A stretch of DNA of 64,000 bases, from the NCBI RefSeq assembly GCF_000381045.1, contig NZ_KB905729.1, positions 62,001 to 126,000 on the forward strand, written 5' to 3'. The DNA comes from Thermus scotoductus DSM 8553 (GTDB lineage: Bacteria; Deinococcota; Deinococci; Deinococcales; Thermaceae). Below, piece after piece: positions 1-64,000 of this stretch; within the stretch, counting starts at the first letter, position 1; every line of letters starts with the position of its first letter. Below the pieces are notes generated by a model, which made no database searches, was not told the origin of the DNA, and was given only the letters and a program-made list of their open reading frames with translations. A program made the position numbers and the translations under genes.

Positions 1-4
1 CGGA

Positions 5-922
5 GTGTCCCTTGGTCACGGGCAAAGCCCGTACCTTGAAGGGGTAGACTTCGCCGAGCTTTCCCGGAAGCTTCGGGAGCGGGTCATCGGCCAGGAGGAG
101 GCCGTGGATGCCCTTATCCGGGGGCTCAAGCGGAAGGCGGCAGGCTTTGGACGCAAGGGTAAGCCCTTTTCCGCCATGCTTCTGGGACCTACGGGAACCG
201 GCAAGACCGAGCTGGCTAAGGCGCTGGCGGAGAGCCTGGGGCGTCCCCTGGTGCGCTACGACATGAACGCCTTCGGCCAGGAGCACACCGCCGCCCTGCT
301 GGTGGGGTCTCCGCCGGGGTATGTGGGTTCCGACAAGCCCGGCAGGCTTTACGAGGACCTCCTTCGGGCACCCGAAGCGGTGGTTCTGTTTGACGAGATG
401 GAGAAGGCCCACCCCTTTGTTCTGGACCCCCTTTTGCAACTTCTGGACGAGGGGCGCTTCCAGGAGCTTTCCCAGGGGCTGGTGGTGCAGGCTTCGGATG
501 CGGTTCTCCTCTTCACCACCAACCTTCTCACGGAAGTGCCCGAGGGGGCGGACCTCCGGGGCCTTCTGGTGGCCCGGGGTTTGAGGCCGGAGTTCGTGAA
601 CCGGGTGGATGAGGTGGTGGCCTTCCGTCCCTTTACCCGGGAGGTGCTTCTGGAGGTGGCGAGGCGGCATCTTCTGGGCTACCTGGAGGGGTGGAAGAGG
701 GCGAGGGGTTTGGCTTTCCGCCTGGAAGTGGACGAGGCGGTGCTTCACCGCCTGGTGTCCCTGTGCGACCTGCGGTTTGGAGCCCGGGACCTGCAACGGG
801 TGATAGAGGGTACCGTGGGGGATGCCCTGGCGGATGCTTATCTCCGCCGTGGGGGTAGGAAGTTTTCCCGTCTGAGGATTTACCTGGACGGGGACAACCT
901 GGTGGCCGTTTTGGAAGACTGA
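5..922 (+). CDS. Stand-alone ClpB-D2-like AAA+ ATPase
   Basis: A 305-aa AAA+ ATPase that matches only the second (D2) ATPase module of ClpA/ClpB-type unfoldases. Visible motifs in order: IGQEEAVDAL near residue 29, Walker A GPTGTGKTE (about 61-69), pore-loop-like GYVG, Walker B VVLFDEMEK (about 125-133), sensor 1 TTN, arginine finger in RPEFVNRVDE, and sensor 2 GARDLQRVIE. The N-domain, D1 and middle domain of ClpB are absent, so this is not a housekeeping disaggregase. A GTG start at 5 is preceded by GGAG, but the frame is open to the window edge, so the true start may lie upstream. It sits in what looks like an integrated element (see 4880-4924). A remodelling role for the element's machinery is inference. 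Confidence 0.75.
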   Translation: MSLGHGQSPYLEGVDFAELSRKLRERVIGQEEAVDALIRGLKRKAAGFGRKGKPFSAMLLGPTGTGKTELAKALAESLGRPLVRYDMNAFGQEHTAALLVGSPPGYVGSDKPGRLYEDLLRAPEAVVLFDEMEKAHPFVLDPLLQLLDEGRFQELSQGLVVQASDAVLLFTTNLLTEVPEGADLRGLLVARGLRPEFVNRVDEVVAFRPFTREVLLEVARRHLLGYLEGWKRARGLAFRLEVDEAVLHRLVSLCDLRFGARDLQRVIEGTVGDALADAYLRRGGRKFSRLRIYLDGDNLVAVLED

Positions 923-1294
923 CTACCGCCTGAGCAGTTGCCCCGTGTTCCAAATGGTGCCCACCAGGTGCCCGTGTCCCCCGATGGTGAGGGCCAGGGC
1001 ATAGGACAGCAGGGGGTCATCTGTAAGACGGTTCAGGAAAACCGTTTTCAGGGAGATGAGGCCCAGGTCCACCAGGGGCATGCCCCAGGGACCGAGGGTG
1101 AGAGCCCTGGCGTACAGAAGGTTCCCCTCCCGGTACCCCTTTTCCAGACCCTTCAGAGTGGTAGCCAGGTCCCCTAACAGCGCCATTCCGTAGTACACCA
1201 GGACCCAGGGCCACTCGTTCTTAAAAAGGGAGGGGTTTTCCAGCCCGAGTGCCAGGGTATATACCGTGAGAAGCCCTATCAGCAACCAGGGCAT
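923..1294 (-). CDS. Small integral membrane protein, DUF5658-like (copy 1 of pair)
   Basis: A 123-aa protein with three or four hydrophobic segments. Its core, DLATTLKGLEKG followed by E-x-N-L, resembles the D-x-x-T-T ... G-x-x-E-x-N-P pattern I associate with DUF5658 membrane proteins. The gene just upstream (1298-1639) encodes a clear relative: DLWTTLEALDLG then EENPLA. The two are therefore a tandem duplication on the minus strand, 3 bp apart and probably co-transcribed. Here the NP of the motif has become NL. Function is unknown. Confidence 0.6.
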   Translation of the reverse strand: MPWLLIGLLTVYTLALGLENPSLFKNEWPWVLVYYGMALLGDLATTLKGLEKGYREGNLLYARALTLGPWGMPLVDLGLISLKTVFLNRLTDDPLLSYALALTIGGHGHLVGTIWNTGQLLRR

Positions 1295-1297
1295 TGT

Positions 1298-1639
1298 TCA
1301 GGAAGCGGAGAGCCGTAGAAGGCCCCGCAGGTTGTTGCTTCCGGCCACCAGGTGAACCATCCCCAGGACAAAGGCGGCCTGGAAGAAACCCCAGGTAGCT
1401 CCCGTGAGGACCAGTATCAGAAGGCTCATGAAAGGCAACCCCCAGATTCCCAGCCTCAGGAAAACCCGGGCCAGGGGGTTTTCTTCCCTGCCCCCCAGAT
1501 CCAGGGCCTCGAGGGTGGTCCACAGGTCCAGCACCAAACTCCCGGCATACACATAAAGACCCCACGGGTAAACGGGGAAGCCAAGGTGAACCCCGAGAAC
1601 TCCCAGAAGGGCACCTATAAAGCCCAGACGCCACCACAT
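1298..1639 (-). CDS. Small integral membrane protein, DUF5658-like (copy 2 of pair)
   Basis: A 113-aa, four-helix-like hydrophobic protein with the DLWTTLEAL...GGREENPLA signature (about residues 38-56), which fits the DUF5658 pattern better than its downstream neighbour. The ATG at 1639 is preceded on the minus strand by a -10-like TACATT (1646-1651) only 6 nt away, so the message is probably leaderless. A perfect 10-bp inverted repeat (1655-1680) sits just upstream and could be an operator. Function is unknown. Confidence 0.6.
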   Translation of the reverse strand: MWWRLGFIGALLGVLGVHLGFPVYPWGLYVYAGSLVLDLWTTLEALDLGGREENPLARVFLRLGIWGLPFMSLLILVLTGATWGFFQAAFVLGMVHLVAGSNNLRGLLRLSAS

Positions 1640-1654
1640 GCTCTCAATGTAGCA

Positions 1655-1680
1655 ACAGCTTCCCCTTGAAGGGAAGCTGT
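1655..1680. repeat. Perfect inverted repeat between divergent genes
   Basis: ACAGCTTCCC (1655-1664), a 6-nt loop, then GGGAAGCTGT (1671-1680). The arms are perfect 10-mers. It lies just upstream of the -10 box of the leftward membrane-protein pair and about 100 bp before the rightward 545-aa gene. No T-run follows on either strand, so an operator is more likely than a terminator. Confidence 0.5.
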
Positions 1681-1772
1681 ATGGGCAGGAAGACCGCTAT
1701 TGCGGCACCTCCACTATACCACCCTGCCCGGTCCCTGTCCAAGGGGGAACATGATGGAAAAACATGTCATGC

Positions 1773-1778
1773 TATAAT
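1773..1778 (+). promoter_or_regulatory. Consensus -10 box of a leaderless promoter
   Basis: A perfect TATAAT, seven bases before the ATG at 1786. Transcription would start at or next to the start codon. The preceding CATGA (1750-1754) and TCATG (1768-1772) form a spaced inverted repeat that could bind a regulator. Confidence 0.65.
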
Positions 1779-1785
1779 GACTTCC

Positions 1786-3423
1786 ATGGGCAGGCCAAAC
1801 GCTTTACACTGGGTTGCCGCTATTGCGGCGGCCCTCGGGCGGGACCCCAGGACGCCCGAGGAGGCTTTGGGGGTGCTGGGGAACCTTCTCCGTGCTGACC
1901 CCACGGAGAAGGCTCGGTTTCTTGAGGAGGCTCACGCTGCCTGGGTCAGGGGTGGGTGGGCAGTCAGGGGGGATAATACCCCCACCGCTGGGGTTGTCCT
2001 GGCGGCCCTTGAAGAAGCCACCCGGCGCTTGGCGGAGCGTTACGGGTGGCAGAGGGTTGAGGTAAAGGCCCGGGTAAGGGTCCCCAAGGAGGTGTTGAGC
2101 CTCCTTCGGGTGGCCCCGAGAGGGGTGAGGTTAGACGGCGAAGGAGTATTCGTTGTTTCCTCCCAGTTTAGTGAAAAGGCCGCTTGGAAGGCGGCCTATC
2201 GCTTGGTGAGGGGGGAAACAGTGGTCCTCCTTCCCAAAACTGGTGAAAAGGATGTCCTTAAAGTGAGAAGTTTGATTCTGGAGAAGGTGAAGACCCTTCT
2301 CCAGAAGCAGGAGGAGGGAGAGAGGGTAAAACTCCCCTGGGGGGGAACCGTTAGGGTTCTTCCCGGGGATAGGTGGGAGGACTTAGAGGCCCCCGAGCCC
2401 AGGATTTCTGCCGCCATCCGTGGGCTTCGGGAGGCTACCGAGGTTTTGCGGGAGGAACAGGAAGAGGAAGAGGAGATTGGCGTTCCCGGCAACTGGGTTC
2501 ACCAGACCCGGGTCAATCCTTGGTTGGTCAAGGTGTACCTCAAGGGGGAAGCCCGAGGGGTGGAAGCCGCATACCTTCAGGATGAGGCTTTCCTTCGGGA
2601 CCTCTATGGGGAGGTGAACATCTACAACCCCGGGGAACTGGCGGCTTTTCTGGGGGTGGAGTTGAGGGAAAGGGGGAAGGCAAGAGGGGGATGGGTTCTT
2701 ATCTTGGAGCAACAGGCCAGGAAGTTCCCCCCTTCCTACAAGGATGTGCAGGAGAGGTTTACAAGGAAGGGTAGTAAGGGTTGGGTTTCCTGGGCAGGGC
2801 TTCCTTTGCTGGAGCCCCTGGTGGCCTACGAGGTGAATGCCCTGGGGTTTAAGGACCCCGAGGCGGCCTACCAGGATGGCCTCATGGAGGCCCTGGAGAT
2901 CTGGGGCCGTTTGCAGAGGAAGTACGCTCAGGAGGTTAAGGAGGGCAAGGGGTTTAACCCCCTTCTCTTCCTGGTGCCCGAGCTTCGCAAGTTCCTTCTG
3001 GAGCTTCGGGCACAGGAGGTAGGGGTCTTCCGCCTTTCTCGGGCGGATGCCCAGAAGCTAAGGAAGTACTTCTACCTCCGGGAGAGGGGGTTGGACCCCA
3101 TAGAGGCAGGGAGAAAAGCCGGGCTTTCCCCGGAGCTTCTTTCCGCTCTTCAGGCAGAGGATGTTTCTGGGGATGCCCTGGTTGAACTGGGGGTTGACCC
3201 CAGGGAGGAGGTGGACTATGACACCTTCCTCCTGAGGGTCAAGGTAAAGGAGCTTAAGGAGGAGATTGCCCGTTGGTGGGGTCCTAAAGGGGAGGCTTTC
3301 GTTGAGGCCCTGATGGAAGGCCAAACTTCCTTGGGAGCCCAGTTAGAGGTTGGCCTCTCCAACGAGGAAGCGGAGGAAATCAAGGACTTCCTCCGCTCTG
3401 AGTTGGAGGGCTGGGTAGAGTAA
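1786..3423 (+). CDS. Unknown 545-aa protein with sigma-70-like C-terminal layout
   Basis: I do not recognise a family. The ATG at 1786 is chosen because a perfect TATAAT ends 7 nt before it; the frame stays open to 1666. Residues 1-330 are mixed and charged, with an acidic run at about 224-230. From about 337 the layout resembles a sigma-70 factor. YQDGLMEALEIWGRLQRKY (362-380) recalls region 2 (DLIQEGNLGLLRAVDKF). GVFRLS (413-418) sits where sigma has its RTIRLP. DPIEAGRKAGLSPELLSAL (437-455) looks like the region 3 helices. An acidic linker and a helix-rich region 4-like end (480-545) follow. Conserved sigma residues are mostly lost, so this is a structural guess. It is probably cargo of the integrated element. 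Confidence 0.55.
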   Translation: MGRPNALHWVAAIAAALGRDPRTPEEALGVLGNLLRADPTEKARFLEEAHAAWVRGGWAVRGDNTPTAGVVLAALEEATRRLAERYGWQRVEVKARVRVPKEVLSLLRVAPRGVRLDGEGVFVVSSQFSEKAAWKAAYRLVRGETVVLLPKTGEKDVLKVRSLILEKVKTLLQKQEEGERVKLPWGGTVRVLPGDRWEDLEAPEPRISAAIRGLREATEVLREEQEEEEEIGVPGNWVHQTRVNPWLVKVYLKGEARGVEAAYLQDEAFLRDLYGEVNIYNPGELAAFLGVELRERGKARGGWVLILEQQARKFPPSYKDVQERFTRKGSKGWVSWAGLPLLEPLVAYEVNALGFKDPEAAYQDGLMEALEIWGRLQRKYAQEVKEGKGFNPLLFLVPELRKFLLELRAQEVGVFRLSRADAQKLRKYFYLRERGLDPIEAGRKAGLSPELLSALQAEDVSGDALVELGVDPREEVDYDTFLLRVKVKELKEEIARWWGPKGEAFVEALMEGQTSLGAQLEVGLSNEEAEEIKDFLRSELEGWVE

Positions 3424-3437
3424 GCCAGTAACTTGTG

Positions 3438-3472
3438 CCCCCGCCTGACCGCAGGCGGGGGTTTCTGTTTTT
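3438..3472 (+). terminator. Intrinsic terminator
   Basis: CCCCCGCCTG, a 4-nt loop, CAGGCGGGGG (3438-3461), then GTTTCTGTTTTT. A strong 10-bp GC stem with a T-rich tail, 14 bp after the stop of the 545-aa gene. Confidence 0.8.
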
Positions 3473-3489
3473 GCGTTGGAGGTGGTAGC

Positions 3490-3837
3490 ATGCAGGCAAG
3501 GATGGAAGCCATGGTTTTTGATTGGAATGAGGTTGTGGAGGAAATCTCGGAATCCCTGGCGGATGGGGTCGGTGCTCCCGAGGGGGCTTCGGTGTACGTT
3601 CTCTGGGGGTTCAGTTCCCTTGACCTGGAAACTGCCCTGTACGACCTGCTGATGCACCTGGGGGAGGAGGAACGAGCCTTCTTTCGGCGCTACCTCGGCG
3701 ACCTGGTGGAAACCATCCACCGGGAAGGGTACAACATCCTGGCCCTCCTGCCCCACGAGGGCCAGCTACACGCCAAAGGGGGTAGCGTCCCCATCCCCCC
3801 CGGTTGGGAAACCGAAACGACCAGGGTGCTCTCCTGA
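3490..3837 (+). CDS. Hypothetical acidic protein
   Basis: A 115-aa acidic protein of unknown function. The ATG at 3490 is chosen because GGAGGTGG lies a few bases upstream; the frame is open further back, but that part runs through the terminator at 3438-3472. No signal peptide, membrane segment or motif stands out. It lies between the 545-aa gene and the iteron-like cluster at 3840-3934, so it belongs to the integrated element. Confidence 0.5.
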   Translation: MQARMEAMVFDWNEVVEEISESLADGVGAPEGASVYVLWGFSSLDLETALYDLLMHLGEEERAFFRRYLGDLVETIHREGYNILALLPHEGQLHAKGGSVPIPPGWETETTRVLS

Positions 3838-3839
3838 CC

Positions 3840-3934
3840 GTACCCACTCGGAGTGGGGACACCCCGGAAAAAGTGGGTACGCTTTTGTACCCTCCCGGAC
3901 GACAAAAATCGCAAGCGTACCCACTGTACCCACT
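3840..3934. repeat. Cluster of GTACCCACT iteron-like repeats
   Basis: The 9-mer GTACCCACT occurs at 3840-3848, inverted at 3872-3880, and twice in direct tandem at 3917-3925 and 3926-3934. The extended form AAGCGTACCCACT (3913-3925) is a perfect 13-nt inverted match of 3872-3884. The first copy also forms a short hairpin with AGTGGG at 3852-3857. A DnaA-box-like TTATCCCCA lies near 3971-3979. The cluster lies between convergent genes inside the integrated element. It may be an origin, partition or regulator-binding site. Confidence 0.6.
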
Positions 3935-3970
3935 TCTGGGGTAGGGGTTAGTAGGTTGTGTGCAAGGGGG

Positions 3971-4576
3971 TTATCCCCAGACCCTTACCTCACCCACCAC
4001 CCGGTGGAGGAGCCAGTCGCCTTTTTCCAGGGTGCGGCGTTCCGTGGGGCATCCCAGGGTTTCCACCACGTAGCTACGGCGGCTGTTGAGGCCCAGGAAG
4101 CGCACGGGGGAGAGGGGGGCATCCCCTTCCCTGGGTTCGGCCACCGCCAGTTCCCCGGGTTCGGGTTCTTCCCCTTCCCGGTACACCACGAAGCCTCCCC
4201 TGTGGGTCAGGGCACGGAGGTCCCTGGGGTCCACCTCCAGGCCCGGCAGGCCCAGGACCAGGTACTCTCCCGACCCCTTAAGGGGCACCTTCAGCAGGGG
4301 AACCGGGGGAACCCCGGGCATCTCCTCCGTGGTGAGCCCCGGCACCGCTACCCCGGTGGCCTGGGTGAACTCCTCGGGAGTCCAGCGCAGGGCCTTCATC
4401 AGGGCCAGAAGGCGCTGGTACGACACGTTCTCCAGGTTCACCAAACCCTTCTCCAGCTTCCATACATACCCGTCCGATACATTCATCTCCCGGGCTACAT
4501 CCGCCAGCGTCAACCCCAACTCCCGCCGCCGCCTGGCAATCGCACCCCCGGCCCGTTGCCGAATACCCTCTACCAT
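3971..4576 (-). CDS. XRE-family transcriptional repressor
   Basis: A 201-aa protein with an N-terminal Cro/CI-type helix-turn-helix at about residues 14-68 (ARRRRELGLTLADVAREMNV, then WKLEKG). The remaining 130 residues could be a CI-like dimerisation region; I cannot identify a catalytic Ser-Lys pair of the S24 type. On the minus strand a TAAAGT -10 box (4584-4589) lies 7 nt before the ATG, indicating a leaderless message. An operator-like 17-bp element (4585-4602) overlaps that -10 box, and two more copies lie upstream, which suggests autorepression. Its position at the attachment-site end suits the master regulator of the element. Confidence 0.75.
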   Translation of the reverse strand: MVEGIRQRAGGAIARRRRELGLTLADVAREMNVSDGYVWKLEKGLVNLENVSYQRLLALMKALRWTPEEFTQATGVAVPGLTTEEMPGVPPVPLLKVPLKGSGEYLVLGLPGLEVDPRDLRALTHRGGFVVYREGEEPEPGELAVAEPREGDAPLSPVRFLGLNSRRSYVVETLGCPTERRTLEKGDWLLHRVVGEVRVWG

Positions 4577-4584
4577 GCTCTACA

Positions 4585-4602
4585 CTTTACCATCTGGCAA
4601 GG
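4585..4602. promoter_or_regulatory. Operator-like element O1
   Basis: CTTTACCATCTGGCAAGG, an imperfect palindrome overlapping the -10 box of the XRE gene. It shares the pattern TTRCCATCYGRCAA with 4684-4700 and TTGCCATCTGTCAA with 4829-4845. Confidence 0.55.
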
Positions 4603-4683
4603 CAGACATGGTTGAACATAAGAGAGGTGCTTCCCCATGATAAACCGGCAGGCCACCGGCATATCCCCCGGTAGAACCTCCCC

Positions 4684-4700
4684 CTTGCCATCCGACAAGG
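4684..4700. promoter_or_regulatory. Operator-like element O2
   Basis: CTTGCCATCCGACAAGG, with CTTG/CAAG half sites. It is the second of three similar elements upstream of the XRE gene and is followed by GGTAAA. Confidence 0.5.
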
Positions 4701-4741
4701 GTAAAGCCCCGGTAAATCCCGTTCTGCACGGCGTTCCCGTC

Positions 4742-4763
4742 TTACCCCTTATTTACCCCTTAT
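4742..4763. repeat. 11-bp tandem repeat
   Basis: TTACCCCTTAT occurs twice back to back (4742-4752 and 4753-4763), between operator-like elements O2 and O3 and next to several GGTAAA/TTTACC words. I see no gene between 4577 and 4879. The stretch reads as a regulatory or recombination region of the integrated element. Confidence 0.55.
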
Positions 4764-4828
4764 TCCGCCGGAATGACCCCATATCTGTACCGTTTGCGAG
4801 GATGCTCACGGGGCATGGATGCCGTTCT

Positions 4829-4845
4829 GTTGCCATCTGTCAAAG
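4829..4845. promoter_or_regulatory. Operator-like element O3
   Basis: GTTGCCATCTGTCAAAG, third member of the set. It lies about 35 bp before the tRNA-derived attachment site. Confidence 0.45.
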
Positions 4846-4879
4846 TGAGCCAAGGGTGAAGTGGGGGTGGAATGTAAAC

Positions 4880-4924
4880 CTCACACGCGAGAGGTCGTAG
4901 GTTCAAGTCCTACGCCGCCCACCA
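4880..4924 (+). other. tRNA-Val(CAC) 3' fragment, probable att site
   Basis: A 45-nt tRNA 3' end starting in the anticodon loop: loop CTCACAC (anticodon CAC, Val), 3' anticodon stem GCGAG, variable AGGTC, T arm GTAGG-TTCAAGT-CCTAC, acceptor strand GCCGCCC, then ACCA. The bases before 4880 hold no D arm, no 5' anticodon stem (CTCGC expected) and no 5' acceptor strand (GGGCGGC expected). This is the usual scar of an element integrated by tyrosine recombination into a tRNA gene. The intact tRNA and the integrase should lie left of the window. Confidence 0.8.
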
Positions 4925-4940
4925 CGAAGAGAACACAAAA

Positions 4941-4968
4941 CTTCCCCCCTCGCTACCGAGGGGGGAAG
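4941..4968 (-). terminator. Terminator of the aquaporin operon
   Basis: CTTCCCCCCTCG, a 4-nt loop, CGAGGGGGGAAG: a 12-bp perfect stem. On the minus strand it is followed by TTTTGTGTT, so it ends the ppk-aquaporin transcript. Confidence 0.8.
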
Positions 4969-4975
4969 ATGCTTT

Positions 4976-5692
4976 CTAGCTATCCAGCGCCCGGTACACG
5001 GCTACCGCCCCCAGGGCTCCCAGGATGGGGAAGAGGGCGGGGACCAAGAGGTAGGGGTTGGCTGCGCCCTCTACCCCAAGGATCCAGGCCAGAAACCTGG
5101 GGGCAAGGTCCCGGGCAGGATTCAAGGCGAAGCCTCCAGGTCCTCCGAGGCCGTACCCCACGGCTGCCACGGTGAGGGCCAGCCAGAGGGCCACCATGCG
5201 CCCGTCCTTGCCCGCCGCCAGGATCACGCTCATGAGGGCGAAGGTGCCCAGGGTTTCCGCCACTGCCGGACCAGTCCAGGCGTAGAGGGCTTCCGGTTCC
5301 GTGCGCAAAAAGCCGGGTCCCGTGCTGAACACGTTGGGCATCCCCTGGGCCAGAAGGCCTTCCCGGTAGGCGACAAAGGCTCCGAGAGCACCCAGGAATC
5401 CGCCCAGGAACTGGGCCACCAGGTAGAGGGGCACGAGACGCCAGGGGAACAGGCGGCCCGCAGCCAGGGCTAGGGTGACCGCGGGGTTGAGATGGGCCCC
5501 CGAAAGGGAGCGGCTGGTCAGCACCCCCACCAGCACCGCCAGGCCCGAGCCCAGGGCCAGGGAGTCGTAGCCGTAGGCCCCCGGGGAAAGCCGGGGCTGT
5601 AGGACCGCATTGACGGCGCTTCCCACGGTGAGGAGGACGAGAAGCAACGTCCCCAACACCTCACCCACAAATGCCCTACCAACGATGCGCAT
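4976..5692 (-). CDS. MIP-family channel (aquaporin / glycerol facilitator)
   Basis: A 238-aa six-helix channel of the major intrinsic protein family. Both pore half-helices keep their NPA boxes: GAHLNPAVT in the first half and ALNPARDLAPR in the second. The Asp in NPARD is typical of glycerol facilitators, but I do not assign the substrate. The ATG at 5692 is preceded by GGGGAGG; the frame runs open to 5860, but that extension is antisense-like and hydrophilic. The gene overlaps the end of ppk by 17 bp, so the two are co-transcribed. Polyphosphate turnover changes osmotic load, which may explain the pairing (inference). Confidence 0.85.
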   Translation of the reverse strand: MRIVGRAFVGEVLGTLLLVLLTVGSAVNAVLQPRLSPGAYGYDSLALGSGLAVLVGVLTSRSLSGAHLNPAVTLALAAGRLFPWRLVPLYLVAQFLGGFLGALGAFVAYREGLLAQGMPNVFSTGPGFLRTEPEALYAWTGPAVAETLGTFALMSVILAAGKDGRMVALWLALTVAAVGYGLGGPGGFALNPARDLAPRFLAWILGVEGAANPYLLVPALFPILGALGAVAVYRALDS

Positions 5693-7577
5693 CCTGGTTG
5701 CCTCCCCAAAGGGGTTCCTCGCCTTTAGGGGTAAGAAGGAAGCTATTCCGATTATCCCGGATCTGGCGCTTGAGTACCCGGAGGACCTGCTTTTTGGCTT
5801 CCTTGTCCAGGACGGGGAAGAGGAGTTCAAAGCGGCTTTGGAAGTTCCGGGGCATGGCATCCGCGCTGGTGAGGTAAACCCTCCAGGCTCCTCCGGCCCG
5901 GAAGGCGGCCACCCGGGCGTGTTCCAGGAAGCGCCCCACCAGGCTTTTGGCCCGGAAGGCGGGGTGGAGGAGGGTGAGGGTGCTCCGCACCAGGAGGTCT
6001 ACCCGGGCCCCTGCCTCGGCGGCCTGGACCAGGGCCTGGAGGACCGCAGGATCCGTGAGGTGGTTGAACTTCAGGATTATCCGGCCCTTGGGGTGGGTCT
6101 CCTTGGCGATTTCCTCCACCAGGAGGTTGCGGATGGCCTCCCCGGTCCTGAGGAGGGAGAGGGCCAAAGAAGCCTCGAGGCCAGTTTCACCCGGGCTTAC
6201 TACCTCCGAGGCCTGCTTTGCGGCCAGCCCGCCCAGCCCTTCCCCGGGAAGGCTAGCCCGCATGGCCTGGAAGAAGCTGTGCACCTCCCGCACCACCTCG
6301 TGGCGCCCCGTGAAAAGCGAGAAGTCGGTGTAAAGACGCCCGTTTTGCGGGTTGTAGTTGCCCGTGCCCAGGTGGACGTATCCCTTTCCCTGGTGGGTGA
6401 GGAGGAGCAGGGCCTTGGCGTGCACCTTGCGCTCGGGTAGGGGGAGTACCTCCACCCCGGCCCGGAGGAAGCGCAGGTACCAGTGGAGGTTCAAAAGCTC
6501 GTCGAAGCGGGCCCGTCCCTCCAGGAGCACGTGCACCTTTTTCCCGGCCCGCGCCGCCTGGATGAGGGCCTCGGCCAGGGGGTTCTCCTCTCCGATGCGG
6601 TAGAGGGTGGCCCAGACCTCGGCCACCTCAGGGGAGAGGGCCTCCTGGGCGAAGCGCTCCACGGCGGCGTAGTCGGCAAAGGGGTGGTAGAGGAGGAGGT
6701 CCTTGCGGTCCAGGTGGGCCAAGGGTTTTTTCAGGAAGCCCCGGGGCCGCTCGGGCTTCAGGGGCGGGAAGAGCCATTCCCCAGGGCCCTCGGCCACCAG
6801 CCTTTCCACCAGGGTGAGGTTCAGGGGTGGGGGCAGGAGGAAGACCTCCTCCGGGGTAAGTTCCAGGGTTCCCCGGAGCGCTTCCAGCCAGGCCTCGGGG
6901 AAACCCTCCTCCACCACCAGCAAGGTGGCCATCCCCTCCTGACGCCCCTCCAGGGACTGGGCCAGCTCGTCCCAGTCCGCCCGGGCCCGCTCGCTTTCCA
7001 GAAGCCGAAGCACCCTGAGCTCGTAAAGGGGAGAAGGCTCCGGCAGGAAGAGGTCGCTTCGGGCCCGCATCAGGGCTCCCAGGCGCACGTAGGTTCCGTC
7101 CCGCCCGGGGACGGGGAGCAGGCGGGGAAGATCCTGGGGCAGGCGCACCAGGTAGTCCTCCGAGGCGAAGTAGAGGGCTCCGTGGGAAAGGTCGGAGGCA
7201 GCCTCCCAGGGGATGAGGTCGGTGCGGGGGGCCACCACTTCTGCCAGGTAAACCCGGAAGTAAAGCCAGTCCTCCTCGTCCAGATCCTGGGGCTCCAGGA
7301 CCTCGAGGCGGGGACGGGCCTCCCTTAGCAAAGCCTGATAGCGCTGGCAGGCCAGCCTGGCCTGGGCGTAGGCTTCCTCCAACAAGGCCCGGTGGGCCGG
7401 GCTCCCCCGCTTTTCCCAGAAGGGCTTGGCGATGCGGGCAGCGAAGAACTCGTCCAGGTTTCGGTTCCAGATGGCCAGAAAACGCATCCTCTCCAGAAGA
7501 GGGAAATCGGGCCGCTCCGTTTGCAGGAGGACCCGGCGGTTAAACTGTAGCCAGCTGGCCTCGGGTAGGAGGTGCAT
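5676..7577 (-). CDS. ppk1: Polyphosphate kinase
   Basis: Reversibly makes inorganic polyphosphate from ATP. The 633-aa protein shows the PPK1 layout: an N-terminal helical domain starting with SWLQFNRRVL and RNLDEFFAARI, an FPPLKPERP-type middle, then two phospholipase-D-like halves. KVHAKALLL holds the HxK of the active site, and HLGTGNYNPQNGRLYTDFSL follows. It is somewhat shorter than the roughly 690 aa usual for the family. The ATG at 7577 has a TAATCT -10 box 7 nt upstream on the minus strand, so the message is leaderless. The ppx start codon (TTG 7578) abuts it directly, and the ppk promoter therefore lies inside ppx. Confidence 0.93.
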   Translation of the reverse strand: MHLLPEASWLQFNRRVLLQTERPDFPLLERMRFLAIWNRNLDEFFAARIAKPFWEKRGSPAHRALLEEAYAQARLACQRYQALLREARPRLEVLEPQDLDEEDWLYFRVYLAEVVAPRTDLIPWEAASDLSHGALYFASEDYLVRLPQDLPRLLPVPGRDGTYVRLGALMRARSDLFLPEPSPLYELRVLRLLESERARADWDELAQSLEGRQEGMATLLVVEEGFPEAWLEALRGTLELTPEEVFLLPPPLNLTLVERLVAEGPGEWLFPPLKPERPRGFLKKPLAHLDRKDLLLYHPFADYAAVERFAQEALSPEVAEVWATLYRIGEENPLAEALIQAARAGKKVHVLLEGRARFDELLNLHWYLRFLRAGVEVLPLPERKVHAKALLLLTHQGKGYVHLGTGNYNPQNGRLYTDFSLFTGRHEVVREVHSFFQAMRASLPGEGLGGLAAKQASEVVSPGETGLEASLALSLLRTGEAIRNLLVEEIAKETHPKGRIILKFNHLTDPAVLQALVQAAEAGARVDLLVRSTLTLLHPAFRAKSLVGRFLEHARVAAFRAGGAWRVYLTSADAMPRNFQSRFELLFPVLDKEAKKQVLRVLKRQIRDNRNSFLLTPKGEEPLWGGNQDAHRW

Positions 7578-9107
7578 TTGTTAAAGATTACGCCCGGCGA
7601 AAGTCAGAACAAGGTCAAGCCCCGTTCCCTGGCCATCATGGACCTGGGCTCGGGCACCTTCCGCCTGGTGGTGTACGAATACGAGCCCGGCCGTTCCTTT
7701 CACCTGGCGGACGAGTTGCGGGAGCCCGTGGCTTTGGGGGAGGGGCTTAGCCGGGGGCGGATTAACCCCCAGGCTCTGGAGCGGGGAAAGAAGGCCCTGA
7801 GGGCCTTTGCCGACTTTCTCAGGGCGGTGGCCCCGGACGAGGTGCGCATCCTGGCCACCAGCGCCATCCGGGACAGCGAAAACGGCCGGGAGATCCTGGA
7901 GGAGGCCCTGGCCCTGGGGCTTTCCCCCAAGCTTCTTTCCGGGGAGGAGGAGGCCCGGCTTGGGGTGTTGGCGGTGGCCAACGCCCTGCCCCTAGAGGAG
8001 GCCTTGGTGGTGGACCAGGGTGGGGGGAGTGCCCAGGTTTCCCGCATGCAGGGGCGTCGGTTCCTGTGGGGCAGGGCCCTTCCCTTGGGGGCCTTGCGCC
8101 TCACGGAGGGGTTTTTGGCTTCCGACCCGCCCGCCAGGGCCGAGGTGAGGGCCCTGGTCCAGGCGGTGATGGCCCACCTCGAGGCCCTGCCCCTGGAGCC
8201 CGGCGTGCCCGTGGTGGGCCTGGGGGGAAATGTCCGGGCGGTGGCCCGCCTGCACCAGAAAAGGCGGGGCTATCCCCTGGATTTCGTGCACGGCTACTAC
8301 CTGCCCCGGGAGGGAGTGGAGGAGCTTTACGAGGACGTGCTGAGCTTGAGCTTGAAGGCCCGTTCGGAGCTTCCTGGCCTCCAGCAGGACCGGGCCCGGA
8401 CCCTTCCCGCCACCTTGGTGCTGCTCCGCACCCTGCTGCGCCATACCCGGGCCCCGGGCCTCTGGCTGAGCGGGATGGGGATCCGGGAGGGTGCCCTTTT
8501 CCAGCACCTCCTGCCCTCGCCCCACCTTCTCCCCGACCCCCGGGCCTTTGCCGTGGAGAACCTCTTCCGCCGCTATCCCTTTCGGGCGGACCACCGGGAG
8601 CGGGTGAAGGCCTTAGCATTGGCCCTGTACCGTGGCCTTTCCCCCCTGCACGGCTACGGCCCGGAGGAGGAGCGCCTTCTCCTGGAGGCCGCCCACCTTC
8701 ACGACATCGGCATGCACCTGGGCTACCACGAGCACCACAAGCACGGGGCCTACCTGGTCCTCTCCGAGCCCCTCTTGGGAACGCCCCACCGGGAGCAGGT
8801 TTTCCTGGCCCTTCTGGTGCGCTACCACCGGCGCGGAGAGCCTTCTTTGGGAGGCTACCGCAACCTCATGGCCCGGGGGGATGGCAAGAGGCTTTGGCGC
8901 CTGGCTGCCCTGCTTCGCCTGGCGGAGATGCTGGAGCGCACCCGTTCCGGCCGGGTGGAGGGGGTGCGGGTGGAGCTGGGAGAGAGGGTGCGCCTGACCC
9001 TGGAGGCGGAGGAGGACCCGTGGGTGGAGCGCCTGGAGGCGGAGAAGCAAGGGGGGCTTTTCCAGGAGGCCTTCGGGCTTCCCCTCGAGGTGGTGTGGGG
9101 AAGATAA
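7578..9107 (+). CDS. ppx: Exopolyphosphatase / Ppx-GppA phosphatase with HD domain
   Basis: Degrades polyphosphate (or pppGpp) from the chain end. About 509 aa. The N-terminal half is an ASKHA-fold Ppx/GppA domain: IMDLGSGTFRLVVYE at the phosphate-1 loop, ATSAIRDSENG, and VDQGGGSAQVS at phosphate-2. The C-terminal third is an HD domain with HLHDIGMHLGYHEHHKHG. A TTG start at 7578 is chosen because AGGAGG (7567-7572) lies 5 nt before it; GTG 7572 is possible. It is divergent from ppk with no intergenic base, and sixA-like follows after 7 bp. Together they form a polyphosphate synthesis and breakdown locus. Confidence 0.88.
   Translation: MLKITPGESQNKVKPRSLAIMDLGSGTFRLVVYEYEPGRSFHLADELREPVALGEGLSRGRINPQALERGKKALRAFADFLRAVAPDEVRILATSAIRDSENGREILEEALALGLSPKLLSGEEEARLGVLAVANALPLEEALVVDQGGGSAQVSRMQGRRFLWGRALPLGALRLTEGFLASDPPARAEVRALVQAVMAHLEALPLEPGVPVVGLGGNVRAVARLHQKRRGYPLDFVHGYYLPREGVEELYEDVLSLSLKARSELPGLQQDRARTLPATLVLLRTLLRHTRAPGLWLSGMGIREGALFQHLLPSPHLLPDPRAFAVENLFRRYPFRADHRERVKALALALYRGLSPLHGYGPEEERLLLEAAHLHDIGMHLGYHEHHKHGAYLVLSEPLLGTPHREQVFLALLVRYHRRGEPSLGGYRNLMARGDGKRLWRLAALLRLAEMLERTRSGRVEGVRVELGERVRLTLEAEEDPWVERLEAEKQGGLFQEAFGLPLEVVWGR
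7585..7612 (-). promoter_or_regulatory. ppk promoter within ppx
   Basis: Minus strand: -35 TTGTTC (7607-7612), 16-bp spacer, -10 TAATCT (7585-7590), 7 nt, then the ppk ATG at 7577. It lies inside the first codons of the divergent ppx gene. Confidence 0.55.
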
Positions 9108-9114
9108 TGTCCCA

Positions 9115-9612
9115 ATGGAGCTCCTCCTGGTACGGCATGCCCTGGCCCTGCCTCCCGAGGGAGAGGGGGAGGAGGCGGACCGCCTCCGTCCCTTGGCACC
9201 CCGGGGGGTGCGGCGGTTCCGCAAGGTGGTGCGGGGCCTTCGGGGGCTTGGGGTCAAGCTGGATCTGATCCTCACCAGTCCCAAGCGACGGGCCCTGGAA
9301 ACCGCCGAGCTCCTGGCGGACCTCCTGCAGGGGGAAACTCGGGTAACTCCCCTCCTGGCGGCCCCACCCTCGGAAGCCCTCCTGGCCGAGATACCCCATC
9401 AGGGCCGGGTGGCCCTGGTGGGACATGAACCTTACCTTTCCACCCTCCTGGCTTGGCTTCTCCTGGGGAACTTCATGGGGGCCTCGGCCCGGGAGCCCCT
9501 GGGGGCCCGCTTCCCCTTGAAGAAAGGAGGTGTAGCCTGGCTGGAGGGGAACCCTGTGCCCGGGGGGATGGTGCTTAAAGCCCTGCTTCCGCCCAAGGTT
9601 TTCCAGCTGTGA
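9115..9612 (+). CDS. SixA-like histidine phosphatase
   Basis: A 165-aa branch-2-like histidine phosphatase. LLVRHALA at residues 4-11 carries the catalytic RH pair, SPKRRALETAELLA the second arginine, and VGHEPYLS the second histidine. The size and the GHEP motif match SixA, which removes phosphate from phosphohistidine. Location directly behind ppx suggests a polyphosphate or phosphorelay role, but the substrate cannot be read from sequence. Confidence 0.8.
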   Translation: MELLLVRHALALPPEGEGEEADRLRPLAPRGVRRFRKVVRGLRGLGVKLDLILTSPKRRALETAELLADLLQGETRVTPLLAAPPSEALLAEIPHQGRVALVGHEPYLSTLLAWLLLGNFMGASAREPLGARFPLKKGGVAWLEGNPVPGGMVLKALLPPKVFQL

Positions 9613-9638
9613 GTGAGTTTCCATCCTTGGCCTCTGGC

Positions 9639-9655
9639 AAACCCCTTGAGGGTTT
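9639..9655 (+). terminator. Weak terminator after sixA-like
   Basis: AAACCC, loop CTTGA, GGGTTT followed by TCTG. The stem can be extended by the outer GGC/GCC bases. The rest of 9613-9748 shows no gene; the malic enzyme promoter presumably lies there, but I could not fix a clear -35/-10 pair. Confidence 0.5.
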
Positions 9656-9748
9656 TCTGCCGCTGAGAGCCACGTGCCCGTCCTATCCTCATCGTGTGGA
9701 CTTGGCCCGCCCAGGACGTTACGGCCTGGGGAGTGGAAGAATAGGGCT

Positions 9749-11479
9749 ATGCCGGTTAGTCGCTATTACGATGTCAAGCGGGACGAGCGAGGCGAGCGCT
9801 ACCTGGAGCCCTACGTTTCCGGTTTCCTTCTGCTGAGGCTTCCCCTCCTCAACAAGGGCACGGCCTTCACCGAGGAGGAGCGGAGAGCCCTGGGCCTCGA
9901 GGGCCTTCTTCCCCCCCACGTGAACACCCTCGAGGAGCAGAAGGAGAGGGTCTACCGCCGCTACCGCCTTATCCAGAGCCCTTTGGAGAAACACATCTAC
10001 CTACGCCACCTCCAGGACCGCAACGAGGTGCTCTTTTATGCCCTTTTGGTGGACCACCTGGAGGAGATGCTGCCCATCCTCTACACCCCCACGGTGGGGG
10101 AGGCGGTGCGGGAGTTTTCCCACATCTACCGGTACCCCCGGGGCTTCACCGCCAGCACCAAAAACATCGACCGCCTCGAGGAGGCCCTGGCCAATGTTCC
10201 CCTGGAGGAGGTCCGCCTCATCGTGGCCACAGATTCTTCCGCCATCCTGGGGATCGGGGACCAGGGGTATGGGGGCATGGCCATCTCCATCGGGAAGCTC
10301 ACCCTTTACACCGCTGTGGGGGGTGTGGGACCCGACAAGACCCTTCCCGCGGAGCTGGACGTGGGCACGGACCGGGAGGACCTCCTCACGGATCCCCTGT
10401 ACCTGGGCGTGCGGCACAGGCGCTTGCGGGGTGACGAGTATTACCGTTTTCTGGACCGGTTCGTGGAAGCGGTGCGCAGGCGCTACCCCAAGGCCCTGAT
10501 CCAGTGGGAGGACTTTGCCAAGGAGGCGGCTTTTAATGTGCTGGAGCGCTACCGCAAGGTGGTGCCCTCCTTCAACGACGACATCCAGGGCACAGGGGCG
10601 GTGGCTTTGGCAGGGGTGCTCTCCGCCTGCCGTCTGAAGGGGGAGAAGCTTTCCGACCAGGTGGTCGTGATCTATGGGGCGGGCGCCGGGGGCATCGGGG
10701 TGGCCTGGGCCTTGCGGGAGGGGATGAAGCGGGAAGGCCTTTCCGAGGAGGAAGCCAAAGCCAGGGTTTTGGTCTTGGATTCCAAGGGCCTCCTGGTGGA
10801 AGGTCGGAGCATGGAGGCTTACAAGCAACCCTATGCGCAACGGCGGGAGCGCATCGCCGGGTGGGAGTTTGCGGGTTCCTACCCCAACCTCTTGGAAACC
10901 ATCCGCAACGCCCGGGCCACCGTGCTTTTGGGGCTTTCCGGCCAGGGGGGAAGCTTTACCGAGCCGGTGGTGCGGGCCATGCTGGAAAACACCCCCCGCC
11001 CCGTTATCTTTCCCCTTTCCAATCCCACTTCCGCCTCTGAGGCCCTGCCCGACGACCTCATCTACTGGACGGAGGGAAGGGCCCTGGTGGCGGCGGGAAG
11101 CCCCTTTCCCCCTGTGGGCTACATGGGGCGGACCATCCCCATCGGCCAGGGAAACAACGCCTTCATCTTCCCGGGCCTCGGCCTGGGGGCGGTGCTGGCC
11201 CGGGCCCGGGAGGTGACGGACGGGATGGTGCTGGAGGCGGCCTATGCCCTTTACGACTACACGCAAGGCCACTTCCCCGAGTTTCTTTACCCCCCGGTTT
11301 CCCGGCTGAGGGAGGTTTCCCCTTACGTGGCGGCCCGGGTGATGCAGAAGGCCCTCGAGGAGGGCGTGGCGGAGGAGGAACGGGTGAAGGGCCTTTCCTT
11401 CAAGGGGCTTATGGAGTTCGTGCGTAGCCGCTTCTGGGAGCCCAAGTACCTCCCCTATCGCCCGGCCCCGGTAATCTAA
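9749..11479 (+). CDS. Malic enzyme, NAD(P)-dependent
   Basis: Oxidative decarboxylation of malate to pyruvate. At 576 aa it belongs to the large (MaeA/SfcA, eukaryote-like) malic enzyme class. Visible are [18 protein letters not shown] near residue 100, [13 protein letters not shown], the metal site ENDDIQGT-like [15 protein letters not shown], and the dinucleotide-binding [14 protein letters not shown]. The ATG at 9749 begins the conserved region; the frame is open upstream to 9674. NAD versus NADP preference cannot be told. nurA follows after 4 bp, so the repair pair may share its transcript. Confidence 0.9.
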
Positions 11480-11483
11480 GGGC

Positions 11484-12428
11484 ATGGCCTGGCGGCTTTA
11501 CTCCCTGGATCTTTCCCGCCTCGAGGGCACGGCAGGGGAAGTTCTTTCTGGGGCCCCGGAAGGCGCTGAGGAGGGCTACCCTGCCAGCTTCCAGCCCCTG
11601 GAGGAGCCATGGGAGGCCAGAAGGGCTGATCCCGTGCCCTGGCCCGAGCCCCTTTACTTCGTGGACGGCCGGGAACGCGGGGAGGCGGTGCTTTCCGACG
11701 GGAGGAGGCTTGCCCTCTTGGGGTGCGTGGCCGCCGGTGCCGTGGTTTATCAGCAAGGGAATATGCGCCTGCTGGAAACCAGGGTGCGCCGGGTGGGGGT
11801 GGGGTTGGAGGAGGCCTTGCGCCTGGGGGAGCTGGTGTACGAACCCCTGCCCCTCGAGGGCCCTCCAAGCCCGGGGGACGTCCTCACGGCCCTTCAGGAG
11901 GGTTTGCGGAAGGCCAGGACCCTTTTGGAGGAAAAGCTGGCCGGGGCCCTCGCGGGAGGCCTTCTCGTGGTGGACGGTCCCGTGCGCTTAAGGCGGCAGG
12001 GCCCGGTTTTGGGGTACATCAAGACCCACTGGGCCCGTTACCTCCCCGAGGACCGGGAAGCCCTCCTCTCCACCCTGAAGCCCGGGGAGCGCACCCCCAT
12101 GTTCAGGGTGCGCCGGAAGGGGCAGGAACTGGCCAGCTGGTACCTGCGCCTGCCCCTGCCCCCGGAGGGGGTGCGCCCGCCGGAAAGCGGGCTTCTGCGG
12201 GTGGAAACCCCGCTACAAGGGGATTTCGGCGCCCTGGCGGACCTGTCCTTAAGCCTCTTTCCCGCCTTGGCCTCCCACCCGGTGAAGGACCCCAGGGCCC
12301 CGCAAAACCTTCTGCCCGTTGGGGGGCTTGAGCGGGAGCTTTCCCGCAGGATGGGGAGCCGCGAGGTGGTGGCCCGCATCCTTGCCCGGCACCAGGATAG
12401 CCTGTCGGCGGATCAGGGAGGTGGTTGA
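11484..12428 (+). CDS. nurA: NurA-type nuclease
   Basis: A 314-aa member of the NurA 5'-3' nuclease family, an RNase H-like fold that works with the HerA hexameric translocase in DNA end resection. The metal-binding FVDGRERGE (about residues 59-67), RLRRQGPVLGYIKTHWARYL and the later VDGPVR segment fit the family pattern. The stop overlaps the herA start (ATGA at 12428-12431). Identification rests on the pairing with HerA as much as on motifs. Confidence 0.8.
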   Translation: MAWRLYSLDLSRLEGTAGEVLSGAPEGAEEGYPASFQPLEEPWEARRADPVPWPEPLYFVDGRERGEAVLSDGRRLALLGCVAAGAVVYQQGNMRLLETRVRRVGVGLEEALRLGELVYEPLPLEGPPSPGDVLTALQEGLRKARTLLEEKLAGALAGGLLVVDGPVRLRRQGPVLGYIKTHWARYLPEDREALLSTLKPGERTPMFRVRRKGQELASWYLRLPLPPEGVRPPESGLLRVETPLQGDFGALADLSLSLFPALASHPVKDPRAPQNLLPVGGLERELSRRMGSREVVARILARHQDSLSADQGGG

Positions 12429-14161
12429 TGGAGCGCATCGGGGTGGTGTTGGGCAGGCGGGAGGCCACCCCCCTGGAGTTCTGGGTGGGGGTGGAGGGGG
12501 AGGGCCTTCTGCGCCTGGACGACCTGGTGGTGGTGGAGGGGTTTCACCCCAAGGTAGGCAAGGTGCGCTACTTCGGCATGGTGGACCTGGTGGCCAAGGC
12601 CCACGAGGGGGAAAGCTTTGACACGGATGTCTTCTTGGCGGTGCAGGGGAAGATCCCCGTGAGCCTGGCCTACGTAGCCCATGTGAGCGTGACCCGTATC
12701 GTGCCCGAGGAGTTTTTCCCCCCCGATCCCGGCTCCGCTGTGTACCTGGCCCGGGAGGAGGACCTGGAGCTTGCCCTTTACTACGACGCCATGAAAAACC
12801 AAAGGGGAAGCACCAAGCTTCCTGCGGGGTTTTTAAAGAGCGGGGAGGTGGCCTACCTGAACCTGGAGTTCCTGAACGGGGTGAAGGGGGGGCACGTGAA
12901 CATCTCGGGCATCAGCGGGGTGGCGGCCAAGACCAGCTACGCCACCTTCCTCCTGAAAAGCCTTTTGGAAAGCGAGGTCCTCGAGGAGGCCCACCAGGCC
13001 CGGGTGCTCCTCTTCAACGTGAAGGGGGAGGACCTCCTCTTCCTGGACAAGCCGAACCTAAGGCTTTCCGAGGAGGCCAAGGAGGAGTACCGCCGCCTGG
13101 GCCTTCCCCCCACCCCCTTTGGAAGCGTGCGCTTCCTGGCCCCGCCCAAGAAGGGAGAGGAGGGGATTCTCCCCGATGTGGAAACCCGCCTGGAGGGGGT
13201 GAAGGCTTACCATTGGGACCTGGTGCAGTTTGCCCAGAAAGGGCTTCTCCCCTTCCTCTTCACCGACAAGGGGGCCCTCACCAACCTGGGCTTCCTGGTG
13301 GCCCACGTGACGGAGAAGCTGAGGCGGCTTGCGGAGGGGCAGAAGGGGCCCCACCTCCTGGTGGCGGACTGGCCCGGAGGGGAGCTTCCGGAGGACATCA
13401 CCTTTGACGACCTGGGCAGGGTGCGGTTGAAAAGCTTCTCCGACCTGGTGCGCTACCTGGAGTACAAGCTTTTGGGCCCCGAAACGGGGGAAGGGGAGGG
13501 GGACCGGACCTGGGTCGCCCGCCAGGCCCGCCCTACCCTCGAGGCCTTTGTCCGGCGCCTCCGTTCAAGCGTGGAGAACGTGGGCCACCTAATCCGGGGA
13601 GACCGCAAGGGCAACCCCCCGGACCCCCTCTCGGGAAGCCACCAGGTGCACGTGGTGGACCTGGCCAAACTCTCCCCCCAGGGCCAGATGTTCGTGGTGG
13701 GGAGCCTTCTTTCCGACCTCTTCGCCAAAAAGGAGCGGGGCCAGTACCGGGGCCGGGTTTTTGTGGTGCTGGACGAGCTCAACAAGTACGCTCCCCGGGA
13801 CGAGGAAAGCCCCATCAAGGACGTGCTCTTGGACATCGCCGAACGGGGCCGCTCCCTAGGGGTGATCCTCATCGGGGCCCAGCAGACCGCCAGCGAGGTG
13901 GAGCGAAGGGTGGTGGGCAACGCCGCCATCCGGGTGGTGGGAAGGCTGGATGCCGCCGAGGCCGAGCGGCCCGAGTACCGCTACCTTCCCACCTCCTTCC
14001 GCCAGCGGGCCCTGATCCTGCCCCAGGGGATGGTGATCCTGCACCAACCGGAGATCCCCGTGCCCCTATTGGTGCGCTTTCCCTTCCCGGCCTGGGCCAC
14101 CAAGCGGGAGGAGGTCCTCGAGGACAACTCCGCCGAGGCCTTGAGGAGGGAGTTCTTTTAG
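12428..14161 (+). CDS. herA: HerA-like DNA translocase ATPase
   Basis: A 577-aa FtsK/HerA-superfamily ATPase, partner of NurA. The N-terminal barrel (HAS-like) covers about 1-150. The P-loop is ISGISGVAAKTS (about 158-169), where the usual GK pair is AK, a variant I recall in bacterial DUF87 proteins. Walker B is VFVVLDELNKYAP, then LIGAQQTASEVERRVVGNAAIRV-like sensor and arginine-finger regions. The ATG at 12428 overlaps the nurA stop. The stop TAG (14159-14161) forms part of the TTTAG that flanks the small mobile element. Confidence 0.85.
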   Translation: MERIGVVLGRREATPLEFWVGVEGEGLLRLDDLVVVEGFHPKVGKVRYFGMVDLVAKAHEGESFDTDVFLAVQGKIPVSLAYVAHVSVTRIVPEEFFPPDPGSAVYLAREEDLELALYYDAMKNQRGSTKLPAGFLKSGEVAYLNLEFLNGVKGGHVNISGISGVAAKTSYATFLLKSLLESEVLEEAHQARVLLFNVKGEDLLFLDKPNLRLSEEAKEEYRRLGLPPTPFGSVRFLAPPKKGEEGILPDVETRLEGVKAYHWDLVQFAQKGLLPFLFTDKGALTNLGFLVAHVTEKLRRLAEGQKGPHLLVADWPGGELPEDITFDDLGRVRLKSFSDLVRYLEYKLLGPETGEGEGDRTWVARQARPTLEAFVRRLRSSVENVGHLIRGDRKGNPPDPLSGSHQVHVVDLAKLSPQGQMFVVGSLLSDLFAKKERGQYRGRVFVVLDELNKYAPRDEESPIKDVLLDIAERGRSLGVILIGAQQTASEVERRVVGNAAIRVVGRLDAAEAERPEYRYLPTSFRQRALILPQGMVILHQPEIPVPLLVRFPFPAWATKREEVLEDNSAEALRREFF

Positions 14162-14552
14162 AGAAAAGAGGGGGCGTGGGGGAGCTATAATCCCCCGGTT
14201 TCCAAGATAGCCCTACAGGCTGACCAAACCGGGGATACATGGGTCAGCGGTCACGCAAAGCGTACCTTGCAGCTACATGCGACCGAAGGGAGCTTAGCTC
14301 CCCCACGTCCACCACAGGTGGACACGGATTTGGTACAATGTTCTTGGGGACAAAGTTCCCCGTGGACCTTGAAACTTGGAGTAGGGGGTTCCATCGGGTA
14401 GTCCGATGGGTAAAACTCCAAACGAACACCCGTGGCAGAGCCAGAAGCATTGCGCTCGCCTGCCGATACGGAGTCAAGGTTTTTCTGGGCCCGGACGGGG
14501 CCTTCGGGGGAAACCCCGAGAAGCCCCGGACTTTAGTCCGGGGAGTCGTCAC
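14162..14552 (+). mobile_element. Non-autonomous IS200/IS605-like element, copy A
   Basis: About 391 bp, nearly the same as 42631-43012. Both copies are preceded by TTTAG and end in GGGGAGTCGTCAC. Near the left end GGGGGA...TCCCCC forms a hairpin around a TATAAT (14186-14191). Near the right end CCCCGGAC-TTTA-GTCCGGGG forms a strong hairpin 5 nt before TCAC. This is the end structure of IS200/IS605 transposons and of the TnpB omega-RNA scaffold. No tnpA or tnpB is present. Copy A has a private insert (about 14251-14308) containing the hairpin GGGAGC-TTA-GCTCCC. Confidence 0.7.
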
Positions 14553-14567
14553 TAGGATGGGGCTGCC

Positions 14568-15617
14568 ATGAAGCGGACACCCCTTTATGAAGCCCATCTG
14601 CGCCACGGGGGGCGCATGGTGGAGTTTGCCGGCTATGCCCTTCCCCTGCAGTACACCTCCATCCTCGAGGAGCACCTGGCGGTGCGCCGGGGGGCTGGGG
14701 TTTTCGACGTGAGCCACATGGGGGAGTTCCTCATCCGGGGCAGGGAGGCCCTGGCCTTCCTCCAGTGGGCCACGGCCAATGACGCCGCCAAGCTAAAAGT
14801 GGGCCGGGCCCAGTACTCCATGCTCCCCAACGCCCGAGGGGGGGTGGTGGACGACATCTACCTGTACCGGCTCGGCGAGGAGGAGTACCTCATGGTGGTG
14901 AACGCCGCCAACATCGCCAAGGACTTCGCCCACCTTAAGGAGCTCTCCCGGGGCTTTGCCGTGGAACTCACCGACCTCTCCGAGGAAACCGCCCTCCTGG
15001 CCCTGCAGGGTCCCAAGGCGGCTTCCCTCCTCCAGGGCTTGACCGACGCCGACCTTTCCCAAAGGAAAAGGAACGACGTGTTCAGCGCCCGGGTGGCGGG
15101 CCGGCCCGCCCGCCTGGCCCGCACCGGGTACACGGGGGAGGATGGCTTTGAGCTCTTTCTGGCTCCCGAAGATGCCGAGGCGGTCTTTGAAGCCCTTTTG
15201 GAGGCGGGAGCGACCCCGGCGGGCCTGGGAGCCCGGGACACCCTGAGGCTGGAGGCGGGGTTTCCCCTTTACGGCCACGAGCTTACCGACGACACCAACC
15301 CCCTTTGCACCCCCTGGGCCTGGGTGGTGAAGAAGGAGAAGGATTTCCACGGCAAGGAGGCGATGCTGGCCACGCCGTGCGCTGAGAAACTCGTCGGCCT
15401 GGTGCTGGAGGCGGGGATTCCCCGGGAGGGGTATAGGGTATACTCCGGCGACCGGGCGGTGGGCTGGGTGACCAGCGGGGGTTATTCTCCCCTCTTGGAA
15501 AAGGGCATCGCCCTGGCCTACGTGGAGAAGGAGGCGCAGGAGCCCTTCTTTGTGGAGGTTCGGGGGCGCAAGGCGGGGGCTTCCCTTAGCCCATTGCCCT
15601 TTGTGCCGCTAAAATAG
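14568..15617 (+). CDS. gcvT: Glycine cleavage T protein (aminomethyltransferase)
   Basis: Transfers the methylene unit from the H-protein lipoyl arm to tetrahydrofolate and releases ammonia. 349 aa, a normal length. [23 protein letters not shown] at the N-terminus, FDVSHMGEF (about 47-55), [20 protein letters not shown] and [12 protein letters not shown] are family hallmarks. First gene of gcvT-H-PA-PB. A TAGGAT -10-like box (14553-14558) sits 9 nt before the ATG, exactly at the right edge of the mobile element, so the element end may supply the -35 side. Confidence 0.96.
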
Positions 15618-15635
15618 CGGGGGTTAGGAGGCGCT

Positions 15636-16022
<387 letters not shown>

Positions 16023-16044
16023 GGCGGCTGGTATGGCGAGATCT

Positions 16045-16127
16045 GGGCTTTGGGGTGCCCGGATGTCCTTAGCCGGGCGGCAGAGCCCTTCTGTGGCCCC
16101 GGGTCAAATGGCCCGGGGGTTTTGTTT
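16045..16127 (+). terminator. Two hairpins with a terminator-like end between gcvH and gcvPA
   Basis: First structure: GGGCT (16045-16049) pairs with AGCCC (16084-16088) around GCCCGG (16057-16062) / CCGGGC (16073-16078). Second: CCCCGGG (16097-16103), 8-nt loop, CCCGGGG (16112-16118), then GTTTTGTTT. This is an intrinsic terminator shape inside the operon. It could set the H:P protein ratio or act as an attenuator. I do not see glycine riboswitch conserved elements. Confidence 0.55.
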
Positions 16128-16139
16128 AAGGATGATCCT

Positions 16140-17456
16140 ATGGACTACACGCCCCATACCGAGGAAGAGATCCAGGCCATGCTGGAACGGGTGGGGGCCG
16201 GAAGCCTCGAGGACCTTTACCGGCACCTGCCAAAGGAGGTTTTAAACCCCGAGATTGCCCTGCCCGAGCCCTTGCCGGAGTGGGCGGTGCTGGAGGAGCT
16301 CAAGCGGCTTGCGGGGAAAAACCAACCGGCCTTTAAGGCCTTTTTGGGGGGTGGGGTTCGTAGTCACCACACCCCGCCCGTGGTCCAGGCCCTGGCGAGC
16401 CGGGGGGAGTTTTTGACCGCCTACACCCCCTACCAGCCGGAGGTGAGCCAGGGGGTTTTGCAGGCTACCTTTGAGTACCAGACCATGGTGGCGGAGCTTG
16501 CGGGCCTCGAGGTGGCCAACGCTTCCATGTACGATGGGGCTACTGCCCTGGCGGAGGGGGTTCTTCTGGCCCTCAGGGAAACGGGAAGGATGCGGGTCCT
16601 GGTCTCCCAGGGGGTGCACCCCGAGTACCGGGAGGTGCTTAGGAGCTATCTGGAGGCGGTGGGGGCGGAGCTTCTCACCCTACCCTTGGAAAGGGGCCGT
16701 ACCCCTATAAGGGAGATACCCGAGGGCACGGGGGCGGTGGTGGCGCAAAACCCCAACTACCTGGGGGCTTTGGAGGACCTGGCCCCCCTGGCCGAGGCCG
16801 CCCACAGGGCGGGGGCGCTTTTCGTGGCGGTGGCCGATCCCCTTTCCCTGGGGGTCCTGGAACCCCCCGGGGCCTACGGGGCGGACATCGCCGTGGGGGA
16901 TGGACAGGTGCTGGGGCTTCCCATGGGCTTCGGCGGGCCCCACTTCGGGTACCTGGCTACCCGGAAGGCCTTCGTGCGCCAGATGCCCGGGCGGTTGGTC
17001 TCGGAAACCGTGGACGCCGAGGGAAAGCGGGGCTACATCCTCACCCTCCAGGCCCGGGAGCAGTACATCCGCCGGGCCAAGGCCAAGAGCAACATCACCA
17101 CCAACGCCCAGCTCACCGCCCTCATGGGGGCCATGTACCTGGCGGCCTTGGGGCCTTTGGGGCTTAAGGAGGTGGCCCTGAAAAGCGTGGCCATGGCCCA
17201 CCGCCTCTGGGAGCTTCTTTTGGAGATCCCGGGGGTGGAGCCCTTCACCCCAAAGCCCTTCTTCAACGAGTTTGTTCTCAGGCTTCCCAAGGAACCTGAG
17301 GCGGTGCGGGAAGCCTTGGCGGCAAGGGGCTTCCATGCCGCCACCCCGGTGCCGAAGGAGTACGGGGAGAACCTCGCCCTTTTTGCTGCCACGGAGCTCC
17401 ACCGGGAGGAGGACCTTTTGGCCCTACAAGCGGCCATGCGGGAGGTGTTGGCATGA
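16140..17456 (+). CDS. gcvPA: Glycine dehydrogenase (decarboxylating) subunit 1
   Basis: N-terminal half of the split P protein. It forms the PLP enzyme with GcvPB and decarboxylates glycine onto the H protein. 438 aa. [13 protein letters not shown] at the start, [30 protein letters not shown], and [11 protein letters not shown] are typical. The ATG at 16140 is preceded by AAGGATGAT; an in-frame extension to 16050 runs through the hairpins and is rejected. The stop overlaps gcvPB by 4 bp (ATGA). Confidence 0.95.
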
Positions 17457-18877
17457 GCTACCCCTTGATCTTTGAGCGAAGCCGCCCGGGAAGGCGGGGC
17501 CTTAAGCTGGTGGAAGTAGTCCTTGAGGCCAGCCGGTATATCCCGGAAAAGTTTCTACGGAAGAACCCCCCAAGGCTTCCCGAGGTGGACGAGCTCACCC
17601 TGGTGCGCCACTACACCGGACTTTCCCGCCGCCAAGTGGGGGTGGACACCACCTTCTACCCCTTGGGTAGCTGCACCATGAAGTACAACCCCAAGTTGCA
17701 CGAGGAGGCGGCGCGGCTCTTCGCTGACCTTCATCCCTACCAGGACCCCAGGACCGTCCAGGGGGCCTTGGAGCTCATGTGGCAGCTTTCCGAGTACTTG
17801 AAGGCCCTAACCGGCATGGACGCCATCACCTTGGAGCCTGCCGCCGGGGCCCACGGGGAGCTTACCGGGATCCTCATCATCCGCGCCTACCACCAGGACC
17901 GGGGGGAGGGGAAGGTGAGGCGGGTGGTGCTGGTGCCGGATTCCGCCCACGGCTCCAACCCCGCCACCGCCAGCATGGCGGGCTACCAGGTGAGGGAGGT
18001 TCCCTCGGGGCCGGATGGGGAGGTGGACCTCGAGGCCCTGAAGCGGGAGCTTGGTTCCCATGTGGCCGCCATCATGCTGACCAATCCCAACACCCTGGGC
18101 CTTTTTGAGCGGCGCATCCTGGAGATCTCCCGCTTAAGCAAGGAGGCCGGGGTGCAGCTTTACTACGACGGGGCCAACCTGAACGCCATCATGGGCTGGG
18201 CCCGGCCTGGGGACATGGGCTTTGACGTGGTGCACCTGAACCTGCACAAGACCTTCACCGTGCCCCACGGAGGAGGCGGCCCCGGCTCCGGCCCCGTGGG
18301 GGTGAAGGCCCACCTGGCCCCTTACCTCCCGGTGCCCACGGTGGAGAAGGGGGAGGAGGGATTCTACCTGAACTTTGACCTCCCCAAGAGCATCGGCCGG
18401 GTGCGGAGCTTTTACGGGAACTTCTTGGCCTTGGTAAGGGCCTGGGCCTACATCCGCACCCTGGGGCTAAAGGGCCTCAAGAAGGCCGCTGCCCTATCCG
18501 TGCTTAACGCCCGCTACCTGAAGGAGCTCCTTAAGGAAAAGGGTTACCGCATCCCCTACGATGGGCCTTGCATGCACGAGTTCGTGGCCCAGCCTCCCCA
18601 GGGCTTCCGCACCCTGGACCTGGCCAAGGGGCTTTTGGAGATGGGTTTCCACCCGCCCACGGTGTACTTCCCCCTAATCGTCAAGGAGGCCATGATGGTG
18701 GAGCCCACGGAAACCGAGGCCAAGGAGACCCTCGAGGCCTTCGCTGAGGCGTTAGGGGAGCTTTTGCAAAAGCCCAAGGAGTGGTTGGAGGGGGCTCCCT
18801 ACACCACCCCGGTCCGGCGGCTGGACGAGGTCCGGGCCAACAAGTACCCCAAGCTCACCTTTTTCGACCGGGAGTAG
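17453..18877 (+). CDS. gcvPB: Glycine dehydrogenase (decarboxylating) subunit 2
   Basis: PLP-carrying C-terminal half of the split P protein, 474 aa. [20 protein letters not shown] (about 264-283) includes the PLP-binding lysine (HK) and the glycine-rich loop. [10 protein letters not shown] and [11 protein letters not shown] are further hallmarks. Start ATG 17453 overlaps the gcvPA stop. The gcv operon has no L protein gene here; dihydrolipoyl dehydrogenase must come from elsewhere. Confidence 0.95.
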
Positions 18878-18918
18878 GAAGGAAGAAAGGGAGGGGCGCT
18901 GGGCCGCCTACCGGGGCT

Positions 18919-18943
18919 CCCAGCCTGGCGAAGCCAGGCTGGG
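18919..18943. terminator. Hairpin between convergent gcvPB and ribF
   Basis: CCCAGCCTGGC, loop GAA, GCCAGGCTGGG: a perfect 11-bp stem between converging genes. No T-run on either side, so it may act as a barrier or RNA 3' end rather than a classic terminator. Confidence 0.5.
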
Positions 18944-18949
18944 GTGGTA

Positions 18950-19834
18950 TTAGAGCCCAAAGTAAGCCCGCGCCAGGGCTACATCCTTGGCGATCTGGGC
19001 CTGGAGCTCCTCGAGGCTCGCAAAACGCCTTTCTTCCCGGAGGCGCTTCAGAAAGACCAGGCGCATCTCCTCGCCGTAAAGGTCGCCGGCGAAACCCAAA
19101 AGGTGAACTTCCAGCCGCCTTTCCGAGCCGTTTACCGTGGGCCTCGTGCCCACGTTGGCCACTCCCTTGTACCGGCCAAAAGCCCCCTGGGCCTCCACGG
19201 CGAATACCCCTGGAGGGAGGACCTTATTTGGGTGAACGGCCAGGTTGGCGGTGGGGAAGCCCAGTTTCCTCCCTAGCTTCTCCCCCTCCACCACCACCCC
19301 GTAGGCCCCGTAGGGCCGGCCCAGGAGGTGGCGGGCCTCCTCCACCCGGCCCTCCTGTAACAGGGCGCGGATGCGGCTACTTTTCACCGGTTCCCCTCCC
19401 AGGGTCAAAAGGGGAACGGTACGCACAGGGGCCACCTGGGCCAGGTCCTCTGGACCCCCGCTCCGGCCCCTGCCGAAGCGGAAATCCTCCCCCACGTAGA
19501 TGCGGCTGGCTCCAAGCTTCCTCAGATCCTCCAAAAACTCCTCCGCCTTCCTCTTCGCAAAGGTTTCGTTAAAGGCCACCGCCAGGATGAGCTCCACCCC
19601 CAGGGCCCTCAGGGCCTCCACCTTCTCCGTAAGGTCCATCAGGAACCCTTCCCCCCGGGTAAAGACCTTGGTGGGGGGGTCAAAGGTGTAGACCAGAAGG
19701 GGCTGGTGGAGGCTCTTGGCCTCGGCCAGGGCTTGGTGCAGAAGGTACTGGTGGCCAAGGTGCACCCCATCAAAGGAGCCCACCGCCACCACCTTGGCCC
19801 CCTTGGGAACGTCAGCGACTTCGGAGAAAAGCAT
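18950..19834 (-). CDS. ribF: Bifunctional riboflavin kinase / FAD synthetase
   Basis: Makes FMN from riboflavin, then FAD. About 294 aa. The N-terminal nucleotidyltransferase domain shows VAVGSFDGVHLGHQYLL (the GxFDGxHxGH signature) and VGEDFRFGRGRSGG. The C-terminal flavokinase domain shows GRKLGFPTANLAVHPNKVLPP-type residues and the VANVGTRPTV motif. Start is uncertain: ATG 19834 fits family length, and 19855 is also open. Both lie inside the end of the Nudix gene, so the two are translationally coupled. Confidence 0.93.
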   Translation of the reverse strand: MLFSEVADVPKGAKVVAVGSFDGVHLGHQYLLHQALAEAKSLHQPLLVYTFDPPTKVFTRGEGFLMDLTEKVEALRALGVELILAVAFNETFAKRKAEEFLEDLRKLGASRIYVGEDFRFGRGRSGGPEDLAQVAPVRTVPLLTLGGEPVKSSRIRALLQEGRVEEARHLLGRPYGAYGVVVEGEKLGRKLGFPTANLAVHPNKVLPPGVFAVEAQGAFGRYKGVANVGTRPTVNGSERRLEVHLLGFAGDLYGEEMRLVFLKRLREERRFASLEELQAQIAKDVALARAYFGL

Positions 19835-20300
19835 GGTAGTAGAGAACCCCCACAAGGCCCGTGGCCGAGAACTCCAGCTCCCCTTCTTGGTGCATCCGGA
19901 GGGCTTTTTCCGGTTCCAACCAGACTACCTGGATATCCTCGTCGTCATCCGGGGTGGCCGGTACTTCCCGTAGATTCTCTGCCAGGAAGACGTGGGTTTT
20001 CTCGTCGGTGAAGCCGGGGGAGACGTAGTAGCTGAAAAGGTAGGTGAGGTCTCCCGCAAGGCCTGTTTCCTCGGCCAGCTCCCGCTTTGCCGCCTCCAGG
20101 GGGTCCTCCCCGGGCTCGATGAGGCCGGCCGGGATCTCTAAGGGGGCCAGGCCTACGGCAGGCCTAGGCTGGCGCACGAAGAGCATCTTCCCATCCCTTA
20201 GGGCGATGATGGCCACCGCCGGTTTGTGTTCCACGATCTCGTAGGGGCCTTGCAAGGCTAGGTTCAGGATGCGGCCCCGGTACAGGTAAGTGCGGCTCAC
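19812..20300 (-). CDS. Nudix hydrolase, ADP-ribose pyrophosphatase type
   Basis: 162 aa. A perfect Nudix box, GLIEPGEDPLEAAKREL followed by AEETGL (about residues 59-81, pattern G-x5-E-x7-REUxEExGU). The upstream IPAG and the downstream YVSPGFTDEK match the ADP-ribose pyrophosphatase subfamily, which splits ADP-ribose to AMP and ribose 5-phosphate. A GTG start at 20300 has TAACAT 8 nt upstream, so the transcript may be leaderless. Overlaps ribF. Confidence 0.88.
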   Translation of the reverse strand: MSRTYLYRGRILNLALQGPYEIVEHKPAVAIIALRDGKMLFVRQPRPAVGLAPLEIPAGLIEPGEDPLEAAKRELAEETGLAGDLTYLFSYYVSPGFTDEKTHVFLAENLREVPATPDDDEDIQVVWLEPEKALRMHQEGELEFSATGLVGVLYYHAFLRSR

Positions 20301-20322
20301 GTACCCATGTTAAGACCAAAAG

Positions 20323-20345
20323 CCCCGGGGCAGGGGGCCCCGGGG
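20323..20345 (-). terminator. Terminator-like hairpin behind the gene remnant
   Basis: CCCCGGGG (20323-20330), 7-nt loop, CCCCGGGG (20338-20345). On the minus strand it is followed by CTTTTGGTCTT. It probably ended transcription of the gene whose tail remains at 20360-20500. Confidence 0.6.
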
Positions 20346-20359
20346 TTGCCCGCCGCTGG

Positions 20360-20500
20360 TTACTGGAGCGCGTTCAGCGTGGCCAGGAGGACGGCACGGG
20401 TATAGGTGGGGTTATGCACACCTTTGGAACCGTCGTTATCCAGCAGCAGGTAGTTCCAGCTGGCCCGTACGATGGGGTCTTTGGTGGCGAAGGGGCCAGT
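20360..20500 (-). pseudogene. C-terminal remnant of a cytochrome-like gene
   Basis: The minus strand reads about 46 codons ending in a TAA at 20360-20362. The peptide contains SWNYLLLDNDGSKGVHNPTY and ends RAVLLATLNALQ. The GVHNPxY ... ALL pattern recalls the C-termini of multihaem cytochrome c proteins such as nitrite reductase-like enzymes. An in-frame TAG (20501-20503) closes the frame upstream and no start is present, so this is a truncated relic. The terminator at 20323-20345 still follows it. The family assignment is from memory and tentative. Confidence 0.55.
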
Positions 20501-20573
20501 CTACACCCCCATCATGGCTTAAGTCAAAGGATAGGATGTCCCGGTGAAGGCGGAGGTGGGGGGGCGTTGTGGG

Positions 20574-20579
20574 TATACT
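20574..20579 (+). promoter_or_regulatory. -10 box of leaderless promoter
   Basis: TATACT seven bases before the GTG at 20587. This fixes the start of the 2H phosphoesterase gene. Confidence 0.55.
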
Positions 20580-20586
20580 GGGCGGC

Positions 20587-21087
20587 GTGTACGGGGTGCT
20601 GGTGTGGCCGCCGGAAGACCTTAAAGGTTTTCTGGAAAGGCTACAGGCCCAGTATGGGGTCAGGGGGTTTGGCCCCCCTCACCTCAACCTGCGCCAGCCC
20701 TTTGACTGGCCCTATGAGGAGGAGGCTTTGAAGATCGCCCTTGCGGGCATTCTCCGGGGGCATGTTCCCTTTCGTCTGCGCCTCGGGGGGTGGGGGTATT
20801 TCCCCCAGGGGGTGGTCTACCTGAGGGCCTACGGGGGCACCCCCTTCCGGCGGCTTTACCACGCCCTGGAGCCCTTGGCCCCGCCCCTTAAGGAGATCGA
20901 GGGTCCCAGCTACCTGCCCCACATCACCTTAGCCCTGGGGCTATCCGAGGAGGAGGCAAGGAGGCTGGCGCAGGAGCTTCCCGCTCCCCAAAGGCGCTCC
21001 TTCGTGGTGAGGGAAGTGGCCTTGGTGCGGGATGAAGACGAAGGCCACCTCGAGGAGGTGGCCCGGTTTCCCCTCGGTAGCTGCTAA
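20587..21087 (+). CDS. 2H phosphoesterase / 2'-5' RNA ligase-like protein
   Basis: 166 aa of the 2H superfamily (ThpR-like RNA 2',3'-cyclic phosphodiesterases). The second motif PHITLAL is canonical (H-x-T). The first, PHLNLRQ, has Asn where Thr is usual, so activity may differ. The GTG start at 20587 is chosen because TATACT ends 7 nt before it; the frame is open to 20569. It converges on sigA, with the stops only 3 bp apart. Confidence 0.72.
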   Translation: MYGVLVWPPEDLKGFLERLQAQYGVRGFGPPHLNLRQPFDWPYEEEALKIALAGILRGHVPFRLRLGGWGYFPQGVVYLRAYGGTPFRRLYHALEPLAPPLKEIEGPSYLPHITLALGLSEEEARRLAQELPAPQRRSFVVREVALVRDEDEGHLEEVARFPLGSC

Positions 21088-21090
21088 GGG

Positions 21091-22557
21091 TTAGTCCAGG
21101 AAGTCCCGCAGTTTGCGGGTGCGGGACTCGTGGTACTTGAGCTTTCTTAGGGCCTTATTCTCAATCTGACGGATGCGCTCCCGGGTGACGCCGAAGTAGG
21201 CTCCCACCTCCTCGAGGGTGTGCTCCCGTCCATCAATCAGCCCTTTACGGAGTTTCAGCACCATGGCCTCGCGCTCGGAGAGCTTGGAGAGGGCCTTTTC
21301 CAGCTCCTCGGCCAGGAGGCTCTGGGCGGCGGCGTCCACGGGGGAGGGGAGGTGCTCGTCGGGGATGAAGTCTCCGTAGAAGCTGTCCTTTTCGTCCCCG
21401 ATGGGGGTTTCCAGGGAAACCGGTTCCTGGGCGATCTTTAAGGTTTCCTCCACCCGCTTGGCGTCCCAGCCCGGGCCCATGGCCTCGGCGATCTCCTCGT
21501 AGGTGGGTTCCCGCCCCAGCTCCTGTTGCAGGGAGCGGGCGGTGCGGGAGAGCTTGTTGATGGTTTCCACCATGTGCACCGGGATGCGGATGGTGCGGGC
21601 TTGATCGGCGATGGCCCGGTTGATGGCCTGGCGGATCCACCAGGTGGCGTAGGTGGAGAACTTGAAGCGCCGTTTGTACTCAAACTTCTCCACGGCACGG
21701 ATGAGACCCTGGTTGCCCTCCTGGATCAGATCCAGGAAGGAGAGCCCCCGGCCGGTGTACTTCTTGGCGATGGACACCACCAGCCTCAGGTTGGCCTCGA
21801 TGAGGTGCTGGCGGGCGGCCTCGCCTTCGCGGGCGATGTGGAGGTAGCGCTTTAGTTCCTTGGGGAGGCTTTTGAGCTTTTGGTCGATTTCCTCCACCGT
21901 CTTGGGGTCCAGCTTCTCCTTCAGGCCCGGGATCTGGCTAATGCGGGCCGTGCCCAGGATCTTGGCCCGCACCACCTCCCGGATCAGGTCCTGGTCCAGC
22001 CCTGTGGCCTCGGAGAGCTTTTTGATGGCCTCCATCCCCTCTTCCACCTTCCTGGCCAGCTCGATCTCCTCCTCGAGGGTGAGAAGGGGAACCTGTCCGA
22101 TCTCGTGCAGGTACTGGCGCACGGGATCGGAGGTGGAAACCTTGGGCAGGGCAAGCTCCTCCTCTTCCTCGAAGAGCTCCTCGCCCAGGTAGTCCGGGGA
22201 GGGACCTTCCTCGGGAAGGAGGAGGTCATCGGCTTCCAAGTAGCTCTCGTCCGCCATGGGATCTAAGGGCTCGTCCAGGAAGATCTCGGGGGCGAGGTCG
22301 GGCCCCTCTACCTCGAGGGGGGGTTCTTCCGGGGCCTCCAGGTAGCTTCCCTGGAGGGGATCCTGGGCCAGGGGTGCCATTTCCTCTTTAGCCTCCAGGG
22401 GGGCCGGTGGGGCCTTCTTCCGGTTTTTCGAGGTGGTTCCCCCGGAGCCCGCCTTGGGGGCTTTTTCCGTGGCGGTCATGGATTCTTGGGTCTGGAGGGC
22501 CATCCTTTCCTCTTCCCCGGCAGTAACCTGCTTCACCTTGTTCTTGGTCTTCTTCAA
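21091..22557 (-). CDS. sigA: Primary sigma factor SigA (RpoD)
   Basis: Housekeeping sigma-70 factor directing RNA polymerase to -35/-10 promoters. 488 aa. Region 1.2 [13 protein letters not shown]; region 2 with [21 protein letters not shown] and [13 protein letters not shown]; region 3; region 4 with the helix-turn-helix [20 protein letters not shown]. The start is TTG (22555-22557), preceded by GGAGGGAGGT at 6 nt; MKKTKNK matches the Thermus SigA start I remember (MKKSKRK). The acidic region before 1.2 is about 65 residues longer than in T. thermophilus SigA (423 aa as I recall). Confidence 0.96.
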
Positions 22558-22581
22558 CGCGGACCTCCCTCCTTGGGGTTG

Positions 22582-23769
22582 CTATCCCCGTCTGGCCTTC
22601 TCAGCGAAAAGCACCTTGTACTCCCTCACCAAAAGCGTCCTAAAAGCGCCAAAGCGCTCTTCCAGTAGGGGCTCGTACTTGAGAAAGGGGTTTGCCACCA
22701 GGAAAAACCCACCGCCCGGCTTCAGCCGGGCCGCCGCCGCTTCCACGAAGGCCTGGGCCACATCCAGGATGACCGCTCCCCCCACGTGAAAGGGGGGATT
22801 CGTAACTATGATGTCAAATGCTTCTTCCTCTGTCAAGCCGGGGGCTTGGTCCTGAGCCGGTCTGGATCCCCAACCTACTCCGCCTTCGGCTAAGGCCTCG
22901 TCCACGTCAGAGTGAAGCACTCGGGCGGCCAGGCGGTTTTCCTTTAGACTCCTTTCCAGGGAGAGGACCGACACCAGGTCGTCCTCGAGGGCCGTCACCT
23001 CCCCCCCCAGGCGGGCCAGGGGCAGGGTGAGGGCTCCGTAGCCTGCCCCCAGGTCCAGGATGCGCCTGCCGCGGATACCTTCCCGGCCTACCTCCCCCAC
23101 CAGGGCTTCCAGGAGAAGCACCGAGGCCTTGTCCACCTTCCCCGCGGAAAAGACCCCCGGCAGGTGGAAGAAGGTGAAGGTCTCCCCCAAAAGCCTTGCC
23201 TGGAACGGGTGCCAGAGGGAGGGTAGAGGTGGGGCTTCCCGTTCCTTTTCCAGAAGGGCCACCCGCACTGGGCCTTCCCGCTTGAGGACCAGGCCGTACC
23301 CCAGAAGGGCCCGGGCTTCCTTGAAGTAGCGCTCAAAGCCCTTGTTCTTGTCCCCGGCCAGGTAGACCCGGCCCCCCATCCTCAAGGCCCGGGCGGCGGA
23401 CACCAAGGTGGCCTCTACGTAAGCGGTGCCCCGGCCTGCGGGCAGGGCCAGGACCACCAGGTCGTAGGCGTTTTCCTCCGCTTCCCAAGGAGGGGCCAGG
23501 CGGGCCTTCAGGCCGCTGGACTGGAGGCAGCGGAAGGCGGCCCTCGAGGTTTCCAGCCTGTCCACCTCCATCCGGCCCTCCAGGGGCAGGCTGGCCAGAC
23601 CCACCCCGGGGTTCAGGTCCAGGGCCCTCTGGCCGAAGGGGGCCACGGCAGCCTGTAGGGCCTCGTAAACCGGATCCCGGTACCCACGGGCCCCCGGCTT
23701 CACGTAAAGCACCCCCCCGGGCCGGGGCAGGGGGGTGAGGCGGTGGTACTCGGCTAGGGTCAGGCCCAC
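22582..23769 (-). CDS. rsmC: RsmC-like rRNA (guanine-N2) methyltransferase
   Basis: 395 aa with two tandem Rossmann-like methyltransferase folds, as in RsmC, which methylates G1207 of 16S rRNA. The C-terminal active domain holds the SAM loop LDLGAGYGALTLPLA (about 241-255) and the N6/N2-type motif IVTNPPFHVGG (about 320-330). The N-terminal fold (LDLNPGVGLASL) looks degenerate. GTG start at 23769. The gene sits 24 bp upstream of sigA and could share its transcript. Confidence 0.85.
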   Translation of the reverse strand: MGLTLAEYHRLTPLPRPGGVLYVKPGARGYRDPVYEALQAAVAPFGQRALDLNPGVGLASLPLEGRMEVDRLETSRAAFRCLQSSGLKARLAPPWEAEENAYDLVVLALPAGRGTAYVEATLVSAARALRMGGRVYLAGDKNKGFERYFKEARALLGYGLVLKREGPVRVALLEKEREAPPLPSLWHPFQARLLGETFTFFHLPGVFSAGKVDKASVLLLEALVGEVGREGIRGRRILDLGAGYGALTLPLARLGGEVTALEDDLVSVLSLERSLKENRLAARVLHSDVDEALAEGGVGWGSRPAQDQAPGLTEEEAFDIIVTNPPFHVGGAVILDVAQAFVEAAAARLKPGGGFFLVANPFLKYEPLLEERFGAFRTLLVREYKVLFAEKARRG

Positions 23770-23789
23770 ATCGCTTTAGGATACGGGGC

Positions 23790-23818
23790 TTGGGGTGAAG
23801 GGGCAAATGTGATAATAT
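23790..23818 (+). promoter_or_regulatory. Promoter of the aspartokinase gene
   Basis: -35 TTGGGG (23790-23795), 17-bp spacer, -10 TAATAT (23813-23818). The leader of about 33 nt contains a GCCGCCCCTTGGGCGG hairpin and an AAGGAGG ribosome site. Confidence 0.6.
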
Positions 23819-23857
23819 TCCTTTTCAAGCCGCCCCTTGGGCGGAAAGGAGGCAAGC

Positions 23858-25075
23858 GTGTCCCTGGTCGTGCAAAAATATGGCGGCACCTCCGTGGGCG
23901 ACCTGGAGCGCATCCACAAGGTGGCCCAGCGCATCGCCCACTACCGGGAGAAGGGGCATAGGCTGGCGGTGGTGGTTTCGGCCATGGGCCACACCACCGA
24001 CGAGCTCATCGCTCTGGCCAAGCGGGTGAACCCGAGACCTCCCTTCCGGGAGCTGGACCTCCTCACCACCACAGGGGAGCAGGTTTCCGTGGCCCTCCTT
24101 TCCATGCAACTCTGGGCCATGGGCATCCCGGCCAGGGGCTTTGTGCAGCACCAGATCGGCATCGTCACGGATGGGCGCTTTGGCGATGCCCGTATCCTCG
24201 AGGTGAACCCAAACCGCATCCAGGAGGCCCTGGACCAGGGGTATGTGGCGGTGATCGCCGGCTTCATGGGCACCACCCCCGAGGGGGAGATCACCACCTT
24301 GGGCCGGGGGGGGTCCGACACCACCGCCGTGGCCATCGCCGCCGCCCTGGGGGCCAAGGAGTGCGAGATCTACACGGACACGGAAGGGGTTTACACCACG
24401 GACCCCCACCTGATTCCCGAGGCCCGGAAGCTTGAGGTGATCGGCTACGACCAGATGCTGGAGATGGCCGCCCTGGGGGCCAGGGTCCTCCACCCCCGGG
24501 CGGTGTACTATGCCAAGCGTTACGGGGTGGTGCTCCACGTGCGCTCCAGCTTTTCCTATAACCCCGGTACCCTGGTGAAGGAGGTCAACATGGAAATGGG
24601 CAAGGTGGTGACGGGTGCGGCCTTGGATCTGGACCACGCCCAGATCGGGCTTATCGGGATCCCCGACCAGCCGGGGATCGCCGCCAAGGTCTTCCAGGCC
24701 CTGGCCGAGCGGGGCATCGCCGTGGACATGATCATCCAGGGGGTTCCCGGGCACGATCCCTCCCGGCAGCAGATGGCCTTCACCGTGAAGAAGGATTTCG
24801 CCCAGGAGGCCCTCGAGGCCCTGGAACCCGTCTTGGCCGAGATCGGGGGCGAGGCCCTTCTGCGCCCCGATATCGCCAAGGTGTCCATCGTGGGGGTGGG
24901 GCTGGCCTCGGCCCCGGAGATCCCCGCCAGGATGTTCCAGGCGGTGGCCTCCACCGGGGCCAACATCGAGATGATCGCCACCAGCGAGGTGCGCATCTCC
25001 GTCATCATCCCCGCCCAGTACGCGGAGGCTGCTTTAAGGGCGGTGCACCAGGCCTTTGAGCTGGATAAACCCTGA
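23858..25075 (+). CDS. lysC: Aspartate kinase (alpha subunit)
   Basis: Phosphorylates aspartate, first step to lysine, threonine and methionine. 405 aa. VQKYGGTSVGD at residues 4-14 binds ATP, TTTGEQVS and LGRGGSDTTAVAIAAAL are catalytic, and two ACT domains occupy the last 160 residues (GIPDQPGIAAKVFQALAERG; VGVGLASAPEIPARMFQ). The GTG start at 23858 follows AAGGAGG. In Thermus this enzyme is alpha2-beta2 with an in-frame overlapping beta gene; the matching internal start is at 24590. Confidence 0.95.
   Translation: MSLVVQKYGGTSVGDLERIHKVAQRIAHYREKGHRLAVVVSAMGHTTDELIALAKRVNPRPPFRELDLLTTTGEQVSVALLSMQLWAMGIPARGFVQHQIGIVTDGRFGDARILEVNPNRIQEALDQGYVAVIAGFMGTTPEGEITTLGRGGSDTTAVAIAAALGAKECEIYTDTEGVYTTDPHLIPEARKLEVIGYDQMLEMAALGARVLHPRAVYYAKRYGVVLHVRSSFSYNPGTLVKEVNMEMGKVVTGAALDLDHAQIGLIGIPDQPGIAAKVFQALAERGIAVDMIIQGVPGHDPSRQQMAFTVKKDFAQEALEALEPVLAEIGGEALLRPDIAKVSIVGVGLASAPEIPARMFQAVASTGANIEMIATSEVRISVIIPAQYAEAALRAVHQAFELDKP
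24590..25075 (+). CDS. Aspartate kinase beta subunit (internal in-frame start)
   Basis: ATG at 24590 is in frame with lysC, and AAGGAGG sits 5 nt upstream inside the alpha reading frame. Translation from here gives 161 residues, only the two regulatory ACT domains. This reproduces the overlapping alpha/beta arrangement described for Thermus aspartokinase. The beta chain would carry feedback control by threonine. Confidence 0.75.
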   Translation: MEMGKVVTGAALDLDHAQIGLIGIPDQPGIAAKVFQALAERGIAVDMIIQGVPGHDPSRQQMAFTVKKDFAQEALEALEPVLAEIGGEALLRPDIAKVSIVGVGLASAPEIPARMFQAVASTGANIEMIATSEVRISVIIPAQYAEAALRAVHQAFELDKP

Positions 25076-25266
25076 TGGAAAGGCTTTTCCTGTCCTGGGA
25101 ATCGCTCCTTGGCCTGGTGCGCCAGGCGGGAGGGTTTCCCCTGGTGGCCACCCTGCACTTCAAGCCTAGTCGGAACCAGGTGCCGGACGAACCCGACGTG
25201 TACGCCGAGGCCACGGACGCTTGGGTGGTCTACCCCTGGGCTCCGGAGGTCTGGCTGAAAACTTGA
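25075..25266 (+). CDS. Small hypothetical protein coupled to aspartokinase
   Basis: 63 aa. Its ATG shares bases with the lysC stop (TGATG), so it is translationally coupled. The sequence is rich in Trp and Pro near the end (WVVYPWAPEVW). No family recognised. Its stop overlaps the inverted repeat that terminates mdh on the other strand. Confidence 0.5.
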   Translation: MERLFLSWESLLGLVRQAGGFPLVATLHFKPSRNQVPDEPDVYAEATDAWVVYPWAPEVWLKT

Positions 25267-25296
25267 CCCCACCCTGGCGTCGGGCAAGGCGGGGTC
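25265..25296 (-). terminator. Terminator of mdh
   Basis: GACCCC (25265-25270) pairs with GGGGTC (25291-25296), with an inner CCC/GGG pair. On the minus strand it is followed by AAGTTTTCAG. It ends the leftward mdh transcript and lies across the end of the small rightward gene. Confidence 0.6.
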
Positions 25297-25306
25297 TATT
25301 GGGGCT

Positions 25307-26290
25307 TTAAATAAGCCCTAGGGCCTTCACCTGTTCCATCTCGTCCAGAAGCTCCTTTGCGGTGATCTCCATCCGCTTCCTGGCGAACTCGTTGATCTCC
25401 AGGTCCTGGACGATCCGGTACTCCCCACCTCGGGCGGTGACGGGGAAGGAGTAGACAATCCCCTCGGGAACCCCGTAGGAACCATCCGAAGGAATGGCCA
25501 TGGAAACCCAGTCCCCCTCGGGGGTGCCCAGGGCCCAGTCCCGGATGTGCTCTATGGCGGCGTTGGCGGCGCTGGCGGCGCTGGAGGCTCCCCGGGCCTG
25601 GATGATGGCCGCTCCCCTTTGGGCCACGGTGGGGATGAACTCCTTCTCGTACCACTCCATGTCCACCAGCTCCAAAGCGGGCTTCCCGTCCACCTCCGCA
25701 TGGAAGAGGTCGGGGAACATGGTGGAGGAGTGGTTGCCCCACACGGCAATGCGGCGGATCCGGTCCACGGGAACCCCCGTCTTCTTGGAAAGCTGGGCCT
25801 TGGCCCGGTTGTGGTCCAGCCGGGTCATGGCGGTGAAGTTTTTGGGGTCAAGGCCCTCTGCGTTTTTGTAGGCGATGAGGGCATTGGTGTTGGCGGGATT
25901 GCCCACCACCAGGACCTTGACGTCCCGCTTGGCCACCTCGGCCAGGGCCCGGCCCTGTTCGGTGAAGATCTTGCCGTTCATCTCCAGGAGGTCGCGGCGC
26001 TCCATGCCCGCCTTCCTGGGGGCCGCCCCCACCAGAAGGGCATAGTCGGCGTCCTTAAAGGCCACCTTGGGGTCATCGGTGGCCACGATCCCCGCCAAAA
26101 GGGGGAAGGCACAGTCCTCGAGCTCCATGATGACGCCCTCCAGGGCTCTTTGGGCCTGGGGAATCTCCAGAAGCTGTAGGATCACGGGCTGGTCCTTTCC
26201 CAGCATCTCCCCTGCGGCGATGCGGAAAAGAAGGCTGTAACCGATCTGGCCGGCAGCGCCGGTGACCGCCACACGAACGGGGCTTTTCAT
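25307..26290 (-). CDS. mdh: Malate dehydrogenase
   Basis: NAD-dependent malate/oxaloacetate interconversion in the TCA cycle. 327 aa, as in the known Thermus enzyme. [17 protein letters not shown] (about 9-25) is the nucleotide loop, [15 protein letters not shown] the substrate loop with two arginines, [12 protein letters not shown] carries the catalytic Asp, and [12 protein letters not shown] the catalytic His. SD AAGGAGG precedes the ATG. Confidence 0.97.
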
Positions 26291-26329
26291 CCTTTACCTC
26301 CTTGGGCCTAAGCCCGAAAGGATTTTACC

Positions 26330-28060
26330 TTAAAGCTTCCGGTAGATGCGCCGTTCCGCCTCTATGGCCTGGTCCAGTTCCTGGATTTCCCGCAAGATCT
26401 CCATGCTGGGGTTGCGGCTTAGCTCCTCCTTCAGTTTGGCCCGGCGCTCCAGGTAGTAGGCCTCCCGCAGGCGGGCCAGGGTTTTCTCCAGGATCTCGGG
26501 GAACCTGGGCTCGTCCACAGAGGGGACCAGCATCAACCTTTCCAGAAGGATGCCCCCCGCCTCCTTGCGGCTTAGCACCTGGCGCAGGTAGTCCCGGCGG
26601 GGTTCGCGGCTGGCCAGCTCCAGGAACTCGGAAAGTAAGGAGCCTTCCGGGGGCCAGACGTGAAGGGCCGTGTGGTGCACCCACTCGGCGAAGCGTTCCT
26701 CCGGCACGGAGAGGAGGAGGGCCATCACGTCCAGCTCCAGAAGGAGGACCCGGTTTTTGGGCTCGGCCTTGGGGGGTTGGGGGGGTGGACGCCGGCCCCG
26801 CTTGAGGCTGGCCAGGTAATCCTCCAGCTGGCGCAGGGAAAGGCCCAACCGCTCCACCACCAGGGCCTTAAGGCGGTCGGCCACCGGGTCGAAGGGCTCA
26901 GGGGAGAGCATCCTGGGGGTGAGGGCTTCCAGGACCTTCCGTTTGTGCTCGGGGCGGGTCAGGTCCAGGCCCCGGGTGGCCTCCTGGAAGCGGAACTCCA
27001 CCTCGGGAAGGGCTTCCTCTAAGGCTTTCTGGAATAGGGCCGGGCCCTCGGGCAGAAGAAGGAGGTCGCCCGGGTCCTTGCTGGGCAGGCGCACCGCATA
27101 GAAGAGGAACTTCCGGGCCAAGGAGAGGTCCAGGCTTTGCAGGGTGGCCCTTTGCCCCGCCTCGTCGGCATCAAAGGCCAGGTAGACTTCCCGCACCTCC
27201 TGCATCTCCAGAAGACGGGCTTGCTCCTCGGAAAGCCCCGAGCCCAAGACCGCCACCGCCTCGGCAAAGCCCATCTGGTGCAGGGCGATGGCGTCGAAAA
27301 GTCCCTCCACCACGATGGCCCGTCCCTGGCGCAGCTTGGCCTTGGCCTCCGGGTAGGCGAAGAGCACCTCCCGCTTGCGGAAGAGGGGGGTTTCCGGGGA
27401 GTTCAGGTACTTGGGGGTTTCCTCCCCCAGGGCCCTTCCCGTGAAGGCCACGATCCGCCCCAGGTGGTCCCTGATGGGGAAGGTGATGCGGTGGCGAAAG
27501 CGGTCGTAGAAGCGCCCATCCTTTTCCGCCAGGACCCCGGCCTTCAGGCCCTCCTCCGGGCTGATGCCGTGGCGGGTCAGGTGGGTGAGGAGGCCATCCC
27601 CCTTGGCCGGGGCGTAGCCCAGGCCGAAGCGGGCGATGCTTTCCGGGGAAAGCCCCCGCCTTTGCAGGTACTCCTGGGCCTCGAGGGAAGCCTTGAGCCC
27701 CTCCAGGAAGTACTCCTGGGAGAGCTTGAGGACATCCAAAAGCTCGCGGCGTTTGGCGGGGGCACCCGCCTTAGGAATCTCCACCCCCGCTTCCTCCGCC
27801 AGGCGCTCCAGGGCCTGCATGAAGTCCAGGCCCTCGATCCTTTCCACGAAGGCGAAGAGGTCGCCTCCCGCCTTGCAGCCGAAGCAGTGGAAGAGCCCCT
27901 TCTCCTCATCCACGTAGAAGGAGGGGGTCTTCTCCTGGTGGAAGGGGCAGAGGCCCTTCCAGCGGCCGCGGCCAGCGGGTTTCAGGGCCACGTAGCGGGA
28001 AACCACCTCCTTTAGGGAGAGGCGGCGTTTGATGGCCTCTACCGCTTGTGCCGTGTCCAT
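26330..28060 (-). CDS. dnaG: DNA primase
   Basis: Synthesises RNA primers at the replication fork. 576 aa. The CHC2 zinc finger is CPFHQEKTPSF...HCFGC (about residues 38-62). The catalytic core follows (HRITFPIRDHLGRIVAFTGR), and the TOPRIM domain shows IVVEGLFDAIAL and LAFDADEAGQ. The C-terminal 150 residues are the helicase-interaction region and are weakly conserved. The start lies 22 bp inside the end of the upstream cyclase-like gene, so their translation is coupled. mdh follows 40 bp downstream. Confidence 0.95.
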   Translation of the reverse strand: MDTAQAVEAIKRRLSLKEVVSRYVALKPAGRGRWKGLCPFHQEKTPSFYVDEEKGLFHCFGCKAGGDLFAFVERIEGLDFMQALERLAEEAGVEIPKAGAPAKRRELLDVLKLSQEYFLEGLKASLEAQEYLQRRGLSPESIARFGLGYAPAKGDGLLTHLTRHGISPEEGLKAGVLAEKDGRFYDRFRHRITFPIRDHLGRIVAFTGRALGEETPKYLNSPETPLFRKREVLFAYPEAKAKLRQGRAIVVEGLFDAIALHQMGFAEAVAVLGSGLSEEQARLLEMQEVREVYLAFDADEAGQRATLQSLDLSLARKFLFYAVRLPSKDPGDLLLLPEGPALFQKALEEALPEVEFRFQEATRGLDLTRPEHKRKVLEALTPRMLSPEPFDPVADRLKALVVERLGLSLRQLEDYLASLKRGRRPPPQPPKAEPKNRVLLLELDVMALLLSVPEERFAEWVHHTALHVWPPEGSLLSEFLELASREPRRDYLRQVLSRKEAGGILLERLMLVPSVDEPRFPEILEKTLARLREAYYLERRAKLKEELSRNPSMEILREIQELDQAIEAERRIYRKL

Positions 28061-30666
28061 CCGACCCCCCGCTTACGCCATAGCCTTAGGACCCACCTTC
28101 CCAGGATACCGTACCCTCGGAGGTCGCCATCAGGCTCTTCGCCTGCCAAAACCGCCTGCCACACCCGCGTTAGGGGGACGGAAGGGGGGAAACCCAGGAG
28201 GTGTTCCACCTTTTCCCCCTGCTCCAGGAGGAGCTGGGCCCTAAGGAGCCTGGCTACCTCCAGGTGCACGGCGAACCCCGTGCGGTGTGTCTGGTAGAGG
28301 AGGTACTGGGAAAGCGTCTTGGCCTTGTTGGGAGACCTGGGCCAAAGGTAAAGGGCCAAGGAGGTCAGGGCCAGGTGGTAGACGTAAGGGTTGGAAAGCC
28401 GCCGGGCTTCCCGCAGGGCCTCCTTCAGGAGGGGCGTAGGGTCTTGTTCCTGGCTCACGCGGTAGTGGGCCAGGGCCAAGACTCCAAGGGCCTTGCCATC
28501 TGGGTGCAGGAGGGCTGTCTGGAAGAGGTCTTCCCGGAAACGCCCCCTTAGGGTCCAGGCGGAGAGGAGGGCGGCGGCCAGCCAGGGATGGGGCATCTGG
28601 CGGTGGGCGGCCTCGCCTTCCTCCAGGGCCTCAGGAAGGCGGCCGGTTTCCAGAAGGAGGCGAAGCCGGGTGGCTTGGAAGCGGGTTTCCGATTCCAGGT
28701 CCCCGGGTGGCTTCTCCTTTAGCAGGGCTTCCGCTTCGGCATAGCGGCCCAGGTCCATGAGGAGGCCGGCCTTCAGGCTTTGCCCGTGGAGCCTCAAGGA
28801 GGCGGGCACCAGGGGATGGAACTCGTTAAGGACCTCGAGGGCCTGCCGGGGCTGGAAGGCCCGCCACAAGGCCCCCCCCACCTGGAGGCGGGCCTGGGCT
28901 TCCTCCAGGGGGTAGGGCTTGAGGCCAGGGAGCAGGGGGAGGAGGTCCAGGGGGTTTTGGGCTTGGCGGAAGGACGCCAGGACGGGGTCTTGGGACCTGG
29001 GGCCTCCTTGGGCCTCCGGGGCCTGGCCCAAGGAGGCCTGGGCGTCCTGGAGTTCCTTCTGAAGGCTTGCCCGCCAGGAGGAGGGGGCGGCCTCGAGGGC
29101 CTCCTGGTAAAGGGGTATGGCCCTTTCCGGATGGCCCTGCCGCCAGGCCTTTTGGGCGAGGATCCTCAGAGCCTGGGCGGCCTCCCTTTTCTCTTGGACC
29201 CGCTTGAGGTGCTGGACCATGAGCCGGAAGTCTCCCTTATCCCGGTAAAACTGGGCGGCTGCCCGGTGCCAGGCCTTGGCCTGTTCCTCCGGCACCAGGG
29301 CCCGGGCCACTTGAAGGATTTCCGGGAGGGGCTTACCCTCCTGCAAAAGGCCTTCTTTCTCCAGGCGTCTGGTGGAGAAGGTTCCCATGAGCCGCTCTGC
29401 GATCCTGAGCAGCTCGGTCCGGCTTTGCTCCAAAGGAAGGGTGACCAGGGCTTCGTGCAACACCCCGAGGGCCAGAAGGGCTTGCCGTTCCGCTAGGGGA
29501 AGGGCATCCAGGGCGGGCTGCAATGCGAGAAGCGGGGGTGCCTTCAGGCCCTGGACCTCCAGGGTGGGTTGGAAGAGGGGCTTGCGGCTTTCCGCCAAAA
29601 CCATCAGGTGAGGGAAGGAGTGCTGAAGGAGGGATTGCAGGATGCCATCGGGGGTATGGAGGTTTTTGGCCACCAGGAGAAGGGGGTGGGGCAGGTTTTC
29701 CAAAACCCTTTTCCAGGCCTCGTAGATGGCGGCCTCCAGGGCCTCGCGCTTCCAGGGGGGGCGGGCCTCGAGGCCCAGGCTGTACCGAAGGGCCACGGAA
29801 AGTTCTGGGGAAAGCTCCGCCAGGGCCAGAAAAGCCTCCACCTGGCCGAAGGTTCGTTCCACCGCCTGGCTTAGGGTGGAGCGCAAGGGGGTTTCCGGCC
29901 CCATGCGCTCCAGGACCACCACGGGGTGAGGGGCCAGCTCTATGAACCTATCCAGGATGAGGCTCTTTCCGCTTCCCGGTGGCCCCACCAGGTTGAGGCG
30001 GGCAGGAGGGCCCTGAAAGGTCTTCAGCAAGGTGTCCAGGAGGGCCTCGCCTTCCGGCCCCAGGTCCAGGCTCACGCTCCTTACCCGAAAAACCTCCACT
30101 GCCCCAAGCCCCTTGGCCTCCTTTAGGCCCAGGGGGTCCGCCGCCACCCCCGGGGCCAGGGCCAGGGTGGTGGGCTCGGTGAGCACTTCCTTGGGGTGGG
30201 CCAGTTTGCTGAGCCGCTCGGCCAGGACCACCGGCGGGCCTACCGCCGTGGGTTCCCCTGCCTGGCCGCTTCCTAAGGGGGCCCAAAGCACTTCCCCGCT
30301 GGCCACTCCGGCCCGGGCAGGAAGAGGTGAGGAGCCCACCATCTCCAAGGCGGCCTCCAGGGCCCGCCAGGGCTCCTTTCCCCGGGCCCTGGGGGCCCCG
30401 AAGAGGACCAGGATCCCATCCCCCAGGAAGCGGTGGACGAATCCTCCCTTAGCCCGGGCCACGCGGGCGGCCTCCTCGAGGGCCTCCTGAAGCTGCTGGT
30501 AGGCCACCTGGAGGCCGGCTTGGAAGTGCTGGCTGGAGTTCACCAGGTCGTAGAAGAGGACGCTCACATACCGCCTCTCCTCGGGCAGAAGAGCCCCCAA
30601 CGCCCGGCCGCAGGCCATGCAGAACCGGGCCTCAGGAGGGTTTTTCTGCCCGCATTCGCAGCGCAT
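28039..30666 (-). CDS. Class III cyclase-domain signalling ATPase with TPR-like tail
   Basis: 875 aa. Residues 3-20 form a CxC/CxxC zinc ribbon (CECGQKNP...CMACG). Residues about 32-195 match a class III nucleotidyl cyclase: metal-binding Asp40 in FYDLVNSS and Asp83 in FLGDGILVLFGAP. A P-loop GPPGSGKS (228-235) starts a STAND-like ATPase, and the last 450 residues look like TPR-type helical repeats (PERAIPLYQEALEAAP). The order matches the cyclase-AAA-TPR proteins of many bacteria. Whether it makes cAMP cannot be told. It overlaps dnaG by 22 bp. Confidence 0.8.
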   Translation of the reverse strand: MRCECGQKNPPEARFCMACGRALGALLPEERRYVSVLFYDLVNSSQHFQAGLQVAYQQLQEALEEAARVARAKGGFVHRFLGDGILVLFGAPRARGKEPWRALEAALEMVGSSPLPARAGVASGEVLWAPLGSGQAGEPTAVGPPVVLAERLSKLAHPKEVLTEPTTLALAPGVAADPLGLKEAKGLGAVEVFRVRSVSLDLGPEGEALLDTLLKTFQGPPARLNLVGPPGSGKSLILDRFIELAPHPVVVLERMGPETPLRSTLSQAVERTFGQVEAFLALAELSPELSVALRYSLGLEARPPWKREALEAAIYEAWKRVLENLPHPLLLVAKNLHTPDGILQSLLQHSFPHLMVLAESRKPLFQPTLEVQGLKAPPLLALQPALDALPLAERQALLALGVLHEALVTLPLEQSRTELLRIAERLMGTFSTRRLEKEGLLQEGKPLPEILQVARALVPEEQAKAWHRAAAQFYRDKGDFRLMVQHLKRVQEKREAAQALRILAQKAWRQGHPERAIPLYQEALEAAPSSWRASLQKELQDAQASLGQAPEAQGGPRSQDPVLASFRQAQNPLDLLPLLPGLKPYPLEEAQARLQVGGALWRAFQPRQALEVLNEFHPLVPASLRLHGQSLKAGLLMDLGRYAEAEALLKEKPPGDLESETRFQATRLRLLLETGRLPEALEEGEAAHRQMPHPWLAAALLSAWTLRGRFREDLFQTALLHPDGKALGVLALAHYRVSQEQDPTPLLKEALREARRLSNPYVYHLALTSLALYLWPRSPNKAKTLSQYLLYQTHRTGFAVHLEVARLLRAQLLLEQGEKVEHLLGFPPSVPLTRVWQAVLAGEEPDGDLRGYGILGRWVLRLWRKRGVGWTRHKR

Positions 30667-30667
30667 C

Positions 30668-31120
30668 TCACTCCCGGAAGAGCATGAGGGGCGGCCAGAG
30701 GAGGACCTCGGCCCGTTTCGGCAGAGGGATATCGCTGTAAACCACCACCCGTAGGGGGCCCTCCAACAGGTAAAACCCTTCTCCCAAGGGGGTGGTTTCT
30801 CCTCCTATCCGGTAGCTGGCCCCTTCCCGCTCCACGAAGGCCTCCCTCCTTAACGGCTCGGCTTGGCGCACCATCCCGTGGAGGAGCACCGGCACTCCCC
30901 CCGTAGGGGCTGGGGGGGCTCCCCGGTCAAAGGCGTAGACGATCTGGCCTTGGACCAGGGCCTCCAACACGGGGCTTCCCCAGGGCTCGGGGAAGAGGTA
31001 GGCCTCTACCCTATAGGCGCGGAAGCGGTCAAGAAAGCTTTCGGGGCTTTCCTCAATGGAGCCTATCGGCTGACCAATGTGGCCTATGGGCTGGCCCTGG
31101 GTGGGGCCTTTGGGGTTCAT
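30668..31120 (-). CDS. Hypothetical protein
   Basis: 150 aa, ending 1 bp before the cyclase-like gene begins. The N-terminus contains a tandem seven-residue repeat, GQPIGHI-GQPIGSI (about residues 9-22). The rest is beta-rich looking with no motif I know. It sits 9 bp downstream of the helicase gene, so helicase, this gene, cyclase and primase may form one leftward transcript. Confidence 0.5.
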   Translation of the reverse strand: MNPKGPTQGQPIGHIGQPIGSIEESPESFLDRFRAYRVEAYLFPEPWGSPVLEALVQGQIVYAFDRGAPPAPTGGVPVLLHGMVRQAEPLRREAFVEREGASYRIGGETTPLGEGFYLLEGPLRVVVYSDIPLPKRAEVLLWPPLMLFRE

Positions 31121-31129
31121 GGGAAGAGT

Positions 31130-33367
31130 TTAATGCAGGGTCCTTTGGGGGAGGGAGAGGGTGAGGCTGGCCGCCAGCATAAGGGCGGCCTTTTTATCCA
31201 GGTATTGGTTGCCGTTGCCGCACTTGGGGGAGAGGATGCAGCGGGGGCATCCCTCCTCGCAGGGGCAGGCCTTGAGGAGTTCCAGGGCCGATCGCGCCCA
31301 CTCGGGGAAGCGGCGGGCTGCCTGCCGGACGTAGCCCACGCCTCCTGGATAGCCGTCATAGATGAAGATGGTGGGGCCCCCTCCCGAAGGGAGGGGCCGG
31401 GGGTAGGAGGGGTAGGAGATCCCTCCGATGTCCTGCCGTTCCGCCAGGACAAAAAGGGGAAGAAGGCCGATGAGGGTGTGCTCCAGGGCGTGGATACCCC
31501 CGGGGATCTGCTGGAAAGGGATCACCAGGGGAGGGTGGAACCAAAGGGCCTCCGTGGGAAAGGAGATCTCGGGAAGCTCCAGGGGTACCTCCTCCAAGAT
31601 GCTTCCCGTGAAGAAGCGTTTCTTGACATAGGCCACCACCCTCTCCCTTAGGACCACCTTGCCCACCCAGACCCCATGCCCCATGGCCTCCCCCGAGAGG
31701 ACCTCGAGGTCGGTTTCCGCCCGGGGCTCGGTGTAGTGGTCCTCGAGGGCCGGCAAAAGCCAGATCTCCCGCCTCTCCGGGTCAATGTTGCGCACCAAAA
31801 AGCTCTCCCCCCCGTGAAGGTAAATAGCCCCGGGATGGGCCTCCCAGTAGGCCTGGCGTTCGTCCAGGTAGCCCAGCACCTCCCCGTCTGGCCCCTTCAG
31901 GGTGAAGGTGTTGCCCAGGCCCCTTAAGGTCAGGTCCCGGTGGGGGTGGCGCTTGGGGGTGTAGTAGCGGCCTTCCTTCTCCCGAAGCTCAGCCAGGGCC
32001 TCGGGGCAGGGGATAAAAGGCCCGGGGGATCCCGCTTGGCCAGGGTGGACTTCTTCCCGGGAAAGGGGCTTTTCCCAAGCGGCGGCGTGGAGGTGAAGGG
32101 GGCAGAGCACGGGGTTTTTCGGATCGGCCACCGCCACCTCGGGTGGCGTCCTTAGAAGGAGTTCGGGCCGGTGGAGGAAGTACTCGTCCAAGGGGTCCTC
32201 CCGGGGGATATAGACCACCAGGGCCCTTCGTCTACCCCTTCCCGCCCGGCCTGCCCGCTGCCAGAAGGCGGAGATGGACCCTGGGTAGCCCACTAGGACC
32301 ACGGCGTCCAGTTCCCCGATGTCCACGCCCAGCTCCAGGGCGCTGGTGGAGACCAGGACCTGGACCTCCCCCGTCTTCAAGGCCTCCTCCAGGCGGCGCC
32401 TTTCCTTGGCGGTGTAGCCCGCCCGGTAGGGGCGCACCCTGGGATGGGCGGCGTAGCGGGCGATGAGCTCGGCGCTTTTCCGGGCGTTGGTGAAGATGAG
32501 CCCCCTTAGGCCCTCCTCCGCCAGGGTCCGGGCCAGGTAGGCGGCCTCGAGGAGAGGGCTCCTCCTCCTTTCCCCCTTGGCGTCTAAGGGCTTGGGAAGG
32601 AGCACCAGCACCTCCCGTTCCGAGCGGGCCACCTCCTCCCTGAGTTCCACGAAGGAAAGTCCAGTGAGGGCTTCCGCATGCTCCCTGGCGTTGCCGATGG
32701 TGGCGCTGGCGGCGATCACCTGGGGATTGGCCCCGTAGTGGCGGGCCAGGCGCAGGAGGCGGAAGAGGACCAAGGCCACGTGGGTGCCGAAGACTCCCCG
32801 GTAGGCGTGAAGCTCGTCCAGGACCAGGTAGCGGAGCCGGGATAGGAAGGAGGCAAACTCCCCGTGCCGGGGCAGGAGGCCGAAGTGGAGCATGTCCGGG
32901 TTGGAGAGGAGGACCAGGCCTTCCTGCTTTGCCTTCCGCCTGAGATCGGCGCGGGTGTCCCCGTCGTAGGGGTAAACCCCCTTGGCCCCTAAGGCCTCGG
33001 CCATGGCCTTAAGGCGCCTCAGCTGGTCGTGGGCCAGGGCCTTGGTGGGGAAGAGGAGGAGGCTGGTTCCTCCCTCCATGGCGGCCTTCAGCACGGGGAC
33101 TTGGAAGGCCAGGCTTTTGCCTGCGGCGGTGGAGTAGGCCATGACCACGTTTTTCCCCTCCTCTATGGCCTTGAGGGCTTCCTTTTGGTGGGCGAAGGGT
33201 TTCAGGCCCAAGGCCTCGAGGACCCCGGCGAAGACCCCCTGGTAGGGGACCGTTTTGGGGGGAATCTGGGGAAGGGTCCTTGCGAAGACAATCCGGCCTC
33301 GGAACTCCGGATTCGCTTCTAACCAGTCCCGGTAGCTTTCCCATCCCCGTAAGGCCTCAGGCAGCAC
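31130..33367 (-). CDS. MrfA/YprA-type DEXH helicase with DUF1998
   Basis: 745 aa superfamily 2 helicase. Motif I STAAGKS, Ia LLLFPTKALAHDQLRRL, II VLDELHAYRG, III SATIGN, V LGVDIGELDAVVLVGYPGS, VI QRAGRAGR. The C-terminal DUF1998 region carries the four-cysteine cluster CPCEEGCPRC...CGNGNQ. These features match MrfA, a helicase for mitomycin-adduct repair. The GTG at 33367 is chosen because CATAAT lies 6 nt upstream on the minus strand and the preceding 37 residues look non-coding. Confidence 0.85.
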   Translation of the reverse strand: MLPEALRGWESYRDWLEANPEFRGRIVFARTLPQIPPKTVPYQGVFAGVLEALGLKPFAHQKEALKAIEEGKNVVMAYSTAAGKSLAFQVPVLKAAMEGGTSLLLFPTKALAHDQLRRLKAMAEALGAKGVYPYDGDTRADLRRKAKQEGLVLLSNPDMLHFGLLPRHGEFASFLSRLRYLVLDELHAYRGVFGTHVALVLFRLLRLARHYGANPQVIAASATIGNAREHAEALTGLSFVELREEVARSEREVLVLLPKPLDAKGERRRSPLLEAAYLARTLAEEGLRGLIFTNARKSAELIARYAAHPRVRPYRAGYTAKERRRLEEALKTGEVQVLVSTSALELGVDIGELDAVVLVGYPGSISAFWQRAGRAGRGRRRALVVYIPREDPLDEYFLHRPELLLRTPPEVAVADPKNPVLCPLHLHAAAWEKPLSREEVHPGQAGSPGPFIPCPEALAELREKEGRYYTPKRHPHRDLTLRGLGNTFTLKGPDGEVLGYLDERQAYWEAHPGAIYLHGGESFLVRNIDPERREIWLLPALEDHYTEPRAETDLEVLSGEAMGHGVWVGKVVLRERVVAYVKKRFFTGSILEEVPLELPEISFPTEALWFHPPLVIPFQQIPGGIHALEHTLIGLLPLFVLAERQDIGGISYPSYPRPLPSGGGPTIFIYDGYPGGVGYVRQAARRFPEWARSALELLKACPCEEGCPRCILSPKCGNGNQYLDKKAALMLAASLTLSLPQRTLH

Positions 33368-33398
33368 CCTTTCATTATGGCCTTTTTGGCTCTTTTCC

Positions 33399-34022
33399 CT
33401 AAAGCTCTTTGACCCAGACCTCGTGGATGACGGGGTGGCCGTGGTAGGGAGCCCAGAAGGGGCTGGCCCGCTTGGCATAGAGGCGGAAGCCCTGGCTCTG
33501 GTAGAGCCTACGGGCGGCGGTGTTGGCCCGGGTGGTGGAGAGCTGGACCCCCTTTACCCCTTTTTGCTTGAGACACTCCAGGAAGTCGGCAAGGAGAGCT
33601 TTTCCCAGACCCTTCCCTTGGGCTTTTGGGTCCACGGCGATGTGCAGGTGGGCGGGGTAGAGCCTCTTGGGGGCCTTGGGGCCTGGGAAGAGGACGAGCC
33701 TAAGAAGGTAGCGGAGGTGGGGGAGGGGTGGGCCGTAGCAGCCCAGGAGAAGCTTTAGGAGGAGAAGGGGCAGGCGGGGAAGGAGGTAGAGGGTGAGGGC
33801 CAGGTGGGAGCAGGAGCCCAGGATGTAGCCCAGGATCTCCCCATCCTCCTCCGCTACCCGGCAGCAACAGCCCCGCCGGAGGTAAGGGGCCACGAAGACC
33901 TCCCCCCAAAGCCTTTGGCTGGGAAAGACCCAGGGGCCTTTCCGGCCCAGGAGGAGGGTCTCATGGGAAAGCCGGGTGATGGCGGGGAGGTCCCTTTCCT
34001 CGGCGGGGCGGAGGAGGGCCAC
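33399..34022 (-). CDS. GNAT-family N-acetyltransferase
   Basis: 207 aa. The acetyl-CoA loop is AQGKGLGKALLADFL (about 133-147, pattern Q/R-x-x-G-x-G/A), followed by NTAARRLYQSQGFRLY. A leucine-rich stretch at 75-105 (LALTLYLLPRLPLLLLKLLL) is unusual for this family. GTG start at 34022; TAGAGT lies 6 nt upstream on the minus strand, so it is leaderless. Substrate unknown. Confidence 0.8.
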   Translation of the reverse strand: MALLRPAEERDLPAITRLSHETLLLGRKGPWVFPSQRLWGEVFVAPYLRRGCCCRVAEEDGEILGYILGSCSHLALTLYLLPRLPLLLLKLLLGCYGPPLPHLRYLLRLVLFPGPKAPKRLYPAHLHIAVDPKAQGKGLGKALLADFLECLKQKGVKGVQLSTTRANTAARRLYQSQGFRLYAKRASPFWAPYHGHPVIHEVWVKEL

Positions 34023-34050
34023 GGAACTACTCTAGCCTTAAAATGCCCTT

Positions 34051-35130
34051 GTGCGCCGCCTAGCCCCCTGGCAGTGGTTTTTGGCCCTCCTGGTCCTCTA
34101 CCTGCTTTTGGCGGAGGCCTTAAGGCTTTGGTTGGGCCTTCTTTGGGCGGAACGGGTAGGACTCCTTTTGGCGGCCTTGGGGGTTTGGGCCTTCATCAAC
34201 GGGCGGTTCATCTTTGCCTACTACCACGCCCTCACCACCTCCTTCCGGGTGCGAAGGCTCCCCCCGTTTCCGGAACCTAGACCGGGGGAGCACCTCCTCA
34301 TCCTGGCCCCCCACCCGGACGACGAGGTGCTGGCGGCGGCGGGGCTGATGCGCCGCACCCTTCTAAGGGGAGGACGGGTGAGCGTGGTCTACCTCACCTC
34401 AGGGGATGCCTTTGACCTGGCGGCGGGAAGCCCTTTGCCCTCCAAAGAGGCCATGCGCCGGCTGGCCTTAAGGCGCATGGTGGAGGCCTGGCGGGGCCTT
34501 AAGGCCCTGGGCCTTTCCCGGGACAGCGCCTACTTCCTGGGCTTTCCCGACCAGGGTCTTTTCGCCCTCTTCACCACCCACTACTACCTGCCTTACGAGA
34601 GCCCCTACACGGGCCTGAAAGCGGTGGCCTACCCCGGGTGTTACCGCTTGGGGCTTCCCTACACGGGAAAGGCCCTCGAGGCCACCTTGGTGGAACTTCT
34701 GGCCGCCCTGAAGCCCACCCGCATCCTCCTGCCAAGCCCTTTGGACGCCCACCGGGACCATCAGGCCACCGCCTACTTCGGCATGCGGGCGGCGGCTTTT
34801 CTCGGCCTGGAGGGCCGCCTGGAGTACTACGTGGTCCACGGGGGCTACCAGTACCCCCTCCCCAAGGGGCTTCACCCCCGCCTTCCCCTCTACCCGGCCC
34901 CTAGGGGAAAAGGCCTCCCTTGGCGGCGTTTTTCCCTTAGCGAGGAGGAGGTGAGGCTTAAGGAAAAGGCCATCCGCGCCCATAGAAGCCAGATGCGGCT
35001 TTTGGGCCGCTTTCTTTTGGCTTTCGTGCGGCAAAACGAGCTCTTTAGCCCCCTTCCCATCCCGGCGCGGGAGGCCTTAGCCCCGGAGGAGGAGGGGTGG
35101 GCCGTCCTCGAGGGGCGGGAGGTCCTTTAG
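34051..35130 (+). CDS. Membrane-anchored PIG-L-type deacetylase
   Basis: 359 aa. One or two transmembrane helices at about residues 8-50, then a LmbE/PIG-L zinc deacetylase domain with LAPHPDDEVLAAAG (about 87-100) and the second metal motif DAHRDHQAT. Likely removes an N-acetyl group from a sugar lipid or glycoside at the membrane (inference). The GTG start at 34051 has TAAAAT 6 nt upstream. Its 3' end overlaps the converging scpB by 54 bp. Confidence 0.85.
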   Translation: MRRLAPWQWFLALLVLYLLLAEALRLWLGLLWAERVGLLLAALGVWAFINGRFIFAYYHALTTSFRVRRLPPFPEPRPGEHLLILAPHPDDEVLAAAGLMRRTLLRGGRVSVVYLTSGDAFDLAAGSPLPSKEAMRRLALRRMVEAWRGLKALGLSRDSAYFLGFPDQGLFALFTTHYYLPYESPYTGLKAVAYPGCYRLGLPYTGKALEATLVELLAALKPTRILLPSPLDAHRDHQATAYFGMRAAAFLGLEGRLEYYVVHGGYQYPLPKGLHPRLPLYPAPRGKGLPWRRFSLSEEEVRLKEKAIRAHRSQMRLLGRFLLAFVRQNELFSPLPIPAREALAPEEEGWAVLEGREVL

Positions 35131-35598
35131 GCTTTCCAGGCCGAAGACTTCCAGGAAGCGCTTTGTGGTGCCGTAGAGCTTGGGCCGGCCCGGGGCTTCC
35201 TTTTCCCCCACCACCCGGATTAACCCCCGCTCCAAAAGGCTTTCCAGGGTTCCTTCCACGCTTTTCCCCCGCATGGCCTCAAGCTCCGCCCGGGCGATGG
35301 GCTGGTGGTAGGCGATGAGGGCCAGGACCTCGAGGGCCGCCTTGGAGAGCCGGGGCGGGCTGGGCTTGAGGACCCGTTCCACCGCTTCCAGGGCGCCCTC
35401 GTGCACTACAAGCCGCCACCCCCCTGCCACCCGTTCCAGGGCCACCCCCAGGCTTCCCTCCTTAAGCTCCGCCTCCAGGGCCTGAAGCGTCCTAAGGAGG
35501 GTTTCCTCCGGGTGGCCCAAGGCCTTGAGTTCCCTCAGGGCCACGGGCCTTCCCGCGGCGAAAAGGACCGCCAACACCTCCGCCTTCAGGTTAGACAT
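35077..35598 (-). CDS. scpB: Segregation and condensation protein B
   Basis: 173 aa winged-helix protein, kleisin-associated subunit of the SMC complex in chromosome organisation. LAVLFAAGRPV at the N-terminus, LSKAALEVLALIAYHQPI-type core (about 85-103) and RGLIRVVGEKEAPGRPKLYGTT are hallmarks. scpA is not in the window. It overlaps tsaC upstream by 8 bp. Confidence 0.93.
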   Translation of the reverse strand: MSNLKAEVLAVLFAAGRPVALRELKALGHPEETLLRTLQALEAELKEGSLGVALERVAGGWRLVVHEGALEAVERVLKPSPPRLSKAALEVLALIAYHQPIARAELEAMRGKSVEGTLESLLERGLIRVVGEKEAPGRPKLYGTTKRFLEVFGLESLKDLPPLEDGPPLLLRG

Positions 35599-36184
35599 CT
35601 TGCAGGTAGGGCAACAGGGCCTCCTTGGGAATGGCTCCCTCCCTCAGGACCTCCCCCGTGCGCAGGTCCACCACGCTGGAAGCCAGGCCCAGGGCTTCCC
35701 CCGGGAAGACATAGTCCACGCCGAATTCCCGGGCCTCCTTTTCCGTGCGCACCGGGGGCTCGCCGCTCCTGTTGAGGCTGGTGGCCGCGGCATACCCGCC
35801 TACCCGGCGGAGAAGCTCCCGAAGCAGGGGATGATCCGGCATCCTCAGCCCCACGGAACCATCCCGGCTGATCCAAGGGGGGATGTCTCTCCCCGGCACC
35901 ACCACGGTGAGCCCTCCGGGCCAGAAGGCCTCCGCCAGGCGCAGGAACTTATCCCGTAGCTTCCCGAGGTCCGCAAGCTTAAGGGCGCTTTCCAGGTCCG
36001 CCACCAGCACCTGGAGGGGCTTTTCCTCTCCCCGGCCCTTCAGGGCGTAGATGCGCCGGCAGGCGGCCTCGTCCTCCATCCGGGCCAGCACCCCCCAGAC
36101 GGTGTCCGTGGGAAAGGCCACCAGGCCCCCACGCCGAAGGGTTTCCGCTGCTTCCTGTAGCTCCTTCTGGTATACTTCTGCCAT
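35591..36184 (-). CDS. tsaC: Threonylcarbamoyl-AMP synthase (Sua5/YrdC family)
   Basis: Makes threonylcarbamoyl-AMP for t6A37 tRNA modification. 197 aa. PTDTVWGVLARMEDE (about 25-39) and the ALKGRGEEKPLQVLV stretch with the conserved basic residues are the YrdC signature; SLNRSGEPP closes the site. The start codon (ATG at 36184, minus) shares bases with the pilC start (ATG at 36183, plus) in the palindrome CATG. Confidence 0.93.
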   Translation of the reverse strand: MAEVYQKELQEAAETLRRGGLVAFPTDTVWGVLARMEDEAACRRIYALKGRGEEKPLQVLVADLESALKLADLGKLRDKFLRLAEAFWPGGLTVVVPGRDIPPWISRDGSVGLRMPDHPLLRELLRRVGGYAAATSLNRSGEPPVRTEKEAREFGVDYVFPGEALGLASSVVDLRTGEVLREGAIPKEALLPYLQDV

Positions 36185-37403
36185 GCCAGTCTACCAGTAT
36201 AAGGCCCGCGACCGCCAGGGCCGCCTGGTGGAGGCCACCATCGAGGCGGAGGACCTGCGCACCGCCGCCAGGCTCCTGAGGGACCGGGGGCTTTTCGTGG
36301 CCGAGATCAAGGAGCCGGGGAGGGGCCTGCAGGCCGAGGTGCGCCTTCCTGCCCTGGAGAGGGGTCCTGGCCTTAAGGACCTGGCCATCTTCTCCCGGCA
36401 GCTGGCCACCATGCTGGGGGCGGGGCTCACGCTTTTGCAGTCCCTTTCCATCCTGGAAAGGCAGACCGAGAACAAGAAGTTCCGGGAGATCATTAAGAAG
36501 GTCCGCACCGACATCGAAGGGGGCATGGCTTTTTCCGATGCCCTGGCCAAGCACAAGCTCTTCTCCCGGCTTTACGTGAACCTGGTGCGGGCCGGGGAGA
36601 CCTCGGGTGGCTTGGACCTGATCCTGGACCGCCTGGCCACCTTCCTGGAAAAGGACCTGGAGCTTAGGGGCAAGATCCGTAGCGCCATGACCTATCCCGT
36701 GATCGTCTTCGTCTTCGCTGTGGGTGTGGCCTATTTCCTTCTTACCGGCATCGTGCCCCAGTTCGCCCAGATCCTCACGGACTTGGGCTCGGAGCTTCCC
36801 CTCCTCACCCGGTTCCTCATCGCCCTTTCGGGCTTCCTCCGGGCTGCCACGTTGCCCCTAATCCTCTTGGCGGTGGTCCTTTTCTTCGTTTACCGCTGGT
36901 ACTACAGGACGTCCCAAGGGCGAAAGGTCATTGACCGCATCAAGCTGCGGATGCCGGTCTTCGGCAACCTGGGCCGCAAGACGGCGGTGGCCCGTTTCTC
37001 CCGCACCCTGGCCCTGCTCCTCTCCAGCGGGGTCAACATCGTGGAGTCCTTGGATATCACCAAAGGGACGGCGGGGAACAGCGTGGTGGAGGAAATCGTG
37101 GACACGGCCAAGCTCAAGGTGCAGCAGGGGGAGCCCTTGAACCTCACCCTGGCCCAGCACCCCTTCGTCTTTCCCCCCATGGTGAGCTCCATGGTGGCCA
37201 TCGGCGAGGAGACGGGGGCCCTGGACACCTTGCTTTCCAAGATCGCCGACTTCTACGAGCGGGAGGTGGACGAGGCGGTAGCCAGCCTCACTGCCGCCAT
37301 CGAGCCCCTCATGATCATCTTCCTGGGCGTGATCGTGGGCATGATCGTGGCGGGGATGTTCCTGCCCCTCTTCAAGATCATCGGCACCCTTTCCGCGCAA
37401 TAA
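36183..37403 (+). CDS. pilC: Type IV pilus / type II secretion inner-membrane protein PilC
   Basis: 406 aa polytopic platform protein of the pilus motor, needed in Thermus for pili and natural transformation. YQYKARDRQGRLVEATIEAE at the N-terminus, two repeated GspF domains (FSRQLATMLGAGLTLLQSL and FSRTLALLLSSGVNIVESL) and transmembrane helices near 170, 220 and 375. The ATG at 36183 has TATACT (36170-36175) 7 nt upstream, so it is leaderless, with its promoter inside tsaC. Other pilus genes are not nearby. Confidence 0.94.
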   Translation: MPVYQYKARDRQGRLVEATIEAEDLRTAARLLRDRGLFVAEIKEPGRGLQAEVRLPALERGPGLKDLAIFSRQLATMLGAGLTLLQSLSILERQTENKKFREIIKKVRTDIEGGMAFSDALAKHKLFSRLYVNLVRAGETSGGLDLILDRLATFLEKDLELRGKIRSAMTYPVIVFVFAVGVAYFLLTGIVPQFAQILTDLGSELPLLTRFLIALSGFLRAATLPLILLAVVLFFVYRWYYRTSQGRKVIDRIKLRMPVFGNLGRKTAVARFSRTLALLLSSGVNIVESLDITKGTAGNSVVEEIVDTAKLKVQQGEPLNLTLAQHPFVFPPMVSSMVAIGEETGALDTLLSKIADFYEREVDEAVASLTAAIEPLMIIFLGVIVGMIVAGMFLPLFKIIGTLSAQ

Positions 37404-37830
37404 GCCTTTCGGCCACCTCCGGGGGAACCGGCATCACGGAAAGCCGGTTTCCCCTTTTCACTAGGGGGTGGTCTGGGGGAAAGCAGGCCTTGAGCTCGGC
37501 CAAGGGCACAAGGGGCCAGGCCTCGAGGAACTCCACCTCCACCGTGTACCACCGGGGGTTTTCCCGGGTGGCTCTGGGGTCAAAGTAGGGGCTAGAGGGG
37601 TCAAACTGGGTGGGGTCAGGAACCAGGGTCCCCACCACCCGGCAAAGCCCGGCGATTCCCGGGGGGTTGGTGCTGGAGTGGTAGAAGAAGCAGAGGTCCC
37701 CTAGTTGCATGTGCATCAGGTAGTTCCGGGCCTGGTAGTTGCGCACCCCGTCCCAAATGGCCCTGCCCTCCCGTTTCAGGTCCAGGATGCTGTACACCTC
37801 GGGTTCGGATTTCAAAAGCCAGTAGGCCAT
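37378..37830 (-). CDS. EVE-domain protein
   Basis: 150 aa. AYWLLKSEPEVYSI at the start, GVRNYQARNYL, GDLCFFYHSS and PRWYTVEVEFLE match the EVE/thymocyte nuclear protein 1 fold (PUA-like), thought to bind modified nucleotides in DNA or RNA. TAGACT lies 6 nt before the ATG on the minus strand, so it is leaderless. It converges on and overlaps pilC by 26 bp. Confidence 0.88.
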   Translation of the reverse strand: MAYWLLKSEPEVYSILDLKREGRAIWDGVRNYQARNYLMHMQLGDLCFFYHSSTNPPGIAGLCRVVGTLVPDPTQFDPSSPYFDPRATRENPRWYTVEVEFLEAWPLVPLAELKACFPPDHPLVKRGNRLSVMPVPPEVAERLIARKGCR

Positions 37831-37955
37831 GCCTAGAGTCTAAAGGGGTCTTTAGGGGGTACACCGGGGGGCTTCCCGGACCTTACGTGCCAGCGGCCAA
37901 CCGGGTTTACCCCGATTCCTCCCCCTATTGCGACCCCACCTGGTAGCCTTAGGGC

Positions 37956-39296
37956 ATGATGGGGGTGCAGGCGGAACTCAAGGCCCTTTTCGGCCCTAGG
38001 GCCCTCCTCTCCCCGGCGGAAAAGGGGGTTTACCGCTATGACGCCATCCTGGTGGGGCCAGAGCCCTTGGCGGTGGTCCTGCCGGAAACCCGGGAGGAGG
38101 TGCAGGCCCTGGTGCGCCTGGCCCGCAAGCATGGTCTTTCCCTGGTGGCCCGGGGTGCGGGAAGCGGTTTGAGCGGCGGGGCGGTGCCCGAGGAGGGAGC
38201 CATTGTGGTGGCCTTTACCCGCATGGCCCGCCTGGAGCTGGACCCTGTGGGGCGCACCGCCTGGGCCGAGCCCGGCGTCACCACGGCTAGAATCTCGGAG
38301 GAGGCCAGGCCCTATGGGCTTTTCTACCCGCCTGACCCCGCCTCTTGGCGCACCAGCAGCCTAGGGGGCAACCTGGGAGAGAATGCCGGAGGGCCCCTGT
38401 GCTTCAAGTACGGGGTCACGGGGGATTACGTTTTGGAGCTGGAGTTTGTGGATTCCTGGGGGGAGGTGCACCGCCTGGGCCGCCAGGCCTACGATCTCCC
38501 TGGCCTCCTCATCGGTTCGGAGGGGACCTTGGGCCTGATCACCGGGGCCAGGGTGCGCCTTCTCCCCCTTCCCCGGTACCGGGCCACCTTGATGGCGGCT
38601 TTTCCCGAGGTGGGGGCCTTGGCGGAGGCGGTTTCCCGGGCCATCGCCCTGGGGGCGGTACCCGCCAGACTGGAGTTTTTGGATCCCGTCTCTGTGAATG
38701 CCGTGGAGGACTACCTGGGTATGGGCCTACCCCGGGGGCACGCCCTCCTTCTGGTGGAGACGGATGGGGATGACCTCGAGGTGGTCCAGGAGGAGCTTTC
38801 CCTCCTGGAGAAGACCGCCAAGGACCTCGGGGCAAGGGTGCAAAGGGCTCACGACGAGAAGGAGGCCGAGGCCCTTTGGCGGGCCAGGCGGAGCGTGAGC
38901 CCTGCCTTGGGCCGCATCCGCCCTAAACGGGTGAACGAGGACATCGCGGTGCCCAGGAGCGAGCTTCCTAAGGTGGTGCGGGAGATCGCCGCTTTGGGGG
39001 AAGCCTATGGCCTGGTGGTGGCCCAGTTCGGCCATATCGGGGATGGGAACCTGCACCCCAACATCCTCTTTGACCCCAGGAGGGAAAGCGAGGAGCGGGT
39101 TTGGGAGCTGGCCCATGAGATCGCCCGGGTGGCCTTGAGGCACGGGGGGGTGCTTTCCGGGGAGCACGGCATCGGCCTCATGAAGCGGGCCTTCATGGAG
39201 GAGGCGGTGGATGAAGGGACCCTCGAGGCCTTCCGCGCCGTAAAGGCCACCCTGGATCCCCAAGGTCTTTTGAATCCCGGCAAGGTTCTTCCCTAG
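37956..39296 (+). CDS. FAD-linked oxidase, glycolate oxidase subunit GlcD-like
   Basis: 446 aa. The FAD_binding_4 domain shows [15 protein letters not shown] (about 66-80) and [14 protein letters not shown]. The C-terminal FAD oxidase domain shows [23 protein letters not shown] and a LNPGKVLP end. It probably oxidises a 2-hydroxy acid such as glycolate or D-lactate. No GlcE/GlcF partners are adjacent. Leaderless start likely: TAGCCT lies 6 nt before the ATG. 37831-37955 holds only the two divergent promoters. Confidence 0.88.
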
Positions 39297-39334
39297 TCCA
39301 GTTTTCACAGGCTTTTAACGGGAACCGGTCTACC

Positions 39335-40285
39335 ATGGGAAGCATGGATGGCCGGGGCCGGGTCTTTTACTTTGCCAGCTGGGCCGGGATGGCCCTTGGC
39401 CTTTTGCTCCAGGCGCAGAGATTCCCGCCCCAGGGCCTGGAAGTTTTGCTCTACGCTTTTTTCGTTCTCTGGGCCCTTTGGGCCCTGCGCCGGGGTCCTA
39501 AGGTGGCGCCCCGCCTTCTTCTCCATCTCCTTGGAGCCTATTTGCTGTTTGAACTATGGCGGGTGGGGGAGAACTGGCCCTTGGCGGGGTTCTTCACCCC
39601 GGCCCTTTACCTGCTGGCTGGGTTCGCCTATCCCCCCTGGTCCTTAGGGCACCTTTTGGGGGCCTTCTGGGGTGGGGTTTTGGTTCTTGCCCCCCTGGTT
39701 TTGGGGCGCAACCTGGATTTCTGGCCTCATTTTGCCGTGAGCCAGGTTATTCTCTTAAGCCTTACCTTTCTCCTGGCCCGCTTCCGCGAGGCCCACGGCC
39801 AGATGCGCTTCTGGAAGGAACAGGCCCTCACGGATCCCCTAACCGGTCTCCTCAACAGGAGGGCCTTGGAGATGGCCTTAGAAAGGGAGGCCGCCCGGGT
39901 GGAGCGGGGGGAGAGGCCCTTCAGCCTGGTGCTTGTGGACCTGGACGACTTTAAACGGGTGAACGACACCCACGGCCACCAGGTGGGGGACCGGATCCTT
40001 AAGGAGGTGGCCCAGTACCTGGTGGCCCACGTGCGCCAGGGGGACCTGGTGGGGCGCTGGGGTGGGGAGGAGTTTGCCGTTATCCTTCCCCGCACCGAGG
40101 GGAAGGAGGCGCTCCAGGTGGCGGACAGGCTGAGGGAAGGCCTGAAGACCTTGGGGATCACCGCAAGCTTTGGGGTGGCGGTGTATGGGGGTGATCCCAG
40201 GGATCTCTTCCAAAGGGCGGACCGAGCCCTTTACCAGGCTAAGGGCTCGGGAAAGAACCAGGTGAGGCTGGATTCGGGTTCTTAG
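39335..40285 (+). CDS. Membrane diguanylate cyclase (GGDEF)
   Basis: 316 aa. Residues 1-145 contain about five transmembrane helices. A GGDEF domain follows: DPLTGLLNRRALE, LVDLDDFKRVND and GRWGGEEFAVILPR. GGEEF is an active-site variant compatible with c-di-GMP synthesis. An inhibitory I-site RxxD (RQGD) sits five residues before it, so product inhibition is expected. The ATG at 39335 is used; ATG 39344 is also possible. Confidence 0.88.
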   Translation: MGSMDGRGRVFYFASWAGMALGLLLQAQRFPPQGLEVLLYAFFVLWALWALRRGPKVAPRLLLHLLGAYLLFELWRVGENWPLAGFFTPALYLLAGFAYPPWSLGHLLGAFWGGVLVLAPLVLGRNLDFWPHFAVSQVILLSLTFLLARFREAHGQMRFWKEQALTDPLTGLLNRRALEMALEREAARVERGERPFSLVLVDLDDFKRVNDTHGHQVGDRILKEVAQYLVAHVRQGDLVGRWGGEEFAVILPRTEGKEALQVADRLREGLKTLGITASFGVAVYGGDPRDLFQRADRALYQAKGSGKNQVRLDSGS

Positions 40286-40299
40286 AGGGGGAGCCGGTT

Positions 40300-41379
40300 T
40301 CAGGAAACCCGGTACCCTACTCGGGAGAGGACTTCCCGGGCCCTTTCCCTTTCCTCCCGGCTGGCGAAGCCTAAGCGGATGGCCCCGGCCTCCTCCCGGA
40401 TGGTGAGGACCTCGATGTCCTTGATGTTGACCCCGGCCTCCCCCAAGGCGGTGGCGATCCTGGCGATCTGGCCGGGCCGGTCGGGCACCTGGACCACCAG
40501 GTCGTGCATCTCGGGGAGCAGGCTTCGGCGCACGATGGGCAGGCTGTCCCGGGTGCGCTTGGCCTCCTCCGCCACCCGTAGGAGAACCTCGGGCTGGTCC
40601 AAAAACCCTTCCAGCTCCAAGAGCACCCCTCGTAGCTCTTCAATGGCTTCCTTGAGGGCTTCCTTGTTCTCCACCACCATGTCCCGGCTCATCCGGGGAG
40701 ACCCTGAGGCCACCCGGGTGAGGTCGCGAAACCCCCCGGCCGCCAAGAACATCAGGAGGTCCCGGTGGGGGCTATGGGCCACCAGGCGGTTTAGGGCCAC
40801 GGCCAAAAGATAGGGCAGGTGGGAGATGCGGGCCACCAAGCGGTCGTGAAGCTCCGGGGGGATTTCCAAGGGGTAGGCTCCCAAGGCCTCCACCAGCTTC
40901 TTAATCCCTTCGCGCGCCTTAGGGCTGGTCCGTGGCGTAGGGGTTAAAACCCAGATGGCGTTGTGCAGAAGGCCCGCGTGGGCGTTTTCCACCCCGGCCC
41001 GCTCGCTTCCCGCCATGGGGTGGCTTCCCAGGAAGTGGGGCAGGATGCCCTCGAGGTCCCCCACCACCCGGGCCTTCACGCTGCCCACATCGGTCCAGAG
41101 GCTATCGGGGTGGGCTAAGGGAGCCAGCCTCCTGCCCAGGTCCACCAGGGCTCCCACAGGGGCCGCCAGGATGCCCAGCTCCAGCTCCCCCACCCAAGGG
41201 CCAAGCTGGGGGTGCACCCGGTCGGCTACCCCCAGGAAGAGGGCCTTCTCCAAGGCTTCGGGGTCCTGGTCGTAGGCGTGGATCTCCTCGGCCAGGAAGC
41301 GCTCCTTTAGGCCCAGGGCCACGCTTCCCCCCAGAAGGCCCACCCCGAAGATGCCCACCTTGCCAAAAAGCGGTTTCAT
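40300..41379 (-). CDS. tyrA: Prephenate dehydrogenase with ACT domain
   Basis: Converts prephenate to 4-hydroxyphenylpyruvate in tyrosine synthesis. 359 aa. The Rossmann motif is GIFGVGLLGGSVALGL (about 9-24); GSHPMAGSERAG (about 118-129) holds the catalytic His region and HDRLVARISHLPYLLAVAL the helical domain. A C-terminal ACT domain (PDRPGQIARIATALGEAGV) should bind an amino-acid effector. The ATG overlaps the aroF stop by 4 bp, so both genes are under the aroF attenuator. Confidence 0.95.
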   Translation of the reverse strand: MKPLFGKVGIFGVGLLGGSVALGLKERFLAEEIHAYDQDPEALEKALFLGVADRVHPQLGPWVGELELGILAAPVGALVDLGRRLAPLAHPDSLWTDVGSVKARVVGDLEGILPHFLGSHPMAGSERAGVENAHAGLLHNAIWVLTPTPRTSPKAREGIKKLVEALGAYPLEIPPELHDRLVARISHLPYLLAVALNRLVAHSPHRDLLMFLAAGGFRDLTRVASGSPRMSRDMVVENKEALKEAIEELRGVLLELEGFLDQPEVLLRVAEEAKRTRDSLPIVRRSLLPEMHDLVVQVPDRPGQIARIATALGEAGVNIKDIEVLTIREEAGAIRLGFASREERERAREVLSRVGYRVS

Positions 41380-42410
41380 CCCAAGACGGGTGCGGAGAGG
41401 GTCTTGTCCAGGGCTTCCAAAAGCCGCTTAGCCTTTTGCATCAGCTCGGCGAACTCGTGCTCGTAGAGCTGCTGGGCTGCGTCGGAAAGGGCTTTTTCCG
41501 GCTCGGGGTGGGTTTCCACGATGAGGCCATCCGCCCCTGCCGCAAGCCCCGCCAGGGCCAAGGGGATGACCCACTCCCGCTTGCCTGCGGGGTGGGAGGG
41601 ATCCACCCATACGGGGAGGTGGGTGAAGCTTTTGAGCACGGGCACCGCCGAGACATCCAGGGTGAAGCGGGTGGTCTTCTCAAAGGTGCGGATCCCCCGC
41701 TCTACCAGGATCACCTGCATGTTGCCCCGGGAGAGGATGTACTCGGCGCTCATTAAGAACTCTTCCAGGGTCATGCTCATACCCCGCTTGAGGAGGACGG
41801 GCTTTTTCGCCTCGCCCACCGCCTGGAGGAGGGCGAAGTTTTGGGCGTTACGGGCCCCGATCTGCAGGGCGTCGGCATACTCCGCCACCAGTTCCACCTG
41901 CTCCGGGGAGAGGACCTCGGTGACCACGGGAAGCCCCGTCTCCCGCCGGGCCTCCGCCAGGATCTTGAGCCCCTCCAGGCCCAGCCCTTGGAAGGCGTAG
42001 GGGCTGGTCCTGGGCTTGAAGGCCCCGCCCCTCAGCATCCCCGCCCCGTGGGCCTTCACGTAGCGGGCGGCTTTAAGGGTCTGCTCCCGGGACTCCACCC
42101 CACAGGGCCCTGCGGCGATCAGCACATGGCCTCCCCCCGTCTTGCACGTGGGGAACTCCAAGACGGTGGGGAAGGGCTGGACCTCGAGGCTCGCCAGCTT
42201 GTAGGGCTTGGAGATGGGGATCACCTCCGCCACCCCGGGCAGGGCGCGGAAGTGCTCCATGAGCTCCGGGGTAGGCCCCCGGCCGATGGCCCCCACCAGG
42301 GTGGTCTCCACTCCCCGGGAGACGTGGGGCCGGTAGCCCACCTTCTCAATTTCCCGCACCACCTCTTCTAACTCCGCTTCCGTGTGTCCCCGCTTCATCA
42401 CGATGAGCAT
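41376..42410 (-). CDS. aroF: DAHP synthase with regulatory ferredoxin-like domain
   Basis: First step of the shikimate pathway, from erythrose 4-phosphate and phosphoenolpyruvate. 344 aa of the AroA-beta type. Residues 1-70 are the ferredoxin-like domain (MLIVMKRGHTEAELEEVV), which in the Thermotoga homologue mediates aromatic feedback inhibition. The barrel shows AAGPCGVESREQ, GGAFKPRTSPYAFQGLG, LLKRGM and WVDPSHPAGKR. SD AGGAGGG is 5 nt before the ATG and directly follows the attenuator. The gene is therefore likely controlled both at enzyme and at transcript level. Confidence 0.96.
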   Translation of the reverse strand: MLIVMKRGHTEAELEEVVREIEKVGYRPHVSRGVETTLVGAIGRGPTPELMEHFRALPGVAEVIPISKPYKLASLEVQPFPTVLEFPTCKTGGGHVLIAAGPCGVESREQTLKAARYVKAHGAGMLRGGAFKPRTSPYAFQGLGLEGLKILAEARRETGLPVVTEVLSPEQVELVAEYADALQIGARNAQNFALLQAVGEAKKPVLLKRGMSMTLEEFLMSAEYILSRGNMQVILVERGIRTFEKTTRFTLDVSAVPVLKSFTHLPVWVDPSHPAGKREWVIPLALAGLAAGADGLIVETHPEPEKALSDAAQQLYEHEFAELMQKAKRLLEALDKTLSAPVLG

Positions 42411-42430
42411 CCTTCCCTCCTAAAAGCCTT

Positions 42431-42456
42431 GGGCGCCCCCTTTTTTGGGGGCGCCC
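42431..42456 (-). terminator. Attenuator terminator (segments 3:4)
   Basis: Read on the minus strand: GGGCGCCCCC, loop AAAAAA, GGGGGCGCCC, then AAGGCTTTTA running straight into the aroF ribosome site. A 10-bp GC stem with a short U-run. Confidence 0.85.
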
Positions 42457-42472
42457 TTCTTGCGGAAAAACC

Positions 42473-42538
42473 CTATGCGGACCGCAGGGCGCCCCCGGCG
42501 GGATAATAAAAGCCGAAGTAGCGCCCTAGGGTCCGCAT
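42473..42538 (-). CDS. aro leader peptide
   Basis: A 21-codon reading frame, ATG at 42538 to TAG at 42473-42475, too short for ordinary gene calling. Codons 7-12 read Tyr-Phe-Gly-Phe-Tyr-Tyr (TAC TTC GGC TTT TAT TAT): five aromatic residues in six. The remaining sequence is simple (Met-Arg-Thr-Leu-Gly-Arg before; Pro-Ala-Gly-Gly-Ala-Leu-Arg-Ser-Ala after). The ATG lies about 10 nt after the -10 box, so the leader is translated from an almost leaderless 5' end. It senses charged tRNA-Phe and tRNA-Tyr by attenuation. Confidence 0.85.
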   Translation of the reverse strand: MRTLGRYFGFYYPAGGALRSA

Positions 42539-42548
42539 ATTGCCTCCA

Positions 42549-42577
42549 AGCATAGGGGAGGGGGGAAGACCTGTCAA
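42549..42577 (-). promoter_or_regulatory. aroF-tyrA promoter
   Basis: Minus strand: consensus -35 TTGACA (42572-42577), 17-bp spacer, -10 TATGCT (42549-42554). Start of transcription about 42542, three or four bases before the leader peptide ATG. Confidence 0.8.
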
Positions 42578-42630
42578 GAGGGGCAGAGCGGGGACCGAAA
42601 GGCCCTTGCCCCGCGGGTTATTCCCTTTAG

Positions 42631-43012
42631 AGAAAAGAGGGGGTGTGGGGGAGCTATAATCCCCCGGTTTCCAAGATAGCCCTCAAGATACGCTAACGCG
42701 TGACACAGGCTGACCAAACCGGGGATACATGGACTCCCCCACGTCCACCACAGGTGGACACGGATTTGGTACAATGTTCTTGGGGACAAAGTTCCCCGTG
42801 GACCTTGAAACCTGCAAAAACGGGTTCCATCGGGTAGTCCGATGGGTAAAACTCCAAACGAACACCCGTGGCAGAGCCAGAAGCATTGCGCTCGCCTGCC
42901 GAGGAGTCAAGGTCTTTCTGGGCCTGGACGGGGCCTTCGGGGAAAACCCCGCGTGCTTTCCCGCAGGGAAACACCCCGAGAAGCCCCGGACTTTAGTCCG
43001 GGGAGTCGTCAC
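42631..43012 (+). mobile_element. Non-autonomous IS200/IS605-like element, copy B
   Basis: About 382 bp, same orientation and nearly the same sequence as 14162-14552. It has the same TTTAG left flank (42626-42630), the same TATAAT hairpin at the left, and the same CCCCGGAC-TTTA-GTCCGGGG right-end hairpin and TCAC terminus (43009-43012). Private inserts are a 21-nt segment near 42685-42705 and a 24-nt segment near 42950-42973 with the hairpin TTTCCC-GCA-GGGAAA. Its last four bases include the stop codon of the VOC gene. No transposase or TnpB frame is present. Confidence 0.7.
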
Positions 43013-43767
43013 AAGCTGGCCGTAAGGCGCATTTGTGCTCCCGTGGGGTCTTGCAGCTCCATCGTCCGGCCCCAGGGGTCCAGGAGCGTGTAGCCGAGGA
43101 GTCCCGTGGACTCTGGCGGAGCCCTTCGCTTTCCTGCCCAGACGTTGGCCCCCACGTGGTGGTGGTAGCCATCCCAGGCGAAAAAGAGGGCCCCGGGGTA
43201 GGTGCGCAGGGTGACCTCCATGCCCAGGTGGTTGGCAAAAAGGGCCTCGGCCTCCTTGAGGTCTTCCACATGTAGGTGCAGATGGCCGAGGAGGGTTTCG
43301 GGTGGAAGGGAGCTGGGTTTTGGGGCTTGGGAAAGGAGCCCTTCCAGGTTCAAGGGGGCGGTGAACATAAGGGGTTCGGAGGGCCAGGCCCCTTGGGGCC
43401 GGTCCCAGTAGAGCTCGAGGCCATTCCCCTCAGGATCGCGAAAGTAAAGGGCCTCGGAAACCCCGTGGTCTGCTGCTCCCTCGAAGTAGGCCCCAGCTTG
43501 GAGGAGCCTTTGGGTGACCCCGGCCAAGGCCCTGCGGTCGGGGAGGAGGAGGGCGAAGTGGTAAAGGCCCACCGAGGGATAGGGCCTCAGGGGAGCTTCA
43601 GGAGCATGGACCAGCTCCAGGTGAAACCCCTGGCCTCTCGGGTAAAGGCGGTAGCGGGGTGGGTCGGCCTCCAGCCTCAGGCCCAGGAGGCCCTGGTAGA
43701 AGGAGAGGGCCGCCTCGAGGTCCCTCACCCTTAGGGTGAGGGCCAAAAGCCGCGGGGGAAAGGCCAT
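43009..43767 (-). CDS. VOC-family dioxygenase/glyoxalase-like protein
   Basis: 252 aa with two vicinal-oxygen-chelate modules, laid out like CatE-type catechol 2,3-dioxygenases. LALTLRVRDLEAALSFYQGLLGL (about 8-30) starts module 1, and LGHLHLHVEDLKEAEALFANHLGM starts module 2; HFALLLPD, FRDPEGNGLELYWDRP and HHVGANVWAG supply metal and fold residues. The TGA stop is read from the TCAC end of mobile element copy B, so the C-terminus may have been altered by insertion. Co-transcribed with the YceI gene (TAATG overlap). Confidence 0.82.
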   Translation of the reverse strand: MAFPPRLLALTLRVRDLEAALSFYQGLLGLRLEADPPRYRLYPRGQGFHLELVHAPEAPLRPYPSVGLYHFALLLPDRRALAGVTQRLLQAGAYFEGAADHGVSEALYFRDPEGNGLELYWDRPQGAWPSEPLMFTAPLNLEGLLSQAPKPSSLPPETLLGHLHLHVEDLKEAEALFANHLGMEVTLRTYPGALFFAWDGYHHHVGANVWAGKRRAPPESTGLLGYTLLDPWGRTMELQDPTGAQMRLTASL

Positions 43768-44303
43768 TACCCGGCCACCGCCTCCTGCGCCTTGACCGCC
43801 TCGGTGTCCACGCTGAAGCGCACTTCCTCGCCCACCAGTACCCCGCCCATCTCCAGGGGCATGTTCCAGGTGAGGCCGAAGTCCTTGCGGTTCAGCTTTC
43901 CTTCAAAATGGGCGGCGATGCGTTCGTTGCCCCAGGGGTCCTTGACTGGGCCATGGGTTTCCACCTCGAAGGAGAGGGGCCGGGTGATGCCCCGGATGGT
44001 TACCTCCCCCTCCACCCTGTACCGCCCCTCGCCCAAGGGGGTAATCCTCTCGCTTCGGAAGACGATCTCGGGGTAGCGCTCCACATCCAGGAAGTCGGGG
44101 GAACGCAGGTGGTTGTCCCGGTCGGGCACCCCGGTGTGGATGCTTTTCGCATCCAGCCGGGCCTCCACCTTAAGGGGCTTCCCGGTTTCGTCCGTCTCCA
44201 CGTAACCCTCTTTGAGGTTTAAGGTGCCCTTGACCGTGGCGATCATCATATGCCGCACGGCGAACTCGATGCTGGTGTGGGCTGGGTCTAGGTTCCAACG
44301 CAT
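43767..44303 (-). CDS. YceI-like polyisoprenoid-binding protein
   Basis: 178 aa lipocalin-like beta-barrel family. WNLDPAHTSIEFAVRHMMI (2-20), the SIHTGVPDRDNHLRSPDFLD loop (about 51-70) and the ITGxTRP-like GITRPLSFEVE are typical. A T. thermophilus family member was crystallised with a polyisoprenoid. No signal peptide is seen, so it acts in the cytoplasm. AAGGAGGTCAAAACATG fixes the start at 44303. The gene lies beside mqnA/mqnE, so a role with isoprenoid quinones is possible (inference). Confidence 0.88.
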   Translation of the reverse strand: MRWNLDPAHTSIEFAVRHMMIATVKGTLNLKEGYVETDETGKPLKVEARLDAKSIHTGVPDRDNHLRSPDFLDVERYPEIVFRSERITPLGEGRYRVEGEVTIRGITRPLSFEVETHGPVKDPWGNERIAAHFEGKLNRKDFGLTWNMPLEMGGVLVGEEVRFSVDTEAVKAQEAVAG

Positions 44304-44317
44304 GTTTTGACCTCCTT

Positions 44318-44331
44318 GGGTCCAAGGACCC
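44318..44331. promoter_or_regulatory. 14-bp palindrome at the YceI transcription start
   Basis: GGGTCC-AA-GGACCC, a perfect palindrome just downstream of the -10 box and 14 bp before the ATG. Candidate operator. Confidence 0.45.
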
Positions 44332-44337
44332 AGTACT

Positions 44338-44366
44338 AGGCTACTCAGGGTGCTATATAAAGTCAA
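44338..44366 (-). promoter_or_regulatory. Promoter of the YceI-VOC operon
   Basis: Minus strand: -35 TTGACT (44361-44366), 17-bp spacer, -10 TAGCCT (44338-44343). It gives a real leader of about 28 nt with a strong SD, unlike many leaderless genes here. Confidence 0.65.
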
Positions 44367-44369
44367 GCA

Positions 44370-45181
44370 CTATGCGGGATAGTATGTAGGGGCAAAGGGA
44401 AGGCCCAAAGCGTCGGCGAAAGCCTTTAGCCCCAGGCGGTCGGGCTCCTCCAGGTGGTAGCGGAAGTTCCAAAGGTAGTGCTCCATGAGCACAGGGTGGA
44501 TTCCAAGCCGCTTGGCCTCGGCTTCCGCTACTTCTCCCAGCCGGCTAAGCCCCTGGCGCCGGGCCTTTCTCAGGGCTTGCACCAACTTTAAGGGAGGAGG
44601 GTTTTCCCTGCGGTAGGCCCAGACGGCGAAGACGAAGGGCAGCCGGGTGCGTTCAAACCAGAGCATGGAGAGGTCCACCACCTCTACCTCCCCAAAGCGG
44701 GTGGGAAGGGCATGGGGGGTCTCAGGGAGATGGTCTAGGAGGCTGGCGTAGGCCTGGATGGCTTTGTCGCCGATGAGGAGGACCCCGTCGTACTCCTTAA
44801 GGAGCTCCAGTCCCCCTTCCTTGGCCTCGTACTGGGGAAAAACCCCCTGTTCCCCAAGGAGGAGCTTTAGGAGCTCCACGCTGGTGGCGCTTTCCGTGGT
44901 GAGGGCAATGCGCTTCAGGTCCGCGGGCTTCCCCTTAAGAAACAAGTTAACCGAGTACACCCGTCCCAGGACGGCCACGGAAAAGTCGGGGAGAAGCCCT
45001 AGCTCCTCCTGGTGCTCCAGGTAAAAGTAGCTGGAAACCAGGGAAAGCCCCACCTCTCCCGAGAGCACCATCCGGTTGAGCTCTGCGGGAACCCCATAGC
45101 AAAGCCGCCAGCCATCGGGCTCCAGAAACTGGTAGAGGGGGGCGGTGTTGGCGTAGGGGGGAACCCCCAGGGCGTAGGCCA

Positions 45182-45182
<1 letters not shown>
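44370..45182 (-). CDS. mqnA: Chorismate dehydratase MqnA
   Basis: First step of the futalosine route to menaquinone: chorismate to 3-enolpyruvoylbenzoate. 270 aa with a periplasmic-binding-protein-like fold. YANTAPLYQFL near the start, LSLVSSYFYL, TTESATSVELLKLLL and VLLIGDKAIQ are family motifs. The ATG shares bases with the mqnE stop. It is part of the mqnE-mqnA pair; further mqn genes are not in the window. Confidence 0.92.
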
Positions 45183-46300
<1,118 letters not shown>

Positions 46301-46334
46301 GAGGAGGAGTCTACCCCTTCCCGGAACCTTTGGA

Positions 46335-46751
46335 CTAGGGCCATGACTCCCCTTCGCCTCCCCCCCACGCTTTTCCCCGGCAAAAGGCCTCGCAGGTAGC
46401 GATCGGTGAGGAGGAGAGGTCGGCGGGGGACTCCCAGCTTCCCCCCCGCCAGAGGAAGTCCTCCCGGGAAAGCCCCCGCTCCTGGCGCACGGCCACCTCC
46501 TGCCAGGGGCGCACCCAGTACCCCTGGGAAAGCTCGGAGAAGAGGTCTTGCAAGGCAGGTAGCAGGTAGCCTGCCTTTTCCTCGGGACCCTGGATGGGGT
46601 AAAGGGTTTCCAGCACGTGAAAGGGGCTTGGGGGGGCTAAGGCCTTGCCCCTTAGGGCCAGGTAGAGCTCGCCGAAGGCCTCGTGCCCCCGCTGGCCCAG
46701 GCGATGCTCGGCCATGCGGCTGGCGTGGTTTTGGTCCAGGTAGACCAGCAA
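46335..46751 (-). CDS. Hypothetical protein, PIN-like start
   Basis: About 138 aa. The N-terminus LLVYLDQNHASRMAEHRL resembles the first strand and acidic residue of PIN-like nuclease domains (YLDxN). Other PIN acidic residues cannot be placed with confidence. The start is uncertain: TTG 46751 follows the stop of the UPF0114 gene closely; TTG 46781 is also open and would overlap it. The end of the protein is low complexity (KAWGGGEGES). Confidence 0.45.
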   Translation of the reverse strand: MLVYLDQNHASRMAEHRLGQRGHEAFGELYLALRGKALAPPSPFHVLETLYPIQGPEEKAGYLLPALQDLFSELSQGYWVRPWQEVAVRQERGLSREDFLWRGGSWESPADLSSSPIATCEAFCRGKAWGGGEGESWP

Positions 46752-46756
46752 CTCCC

Positions 46757-47200
46757 TCAGTCCTTGGCCTTGGCCAGCCAAAGGGCGGAGGCCAGAAGGG
46801 CCACCCCGCCGGCGAAGAGGAGGAAGTCCAAGGAGGTCTGGGGCTTGAAGGCCGAGGCCCTTTCAAAGAACTTCACCACCAGGATCATGACGATCACCTG
46901 GCCCAGCTTGCCCTTGAGGTCCGCCAGGCTTTCCACCGTGAGGGCGTTTTCCAAGGGAAGCTCCAGCTTGCGGATGAAAAGCTCAAAAAGGCCCAGGCTG
47001 AAGATGAGGAAAACGGCGCTTAAAAGGGCCAGGTCCACGGCGCCCACCAGGACGGGAAGGGCTTCGTCCAAGGGTTTTTGCACCGCAAGGAGGGTTTCCT
47101 CGAGGGCATGCCAGGCGAAGTAGAGGGCCCCGAGGAGCATCCCCACCACGGGGAGAAGCATGAGCCAGCGCAAAGGGTAAACCAGGGCTTCCGGGCGCAT
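46757..47200 (-). CDS. UPF0114 (YqhA-like) membrane protein
   Basis: 147 aa with four predicted transmembrane helices (about 10-35, 50-75, 95-115, 125-142). VDLALLSAVFLIFSLGLFELF and the preceding short loop match the YqhA/UPF0114 family as I remember it. Function unknown. It lies 9 bp downstream of the LacI-type regulator. Confidence 0.75.
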   Translation of the reverse strand: MRPEALVYPLRWLMLLPVVGMLLGALYFAWHALEETLLAVQKPLDEALPVLVGAVDLALLSAVFLIFSLGLFELFIRKLELPLENALTVESLADLKGKLGQVIVMILVVKFFERASAFKPQTSLDFLLFAGGVALLASALWLAKAKD

Positions 47201-47209
47201 GGGGAGATT

Positions 47210-48244
47210 CTAAGGCAGGTAGGGAACTGCAGGAGAGGTGCGGGTGGAGGCCCGTTCGATCAGGAGGGGTTCAAAGCGCACGGCCCGGGGAGGGCCCGCA
47301 TAGCCCTGCATCCTCTCCAGGAGAAGTTGCGCCGCCCGGGCGCCCATGGCCTCCACCGGCTGGGCGATGGTGGAAAGCCCCACCTCCTCGGTGAAGGGAT
47401 GCCCGTCAAAGCCCAGGACCCTTACCTCCTTGCCCAAGGTGAGCCCCAGCCTTTCCGCTTCCTCTAAGATCCCCAGGGCTACCTGGTCGGCACCGGCGAA
47501 GACGTTGAGGGGGGGCGAGGCCCTTTCCAGGAAGTGCCGGAGGGCCAACCTCCCCCCTTCCTGGGAAAGCCGGGTGGTGTAGAGGTGGCCTTCGGGGAAG
47601 GGACGCCCCGCCTCCTTTAAGGCCTCCTGGAATCCAGCCAGGCGTTCGGCGAAGACCGTGTGGCGGAAGGCCCGGTCGGGTTCCTCCTCCACCTTCACGG
47701 CGAAGATGGGGCCGGGGAAGCGCGCCAGGTACTCCCCGGCCAGGTGACCCCCCAGGAAGTTGTCCAGGTAAACGGAGTCGTACCGGGGGTTCTTGGCGTC
47801 CACCAATACCACGGGGCGGTCGGTGGGAAGCCTCCCTCCCTCAAAGTGCTCGCTGAGGTCGTAGGAGGCGAGGATGAGGCCGTCGGTGAGGAAGGCCAGA
47901 GTGGAGCTTTCCAAATACCGCCTGAGCCGGGCCTGGGAGAGAATGGGGAAGAGGGCCAGGTCGTAGCGCTTTTCCAGGAGGACGCCTTCGATCCCCTCCA
48001 CCAGCCTTCGGTAAAACTCCGTGGCCACGAAGGGAAGGAGGACGGAGACCGTGTAGCTTCTTCCTCCCGCGATGCGCCGGGCATGGGGGTTCGGGGTGTA
48101 GCCCAGTTCCTCCATGGCCTTCAGCACCCGGGCCCGGGTTTCCGGGCGCACCGCCTTGTGGTTGTTGAGCACCCGGCTCACCGTGCCCAGGCCCACCCCG
48201 GCCCGGGCGGCCACCTCGAGGATGGTGGGTTTCTTCTTGCTCAT
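47210..48244 (-). CDS. LacI-family transcriptional regulator
   Basis: 344 aa. The N-terminal helix-turn-helix is TILEVAARAGVGLGTVSRVL (residues 7-26), followed by the hinge helix region YTPNPHARRIAGG. The rest is a periplasmic-binding-protein-like effector domain, probably for a sugar. The ATG at 48244 is chosen because the LacI signature begins right after it. Palindromes upstream (48268-48291) look like its own operators. No sugar-utilisation genes are adjacent, so the target is unknown. Confidence 0.9.
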   Translation of the reverse strand: MSKKKPTILEVAARAGVGLGTVSRVLNNHKAVRPETRARVLKAMEELGYTPNPHARRIAGGRSYTVSVLLPFVATEFYRRLVEGIEGVLLEKRYDLALFPILSQARLRRYLESSTLAFLTDGLILASYDLSEHFEGGRLPTDRPVVLVDAKNPRYDSVYLDNFLGGHLAGEYLARFPGPIFAVKVEEEPDRAFRHTVFAERLAGFQEALKEAGRPFPEGHLYTTRLSQEGGRLALRHFLERASPPLNVFAGADQVALGILEEAERLGLTLGKEVRVLGFDGHPFTEEVGLSTIAQPVEAMGARAAQLLLERMQGYAGPPRAVRFEPLLIERASTRTSPAVPYLP

Positions 48245-48267
48245 AGTCTGGTTCCCTGTTCCTGGTG

Positions 48268-48291
48268 GAAGCGCTTCATGGAAACTTCCAT
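48268..48291. promoter_or_regulatory. Two LacI-type operator palindromes
   Basis: GAAGCGCTTC (48268-48277), with the central CG typical of LacI-family sites, and ATGGAA-AC-TTCCAT (48278-48291). They lie directly between the LacI-type gene and the divergent plsY-like gene, so one repressor could control both. Confidence 0.55.
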
Positions 48292-48334
48292 AACCAGCAT
48301 AGGGCAAGGAAAAGGTTTTTGCAAGAATGGGGGC

Positions 48335-48868
48335 ATGGCCTACGTGCTTCTGGCGTACCTCCTGGGTTCCCTGGTGGGGGGGCTCCTCTTCTTCCCCGAG
48401 GTGCGGGCCAAAGATCTTCCGGGGGGCTCGGGGGTTTTCCGCCGCAAGGGTTCTTGGGCTGCCCTCTGGGTGGTGCTGTGGGACCTGGGCAAGGGAGCCT
48501 TGGCCCTTCTCCTCGTCCCTTCAGAGTGGCGGGTGTGGGCCGCGGCGGCGGTGGTGGCGGGGCACAACTGGCCCCTGTTCTTCCGCTTCCGGGGCGGGGG
48601 TGGGATTGCTCCCTCCCTGGGCTACTTCCTGGCCTGGCTTCCCAGGGAAACCCTGGGGGCGGCGCTTTTGGGCCTGGGGGTGGCGGGGGTCTACCACCTC
48701 CTTTACTGGAGGAAGCAGCGTAAGGGTATTTATCCCATACCCTTCGGGGCCATCTTCGGCTACCTGGCGCTTTTGCTCCTGGCCCCCGCCGAGGGGCGGC
48801 TTGCGGCCTTGCTGGTGGCCCTGGTGGTGGCCCTGAGGGGTCTGCAAATCCTCTCGGGAAGATGGTAG
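48335..48868 (+). CDS. PlsY-like glycerol-3-phosphate acyltransferase
   Basis: 177 aa, five or so transmembrane helices. The motifs are diverged from PlsY but recognisable: LLAYLLGSLVGGLL at the start, GSGVFRRKGSWAALWVVLWDLGKGAL (matching the GS-N-x-R ... D-x-x-KG motif) and AGHNWPLFFRFRGGGGIAPSLG (matching the AGHN/FKGGKG motif). The lysine of the FKGGKG motif is replaced here, so activity is uncertain. The ATG at 48335 has a weak AAGAAT -10-like box nearby. It is divergent from the LacI-type regulator. Confidence 0.7.
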   Translation: MAYVLLAYLLGSLVGGLLFFPEVRAKDLPGGSGVFRRKGSWAALWVVLWDLGKGALALLLVPSEWRVWAAAAVVAGHNWPLFFRFRGGGGIAPSLGYFLAWLPRETLGAALLGLGVAGVYHLLYWRKQRKGIYPIPFGAIFGYLALLLLAPAEGRLAALLVALVVALRGLQILSGRW

Positions 48869-48877
48869 CTTTAGGGC

Positions 48878-49672
48878 ATGAAGATTCTCCGGTTTAACGG
48901 GGGGCGTTGGGGAATACTGGAAGGCGAGCTTGTCCTGGAGACCGATGGCCCTGGGGGCAACCCCACGGGGAAGCGTTACGACCTGGCTGCGGTCCGCCTT
49001 CTGGTCCCGGCCACGCCCAGCAAGATTGTGTGCGTGGGGAGAAACTACCGGGAGCACATCCGGGAGATGGGCCACGATTTCGGCCAGGACCTGCCCAAGG
49101 AGCCGGGCCTGTTCCTGAAGGCCCCCAACACCCTGGCCCACCCCGGCAACCCGCGGGATCCCTGGAACACGGGGGATGCGGTGCCCTACCCCTTCTTCAC
49201 CCAGGAGCTCCATTACGAAGGGGAGCTGGCCGTGGTGATCGGGGACCGCATGCGAAACGTGCCTCCTGAGAAGGCCCTAGACCACGTCCTGGGTTATACC
49301 ATTGCCGTGGACATCACCGCCCGGGATGCCCAGAAACAGGACCTCCAGTGGGTGCGGGCCAAGAGCGCCGACAAGTTTCTGCCCCTAGGCCCCTGGATTG
49401 AAACCGATCTGGACCCGCAGAACGCCTGGGTGCGCACCTACGTGAACGACCAGCTTCGCCAGGAGGGGCACACCTCCGCCATGATCTTCAGCGTGGCCGA
49501 GATCCTCTCCTACATCTCCAGCTTCATGACCCTGGAGCCCTTGGATGTGGTCCTCACCGGCACCCCGGAGGGCGTGGGGGCCTTAGAGCCGGGGGACAGG
49601 CTGGAGGTGGCCATTGAGGGCATCGGCACCCTGCACACCCGGATCGGCCCTAAGGAGGAGCGCCCATGGTGA
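48878..49672 (+). CDS. Fumarylacetoacetate hydrolase family protein
   Basis: 264 aa. [16 protein letters not shown] (about 50-65), [13 protein letters not shown] with metal-binding glutamates, [13 protein letters not shown], and [10 protein letters not shown] are signatures of the FAH fold. Such enzymes cleave or decarboxylate acylpyruvates in aromatic or oxaloacetate-type chemistry; the substrate is not predictable. TAGCTT lies 6 nt before the ATG, so it is leaderless. It overlaps the MBL gene by 7 bp. Confidence 0.85.
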
Positions 49673-50562
49673 AGGTCTTGGACCTCCAGTTTCAGGGGGT
49701 GGAGAAGGTCATCGCCAGCTTCCTCCTCCAGTCCCGGGAGGGGCCGGTTCTGATCGAAACGGGGCCGGAGAGTACCTATGCCCGACTCGAGGCGGCCTTG
49801 AAGCAGGAGGGAGTGCACCCAAAGGAGGTCCGCCATGTCTTCGTGACCCACATCCACCTGGACCACGCCGGGGCTGCCTGGCGGTTTGCGGAGCTTGGGG
49901 CCACGGTGTACGTGCATCCCCGAGGGGCCCCGCACCTGGTGGATCCATCGAGGCTTCTGGCCTCCGCCGAGCGCATCTACGGGGCGATGCTGAAACCCCT
50001 CTGGGGGGAGCTTAAGGGGATTCCCCAGGAGCGGGTGCGGGTCCTGGAGGACGGGGAGGTGGTGGACCTCGGGGGGCTTAGGGTCCAAGCCCTGGAAACC
50101 CTGGGCCACGCCTCCCACCACCATGCTTACCTGGTGGATGGCCTCCTCTTCGCCGGGGACATCGCCGGGGTAAGGATTGGCCAGGGCCCGGTCCTGCCGC
50201 CCACCCCACCCCCGGACATCCACCTGGAAAGCTGGTACGCCTCCTTGGACCGCATTCTGGCCCTCAGGCCCGAGGTCCTCTACCTCACCCACTTCGGTCC
50301 TTACCGGGACGTGGAGGCCCACCTCCTGGCCTTGCGAGGGGTTTTAGAGGAGTGGGCGGGCTGGGTCCTGCACCGGCTTAAGGAGGGGCTTTCCCTGGAG
50401 GAGATGACCGAGCGCTTTGAGGCCTACTGGCGGAGGGGGTTGGAGGAGGCGGGGGTGGAGGGGGGTCTTGCCCAGCTCTACGCCCTGGCCGACCCCCCCT
50501 ACATGAACCTGCAAGGTCTGGTGCGCTACTGGCAGAAGCACCACCCCGAGGCCTTGGGATAG
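49666..50562 (+). CDS. Metallo-beta-lactamase-fold hydrolase
   Basis: 298 aa. [10 protein letters not shown] (about 61-70) is the HxHxDH metal motif; [15 protein letters not shown] and [10 protein letters not shown] supply further ligands; LTHFGPY carries the last histidine. The C-terminal 90 residues are helical. Similar proteins in Thermus are uncharacterised hydrolases. It is the middle gene of FAH, MBL, purN, purD, all close together on the plus strand. Confidence 0.83.
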
Positions 50563-50566
50563 GCCT

Positions 50567-51466
50567 ATGCTGAGCCCGTTTCCCTTGGGCCGTCCCGCGC
50601 GGATGGCGGTTATGGCCTCGGGCCGGGGTACCAACCTGGAGGCCCTCCTGGAGGCTTTTTCCCCCCAAAACCCCTGGGGGGAGGTGGTGCTGGTCCTCTC
50701 CGACAACCCGGAGGCCTACGCTTTGAAGCGGGCCTCGAGGCGGGGGGTGGAGGCGGTGGCCATCCCCTGGCGGGGGCGGAAGGCGTTTGAAAGGGAGGCC
50801 CTGGACCTGTTGCGGGCCAGGGGTGTGGACCTGGTGCTCCTGGCTGGCTTCATGCGCCTCCTCTCCCCGGGTTTTGTGGAACCCTGGTACGGGCGCCTTT
50901 TGAACATCCACCCTTCCCTCCTCCCGGACTACCCGGGGCTACACGTGCACCGGAGGGTCTTGGAGGCGGGGGAAAGGGAAACGGGCTCCACGGTGCACTT
51001 CGTGGACCAGGGGATGGACACCGGGCCCATCGTCCTCCAGGGGCGGGTGCCCGTTCTGCCCGGGGATACCCCGGAAACCCTGGAAAGGCGGGTGCTTTTC
51101 CTGGAGCACCGCCTTTACCCCAGGGCGGTGCGCCTGGTGCTTTCGGGAATGGCCTTCCCCCCGGGGGAGGGCCTGAAGGCCCTTCTTGGGGAGGCTTGGC
51201 CCCGCTTCCAGGGGCTCAGTCCCAGGGAGAAGCCCCTTTATCTCCGGGCCGCGGTCCTGCTTTCCGTCTGGGGCCTGGGGGGCCTGGTGCCGGCCGCCTT
51301 TATGGGCCAAGGGGGGGAGTGGGCCCGGGGGGCCTTCCTTACCGCCCACCTCCTGGCGGCGGTGGAGGGGGGCCATCCCGCCCTGCGCCAGGAGCTTTCG
51401 GAACTCCCCGAGGAGGTTCGCCTAAAGGCCGAGGAGGTCTTAAGGCGGGTAGAATCTTCCCCATGA
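50567..51466 (+). CDS. purN: Phosphoribosylglycinamide formyltransferase with C-terminal extension
   Basis: Third step of purine synthesis: formyl transfer from 10-formyl-THF to GAR. ASGRGTNLEALLEAF (about 17-31), LAGFMRLLSPGFVEPW, the catalytic NIHPSLLPDYPGLH and HFVDQGMDTGPIV are typical. The protein is 299 aa, about 90-100 longer than usual PurN. The extra C-terminal region (about 195-299) is helical, with SVWGLGGLVPAAFMGQGGEW, and I do not recognise it. The stop overlaps purD (ATGA). Confidence 0.9.
   Translation: MLSPFPLGRPARMAVMASGRGTNLEALLEAFSPQNPWGEVVLVLSDNPEAYALKRASRRGVEAVAIPWRGRKAFEREALDLLRARGVDLVLLAGFMRLLSPGFVEPWYGRLLNIHPSLLPDYPGLHVHRRVLEAGERETGSTVHFVDQGMDTGPIVLQGRVPVLPGDTPETLERRVLFLEHRLYPRAVRLVLSGMAFPPGEGLKALLGEAWPRFQGLSPREKPLYLRAAVLLSVWGLGGLVPAAFMGQGGEWARGAFLTAHLLAAVEGGHPALRQELSELPEEVRLKAEEVLRRVESSP
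51450..51455 (+). promoter_or_regulatory. -10 box of an internal purD promoter
   Basis: TAGAAT, 7 nt before the purD ATG and inside the last codons of purN. It would give a leaderless purD transcript in addition to read-through from purN. Confidence 0.5.
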
Positions 51467-52710
51467 AGGTGCTGGTGGTGGGTTCTGGGGGGCGGGAGCA
51501 TGCCCTCCTTTGGAAGGCGGCGCAAAGCCCCTTGGTGGATAGGCTCTATGCCGCTCCCGGCAATGCCGGGATGGCCCCTTTGGCGGAACTGGTGCCTTGG
51601 AATGGGGATGTGGAGGCCTTGGCGGACTGGGCCCTGGGCGAGGGGATAGACCTTACCCTGGTGGGCCCTGAAGCCCCCCTGGTGGAGGGGATTGCCGATG
51701 CCTTCCAAAAAAGGGGGCTCCTCATCTTTGGCCCCACCCAGAAGGCGGCCATGATTGAGGGTTCCAAGGCCTTTGCCAAGGGGCTTATGGAGCGGTACGG
51801 GATCCCCACGGCCCGCTATAGGGTTTTCCAGGATCCTATCCTGGCCCTGGAGTACCTGGAGGAGGTGGGGGTGCCCATCGTCATCAAGGACTCCGGGCTG
51901 GCGGCGGGCAAGGGGGTGACGGTGGCCTTTGACCTCCATACCGCCAAGCAGGCGGTGTCCAACCTCCTCTCGGGGCCCGAGGGCGGCGAGGTGGTCATGG
52001 AGGAGTACCTGGAAGGGGAGGAGGCCACGGTCCTGGCCTTAACCGATGGGGAGACCATCCTACCCCTCCTCCCTTCCCAGGACCACAAGCGCCTTCTGGA
52101 TGGGGACCAGGGTCCCATGACCGGGGGAATGGGGGCGGTGGCCCCTTATCCCATGGACGCCGCCATCTTCAGGCGGGTGGAGGAGGAGATCCTAAAGCCC
52201 TTGATCCAGGGTCTAAGGGCTGAAGGCGTGGTCTACCGGGGGGTGGTCTATGCGGGGCTGATGCTTACCCGGGAAGGCCCCAAGGTGTTGGAGTTCAACG
52301 CCCGTTTCGGCGACCCCGAGGCCCAGGCCCTTTTGCCCCTTTTGCAAAGCGATCTGGTGGAGCTGGCTCTGAGGGTGGCGGAGGGGCGGCTTAAGGGGGC
52401 GGAGCTCTCCTGGAGGGAGGGGGCCTCGGCCTGCGTGGTCCTTGCGGCCCCGGGCTACCCGGAAAACCCCAGGAAGGGCATTCCCCTGCACGTACCCGAG
52501 CCTCCGGAGGGGGTCCTGGTTTTCCATGCGGGGACCCGCCTCGAGGGTGGGGTGCTTTGGAGCCAGGGGGGCAGGGTGCTGAACGTGGTGGGTCTGGGCC
52601 AGGACCTGAAGGAGGCCTTGGAGCGCGCCTATGCCTTTATCCCCCGGGTGAGGTTCCCCGGGGCCCAGTACCGAAAGGACATTGGCCTTAGGGCCCTCAA
52701 AAGGGGCTAA
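51463..52710 (+). CDS. purD: Phosphoribosylamine-glycine ligase
   Basis: Second step of purine synthesis, ATP-grasp enzyme. 415 aa. VLVVGSGGREHALLWKAAQS (3-22), IKDSGLAAGKGVTVAF, EEYLEGEEATVLALTDG and EFNARFGDPEAQALL are PurD hallmarks. The ATG at 51463 overlaps the purN stop. The 3' end overlaps the converging exonuclease fusion gene by 4 bp. Confidence 0.95.
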   Translation: MKVLVVGSGGREHALLWKAAQSPLVDRLYAAPGNAGMAPLAELVPWNGDVEALADWALGEGIDLTLVGPEAPLVEGIADAFQKRGLLIFGPTQKAAMIEGSKAFAKGLMERYGIPTARYRVFQDPILALEYLEEVGVPIVIKDSGLAAGKGVTVAFDLHTAKQAVSNLLSGPEGGEVVMEEYLEGEEATVLALTDGETILPLLPSQDHKRLLDGDQGPMTGGMGAVAPYPMDAAIFRRVEEEILKPLIQGLRAEGVVYRGVVYAGLMLTREGPKVLEFNARFGDPEAQALLPLLQSDLVELALRVAEGRLKGAELSWREGASACVVLAAPGYPENPRKGIPLHVPEPPEGVLVFHAGTRLEGGVLWSQGGRVLNVVGLGQDLKEALERAYAFIPRVRFPGAQYRKDIGLRALKRG

Positions 52711-54602
52711 TACGTTAGCTTGGCCAAGGGAAGCTGGGCGCAGGCCCTAAGCACCTCTCCCAGGGTGCGGTAGCCCTTCTCCTTGAGGAGGGGGACCATG
52801 CGGGCGAAGACCTCGGCGGTCATGAGGGCGTCCCCCAAGGCGGTATGCCGCCCGACCACCGGTACCCCAAACCGCTCCGCCAAAGCCTCTAGACGGTGGT
52901 CCTTGAGGTCGGGGAAGAGGAGGTGGGAGAGGAGGAGGGTATCCACCAAGGGGGGTTGGTGGATACCCACCCGCCGCAGAAAGGCCATGTCAAAGGCTCC
53001 GTTATGGGCCAGGAGGACGCTATCCTCCAAAAAGGCGCGGAAGGCGGGAAGGACTTCTTCCAGGCGGGGCTTTCCCTTAAGCATCTCCCAGGTCAGCCCA
53101 TGCACCTCGCTGGAGACCTTGGGGATGGGCCGGCCTGGGTCCACCAGGGCCTCAAAGGCCTCTTGGCGGAGCACCCTTTGCCCCAGGACGTGCACCCCTC
53201 CTAGGGCGATGATGGCATCTTTTTCCGGGTCCAGGCCCGTGGTTTCCAGGTCAAAGGCGGTGTAGAGGAGGCTTTCCAAGGGGGCTTCTTCCAGGGCCTC
53301 CGGGACCTGGAGGAGGGTGAGGTCAAAGACCACGGCCCGGGGAGGGGGGCCCTCCTGGGTGGGAAGACGGGGGGCCTCCCGTGCGGGGAGAAGGAGGTGA
53401 AGGCGGGAAGCCTCGCCCCAGGCGCTTCCCCCCGAGCGTCCGGCTGCCTCCTCCAGAAGAGGGGGGAGCCGGATGCCCCGGCCTTCTTGGAGGGTCAGGG
53501 TAAGGTGGAGGAAACCATCCTCCCGCCTTCCTTCCAAAAAAGCTTCCTCCACCTCTTGGAGAGCCTCCGCCAAGCCCCTGGCCAGGACATAGGTATCGGC
53601 CAGGACGAGAAGACCCTTGGCCTCCTCCTCCAGGGAGAAGCCCGGGGTAATCCCCACTTCCCGCTCCAGGGTTTGCGCCAGGAGGGAAAGGAGGTCCTCC
53701 GCCAGCACCTCCGCCGCCTGGGCTTTGGGCTTCCAGGAGGCGATGAGCTGGCTGAGTTCTTCCGCCGTGGCCCTGGCGGTGCGCAGGAGGGATTGGAGGT
53801 GGGGGCTTTGCACCTCCAGGCCCAGGACCTCCACCAGGGCTTTGAGCCCGGCCAGCTTGTCCCGCAGGCGGTGGAGGAGCCTTCCATCCAGGGCTCCTTC
53901 CTCCTTGGCTCCTTCCAGGAGGACCAGATGCCCCTTCTCTCCCTCCAAGGGCACCACCTGAAGCCACAGGGCCCCCCTGGGTCCTTGGGTGAGGAAGCGC
54001 GCCTTCGGAAGGTTCAGGGCATGGACCCATAACCCCCGGTCCAAAAGGCCCAGAAGGCTCTTGCCCACCCCCAGGCCTTCCCCCAGAAGCTCCCGGGCGG
54101 CAAGGTTGTAGAGGAGGACCTGGCCCCTAGGGTTGGCCAGAACCACCCCCTGGGGTAGGTGGGCGATGAGGGCCGAAAGCCTCTTCCGCTCCTCTTCCAG
54201 GAGGGTCTTGGCTTCGGCGATCCGGGCTGCCACCTCTCTTTCCAGGGCCTCCTTCTCCTGGGCCAAGCGGTTGATGAGGCGGGCTAGGGTCTGGAGTTCC
54301 AAGGGGCCCCTAGGGCGGAGGCGGTGGCCCGGGTTGCTGAGGATTACCCCTGCTTCCTGCCCAAGGGCACGGGTTACTGCCAAGTAACCTAAAAACACCG
54401 GATATAGGAGGGCCCCAAGCACCAGAGCGAAGAGAGACCCGACGAAAAGGAGGGCAGGAACCTTGGTTTGAACCAGCCGGAGAAGTTCCCGGGCTAAGGT
54501 TTCCTCTCCTTGGAGCAGGAGAAGTAAGCCCAGGATCGCCGTACCCCCCACCAGAAGGAGGCCCAGGAGGAGGGCGCCCAAGAAGCGAAAGACCTCCTTC
54601 AT
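52707..54602 (-). CDS. Membrane PAS/kinase-like sensor fused to DnaQ-type exonuclease
   Basis: 631 aa with an unusual architecture. Two transmembrane helices lie at about 5-32 and 48-75. A coiled coil (110-143) and a PAS-like region (145-230, LIAHLPQGVVLANPRGQVLLYN) follow. A degenerate kinase-like helical/ATPase part spans about 245-400; I see no clear H, N or G boxes. Residues 448-631 form a DEDDh exonuclease: Asp451/Glu453 in FDLETTGLDP, Asp538 in AHNGAFDMAFL, His586 and Asp591 in GRHTALGDA. In related acetate clusters of Gammaproteobacteria a separate DnaQ-like gene occurs. Its start overlaps the response regulator stop by 4 bp. Confidence 0.85.
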   Translation of the reverse strand: MKEVFRFLGALLLGLLLVGGTAILGLLLLLQGEETLARELLRLVQTKVPALLFVGSLFALVLGALLYPVFLGYLAVTRALGQEAGVILSNPGHRLRPRGPLELQTLARLINRLAQEKEALEREVAARIAEAKTLLEEERKRLSALIAHLPQGVVLANPRGQVLLYNLAARELLGEGLGVGKSLLGLLDRGLWVHALNLPKARFLTQGPRGALWLQVVPLEGEKGHLVLLEGAKEEGALDGRLLHRLRDKLAGLKALVEVLGLEVQSPHLQSLLRTARATAEELSQLIASWKPKAQAAEVLAEDLLSLLAQTLEREVGITPGFSLEEEAKGLLVLADTYVLARGLAEALQEVEEAFLEGRREDGFLHLTLTLQEGRGIRLPPLLEEAAGRSGGSAWGEASRLHLLLPAREAPRLPTQEGPPPRAVVFDLTLLQVPEALEEAPLESLLYTAFDLETTGLDPEKDAIIALGGVHVLGQRVLRQEAFEALVDPGRPIPKVSSEVHGLTWEMLKGKPRLEEVLPAFRAFLEDSVLLAHNGAFDMAFLRRVGIHQPPLVDTLLLSHLLFPDLKDHRLEALAERFGVPVVGRHTALGDALMTAEVFARMVPLLKEKGYRTLGEVLRACAQLPLAKLTY

Positions 54603-54955
54603 CTCCCCGCCAGCCTTTCCACCTGGGCCAGGAGGTCCTGGGTGGCGAAGGGCTTGGCCATGAAGGCCTCGGCCCCGAGGGCCAGGGCCTTAGCCCGGTC
54701 CGCCTCCCGCCCCCGGGCGGTGAGGACCAGGACCTTGGGCCTTTGGGGCAGGGCCTTGGCCCGCTCCAAAACGGCGAAGCCATCCATGCCCGGAAGCATG
54801 AGGTCCAGCACCAAAAGGTCAAAGGCCCCTTGGCTCAGGGATTCCCAGGCCTCCTCCCCCGTGCGGGCCAGGACCACTTCGTGCCCTGCCTTCCTTAGCA
54901 GGAATTCCAGGGGAACCAGGATGCTTTCCTCATCGTCCACCACCAGGATTCTCAT
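54599..54955 (-). CDS. Receiver-only response regulator
   Basis: 118 aa: a complete CheY-like receiver and nothing else. Acidic pocket Asp7/Asp8 (VVDDEE), phospho-acceptor Asp51 (LVLDLMLPGMDG), Thr79 (LTAR), Lys101 (MAKPF). No DNA-binding domain, so output must go through protein contacts. It overlaps the symporter-kinase gene by 26 bp upstream and the exonuclease fusion by 4 bp downstream, making that fusion its likeliest partner (inference). Confidence 0.93.
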   Translation of the reverse strand: MRILVVDDEESILVPLEFLLRKAGHEVVLARTGEEAWESLSQGAFDLLVLDLMLPGMDGFAVLERAKALPQRPKVLVLTARGREADRAKALALGAEAFMAKPFATQDLLAQVERLAGR

Positions 54956-57440
54956 CCTTCACCTCCAAGGGCAGGGTAAAGGCGAACACCGCCCCTTCCC
55001 CCTCTTCCAGCCATATCCGCCCTCCAAGGCCTTCCACAAGCCTGCGTGCCAGGAAAAGCCCCAGGCCCGTGCCACCGGAGAAGCTCTGGAAGGGTTCAAA
55101 CACCAGGGCCCGGGCTTCCTCGGGTACCCCAGGTCCGTCGTCCTGGATGCGGAAAAGGGCTTCGGGGCCCGTCGTGGTGAGCTCGAGGCGCACCCGGCTT
55201 CGCGCGTGGCGCAAAGCGTTGTGCAGTAGGTTTAGGAGCACCTGGAGCACCCGGTCCCGATCGGTGAGGGCCTGGACCCCCGCCAGTTGGCATTCCATTG
55301 CAATCCCCTTTTCGCGGGCCAGGGGTTCCACCAGGGCCAAGGCCTCCTCCGCCAGGGCCTTTAGGTCCGTGGGGCTACGGGCCAAAGGTACCCCCGCTTG
55401 CAATCGGGTATAGGCCAGGACCTCTTCCACCAGGCGGGAAAGCCTGGCGGCCTCCTTGGCCAAAAGGGCGGTGAAGCGGCGCCTTTCCTCCTCCTCTAGG
55501 TCGGGGTTGGCCTCGAGGATCTCCGCCAAAGCCCGGACCGCGGTGAGGGGGGTTTTGAGCTCGTGGGAAACCGCGGCCAGGATCTCGTCCTTGGCCTGGT
55601 CCAGGGCTTTTAGGCGCTCGTAGGCTTCGGAAAGCTCCCTTTTGGCCTCCTCCAAGGCCCGGGCGTAGGCCCGCACCTCCCGCGACTCCCGGGCCGCTTC
55701 CTCCAGCAGGGTCTCCAGGGGAGGTGGGGGGGCTTCCGGGGCCTCCCGGGTGGCGGAAAGGAGGAGAAGCCTGGCGGTGGCGGGTCCTAGGGAAGCGGAG
55801 AGCCAAGACTCTGCCAAAGCCACCGCCTGGGGGCCTGTTAGGCCCAGGGCCTCTTCCCGGAACGCCTTTCCCACCTCGGGACCTAAGACCCGTTCCACCA
55901 AGGCGGTAAGCTCCGTAAGCTCGCCCGTCCGGCCCACCGGGATGCGCCCTTTACGGGTAAAGAGGGATACCCCCACCGCCAGGGCCAGGTTGACCCCCAG
56001 GCTTGCCAGAAAGCCGTGGGTGACCGGGTCCAGCCCCTGGATCCCCAGAAGTCCCTCCGGGTGGAGAAGGGGGTGGGGACCTTCCAAAAAACTGGGGGGA
56101 AGCCAACCGGAACGGGCCAGGGCGGGTAAAAAAAGGGTATAGGCCCAAACCAGCATGCCCCCAAGGAGGCCGGCCAGGGCTCCCTGGGGGGTGGCTCCCC
56201 TCCAAAAGAGGCCCAAGAGGCTTGCCGGGGCCAGCTGGGCCACGGCCACGAAGGAGATGAGGCCCATGGCCACCAAAGCGTAGGCCTCTCCCGCCAGCCG
56301 GAAGTAAAGGTAGGCCAGGAGCATAACCAGCAAAATGGAAATCCGCCGCCCCACCAAGAGGCTTCCCAAAGCCTTCCGGCGCAGAAGCAAGGGGGAAAGG
56401 AGGTGGTTGGAGATGAGGATGGAAAGGGCCAGGCTTTCCACGATGACCATAGCGGTGGCGGCGGAAACCCCCCCCAGGAAGGCCAAAAGGGCGAGCGCCG
56501 GACTTACGAACTCCAAGGGCAAGGCCAGCACGTAAAGATCAGGGTTTTCCTGGGGTAGAAGAAGGCGTCCCCAAAGGGCCAGGGGGACCACCGGCAGGTT
56601 GATGAGGAGGAGGTAGAGGGGAAAGAGCCAGGCGGCCAGGCGCAGGTGATGGGGGTTGGCGTTTTCCACTACGCTCACGTGAAACTGCCGGGGCAGAAAG
56701 AGAAAGGCCAAGCCGGAAAGGAGGACCAGGCTCACCCAGGCCAGATGGCCGGAAAGCCCTTCATGGGGTAGGAGGAGGGGCCGCAATCTGGGGTCCTCCT
56801 GGGCTTGAGGGAAGGGGTTTCCCAGTTGCCAAAGCACCACCCCCCCCACGAGGAGGAAGGCGAGGAGCTTGACCCCGGATTCAAAGGCCACCGCCAGCAC
56901 TAGCCCTGGGTGCTTTTCCGAAGGGTCCAGGTGCCGGGTACCAAAAAGGATGGCAAAAAGGGCCAAGAGCAAGGCGGTGGGGAGGGCCACGTCCACCAGG
57001 GGGGCTCTTCCCCCGCTCAAGAAGAGAAAGCCTTGGGCGATGGCCTTGAGCTGAAGGGCCAGGTAGGGCAATAGACCTACCACCAGGAAGCCAGCCACCA
57101 AGGAGCCTAAGGGGCCAGGGCCATAGCGCAGGAAAAGGAAGTCGGCCCAGGAGGTGAGGCGGTGGGTGCGGGCGAGTTCCAGTAGCCTTCCATGTAAAAA
57201 GGGCCAGAGGAGGAGGGCCAGGGTGGGGCCCAGGTAGATGGAGAGGAAGCCCATGCCCTCGGTAGCCGCTCGGCCCACGCTGCCGAAAAAGGTCCAAGCT
57301 GTAGCGTAGACGGCCAGGGAAAAGGCGTAGGCGTGGGCGCTTTGGGCTAGGGTTCTACCCCGGCCCTCTCCCCATAGGGCCACCAGGAACAAGGAGGCCA
57401 GGTAGAGGAAAAGGATGAGGAGAACCCAGAGGGTGCTCAT
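54930..57440 (-). CDS. Symporter-fused sensor histidine kinase (CbrA/CrbS-like)
   Basis: 836 aa. Residues about 1-520 are a Na+/solute symporter (SSF) domain with a dozen or more helices, starting LWVLLILFLYLASLFLVALW. After a coiled coil (about 585-615) comes a HisKA/HATPase unit: H-box SHELKTPLTAVRALAEIL with His626, N-box LLNLLHNALRHA, G1 DDGPGVPEEA, G2 GGTGLGLFLARRL. Proteins of this build (CbrA, CrbS) control carbon or acetate use. The ATG at 57440 is chosen because the SSF begins there. It overlaps the small 58-aa membrane gene (ATGA). Confidence 0.92.
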   Translation of the reverse strand: MSTLWVLLILFLYLASLFLVALWGEGRGRTLAQSAHAYAFSLAVYATAWTFFGSVGRAATEGMGFLSIYLGPTLALLLWPFLHGRLLELARTHRLTSWADFLFLRYGPGPLGSLVAGFLVVGLLPYLALQLKAIAQGFLFLSGGRAPLVDVALPTALLLALFAILFGTRHLDPSEKHPGLVLAVAFESGVKLLAFLLVGGVVLWQLGNPFPQAQEDPRLRPLLLPHEGLSGHLAWVSLVLLSGLAFLFLPRQFHVSVVENANPHHLRLAAWLFPLYLLLINLPVVPLALWGRLLLPQENPDLYVLALPLEFVSPALALLAFLGGVSAATAMVIVESLALSILISNHLLSPLLLRRKALGSLLVGRRISILLVMLLAYLYFRLAGEAYALVAMGLISFVAVAQLAPASLLGLFWRGATPQGALAGLLGGMLVWAYTLFLPALARSGWLPPSFLEGPHPLLHPEGLLGIQGLDPVTHGFLASLGVNLALAVGVSLFTRKGRIPVGRTGELTELTALVERVLGPEVGKAFREEALGLTGPQAVALAESWLSASLGPATARLLLLSATREAPEAPPPPLETLLEEAARESREVRAYARALEEAKRELSEAYERLKALDQAKDEILAAVSHELKTPLTAVRALAEILEANPDLEEEERRRFTALLAKEAARLSRLVEEVLAYTRLQAGVPLARSPTDLKALAEEALALVEPLAREKGIAMECQLAGVQALTDRDRVLQVLLNLLHNALRHARSRVRLELTTTGPEALFRIQDDGPGVPEEARALVFEPFQSFSGGTGLGLFLARRLVEGLGGRIWLEEGEGAVFAFTLPLEVKDENPGGGR

Positions 57441-57613
57441 GGCTTGCGGTAAAGAAAGTAGGCGAGGAGGATCACCAAGCCCCAGGCCAGGAAGAGGTAA
57501 AGGTATAAAAGGGGAAGCCCCCAAGGCCCCTTTTCCCCTAGGGGGAGGAGATCGAAGGGAGGGGTAAAGAGGACCCAAGCTAAAAAGAAGAGGGCCAGCG
57601 CTCTTTCCTTCAT
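57437..57613 (-). CDS. 58-aa membrane protein coupled to the symporter-kinase
   Basis: Two hydrophobic segments, ALALFFLAWVLFTPPFDLL and LPLLYLYLFLAWGLVILLAY. The ATG at 57613 overlaps the DUF294 stop and its own stop overlaps the kinase start, so it is locked between the two by translation coupling. Small two-helix proteins precede the symporter-kinase in other bacteria too (CbrX with CbrA). It may be an accessory subunit of the symporter domain. Confidence 0.7.
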   Translation of the reverse strand: MKERALALFFLAWVLFTPPFDLLPLGEKGPWGLPLLYLYLFLAWGLVILLAYFLYRKP

Positions 57614-59358
57614 CGCAACTGGAAGCTTCTTGCGGTACTTTCCTGGAGTTCGGCGATGGCACGGAAGCCCTCGAGGGCCCGCCGTTTCTCCGTGGTACCT
57701 AGGGCAGACCAAAGCACCCGGTTGTCCACCCCCTTCCCCTGGCGCAGGGCGGCAAGCTGGTGTTTTAGGCGCAGGGCGAAGAAGAAGCGGAAGGCCTCCT
57801 CGAGGCGCTCCGCTCCCTCTTGGCTTAGGGTGCCTCCTTCCGCCGCTGCCTTGAGCCTTTCCACCGTGCCCTTGGCCAGGCTCCCCGCCATGAGGGCGTA
57901 AAGCCGGGCCAGGGCCACGATGGGGGCGAGGGCGTGGCGCTTGAGATCCACAAAGCCCTCCTCTGTGCGCACCCTTCCAAAAAGGCCCAAGGGAGGGCGG
58001 AACTCCAGGCTGGCCTGGGCCAGGTGGTAAAGGAAGACCCCCTTCCGGCTTCCCTCCAGGATGGTTTCCTCCAGGGGCTTTAGGGAAAGGCTCCCCGCCG
58101 CCTTGCGCAGGTCAAAGAAGATCTGGGTTTCCAGGAGGGCCTGGGGTTCGGGGGCCTCCATCCAGCGGCGGAAGGTTTCCTGCCATTCCGGCAGGGTCTT
58201 GCGCCAGCGGGTGGCCATGTACCCTCCCTTGCACTCGGGGATCCCGGCCCGGATCAGCCCCCCCACCACGTGCTCCGCCAGGGCCTGGAAGTAGGCCTCA
58301 TGGCCGTCACTTTCCAGCACCAAGGCGTTGTCCTGATCTGTAAGGAGGGCCTGCTCCCGCCTTCCCTCCGAGCCGAAGACCAAAAAGGCGTAGGCCACGG
58401 GAGGGGGGCCCAAGGCGGCTTCCGCCTCCCGCACCAGGCGGCGGATGAGGGCGTCGTTGAGGGAGGCCACCACCCGGCCGATCTCCACCCCGCCCAAGCC
58501 CCTCTGGAAGAGGCCTTCCACCAGGGAGGCCACCTCGAGGCTATACCGCTCCAGCTCCAGCCTTTCGATCCGCCTCAGGAGGAGGAGGGGGCTTTGCGCC
58601 TGGTTCAGGAGGAGGTCGGTGTGGGTGACCACCCCCACCACCCGTTCCCCTTCCGTGAGGGGCAGGTGGTGGATTCCCCGCTCCACCATGGCGGCCAGGG
58701 CTTCGTAGACGGGGGTTTCCGCTGGGAGGGAGAAGAGGGGAGAAGTCATCACCTCCCCCACGGGGGTGGAAGGGGGGCGGCCCTCGGCCAGGACCCGGTT
58801 CCTCAGGTCGCGGTCGGTGAGGATGCCCGGGGGTTCGCCTTCCACCAGGAGGCTGGAGATGCCTTCCTGGCGCATCCTCCTGGCCGCTTCCTCCACGGTG
58901 GCGGAAGGCGGGATAAAGGCGGGCGGGCGGCGTACCAGCTGGCCCACCGGCGAGAAGAGGGAGGGGGCTGGGGCCAGCCTGAGCCGGACCCGTTCCACCA
59001 GGCCCTGGCCGAAAAAGCGGGCTACATCTGGATAGGCCAGAAGCCTTTGGAAGGCCTCCTTGGGAAAGGCCAGGACCTTAACCGGCGTTTTGGCCACCAC
59101 GCTTAGGGAAGGAGGCTCCCCGGAGAGGAGGGAGGGGAAGCCGAAAAACTCCCCCGCCTCGAGGGTCCCCACCTCCTCTTCCCCGTCCACCAGGGCCACG
59201 CTTCCCTCCAGGAGCAGGTACAGGGCCTGCGCGGGCTCGCCCCCCTGGTCCAGGAGAAAGGTGCCAGGGGGATGTTCTTCCGCCCGGGCTTCCTTCAGCA
59301 GGGCTTCCCGTTCAGCCTCGGGAAGGGCGTTTAGGGGTGGAAGGGTTCTGGGATCCAT
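57610..59358 (-). CDS. cNMP-binding / CBS / DUF294 nucleotidyltransferase-like protein
   Basis: 582 aa. A cyclic-nucleotide-binding-like domain lies at about 10-125 (LEAGEFFGFPSLLSGEPPSL). Two CBS domains follow (about 140-260; TVEEAARRMRQEGISSLLV and PVYEALAAMVERGIHHLPL). A DUF294 nucleotidyltransferase domain has FGSEGRREQALLTDQDNALV, i.e. the GS ... DxD motif, and a helical end. This architecture recurs in acetate/ActP gene clusters. An adenylate-sensing role that adjusts acetate activation is inference. Confidence 0.88.
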   Translation of the reverse strand: MDPRTLPPLNALPEAEREALLKEARAEEHPPGTFLLDQGGEPAQALYLLLEGSVALVDGEEEVGTLEAGEFFGFPSLLSGEPPSLSVVAKTPVKVLAFPKEAFQRLLAYPDVARFFGQGLVERVRLRLAPAPSLFSPVGQLVRRPPAFIPPSATVEEAARRMRQEGISSLLVEGEPPGILTDRDLRNRVLAEGRPPSTPVGEVMTSPLFSLPAETPVYEALAAMVERGIHHLPLTEGERVVGVVTHTDLLLNQAQSPLLLLRRIERLELERYSLEVASLVEGLFQRGLGGVEIGRVVASLNDALIRRLVREAEAALGPPPVAYAFLVFGSEGRREQALLTDQDNALVLESDGHEAYFQALAEHVVGGLIRAGIPECKGGYMATRWRKTLPEWQETFRRWMEAPEPQALLETQIFFDLRKAAGSLSLKPLEETILEGSRKGVFLYHLAQASLEFRPPLGLFGRVRTEEGFVDLKRHALAPIVALARLYALMAGSLAKGTVERLKAAAEGGTLSQEGAERLEEAFRFFFALRLKHQLAALRQGKGVDNRVLWSALGTTEKRRALEGFRAIAELQESTARSFQLR

Positions 59359-59680
59359 ACTCCGGGGTCAGCCAGGCCAGGAGGGGAACCAGGAGGTGAA
59401 GGGCCACCTGGGCCTGCAGGAGGATCAGAAGGCCAATGCCCAGCATGAAGGCCGGGGGGAGAAGCACCACCAGGCGGATCACCCGGCCTATCCCCGGCTC
59501 GGGTAAGGGCCAGATGCGGTGGTAAAGGATCCCAAGCCCCACCCCGACACCGGCTCCCAGGGCGATCTGGAGCAGGGTAACCGGGGTGGGGAAGGGAAGG
59601 CCCAGGAGGTAGTGGCCCGTGAGGTAGAAGCCGAAGAACACCACCAGGCTTCCCAGGTAAAACCGCAGGTAATGGAGCAT
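59312..59680 (-). CDS. Small polytopic membrane protein
   Basis: 122 aa, three or four hydrophobic helices (YLGSLVVFFGFYLTGHYLLG; TLLQIALGAGVGVGLGILY; LVVLLPPAFMLGIGLLILL). It overlaps the DUF294 gene start by 47 bp, so it is within the operon. No family recognised. Possibly an accessory membrane subunit of the acetate cluster. Confidence 0.6.
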   Translation of the reverse strand: MLHYLRFYLGSLVVFFGFYLTGHYLLGLPFPTPVTLLQIALGAGVGVGLGILYHRIWPLPEPGIGRVIRLVVLLPPAFMLGIGLLILLQAQVALHLLVPLLAWLTPEYGSQNPSTPKRPSRG

Positions 59681-59718
59681 GAGGATAGTTTAAGGGGGGC
59701 AGAAGCCCCCCTCGTGGT

Positions 59719-61461
59719 CTAGTGCTCCGCAGCCTGCCCTGCGCCTTTGGGGATGCGGATATCCTCCACCAGGTGCTGGATGTGCTCAGGGGGTGGGGGC
59801 GTGGCCCGGGAAACCACGTAGGCCACCACGAAGTTCAGGATCATCCCGATGACGCCCACCCCTTCGGCGCTGATGCCGAAGAGGTTCGGGATCACCGGGG
59901 CCGGGGCCCCGAAGATCTGGGGTGCCCGCATCATCCCGATCATGACCGCGGTGAAGATGAGGCCCACCAGGATGCCGGCGATGGCCCCCTCCCGGTTCAT
60001 CCGCTTGTCAAAGATGCCCAGCAGGATGGCGGGGAAGAGGCTCGCCGCCGCCAGACCGAAAGCGAAGGCCACCACCTGGGCCACAAACCCCGGGGGGTTG
60101 ATGCCGAAGTACCCTGATAGGATCACCGCTAGGAGGATGACGATGCGGCCTGCCAAAAGGCGCTGGGCCTCCGTGGCGTTGGGCCGGAAGATGCGGTAGT
60201 AGATGTCGTGGGAAATGGCGCTGGACATGGCCAAAAGCAGGCCCGCAGCCGTGGAGAGGGCGGCTGCCAGACCGCCCGCTGCCACCAAGGCGATGACCCA
60301 CGGGGCCAGCTTGGCCACCTCCGGCGTGGAGAGCACGATGATGTCGTTATCGATGTGAACCTCGTTCTTGCTCTTCTCGTCGGGGGTGTTGAAGTCCGGC
60401 TTACCGCCCTTTAAGGCGAAGGCCCGGCCCGGGGCTACGGTGATCTTCCCGTCCCCATCCTTATCCACGAAGGCCAGCAGCTTGGTCTTCTCCCACTTGG
60501 CCACCCAGTCGATCTGGCGCACTTCCTCCAGGGTCTTGCCGTGCAGGGTGCTGATGAGGTTGTAGCGGGCGAAGGCGGCAAGCGCCGGGGCCGTGGTGTA
60601 GAGGAGGGCGATGAAGAGCAAGGCCCAACCAGCGGAGTAGCGGGCGGAGCGGACGTCGGGCACGGTGTAGAAGCGGATGATCACGTGGGGAAGCCCGGCC
60701 GTACCCACCATCAGGGCCAGGGTGATGGCCAGGATGTCGATCATGGGCTTGCCCTGGAAGGGCTTGGTGTACTCGGTGAAGCCCAGGTCCACCTGGATCT
60801 GGTTCAGGCGGCTCACCAGGTCGCTGAAGGTGAAGGCCAGCTGGGGAATGGGGTTGCCGGTGAGGACGTTGGCGATGGCGATGGCCGGGATCAGGTAGGC
60901 GATGATCAGGACCGTGTACTGGGCCACCTGGGTCCAGGTGATTCCCTTCATGCCGCCCAGCACCGCAAAGAAGGCCACCACCGCCACGCCGATGATGACC
61001 CCGGTGGCGATGTCCACCTGCAGGAAGCGGCTGAACACGATGCCCACACCCCGCATCTGCCCGGCCACGTAGATGAGGGAGATGAAGATGGTGGCGATGG
61101 CAGCCACAGCCCGGGCGGTATGGGAGTAGTAACGATCGCCGATGAAGTCGGGTACCGTGTACTTGCCGTATTTGCGCAGGTATGGGGCCAGGAGCAAAGC
61201 CAGGAGCACATAACCGCCCGTCCAGCCCATGAGGTAGACGGCACCGTCATACCCCATGAAAGAGATAAGTCCCGCCATGGAGATGAAGCTGGCGGCAGAC
61301 ATCCAGTCGGCGGCGGTGGCAGCACCGTTGGCGATAGCGGGTACCCCTCGCCCTGCCACGTAGAACCCTGCGGTTTCCCTAACCCGGCTGGCGTAGCCGA
61401 TGTAGATGTATATGGCAAAGGTGATACCCACAATCAGGTAGGTCCAAGCTTCCACGCTCAT
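59719..61461 (-). CDS. Na+/solute symporter, acetate-permease-like (ActP / VC2705 type)
   Basis: 580 aa, about 13-14 helices of the SSF family. FYVAGRGVPAIANGAATAAD (33-52), SAASFISMAGL and the GLAAALSTAAGLLLAMSSA region are signatures. The extended loop at about 300-380 holds DKDGDGKITV (333-342), an EF-hand-like Ca2+ loop. Together with the 82-aa DUF4212 protein 10 bp upstream it should form a two-subunit monocarboxylate importer. The gene follows DUF4212 on the same transcript. Confidence 0.9.
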   Translation of the reverse strand: MSVEAWTYLIVGITFAIYIYIGYASRVRETAGFYVAGRGVPAIANGAATAADWMSAASFISMAGLISFMGYDGAVYLMGWTGGYVLLALLLAPYLRKYGKYTVPDFIGDRYYSHTARAVAAIATIFISLIYVAGQMRGVGIVFSRFLQVDIATGVIIGVAVVAFFAVLGGMKGITWTQVAQYTVLIIAYLIPAIAIANVLTGNPIPQLAFTFSDLVSRLNQIQVDLGFTEYTKPFQGKPMIDILAITLALMVGTAGLPHVIIRFYTVPDVRSARYSAGWALLFIALLYTTAPALAAFARYNLISTLHGKTLEEVRQIDWVAKWEKTKLLAFVDKDGDGKITVAPGRAFALKGGKPDFNTPDEKSKNEVHIDNDIIVLSTPEVAKLAPWVIALVAAGGLAAALSTAAGLLLAMSSAISHDIYYRIFRPNATEAQRLLAGRIVILLAVILSGYFGINPPGFVAQVVAFAFGLAAASLFPAILLGIFDKRMNREGAIAGILVGLIFTAVMIGMMRAPQIFGAPAPVIPNLFGISAEGVGVIGMILNFVVAYVVSRATPPPPEHIQHLVEDIRIPKGAGQAAEH

Positions 61462-61471
61462 AGCCTTCCTC

Positions 61472-61720
61472 CTATTCGTGTACGCCGTACTGGCGATCCA
61501 ACTGGTCCATCTTCCAGGCGTAGTAGAAAATCAAGATGACAAAGACGTAGATGCTTCCCTGCTGGGCGAACCAGAATCCCAAGGGAAGCGCCCCTAAACG
61601 GATGGCGTTTAGGGGTTCCGCCAGGAGGATGCCAAGGACGTACGAAACCAGGGCCCAAACGATAAGCAGGTTTCGTATAAGGGATGTGTTGGCCTTCCAG
61701 TATCCTTCCAGGTTGCTCAT
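61472..61720 (-). CDS. DUF4212 small symporter subunit
   Basis: 82 aa. YWKANTSLIRNLLIVWALVS and FWFAQQGSIYVFVILIFYYA are the two helices of DUF4212/VC2704-type proteins, always found next to an ActP-like symporter. GGGGGAGGGAG precedes the ATG. It is the first gene of the leftward operon reading to about 52707. Confidence 0.92.
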   Translation of the reverse strand: MSNLEGYWKANTSLIRNLLIVWALVSYVLGILLAEPLNAIRLGALPLGFWFAQQGSIYVFVILIFYYAWKMDQLDRQYGVHE

Positions 61721-61787
61721 AACTCCCTCCCCCGCTAGGGAAGCGCTCTTGGCGCTCTATTGCCTTCCTCCCTCGCGGTTAGGGGCA

Positions 61788-61816
61788 ATCTTAGGGAAGA
61801 GTGAGGAACGTGTCAA
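61788..61816 (-). promoter_or_regulatory. Promoter of the symporter/signalling operon
   Basis: Minus strand: consensus -35 TTGACA (61811-61816), 17-bp spacer, -10 TAAGAT (61788-61793). The leader of about 60 nt carries repeated GCGCTCTTGGCGCTCT words (61744-61759), a possible regulator site. 61721-61910 holds no gene. Confidence 0.75.
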
Positions 61817-61872
61817 GAAACCTAAACTTTGCGGGTATGCGCAAAAGGGGGGGTTTTCTCGGTGAGGAAAGG

Positions 61873-61895
61873 GGGGCTGGGGTGTTCCCAGCCCC
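61873..61895 (-). terminator. Terminator after acs
   Basis: GGGGCTGGG, 5-nt loop, CCCAGCCCC. On the minus strand only CCCTTTCCT follows, so termination may be partial and read-through into the symporter operon is possible. Confidence 0.55.
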
Positions 61896-61910
61896 GAAGG
61901 TAAGGTGGGG

Positions 61911-63794
61911 CTACTCCTCGAGGGTGGAGAGATCCCCCGGGTCCTTGCCCAGCTCCTGGGCCTTGAGGAGGCGGCGCAGGATCTTGCCCGAGCGGGTCTT
62001 GGGAAGCTTGTCCAGGAAGACGATCTCGGAAGGGGTGGCGATGGGACCCAGCTCCCGGCGCACGTGGGCGATGAGGCTTTCCTTAAGCTCCTCCGAGGGA
62101 GTCTGGCCTAGCCGAAGCACCACAAAGGCCTTGATGGCCTCCCCCTTAAGGGGATCGGGTACCCCTATGACCGCCGCCTCGGCCACGGCGGGGTGGGAAA
62201 CCAGGGCGCTTTCCACGTCGGCGGTACCGATGCGGTGGCCCGCCACGTTCAGGACGTCGTCCGCCCGGCCCAGGACGCTAAAATAGCCCTCCTCATCCTT
62301 GCTGGCAATATCTCCGGAAGCGTATACGTTCCCCGGCACCTCCCGCCAGTACTGGAGGTAGCGGTCGTGGTTGCCCCAGACGGTGCGCATCATGTGGGGG
62401 AAGGGGCGCTTCAGGACCAGAAGCCCCCCTTGCCCTGGGGGAACTGGTTTTCCTTCCTCGTTCACCACCTCGGCCTCCACCCCCGGCAGGGCCACCCCGG
62501 CGAAGCCAGGTTTGGCCGGGAGGACCAGGGGGGTGCCCAGGGTGGGCCCGCCCAGCTCCGTCTGCCACCAGTTGTCGGCCACAAACCCCCGCTGGCCCCC
62601 ATCCACCAGGTGCTGGTAAGCCCAGCGCAGGGCCTCAGGGTTTAAGGGTTCCCCGGCCACGGCGATGAGGCGCAGGGAGGAAAGGTCGTATCGGGCAGGC
62701 CACTCGGGGCCGAACTTCATGAAAAGGCGCACCGCGGTGGGGGCGGTGAACATCACGTTTACCCGGTAGCGCTCCACCACCTGCCAGAAGGCCCCGGGGT
62801 CGGGGTAGTCGGGGGCTCCTTCCCGGAGGAGGCTGGTGACCCCCTCCAGGAGGGGGGCGTAGACGATGTAGGAGTGGCCCACGATCCAGCCGATGTCGCT
62901 GGTGGTCCAGAAGACGTCGTCGTCCTTCACGTCAAAGAAGGTGCGCAGGTGGTAGGTGGTGCCCACCATGTACCCCCCGTGGACGTGGACCACGCCTTTG
63001 GGCTTTCCCGTGGAGCCGGAGGTGTAGAGGATGAAGAGGGGGTGCTCGGCGTCCACCATCTCTGCCCGCGCCTCCGGTGGGCTTCCCCAGAGGATTTCCT
63101 GGAAGTCGTAATGCCCCTCGGGAAGCTCCGCCTGGAAGGCCCGCTGGAACCAGACCACCTTTAGGGGCAGGTCCTTGATGGCCTCCTCCACGATGGAGCG
63201 GAGGTCTACTCCCTTTCCCCTCCGGTAGCTCACATCCCCGGCGATGAGGAGCTTGGCCCCGGCGTCCAGGATGCGTTCCCGCAGGGCGCTCACCCCAAGC
63301 CCGGCGTAGACCACGCTGTGGATGGCCCCCAGGTAGGCGGTGGCCAGCATGGCCAGGATGCCCTCGAGGGTTAAGGGCATATAGATGACCACTCGGTCCC
63401 CCTTCTCTACCCCAAGGCGCCTAAGCCCCGTGGCCAGGCGGCGCACCCGGTCCAAGAGCTCCCCGTAGGTGAGCTTTTCCTCCCGGCCGTCCTCGGAGAG
63501 GTAGAGGAGGGCCACCTTGTTCCTGAGACCCCTTTCCACATTGCGTTCCAGGGCGTTGTAGACGGCGTTGGTGGTGCCTCCCAAGAACCAGCGGTGCTCG
63601 GGAAGGTTCCACTCCAGCACCTTTTCAAAGGGCTTCTCCCAGTAGAACCTCCGGGCCCATTCGCCCCAGAAGCCCTCGGGGTCCTCGAGGCTTCGCCGGT
63701 ACTCTTCAGGGAAATTCTGGAGATTCGCCCTAAGGCGCACCTCCTCCGGGGCCCAAAGCCGCTCTTCCGCCTTAAGAAGCTTTTGCACCGCCAT
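61911..63794 (-). CDS. acs: Acetyl-CoA synthetase (acs, copy 1)
   Basis: Activates acetate to acetyl-CoA via acetyl-AMP. 627 aa. P-loop-like FILYTSGSTGKPKGVVHVHG (about 243-262), DIGWIVGHSYIVYAPLL, and WWQTELGG (A5). The A10 motif LPKTRSGKILRRLLKA carries the lysine that is acetylated for control in this family. The ATG at 63794 follows GGAGGAG. It starts inside the end of a second acs gene (23-bp overlap), so the two are translated in series. Confidence 0.95.
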   Translation of the reverse strand: MAVQKLLKAEERLWAPEEVRLRANLQNFPEEYRRSLEDPEGFWGEWARRFYWEKPFEKVLEWNLPEHRWFLGGTTNAVYNALERNVERGLRNKVALLYLSEDGREEKLTYGELLDRVRRLATGLRRLGVEKGDRVVIYMPLTLEGILAMLATAYLGAIHSVVYAGLGVSALRERILDAGAKLLIAGDVSYRRGKGVDLRSIVEEAIKDLPLKVVWFQRAFQAELPEGHYDFQEILWGSPPEARAEMVDAEHPLFILYTSGSTGKPKGVVHVHGGYMVGTTYHLRTFFDVKDDDVFWTTSDIGWIVGHSYIVYAPLLEGVTSLLREGAPDYPDPGAFWQVVERYRVNVMFTAPTAVRLFMKFGPEWPARYDLSSLRLIAVAGEPLNPEALRWAYQHLVDGGQRGFVADNWWQTELGGPTLGTPLVLPAKPGFAGVALPGVEAEVVNEEGKPVPPGQGGLLVLKRPFPHMMRTVWGNHDRYLQYWREVPGNVYASGDIASKDEEGYFSVLGRADDVLNVAGHRIGTADVESALVSHPAVAEAAVIGVPDPLKGEAIKAFVVLRLGQTPSEELKESLIAHVRRELGPIATPSEIVFLDKLPKTRSGKILRRLLKAQELGKDPGDLSTLEE

Positions 63795-64000
63795 ACTCCT
63801 CCTCCAATGCCGAGACATCCCCAGGGTCTACGCCCAGGAGTTCTGCCTTTAGAAGCCGCCTAAGGATCTTGCCGCTTCGGGTACGGGGCAGGCGTTCCAC
63901 GAAGACGATCCGGGGCGGGGGAACCGGCCCCAGATGCCGCAGGAGGTGGGCCTTGATCTTCTCGGCCAGGAGGGCCTTGAGCTCCTCGGGTACCTCCTTC
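63772..64000 (-). CDS. Acetyl-CoA synthetase-like gene, 3' end (acs, copy 2)
   Basis: Partial, running off the window edge. The minus strand reads about 75 codons ending in TAA at 63772-63774, with LPRTRSGKILRRLLKAELLG, the A10 lysine motif of acyl-CoA synthetases. The tail after it (GVDPGDVSALEEEYGG) parallels acs copy 1 (GKDPGDLSTLEE), so this is a tandem paralogue. It lies upstream of copy 1 in the same transcript. Confidence 0.88.
   Translation of the reverse strand, partial: KEVPEELKALLAEKIKAHLLRHLGPVPPPRIVFVERLPRTRSGKILRRLLKAELLGVDPGDVSALEEEYGGAKAS

Follow-up and report, generated by a model that had tools for sequence, protein, structure and literature searches.

How is the aroF-tyrA operon of Thermus scotoductus DSM 8553 controlled, given that a short reading frame with clustered Phe and Tyr codons and a series of complementary arms stand between its promoter and aroF? 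The window, that is, the whole stretch of 64,000 nucleotides analyzed, carries both genes on its minus strand (Table 1). The aroF product scores 486 bits against NF006421 (cutoff, 335) and also matches PF00793 and PF18152, and the tyrA start overlaps the aroF end by 4 nt. NCBIfam and Pfam agree with the assignment of the two genes to DAHP synthase and prephenate dehydrogenase made in a preliminary description of this DNA, and the biosynthetic operon expected downstream of an attenuator is in place. A scan of positions 40000 to 45000 against Rfam returned nothing at the gathering score, with no known leader or riboswitch family matched. On the evidence below, we judge the aroF attenuator to be real, conserved, and very probably functional, and we consider it very likely that charged tRNA-Phe and tRNA-Tyr control aroF-tyrA through ribosome-mediated transcription attenuation.

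The aroF protein served as query against 27 Thermus genomes and, in a second step, against 111 genomes of the order; searches at the order, class, and phylum levels cover the same 111 genomes. The 27 Thermus loci and one from a sister genus (L059) make up 28 Thermus-type loci, which together with 17 loci of Meiothermus/Calidithermus give 45 Thermaceae loci. The TTGACA-17-TATGCT promoter is the sole sigma-70-like match in 5 kb, where 0.6 would be expected by chance, and its hexamers by themselves are therefore weak proof. Promoters of the class TTGAC[AG]-17/18-TAnnnT are present at all 45 Thermaceae aroF loci, and at every one of them the leader ATG lies 8 to 11 nt past the -10 (TAnnnT) box. 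From this spacing, the 5' UTR of the aroF leader mRNA is predicted to be 0 to 4 nt long, making the message leaderless or almost so. A well-supported attenuator in a thermophile, on an mRNA starting at or next to its AUG, would bear on the coupling of translation and transcription of leaderless mRNAs.

Table 1. Features of the aroF-tyrA leader region, in window positions
Feature	Position	Strand	Basis
Promoter: -35 TTGACA, 17-nt spacer, -10 TATGCT	42549..42577	minus	sequence and Thermaceae comparison
Predicted transcription start region, ~7 nt after -10	42539..42542	minus	inferred from -10 spacing
Leader peptide ORF, 21 codons, MRTLGRYFGFYYPAGGALRSA then stop	42473..42538	minus	sequence; common to 28/28 Thermus-type genomes
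Control codons 7-12, Tyr Phe Gly Phe Tyr Tyr (TAC TTC GGC TTT TAT TAT)	42503..42520	minus	codon conservation
Segment 1, start-codon side of 1:2 hairpin	42521..42539	minus	fold of L001; pair counts; recodings
Segment 2, part pairing with segment 1, on the stop-codon side of 1:2	42474..42492	minus	fold, pair counts
Segment 2, part pairing with segment 3, GGGGGCGCCC with TGCGG extension, antiterminator 5' arm	42482..42496	minus	fold
Segment 3, CCGCA-agaa-GGGCGCCCCC, antiterminator 3' arm	42447..42465	minus	sequence, fold
Segment 3 core GGGCGCCCCC, doubling as terminator 5' arm	42447..42456	minus	sequence, fold
Segment 4, GGGGGCGCCC, terminator 3' arm	42431..42440	minus	stem common to 28 Thermus-type loci
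Terminator tail AAGGCUUUU, with no more than 4 U after the spacer	42422..42430	minus	sequence
aroF Shine-Dalgarno GGAGG	42416..42420	minus	sequence
aroF, DAHP (3-deoxy-7-phosphoheptulonate) synthase, N-terminal ferredoxin-like regulatory domain	41376..42410	minus	NF006421, PF00793, PF18152
tyrA, prephenate dehydrogenase, C-terminal ACT domain	40300..41379	minus	PF02153, PF20463, PF01842 above cutoff

The preliminary description had proposed the promoter, the 21-codon leader with its six control codons, pairing between the start-codon and stop-codon regions, a leader word exactly complementary to the 5' arm of a terminator, and four segments able to pair as 1:2, 2:3, and 3:4; all of these are present. 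The start-codon and stop-codon regions pair at 18 of 19 positions. The leader contains a word, GGGGGCGCCC (42496-42487), that is exactly complementary to GGGCGCCCCC (42456-42447), the 5' arm of the last hairpin. This hairpin reads GGGCGCCCCC-A6-GGGGGCGCCC at 42456-42431 and is followed by AAGGCTTTTAGGAGGGAAGG and then by the aroF start at 42410. The 2:3 core of 10 bp is paired in 100% of cells, and the three mutually exclusive helices are positioned such that segment 2 would be freed by ribosome stalling.

A cluster of codons for the products of the pathway, in a frame predicted to be translated, occurs at 45/45 loci and is of either the FGFYYP or the GYFYWP type. In the Thermus-type leaders, codon 8 is aromatic, codon 10 is TTT, and codon 11 encodes Tyr in 28/28, and codon 12 encodes Tyr in 23/28. 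Codons 8, 10, 11, and 13 of the Thermus leader are near-invariant, whereas codons 3, 4, 7, and 20 drift; the invariant residues are Phe10, Tyr11, Pro13, Gly16, Ala17, and Leu18. The Meiothermus leaders mostly read ...FFGYFYWP..PVR[SLP][AV] before the stop codon. Each type marks its locus: the FGFYYP DNA word is single copy in every genome having it and always lies at the aroF leader (23/23), as does the GYFYWP word in Meiothermus/Calidithermus genomes (15/15). Tyr is written TAT at 47 of 71 positions in Thermus leaders, whereas eight genes of the window instead prefer TAC (58/70).

The four-segment geometry fits a choice between stalling at the Phe/Tyr codons and completion at the stop codon, and within this scheme we infer the start site, the efficiency of termination, and the response to tRNA charging. 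Transcription would begin on the leader AUG or a few bases upstream of it, and translation of the leader would follow immediately. As long as charged tRNA-Phe and tRNA-Tyr are plentiful, the ribosome would get to the stop codon and cover segment 2, leaving segment 3 free to pair with segment 4 and end transcription just before the aroF ribosome-binding site. With either one short, the ribosome would stall at codons 7 to 12 and cover segment 1, and segment 2 would capture segment 3 before segment 4 is made, allowing read-through into aroF-tyrA.

Folding predicts this classical switch at all 45 Thermaceae loci. The model places the ribosome edge 15 nt beyond the first P-site base, a textbook assumption, and the cotranscriptional calculation ends the RNA before segment 4 and was run at 37 and 65°C. 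A ribosome at the stop codon leaves segment 3 free (0.0) in 45/45 at both temperatures; when one of the main Phe/Tyr codons occupies the A site, segment 3 is held by segment 2 at 0.75 to 1.0; and at the last aromatic codon the hold is ~0.6 to 0.7, with 0.3 in L072. When the whole leader, segment 4 included, is folded at equilibrium, 3:4 wins in most states, often even with a stalled ribosome. Since 3:4 wins at equilibrium in nearly all states, only the cotranscriptional calculation discriminates them, and the decision of the switch must therefore be kinetic, as in known attenuators.

The 1:2 pairing of the window's leader is better than 500/500 synonymous recodings and its 2:3 pairing better than 474/500, with 26/500 as good; for 1:2, 0/500 recodings were as good in both L001 and L078. 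Across 12 leaders tested, recoding weakens 1:2 in 480 to 500 and 2:3 in 448 to 497 of 500 trials, and recodings as good for 2:3 number 3 to 52 of 500, being under 25/500 in 8 of the 12 leaders. The Thermus 2:3 pairing is only marginal against recodings because its codons are GC-rich.

Does the leader accompany this aroF wherever it is found? It stands at the same place in 28/28 Thermus-type and 17/17 Meiothermus/Calidithermus loci, with its position, frame, and aromatic core kept in all 45. We looked for loci that keep aroF and have lost the leader frame or the arms, the case that would speak against the preliminary description; every one of the 45 Thermaceae genomes with this aroF keeps both. 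The arms themselves are unrelated between genera, being GGGGGCGCCC/GGGCGCCCCC/GGGGGCGCCC in Thermus versus CCCCGUGAGG/CCUUCCGGGG/CCCCGGAAG in Meiothermus, and the 1:2 arms are likewise rewritten. The 1:2, 2:3, and 3:4 pairings and the Phe/Tyr codons all survive this replacement, which serves as a clean compensatory experiment done by nature. What the sequences show directly are the parts and how well they are conserved, the exclusive pairings, and the replacement between genera. Within Thermus, neither 1:2 nor 2:3 covaries beyond shuffles on any measure, since these helices show hardly any variation (the 2:3 core and the 3:4 stems are all but fixed). The expectation that aligned Thermus arms and aromatic codons would covary is thus borne out only in part, by pairings kept across genera whose arms were replaced; as judged from these alignments, comparative support for the helices comes from the between-genus comparison and not from within Thermus.

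In G063, G066, and G068 of the Meiothermus genus, and in G049 and G050, there is no full-length match to this aroF ortholog; only a second, chorismate-mutase-type DAHP synthase scores in these genomes, and the leader word is absent too.

A further question is what stands before aroF in the sister families f4 and f5 (L060-L071, L085-L112). Here, a different, leaderless Tyr uORF of the MTRPRSGGGAVDDGYGY type precedes aroF, with the core GG[GD]A[MV][DE]DGYGY. At 25/26 f4/f5 loci, a start codon 6 to 10 nt after the -10 box is in frame with GG[GD]A[MV][DE]DGY(G/PG/D)Y, the start-to-core distances being 30, 33, 39, 45, 51, and 123 nt and that of the exception, L107, 28 nt; the binomial figure of 2e-11 presumes more independence than these related genomes have. 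The exact core pattern has 15 matches in the 111 genomes, 13 before aroF and 2 before tyrS. In the latter two genomes (G096 and G097; L128:1501-1640 and L129, reverse strand), a leader of the GGAGGTGGTGCTATGGACGATGGCTATGGTTAT type lies before tyrS, the gene for tyrosyl-tRNA synthetase (TIGR00234, 341 bits for the L128 protein), its start codon 7 nt after the -10 box, and the search gave no full-length ortholog of this aroF in either genome. The tyrS placement of the core is independent evidence for tyrosine as the input. No U-tract terminator was seen at the f4/f5 leaders, and the leader is degenerate or absent in the f5 genomes L099, L103, L104, L105, L106, L108, L109, L111, and L112; among the loci compared, only Thermaceae and f4 keep the leader throughout.

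It is possible, though we hold it tentatively, that Tyr (aromatic) leader-peptide control of DAHP synthase is phylum-wide and comes in two architectures: a near-leaderless classical attenuator in Thermaceae and, in the two sister families, a leaderless GG[GD]A[MV][DE]DGYGY uORF before aroF (before tyrS in two genomes) that works without an intrinsic terminator. If so, one lineage would have built the mechanism anew for an unchanged input. With members at both aroF and tyrS, the second leader type suggests that Tyr is sensed by an arrangement that we did not find described. The DNA of the f4/f5 core resembles a strong Shine-Dalgarno sequence plus a start codon within the frame. Pairing of the GGAGGTG core of f4 with the aroF start region was looked for by eye and was not consistent, and a match in G075 (L118) was judged to be chance.

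How would transcription end in Thermus? The 3:4 stem of 9 to 10 bp is GC only and the same in 28/28 Thermus-type loci, but after the hairpin come a 4- to 5-nt spacer and then only 4 to 5 U (tail at this locus, AAGGCUUUUAGGAGG), so that the hairpin appears to be a noncanonical terminator at which intrinsic termination may be weak. The terminator that the preliminary description placed right before the aroF Shine-Dalgarno sequence is thus upheld for its hairpin, which is in place, and not for a U-run directly after it. The spacer of ~4 to 5 nt before U4-5, the Tyr leaders of f4 and f5 that lack a U-tract terminator, and a C-rich spacer to aroF in several f5 genomes would all suit an alternative in which 3:4 is not an efficient intrinsic terminator and a stalled or released ribosome acts through Rho/NusG or a pause, with the hairpins as helpers. 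We regard this alternative as unlikely: an all-GC stem has been kept in 28 genomes, and Meiothermus/Calidithermus have a canonical U-tract terminator at the same place (CUUCCGGGG...CCCCGGAAG-U6 in Meiothermus). In addition, T-runs 3 to 6 nt past strong hairpins number 12 in 800 kb of one Thermus genome versus ~2.7 expected, as estimated from more distal offsets; this ~4-fold enrichment of hairpins followed by 3 to 6 nt and T4-5 indicates that the spaced form is not peculiar to aroF.

Translational coupling or reinitiation, in which the leader ORF supplies ribosomes to aroF without any control of transcription, follows an idea put forward together with a reported peak of leader ORFs near genes of the Deinococcus-Thermus group (PMC4833913). 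That peak lies at 10 to 11 nt, whereas the leader stop and the aroF start are 58 to 62 nt apart in Thermus and 67 to 177 nt apart in Meiothermus/Calidithermus; aroF also has a good Shine-Dalgarno sequence of its own, and the conserved exclusive hairpins and Phe/Tyr codons would be left unexplained, which makes this explanation highly improbable. We give equally little credence to nascent-peptide arrest, with the peptide in the exit tunnel sensing free Tyr or Phe. The conservation of the nonaromatic residues Pro13, Gly16, Ala17, and Leu18 in Thermus and of GG[GD]A[MV][DE]DGY in the sister families speaks for it, but the Thermus residues lie largely in segment 2 codons, where RNA pairing explains most of their conservation, and they are replaced in Meiothermus while the aromatic codons stay. 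Sequestration of the aroF Shine-Dalgarno sequence was rejected by inspection: ~20 nt separate the end of the 3:4 hairpin from the start codon, and none of the arms could pair with the Shine-Dalgarno sequence.

Two other spaced hairpins were seen ahead of genes in G008. At about position 7900 of L137, upstream of a leuA-like gene, GGCCCCCC-AATCT-GGGGGGCC is followed by TAGTGCGTTTTAGGGAGGGAGAAGATG, so that hairpin, spacer, T4, and Shine-Dalgarno sequence are laid out as at aroF; this site follows an upstream gene, and no leader ORF was seen there. On the reverse strand, upstream of a greA-like gene, CCAGCCCATGGCCATGGGCTGG is followed by TGCCCTTTTTGCACGGAGGG, which abuts the start codon; here, too, a gap separates hairpin and T-run.

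The preferred reading, attenuation by a translated aromatic leader, has well-known counterparts in the pheA (pheL) and trp (trpL) attenuators of Escherichia coli, which have a leader with control codons, a 2:3 antiterminator, and a 3:4 terminator. The Thermus aroF leader shares this four-segment logic but is predicted to have hardly any 5' UTR; in addition, its start codon lies within segment 1, and its short U-tract stands away from the hairpin. Closer in its target is the experimentally supported aroR-aroF attenuator of Corynebacterium glutamicum (Neshat et al. 2014), which, as summarized in PMC11802643 and PMC4046766, has, as in Thermus, a leader peptide before a DAHP synthase operon; this leader contains Phe-Tyr-Phe, and read-through rises on Phe limitation. 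The attenuator belongs to a different phylum, and its leader is compared here only by that description. The uORFC-13-1 motif, predicted before aroF in Acholeplasma and environmental DNA only, likewise combines a Phe-containing uORF and a terminator before a DAHP synthase gene (PMC8632094). About 40% of genes in the present phylum are predicted to be leaderless (PMC3160421), and a leaderless attenuator has precedent, since the leader peptide of C. glutamicum ilvBNC is formed without a ribosome-binding site according to a paper cited in PMC4046766.

The preliminary description knew of no account in Thermus, which needs amending: PMC1173090 (Table 7, 2005) lists, from the Merino database, a putative attenuator for the aroAIbeta-tyrA operon of Thermus thermophilus, which is the same operon in the same genus, with the same proposed type of control. 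The passages found there give it as a bare prediction, with no leader peptide, segments, or comparative evidence. Neither the leader peptide nor the arm replacement nor the sister leader type turned up in our literature search, which took in few subscription journals, so that their absence is weak evidence. The anatomy of the aroF-tyrA switch and its distribution in the phylum appear not to have been described, and the proposed two-architecture family is more novel than the Thermaceae attenuator itself. In further support of attenuation at aroF, the source genome also carries a trp-type attenuator with a U5 terminator upstream of trpE (L131:822-930), in which the leader MSPLPALWWPG with its stop codon is followed by CCCCGGGGCTAGGCCCCGGGGTTTTTG.
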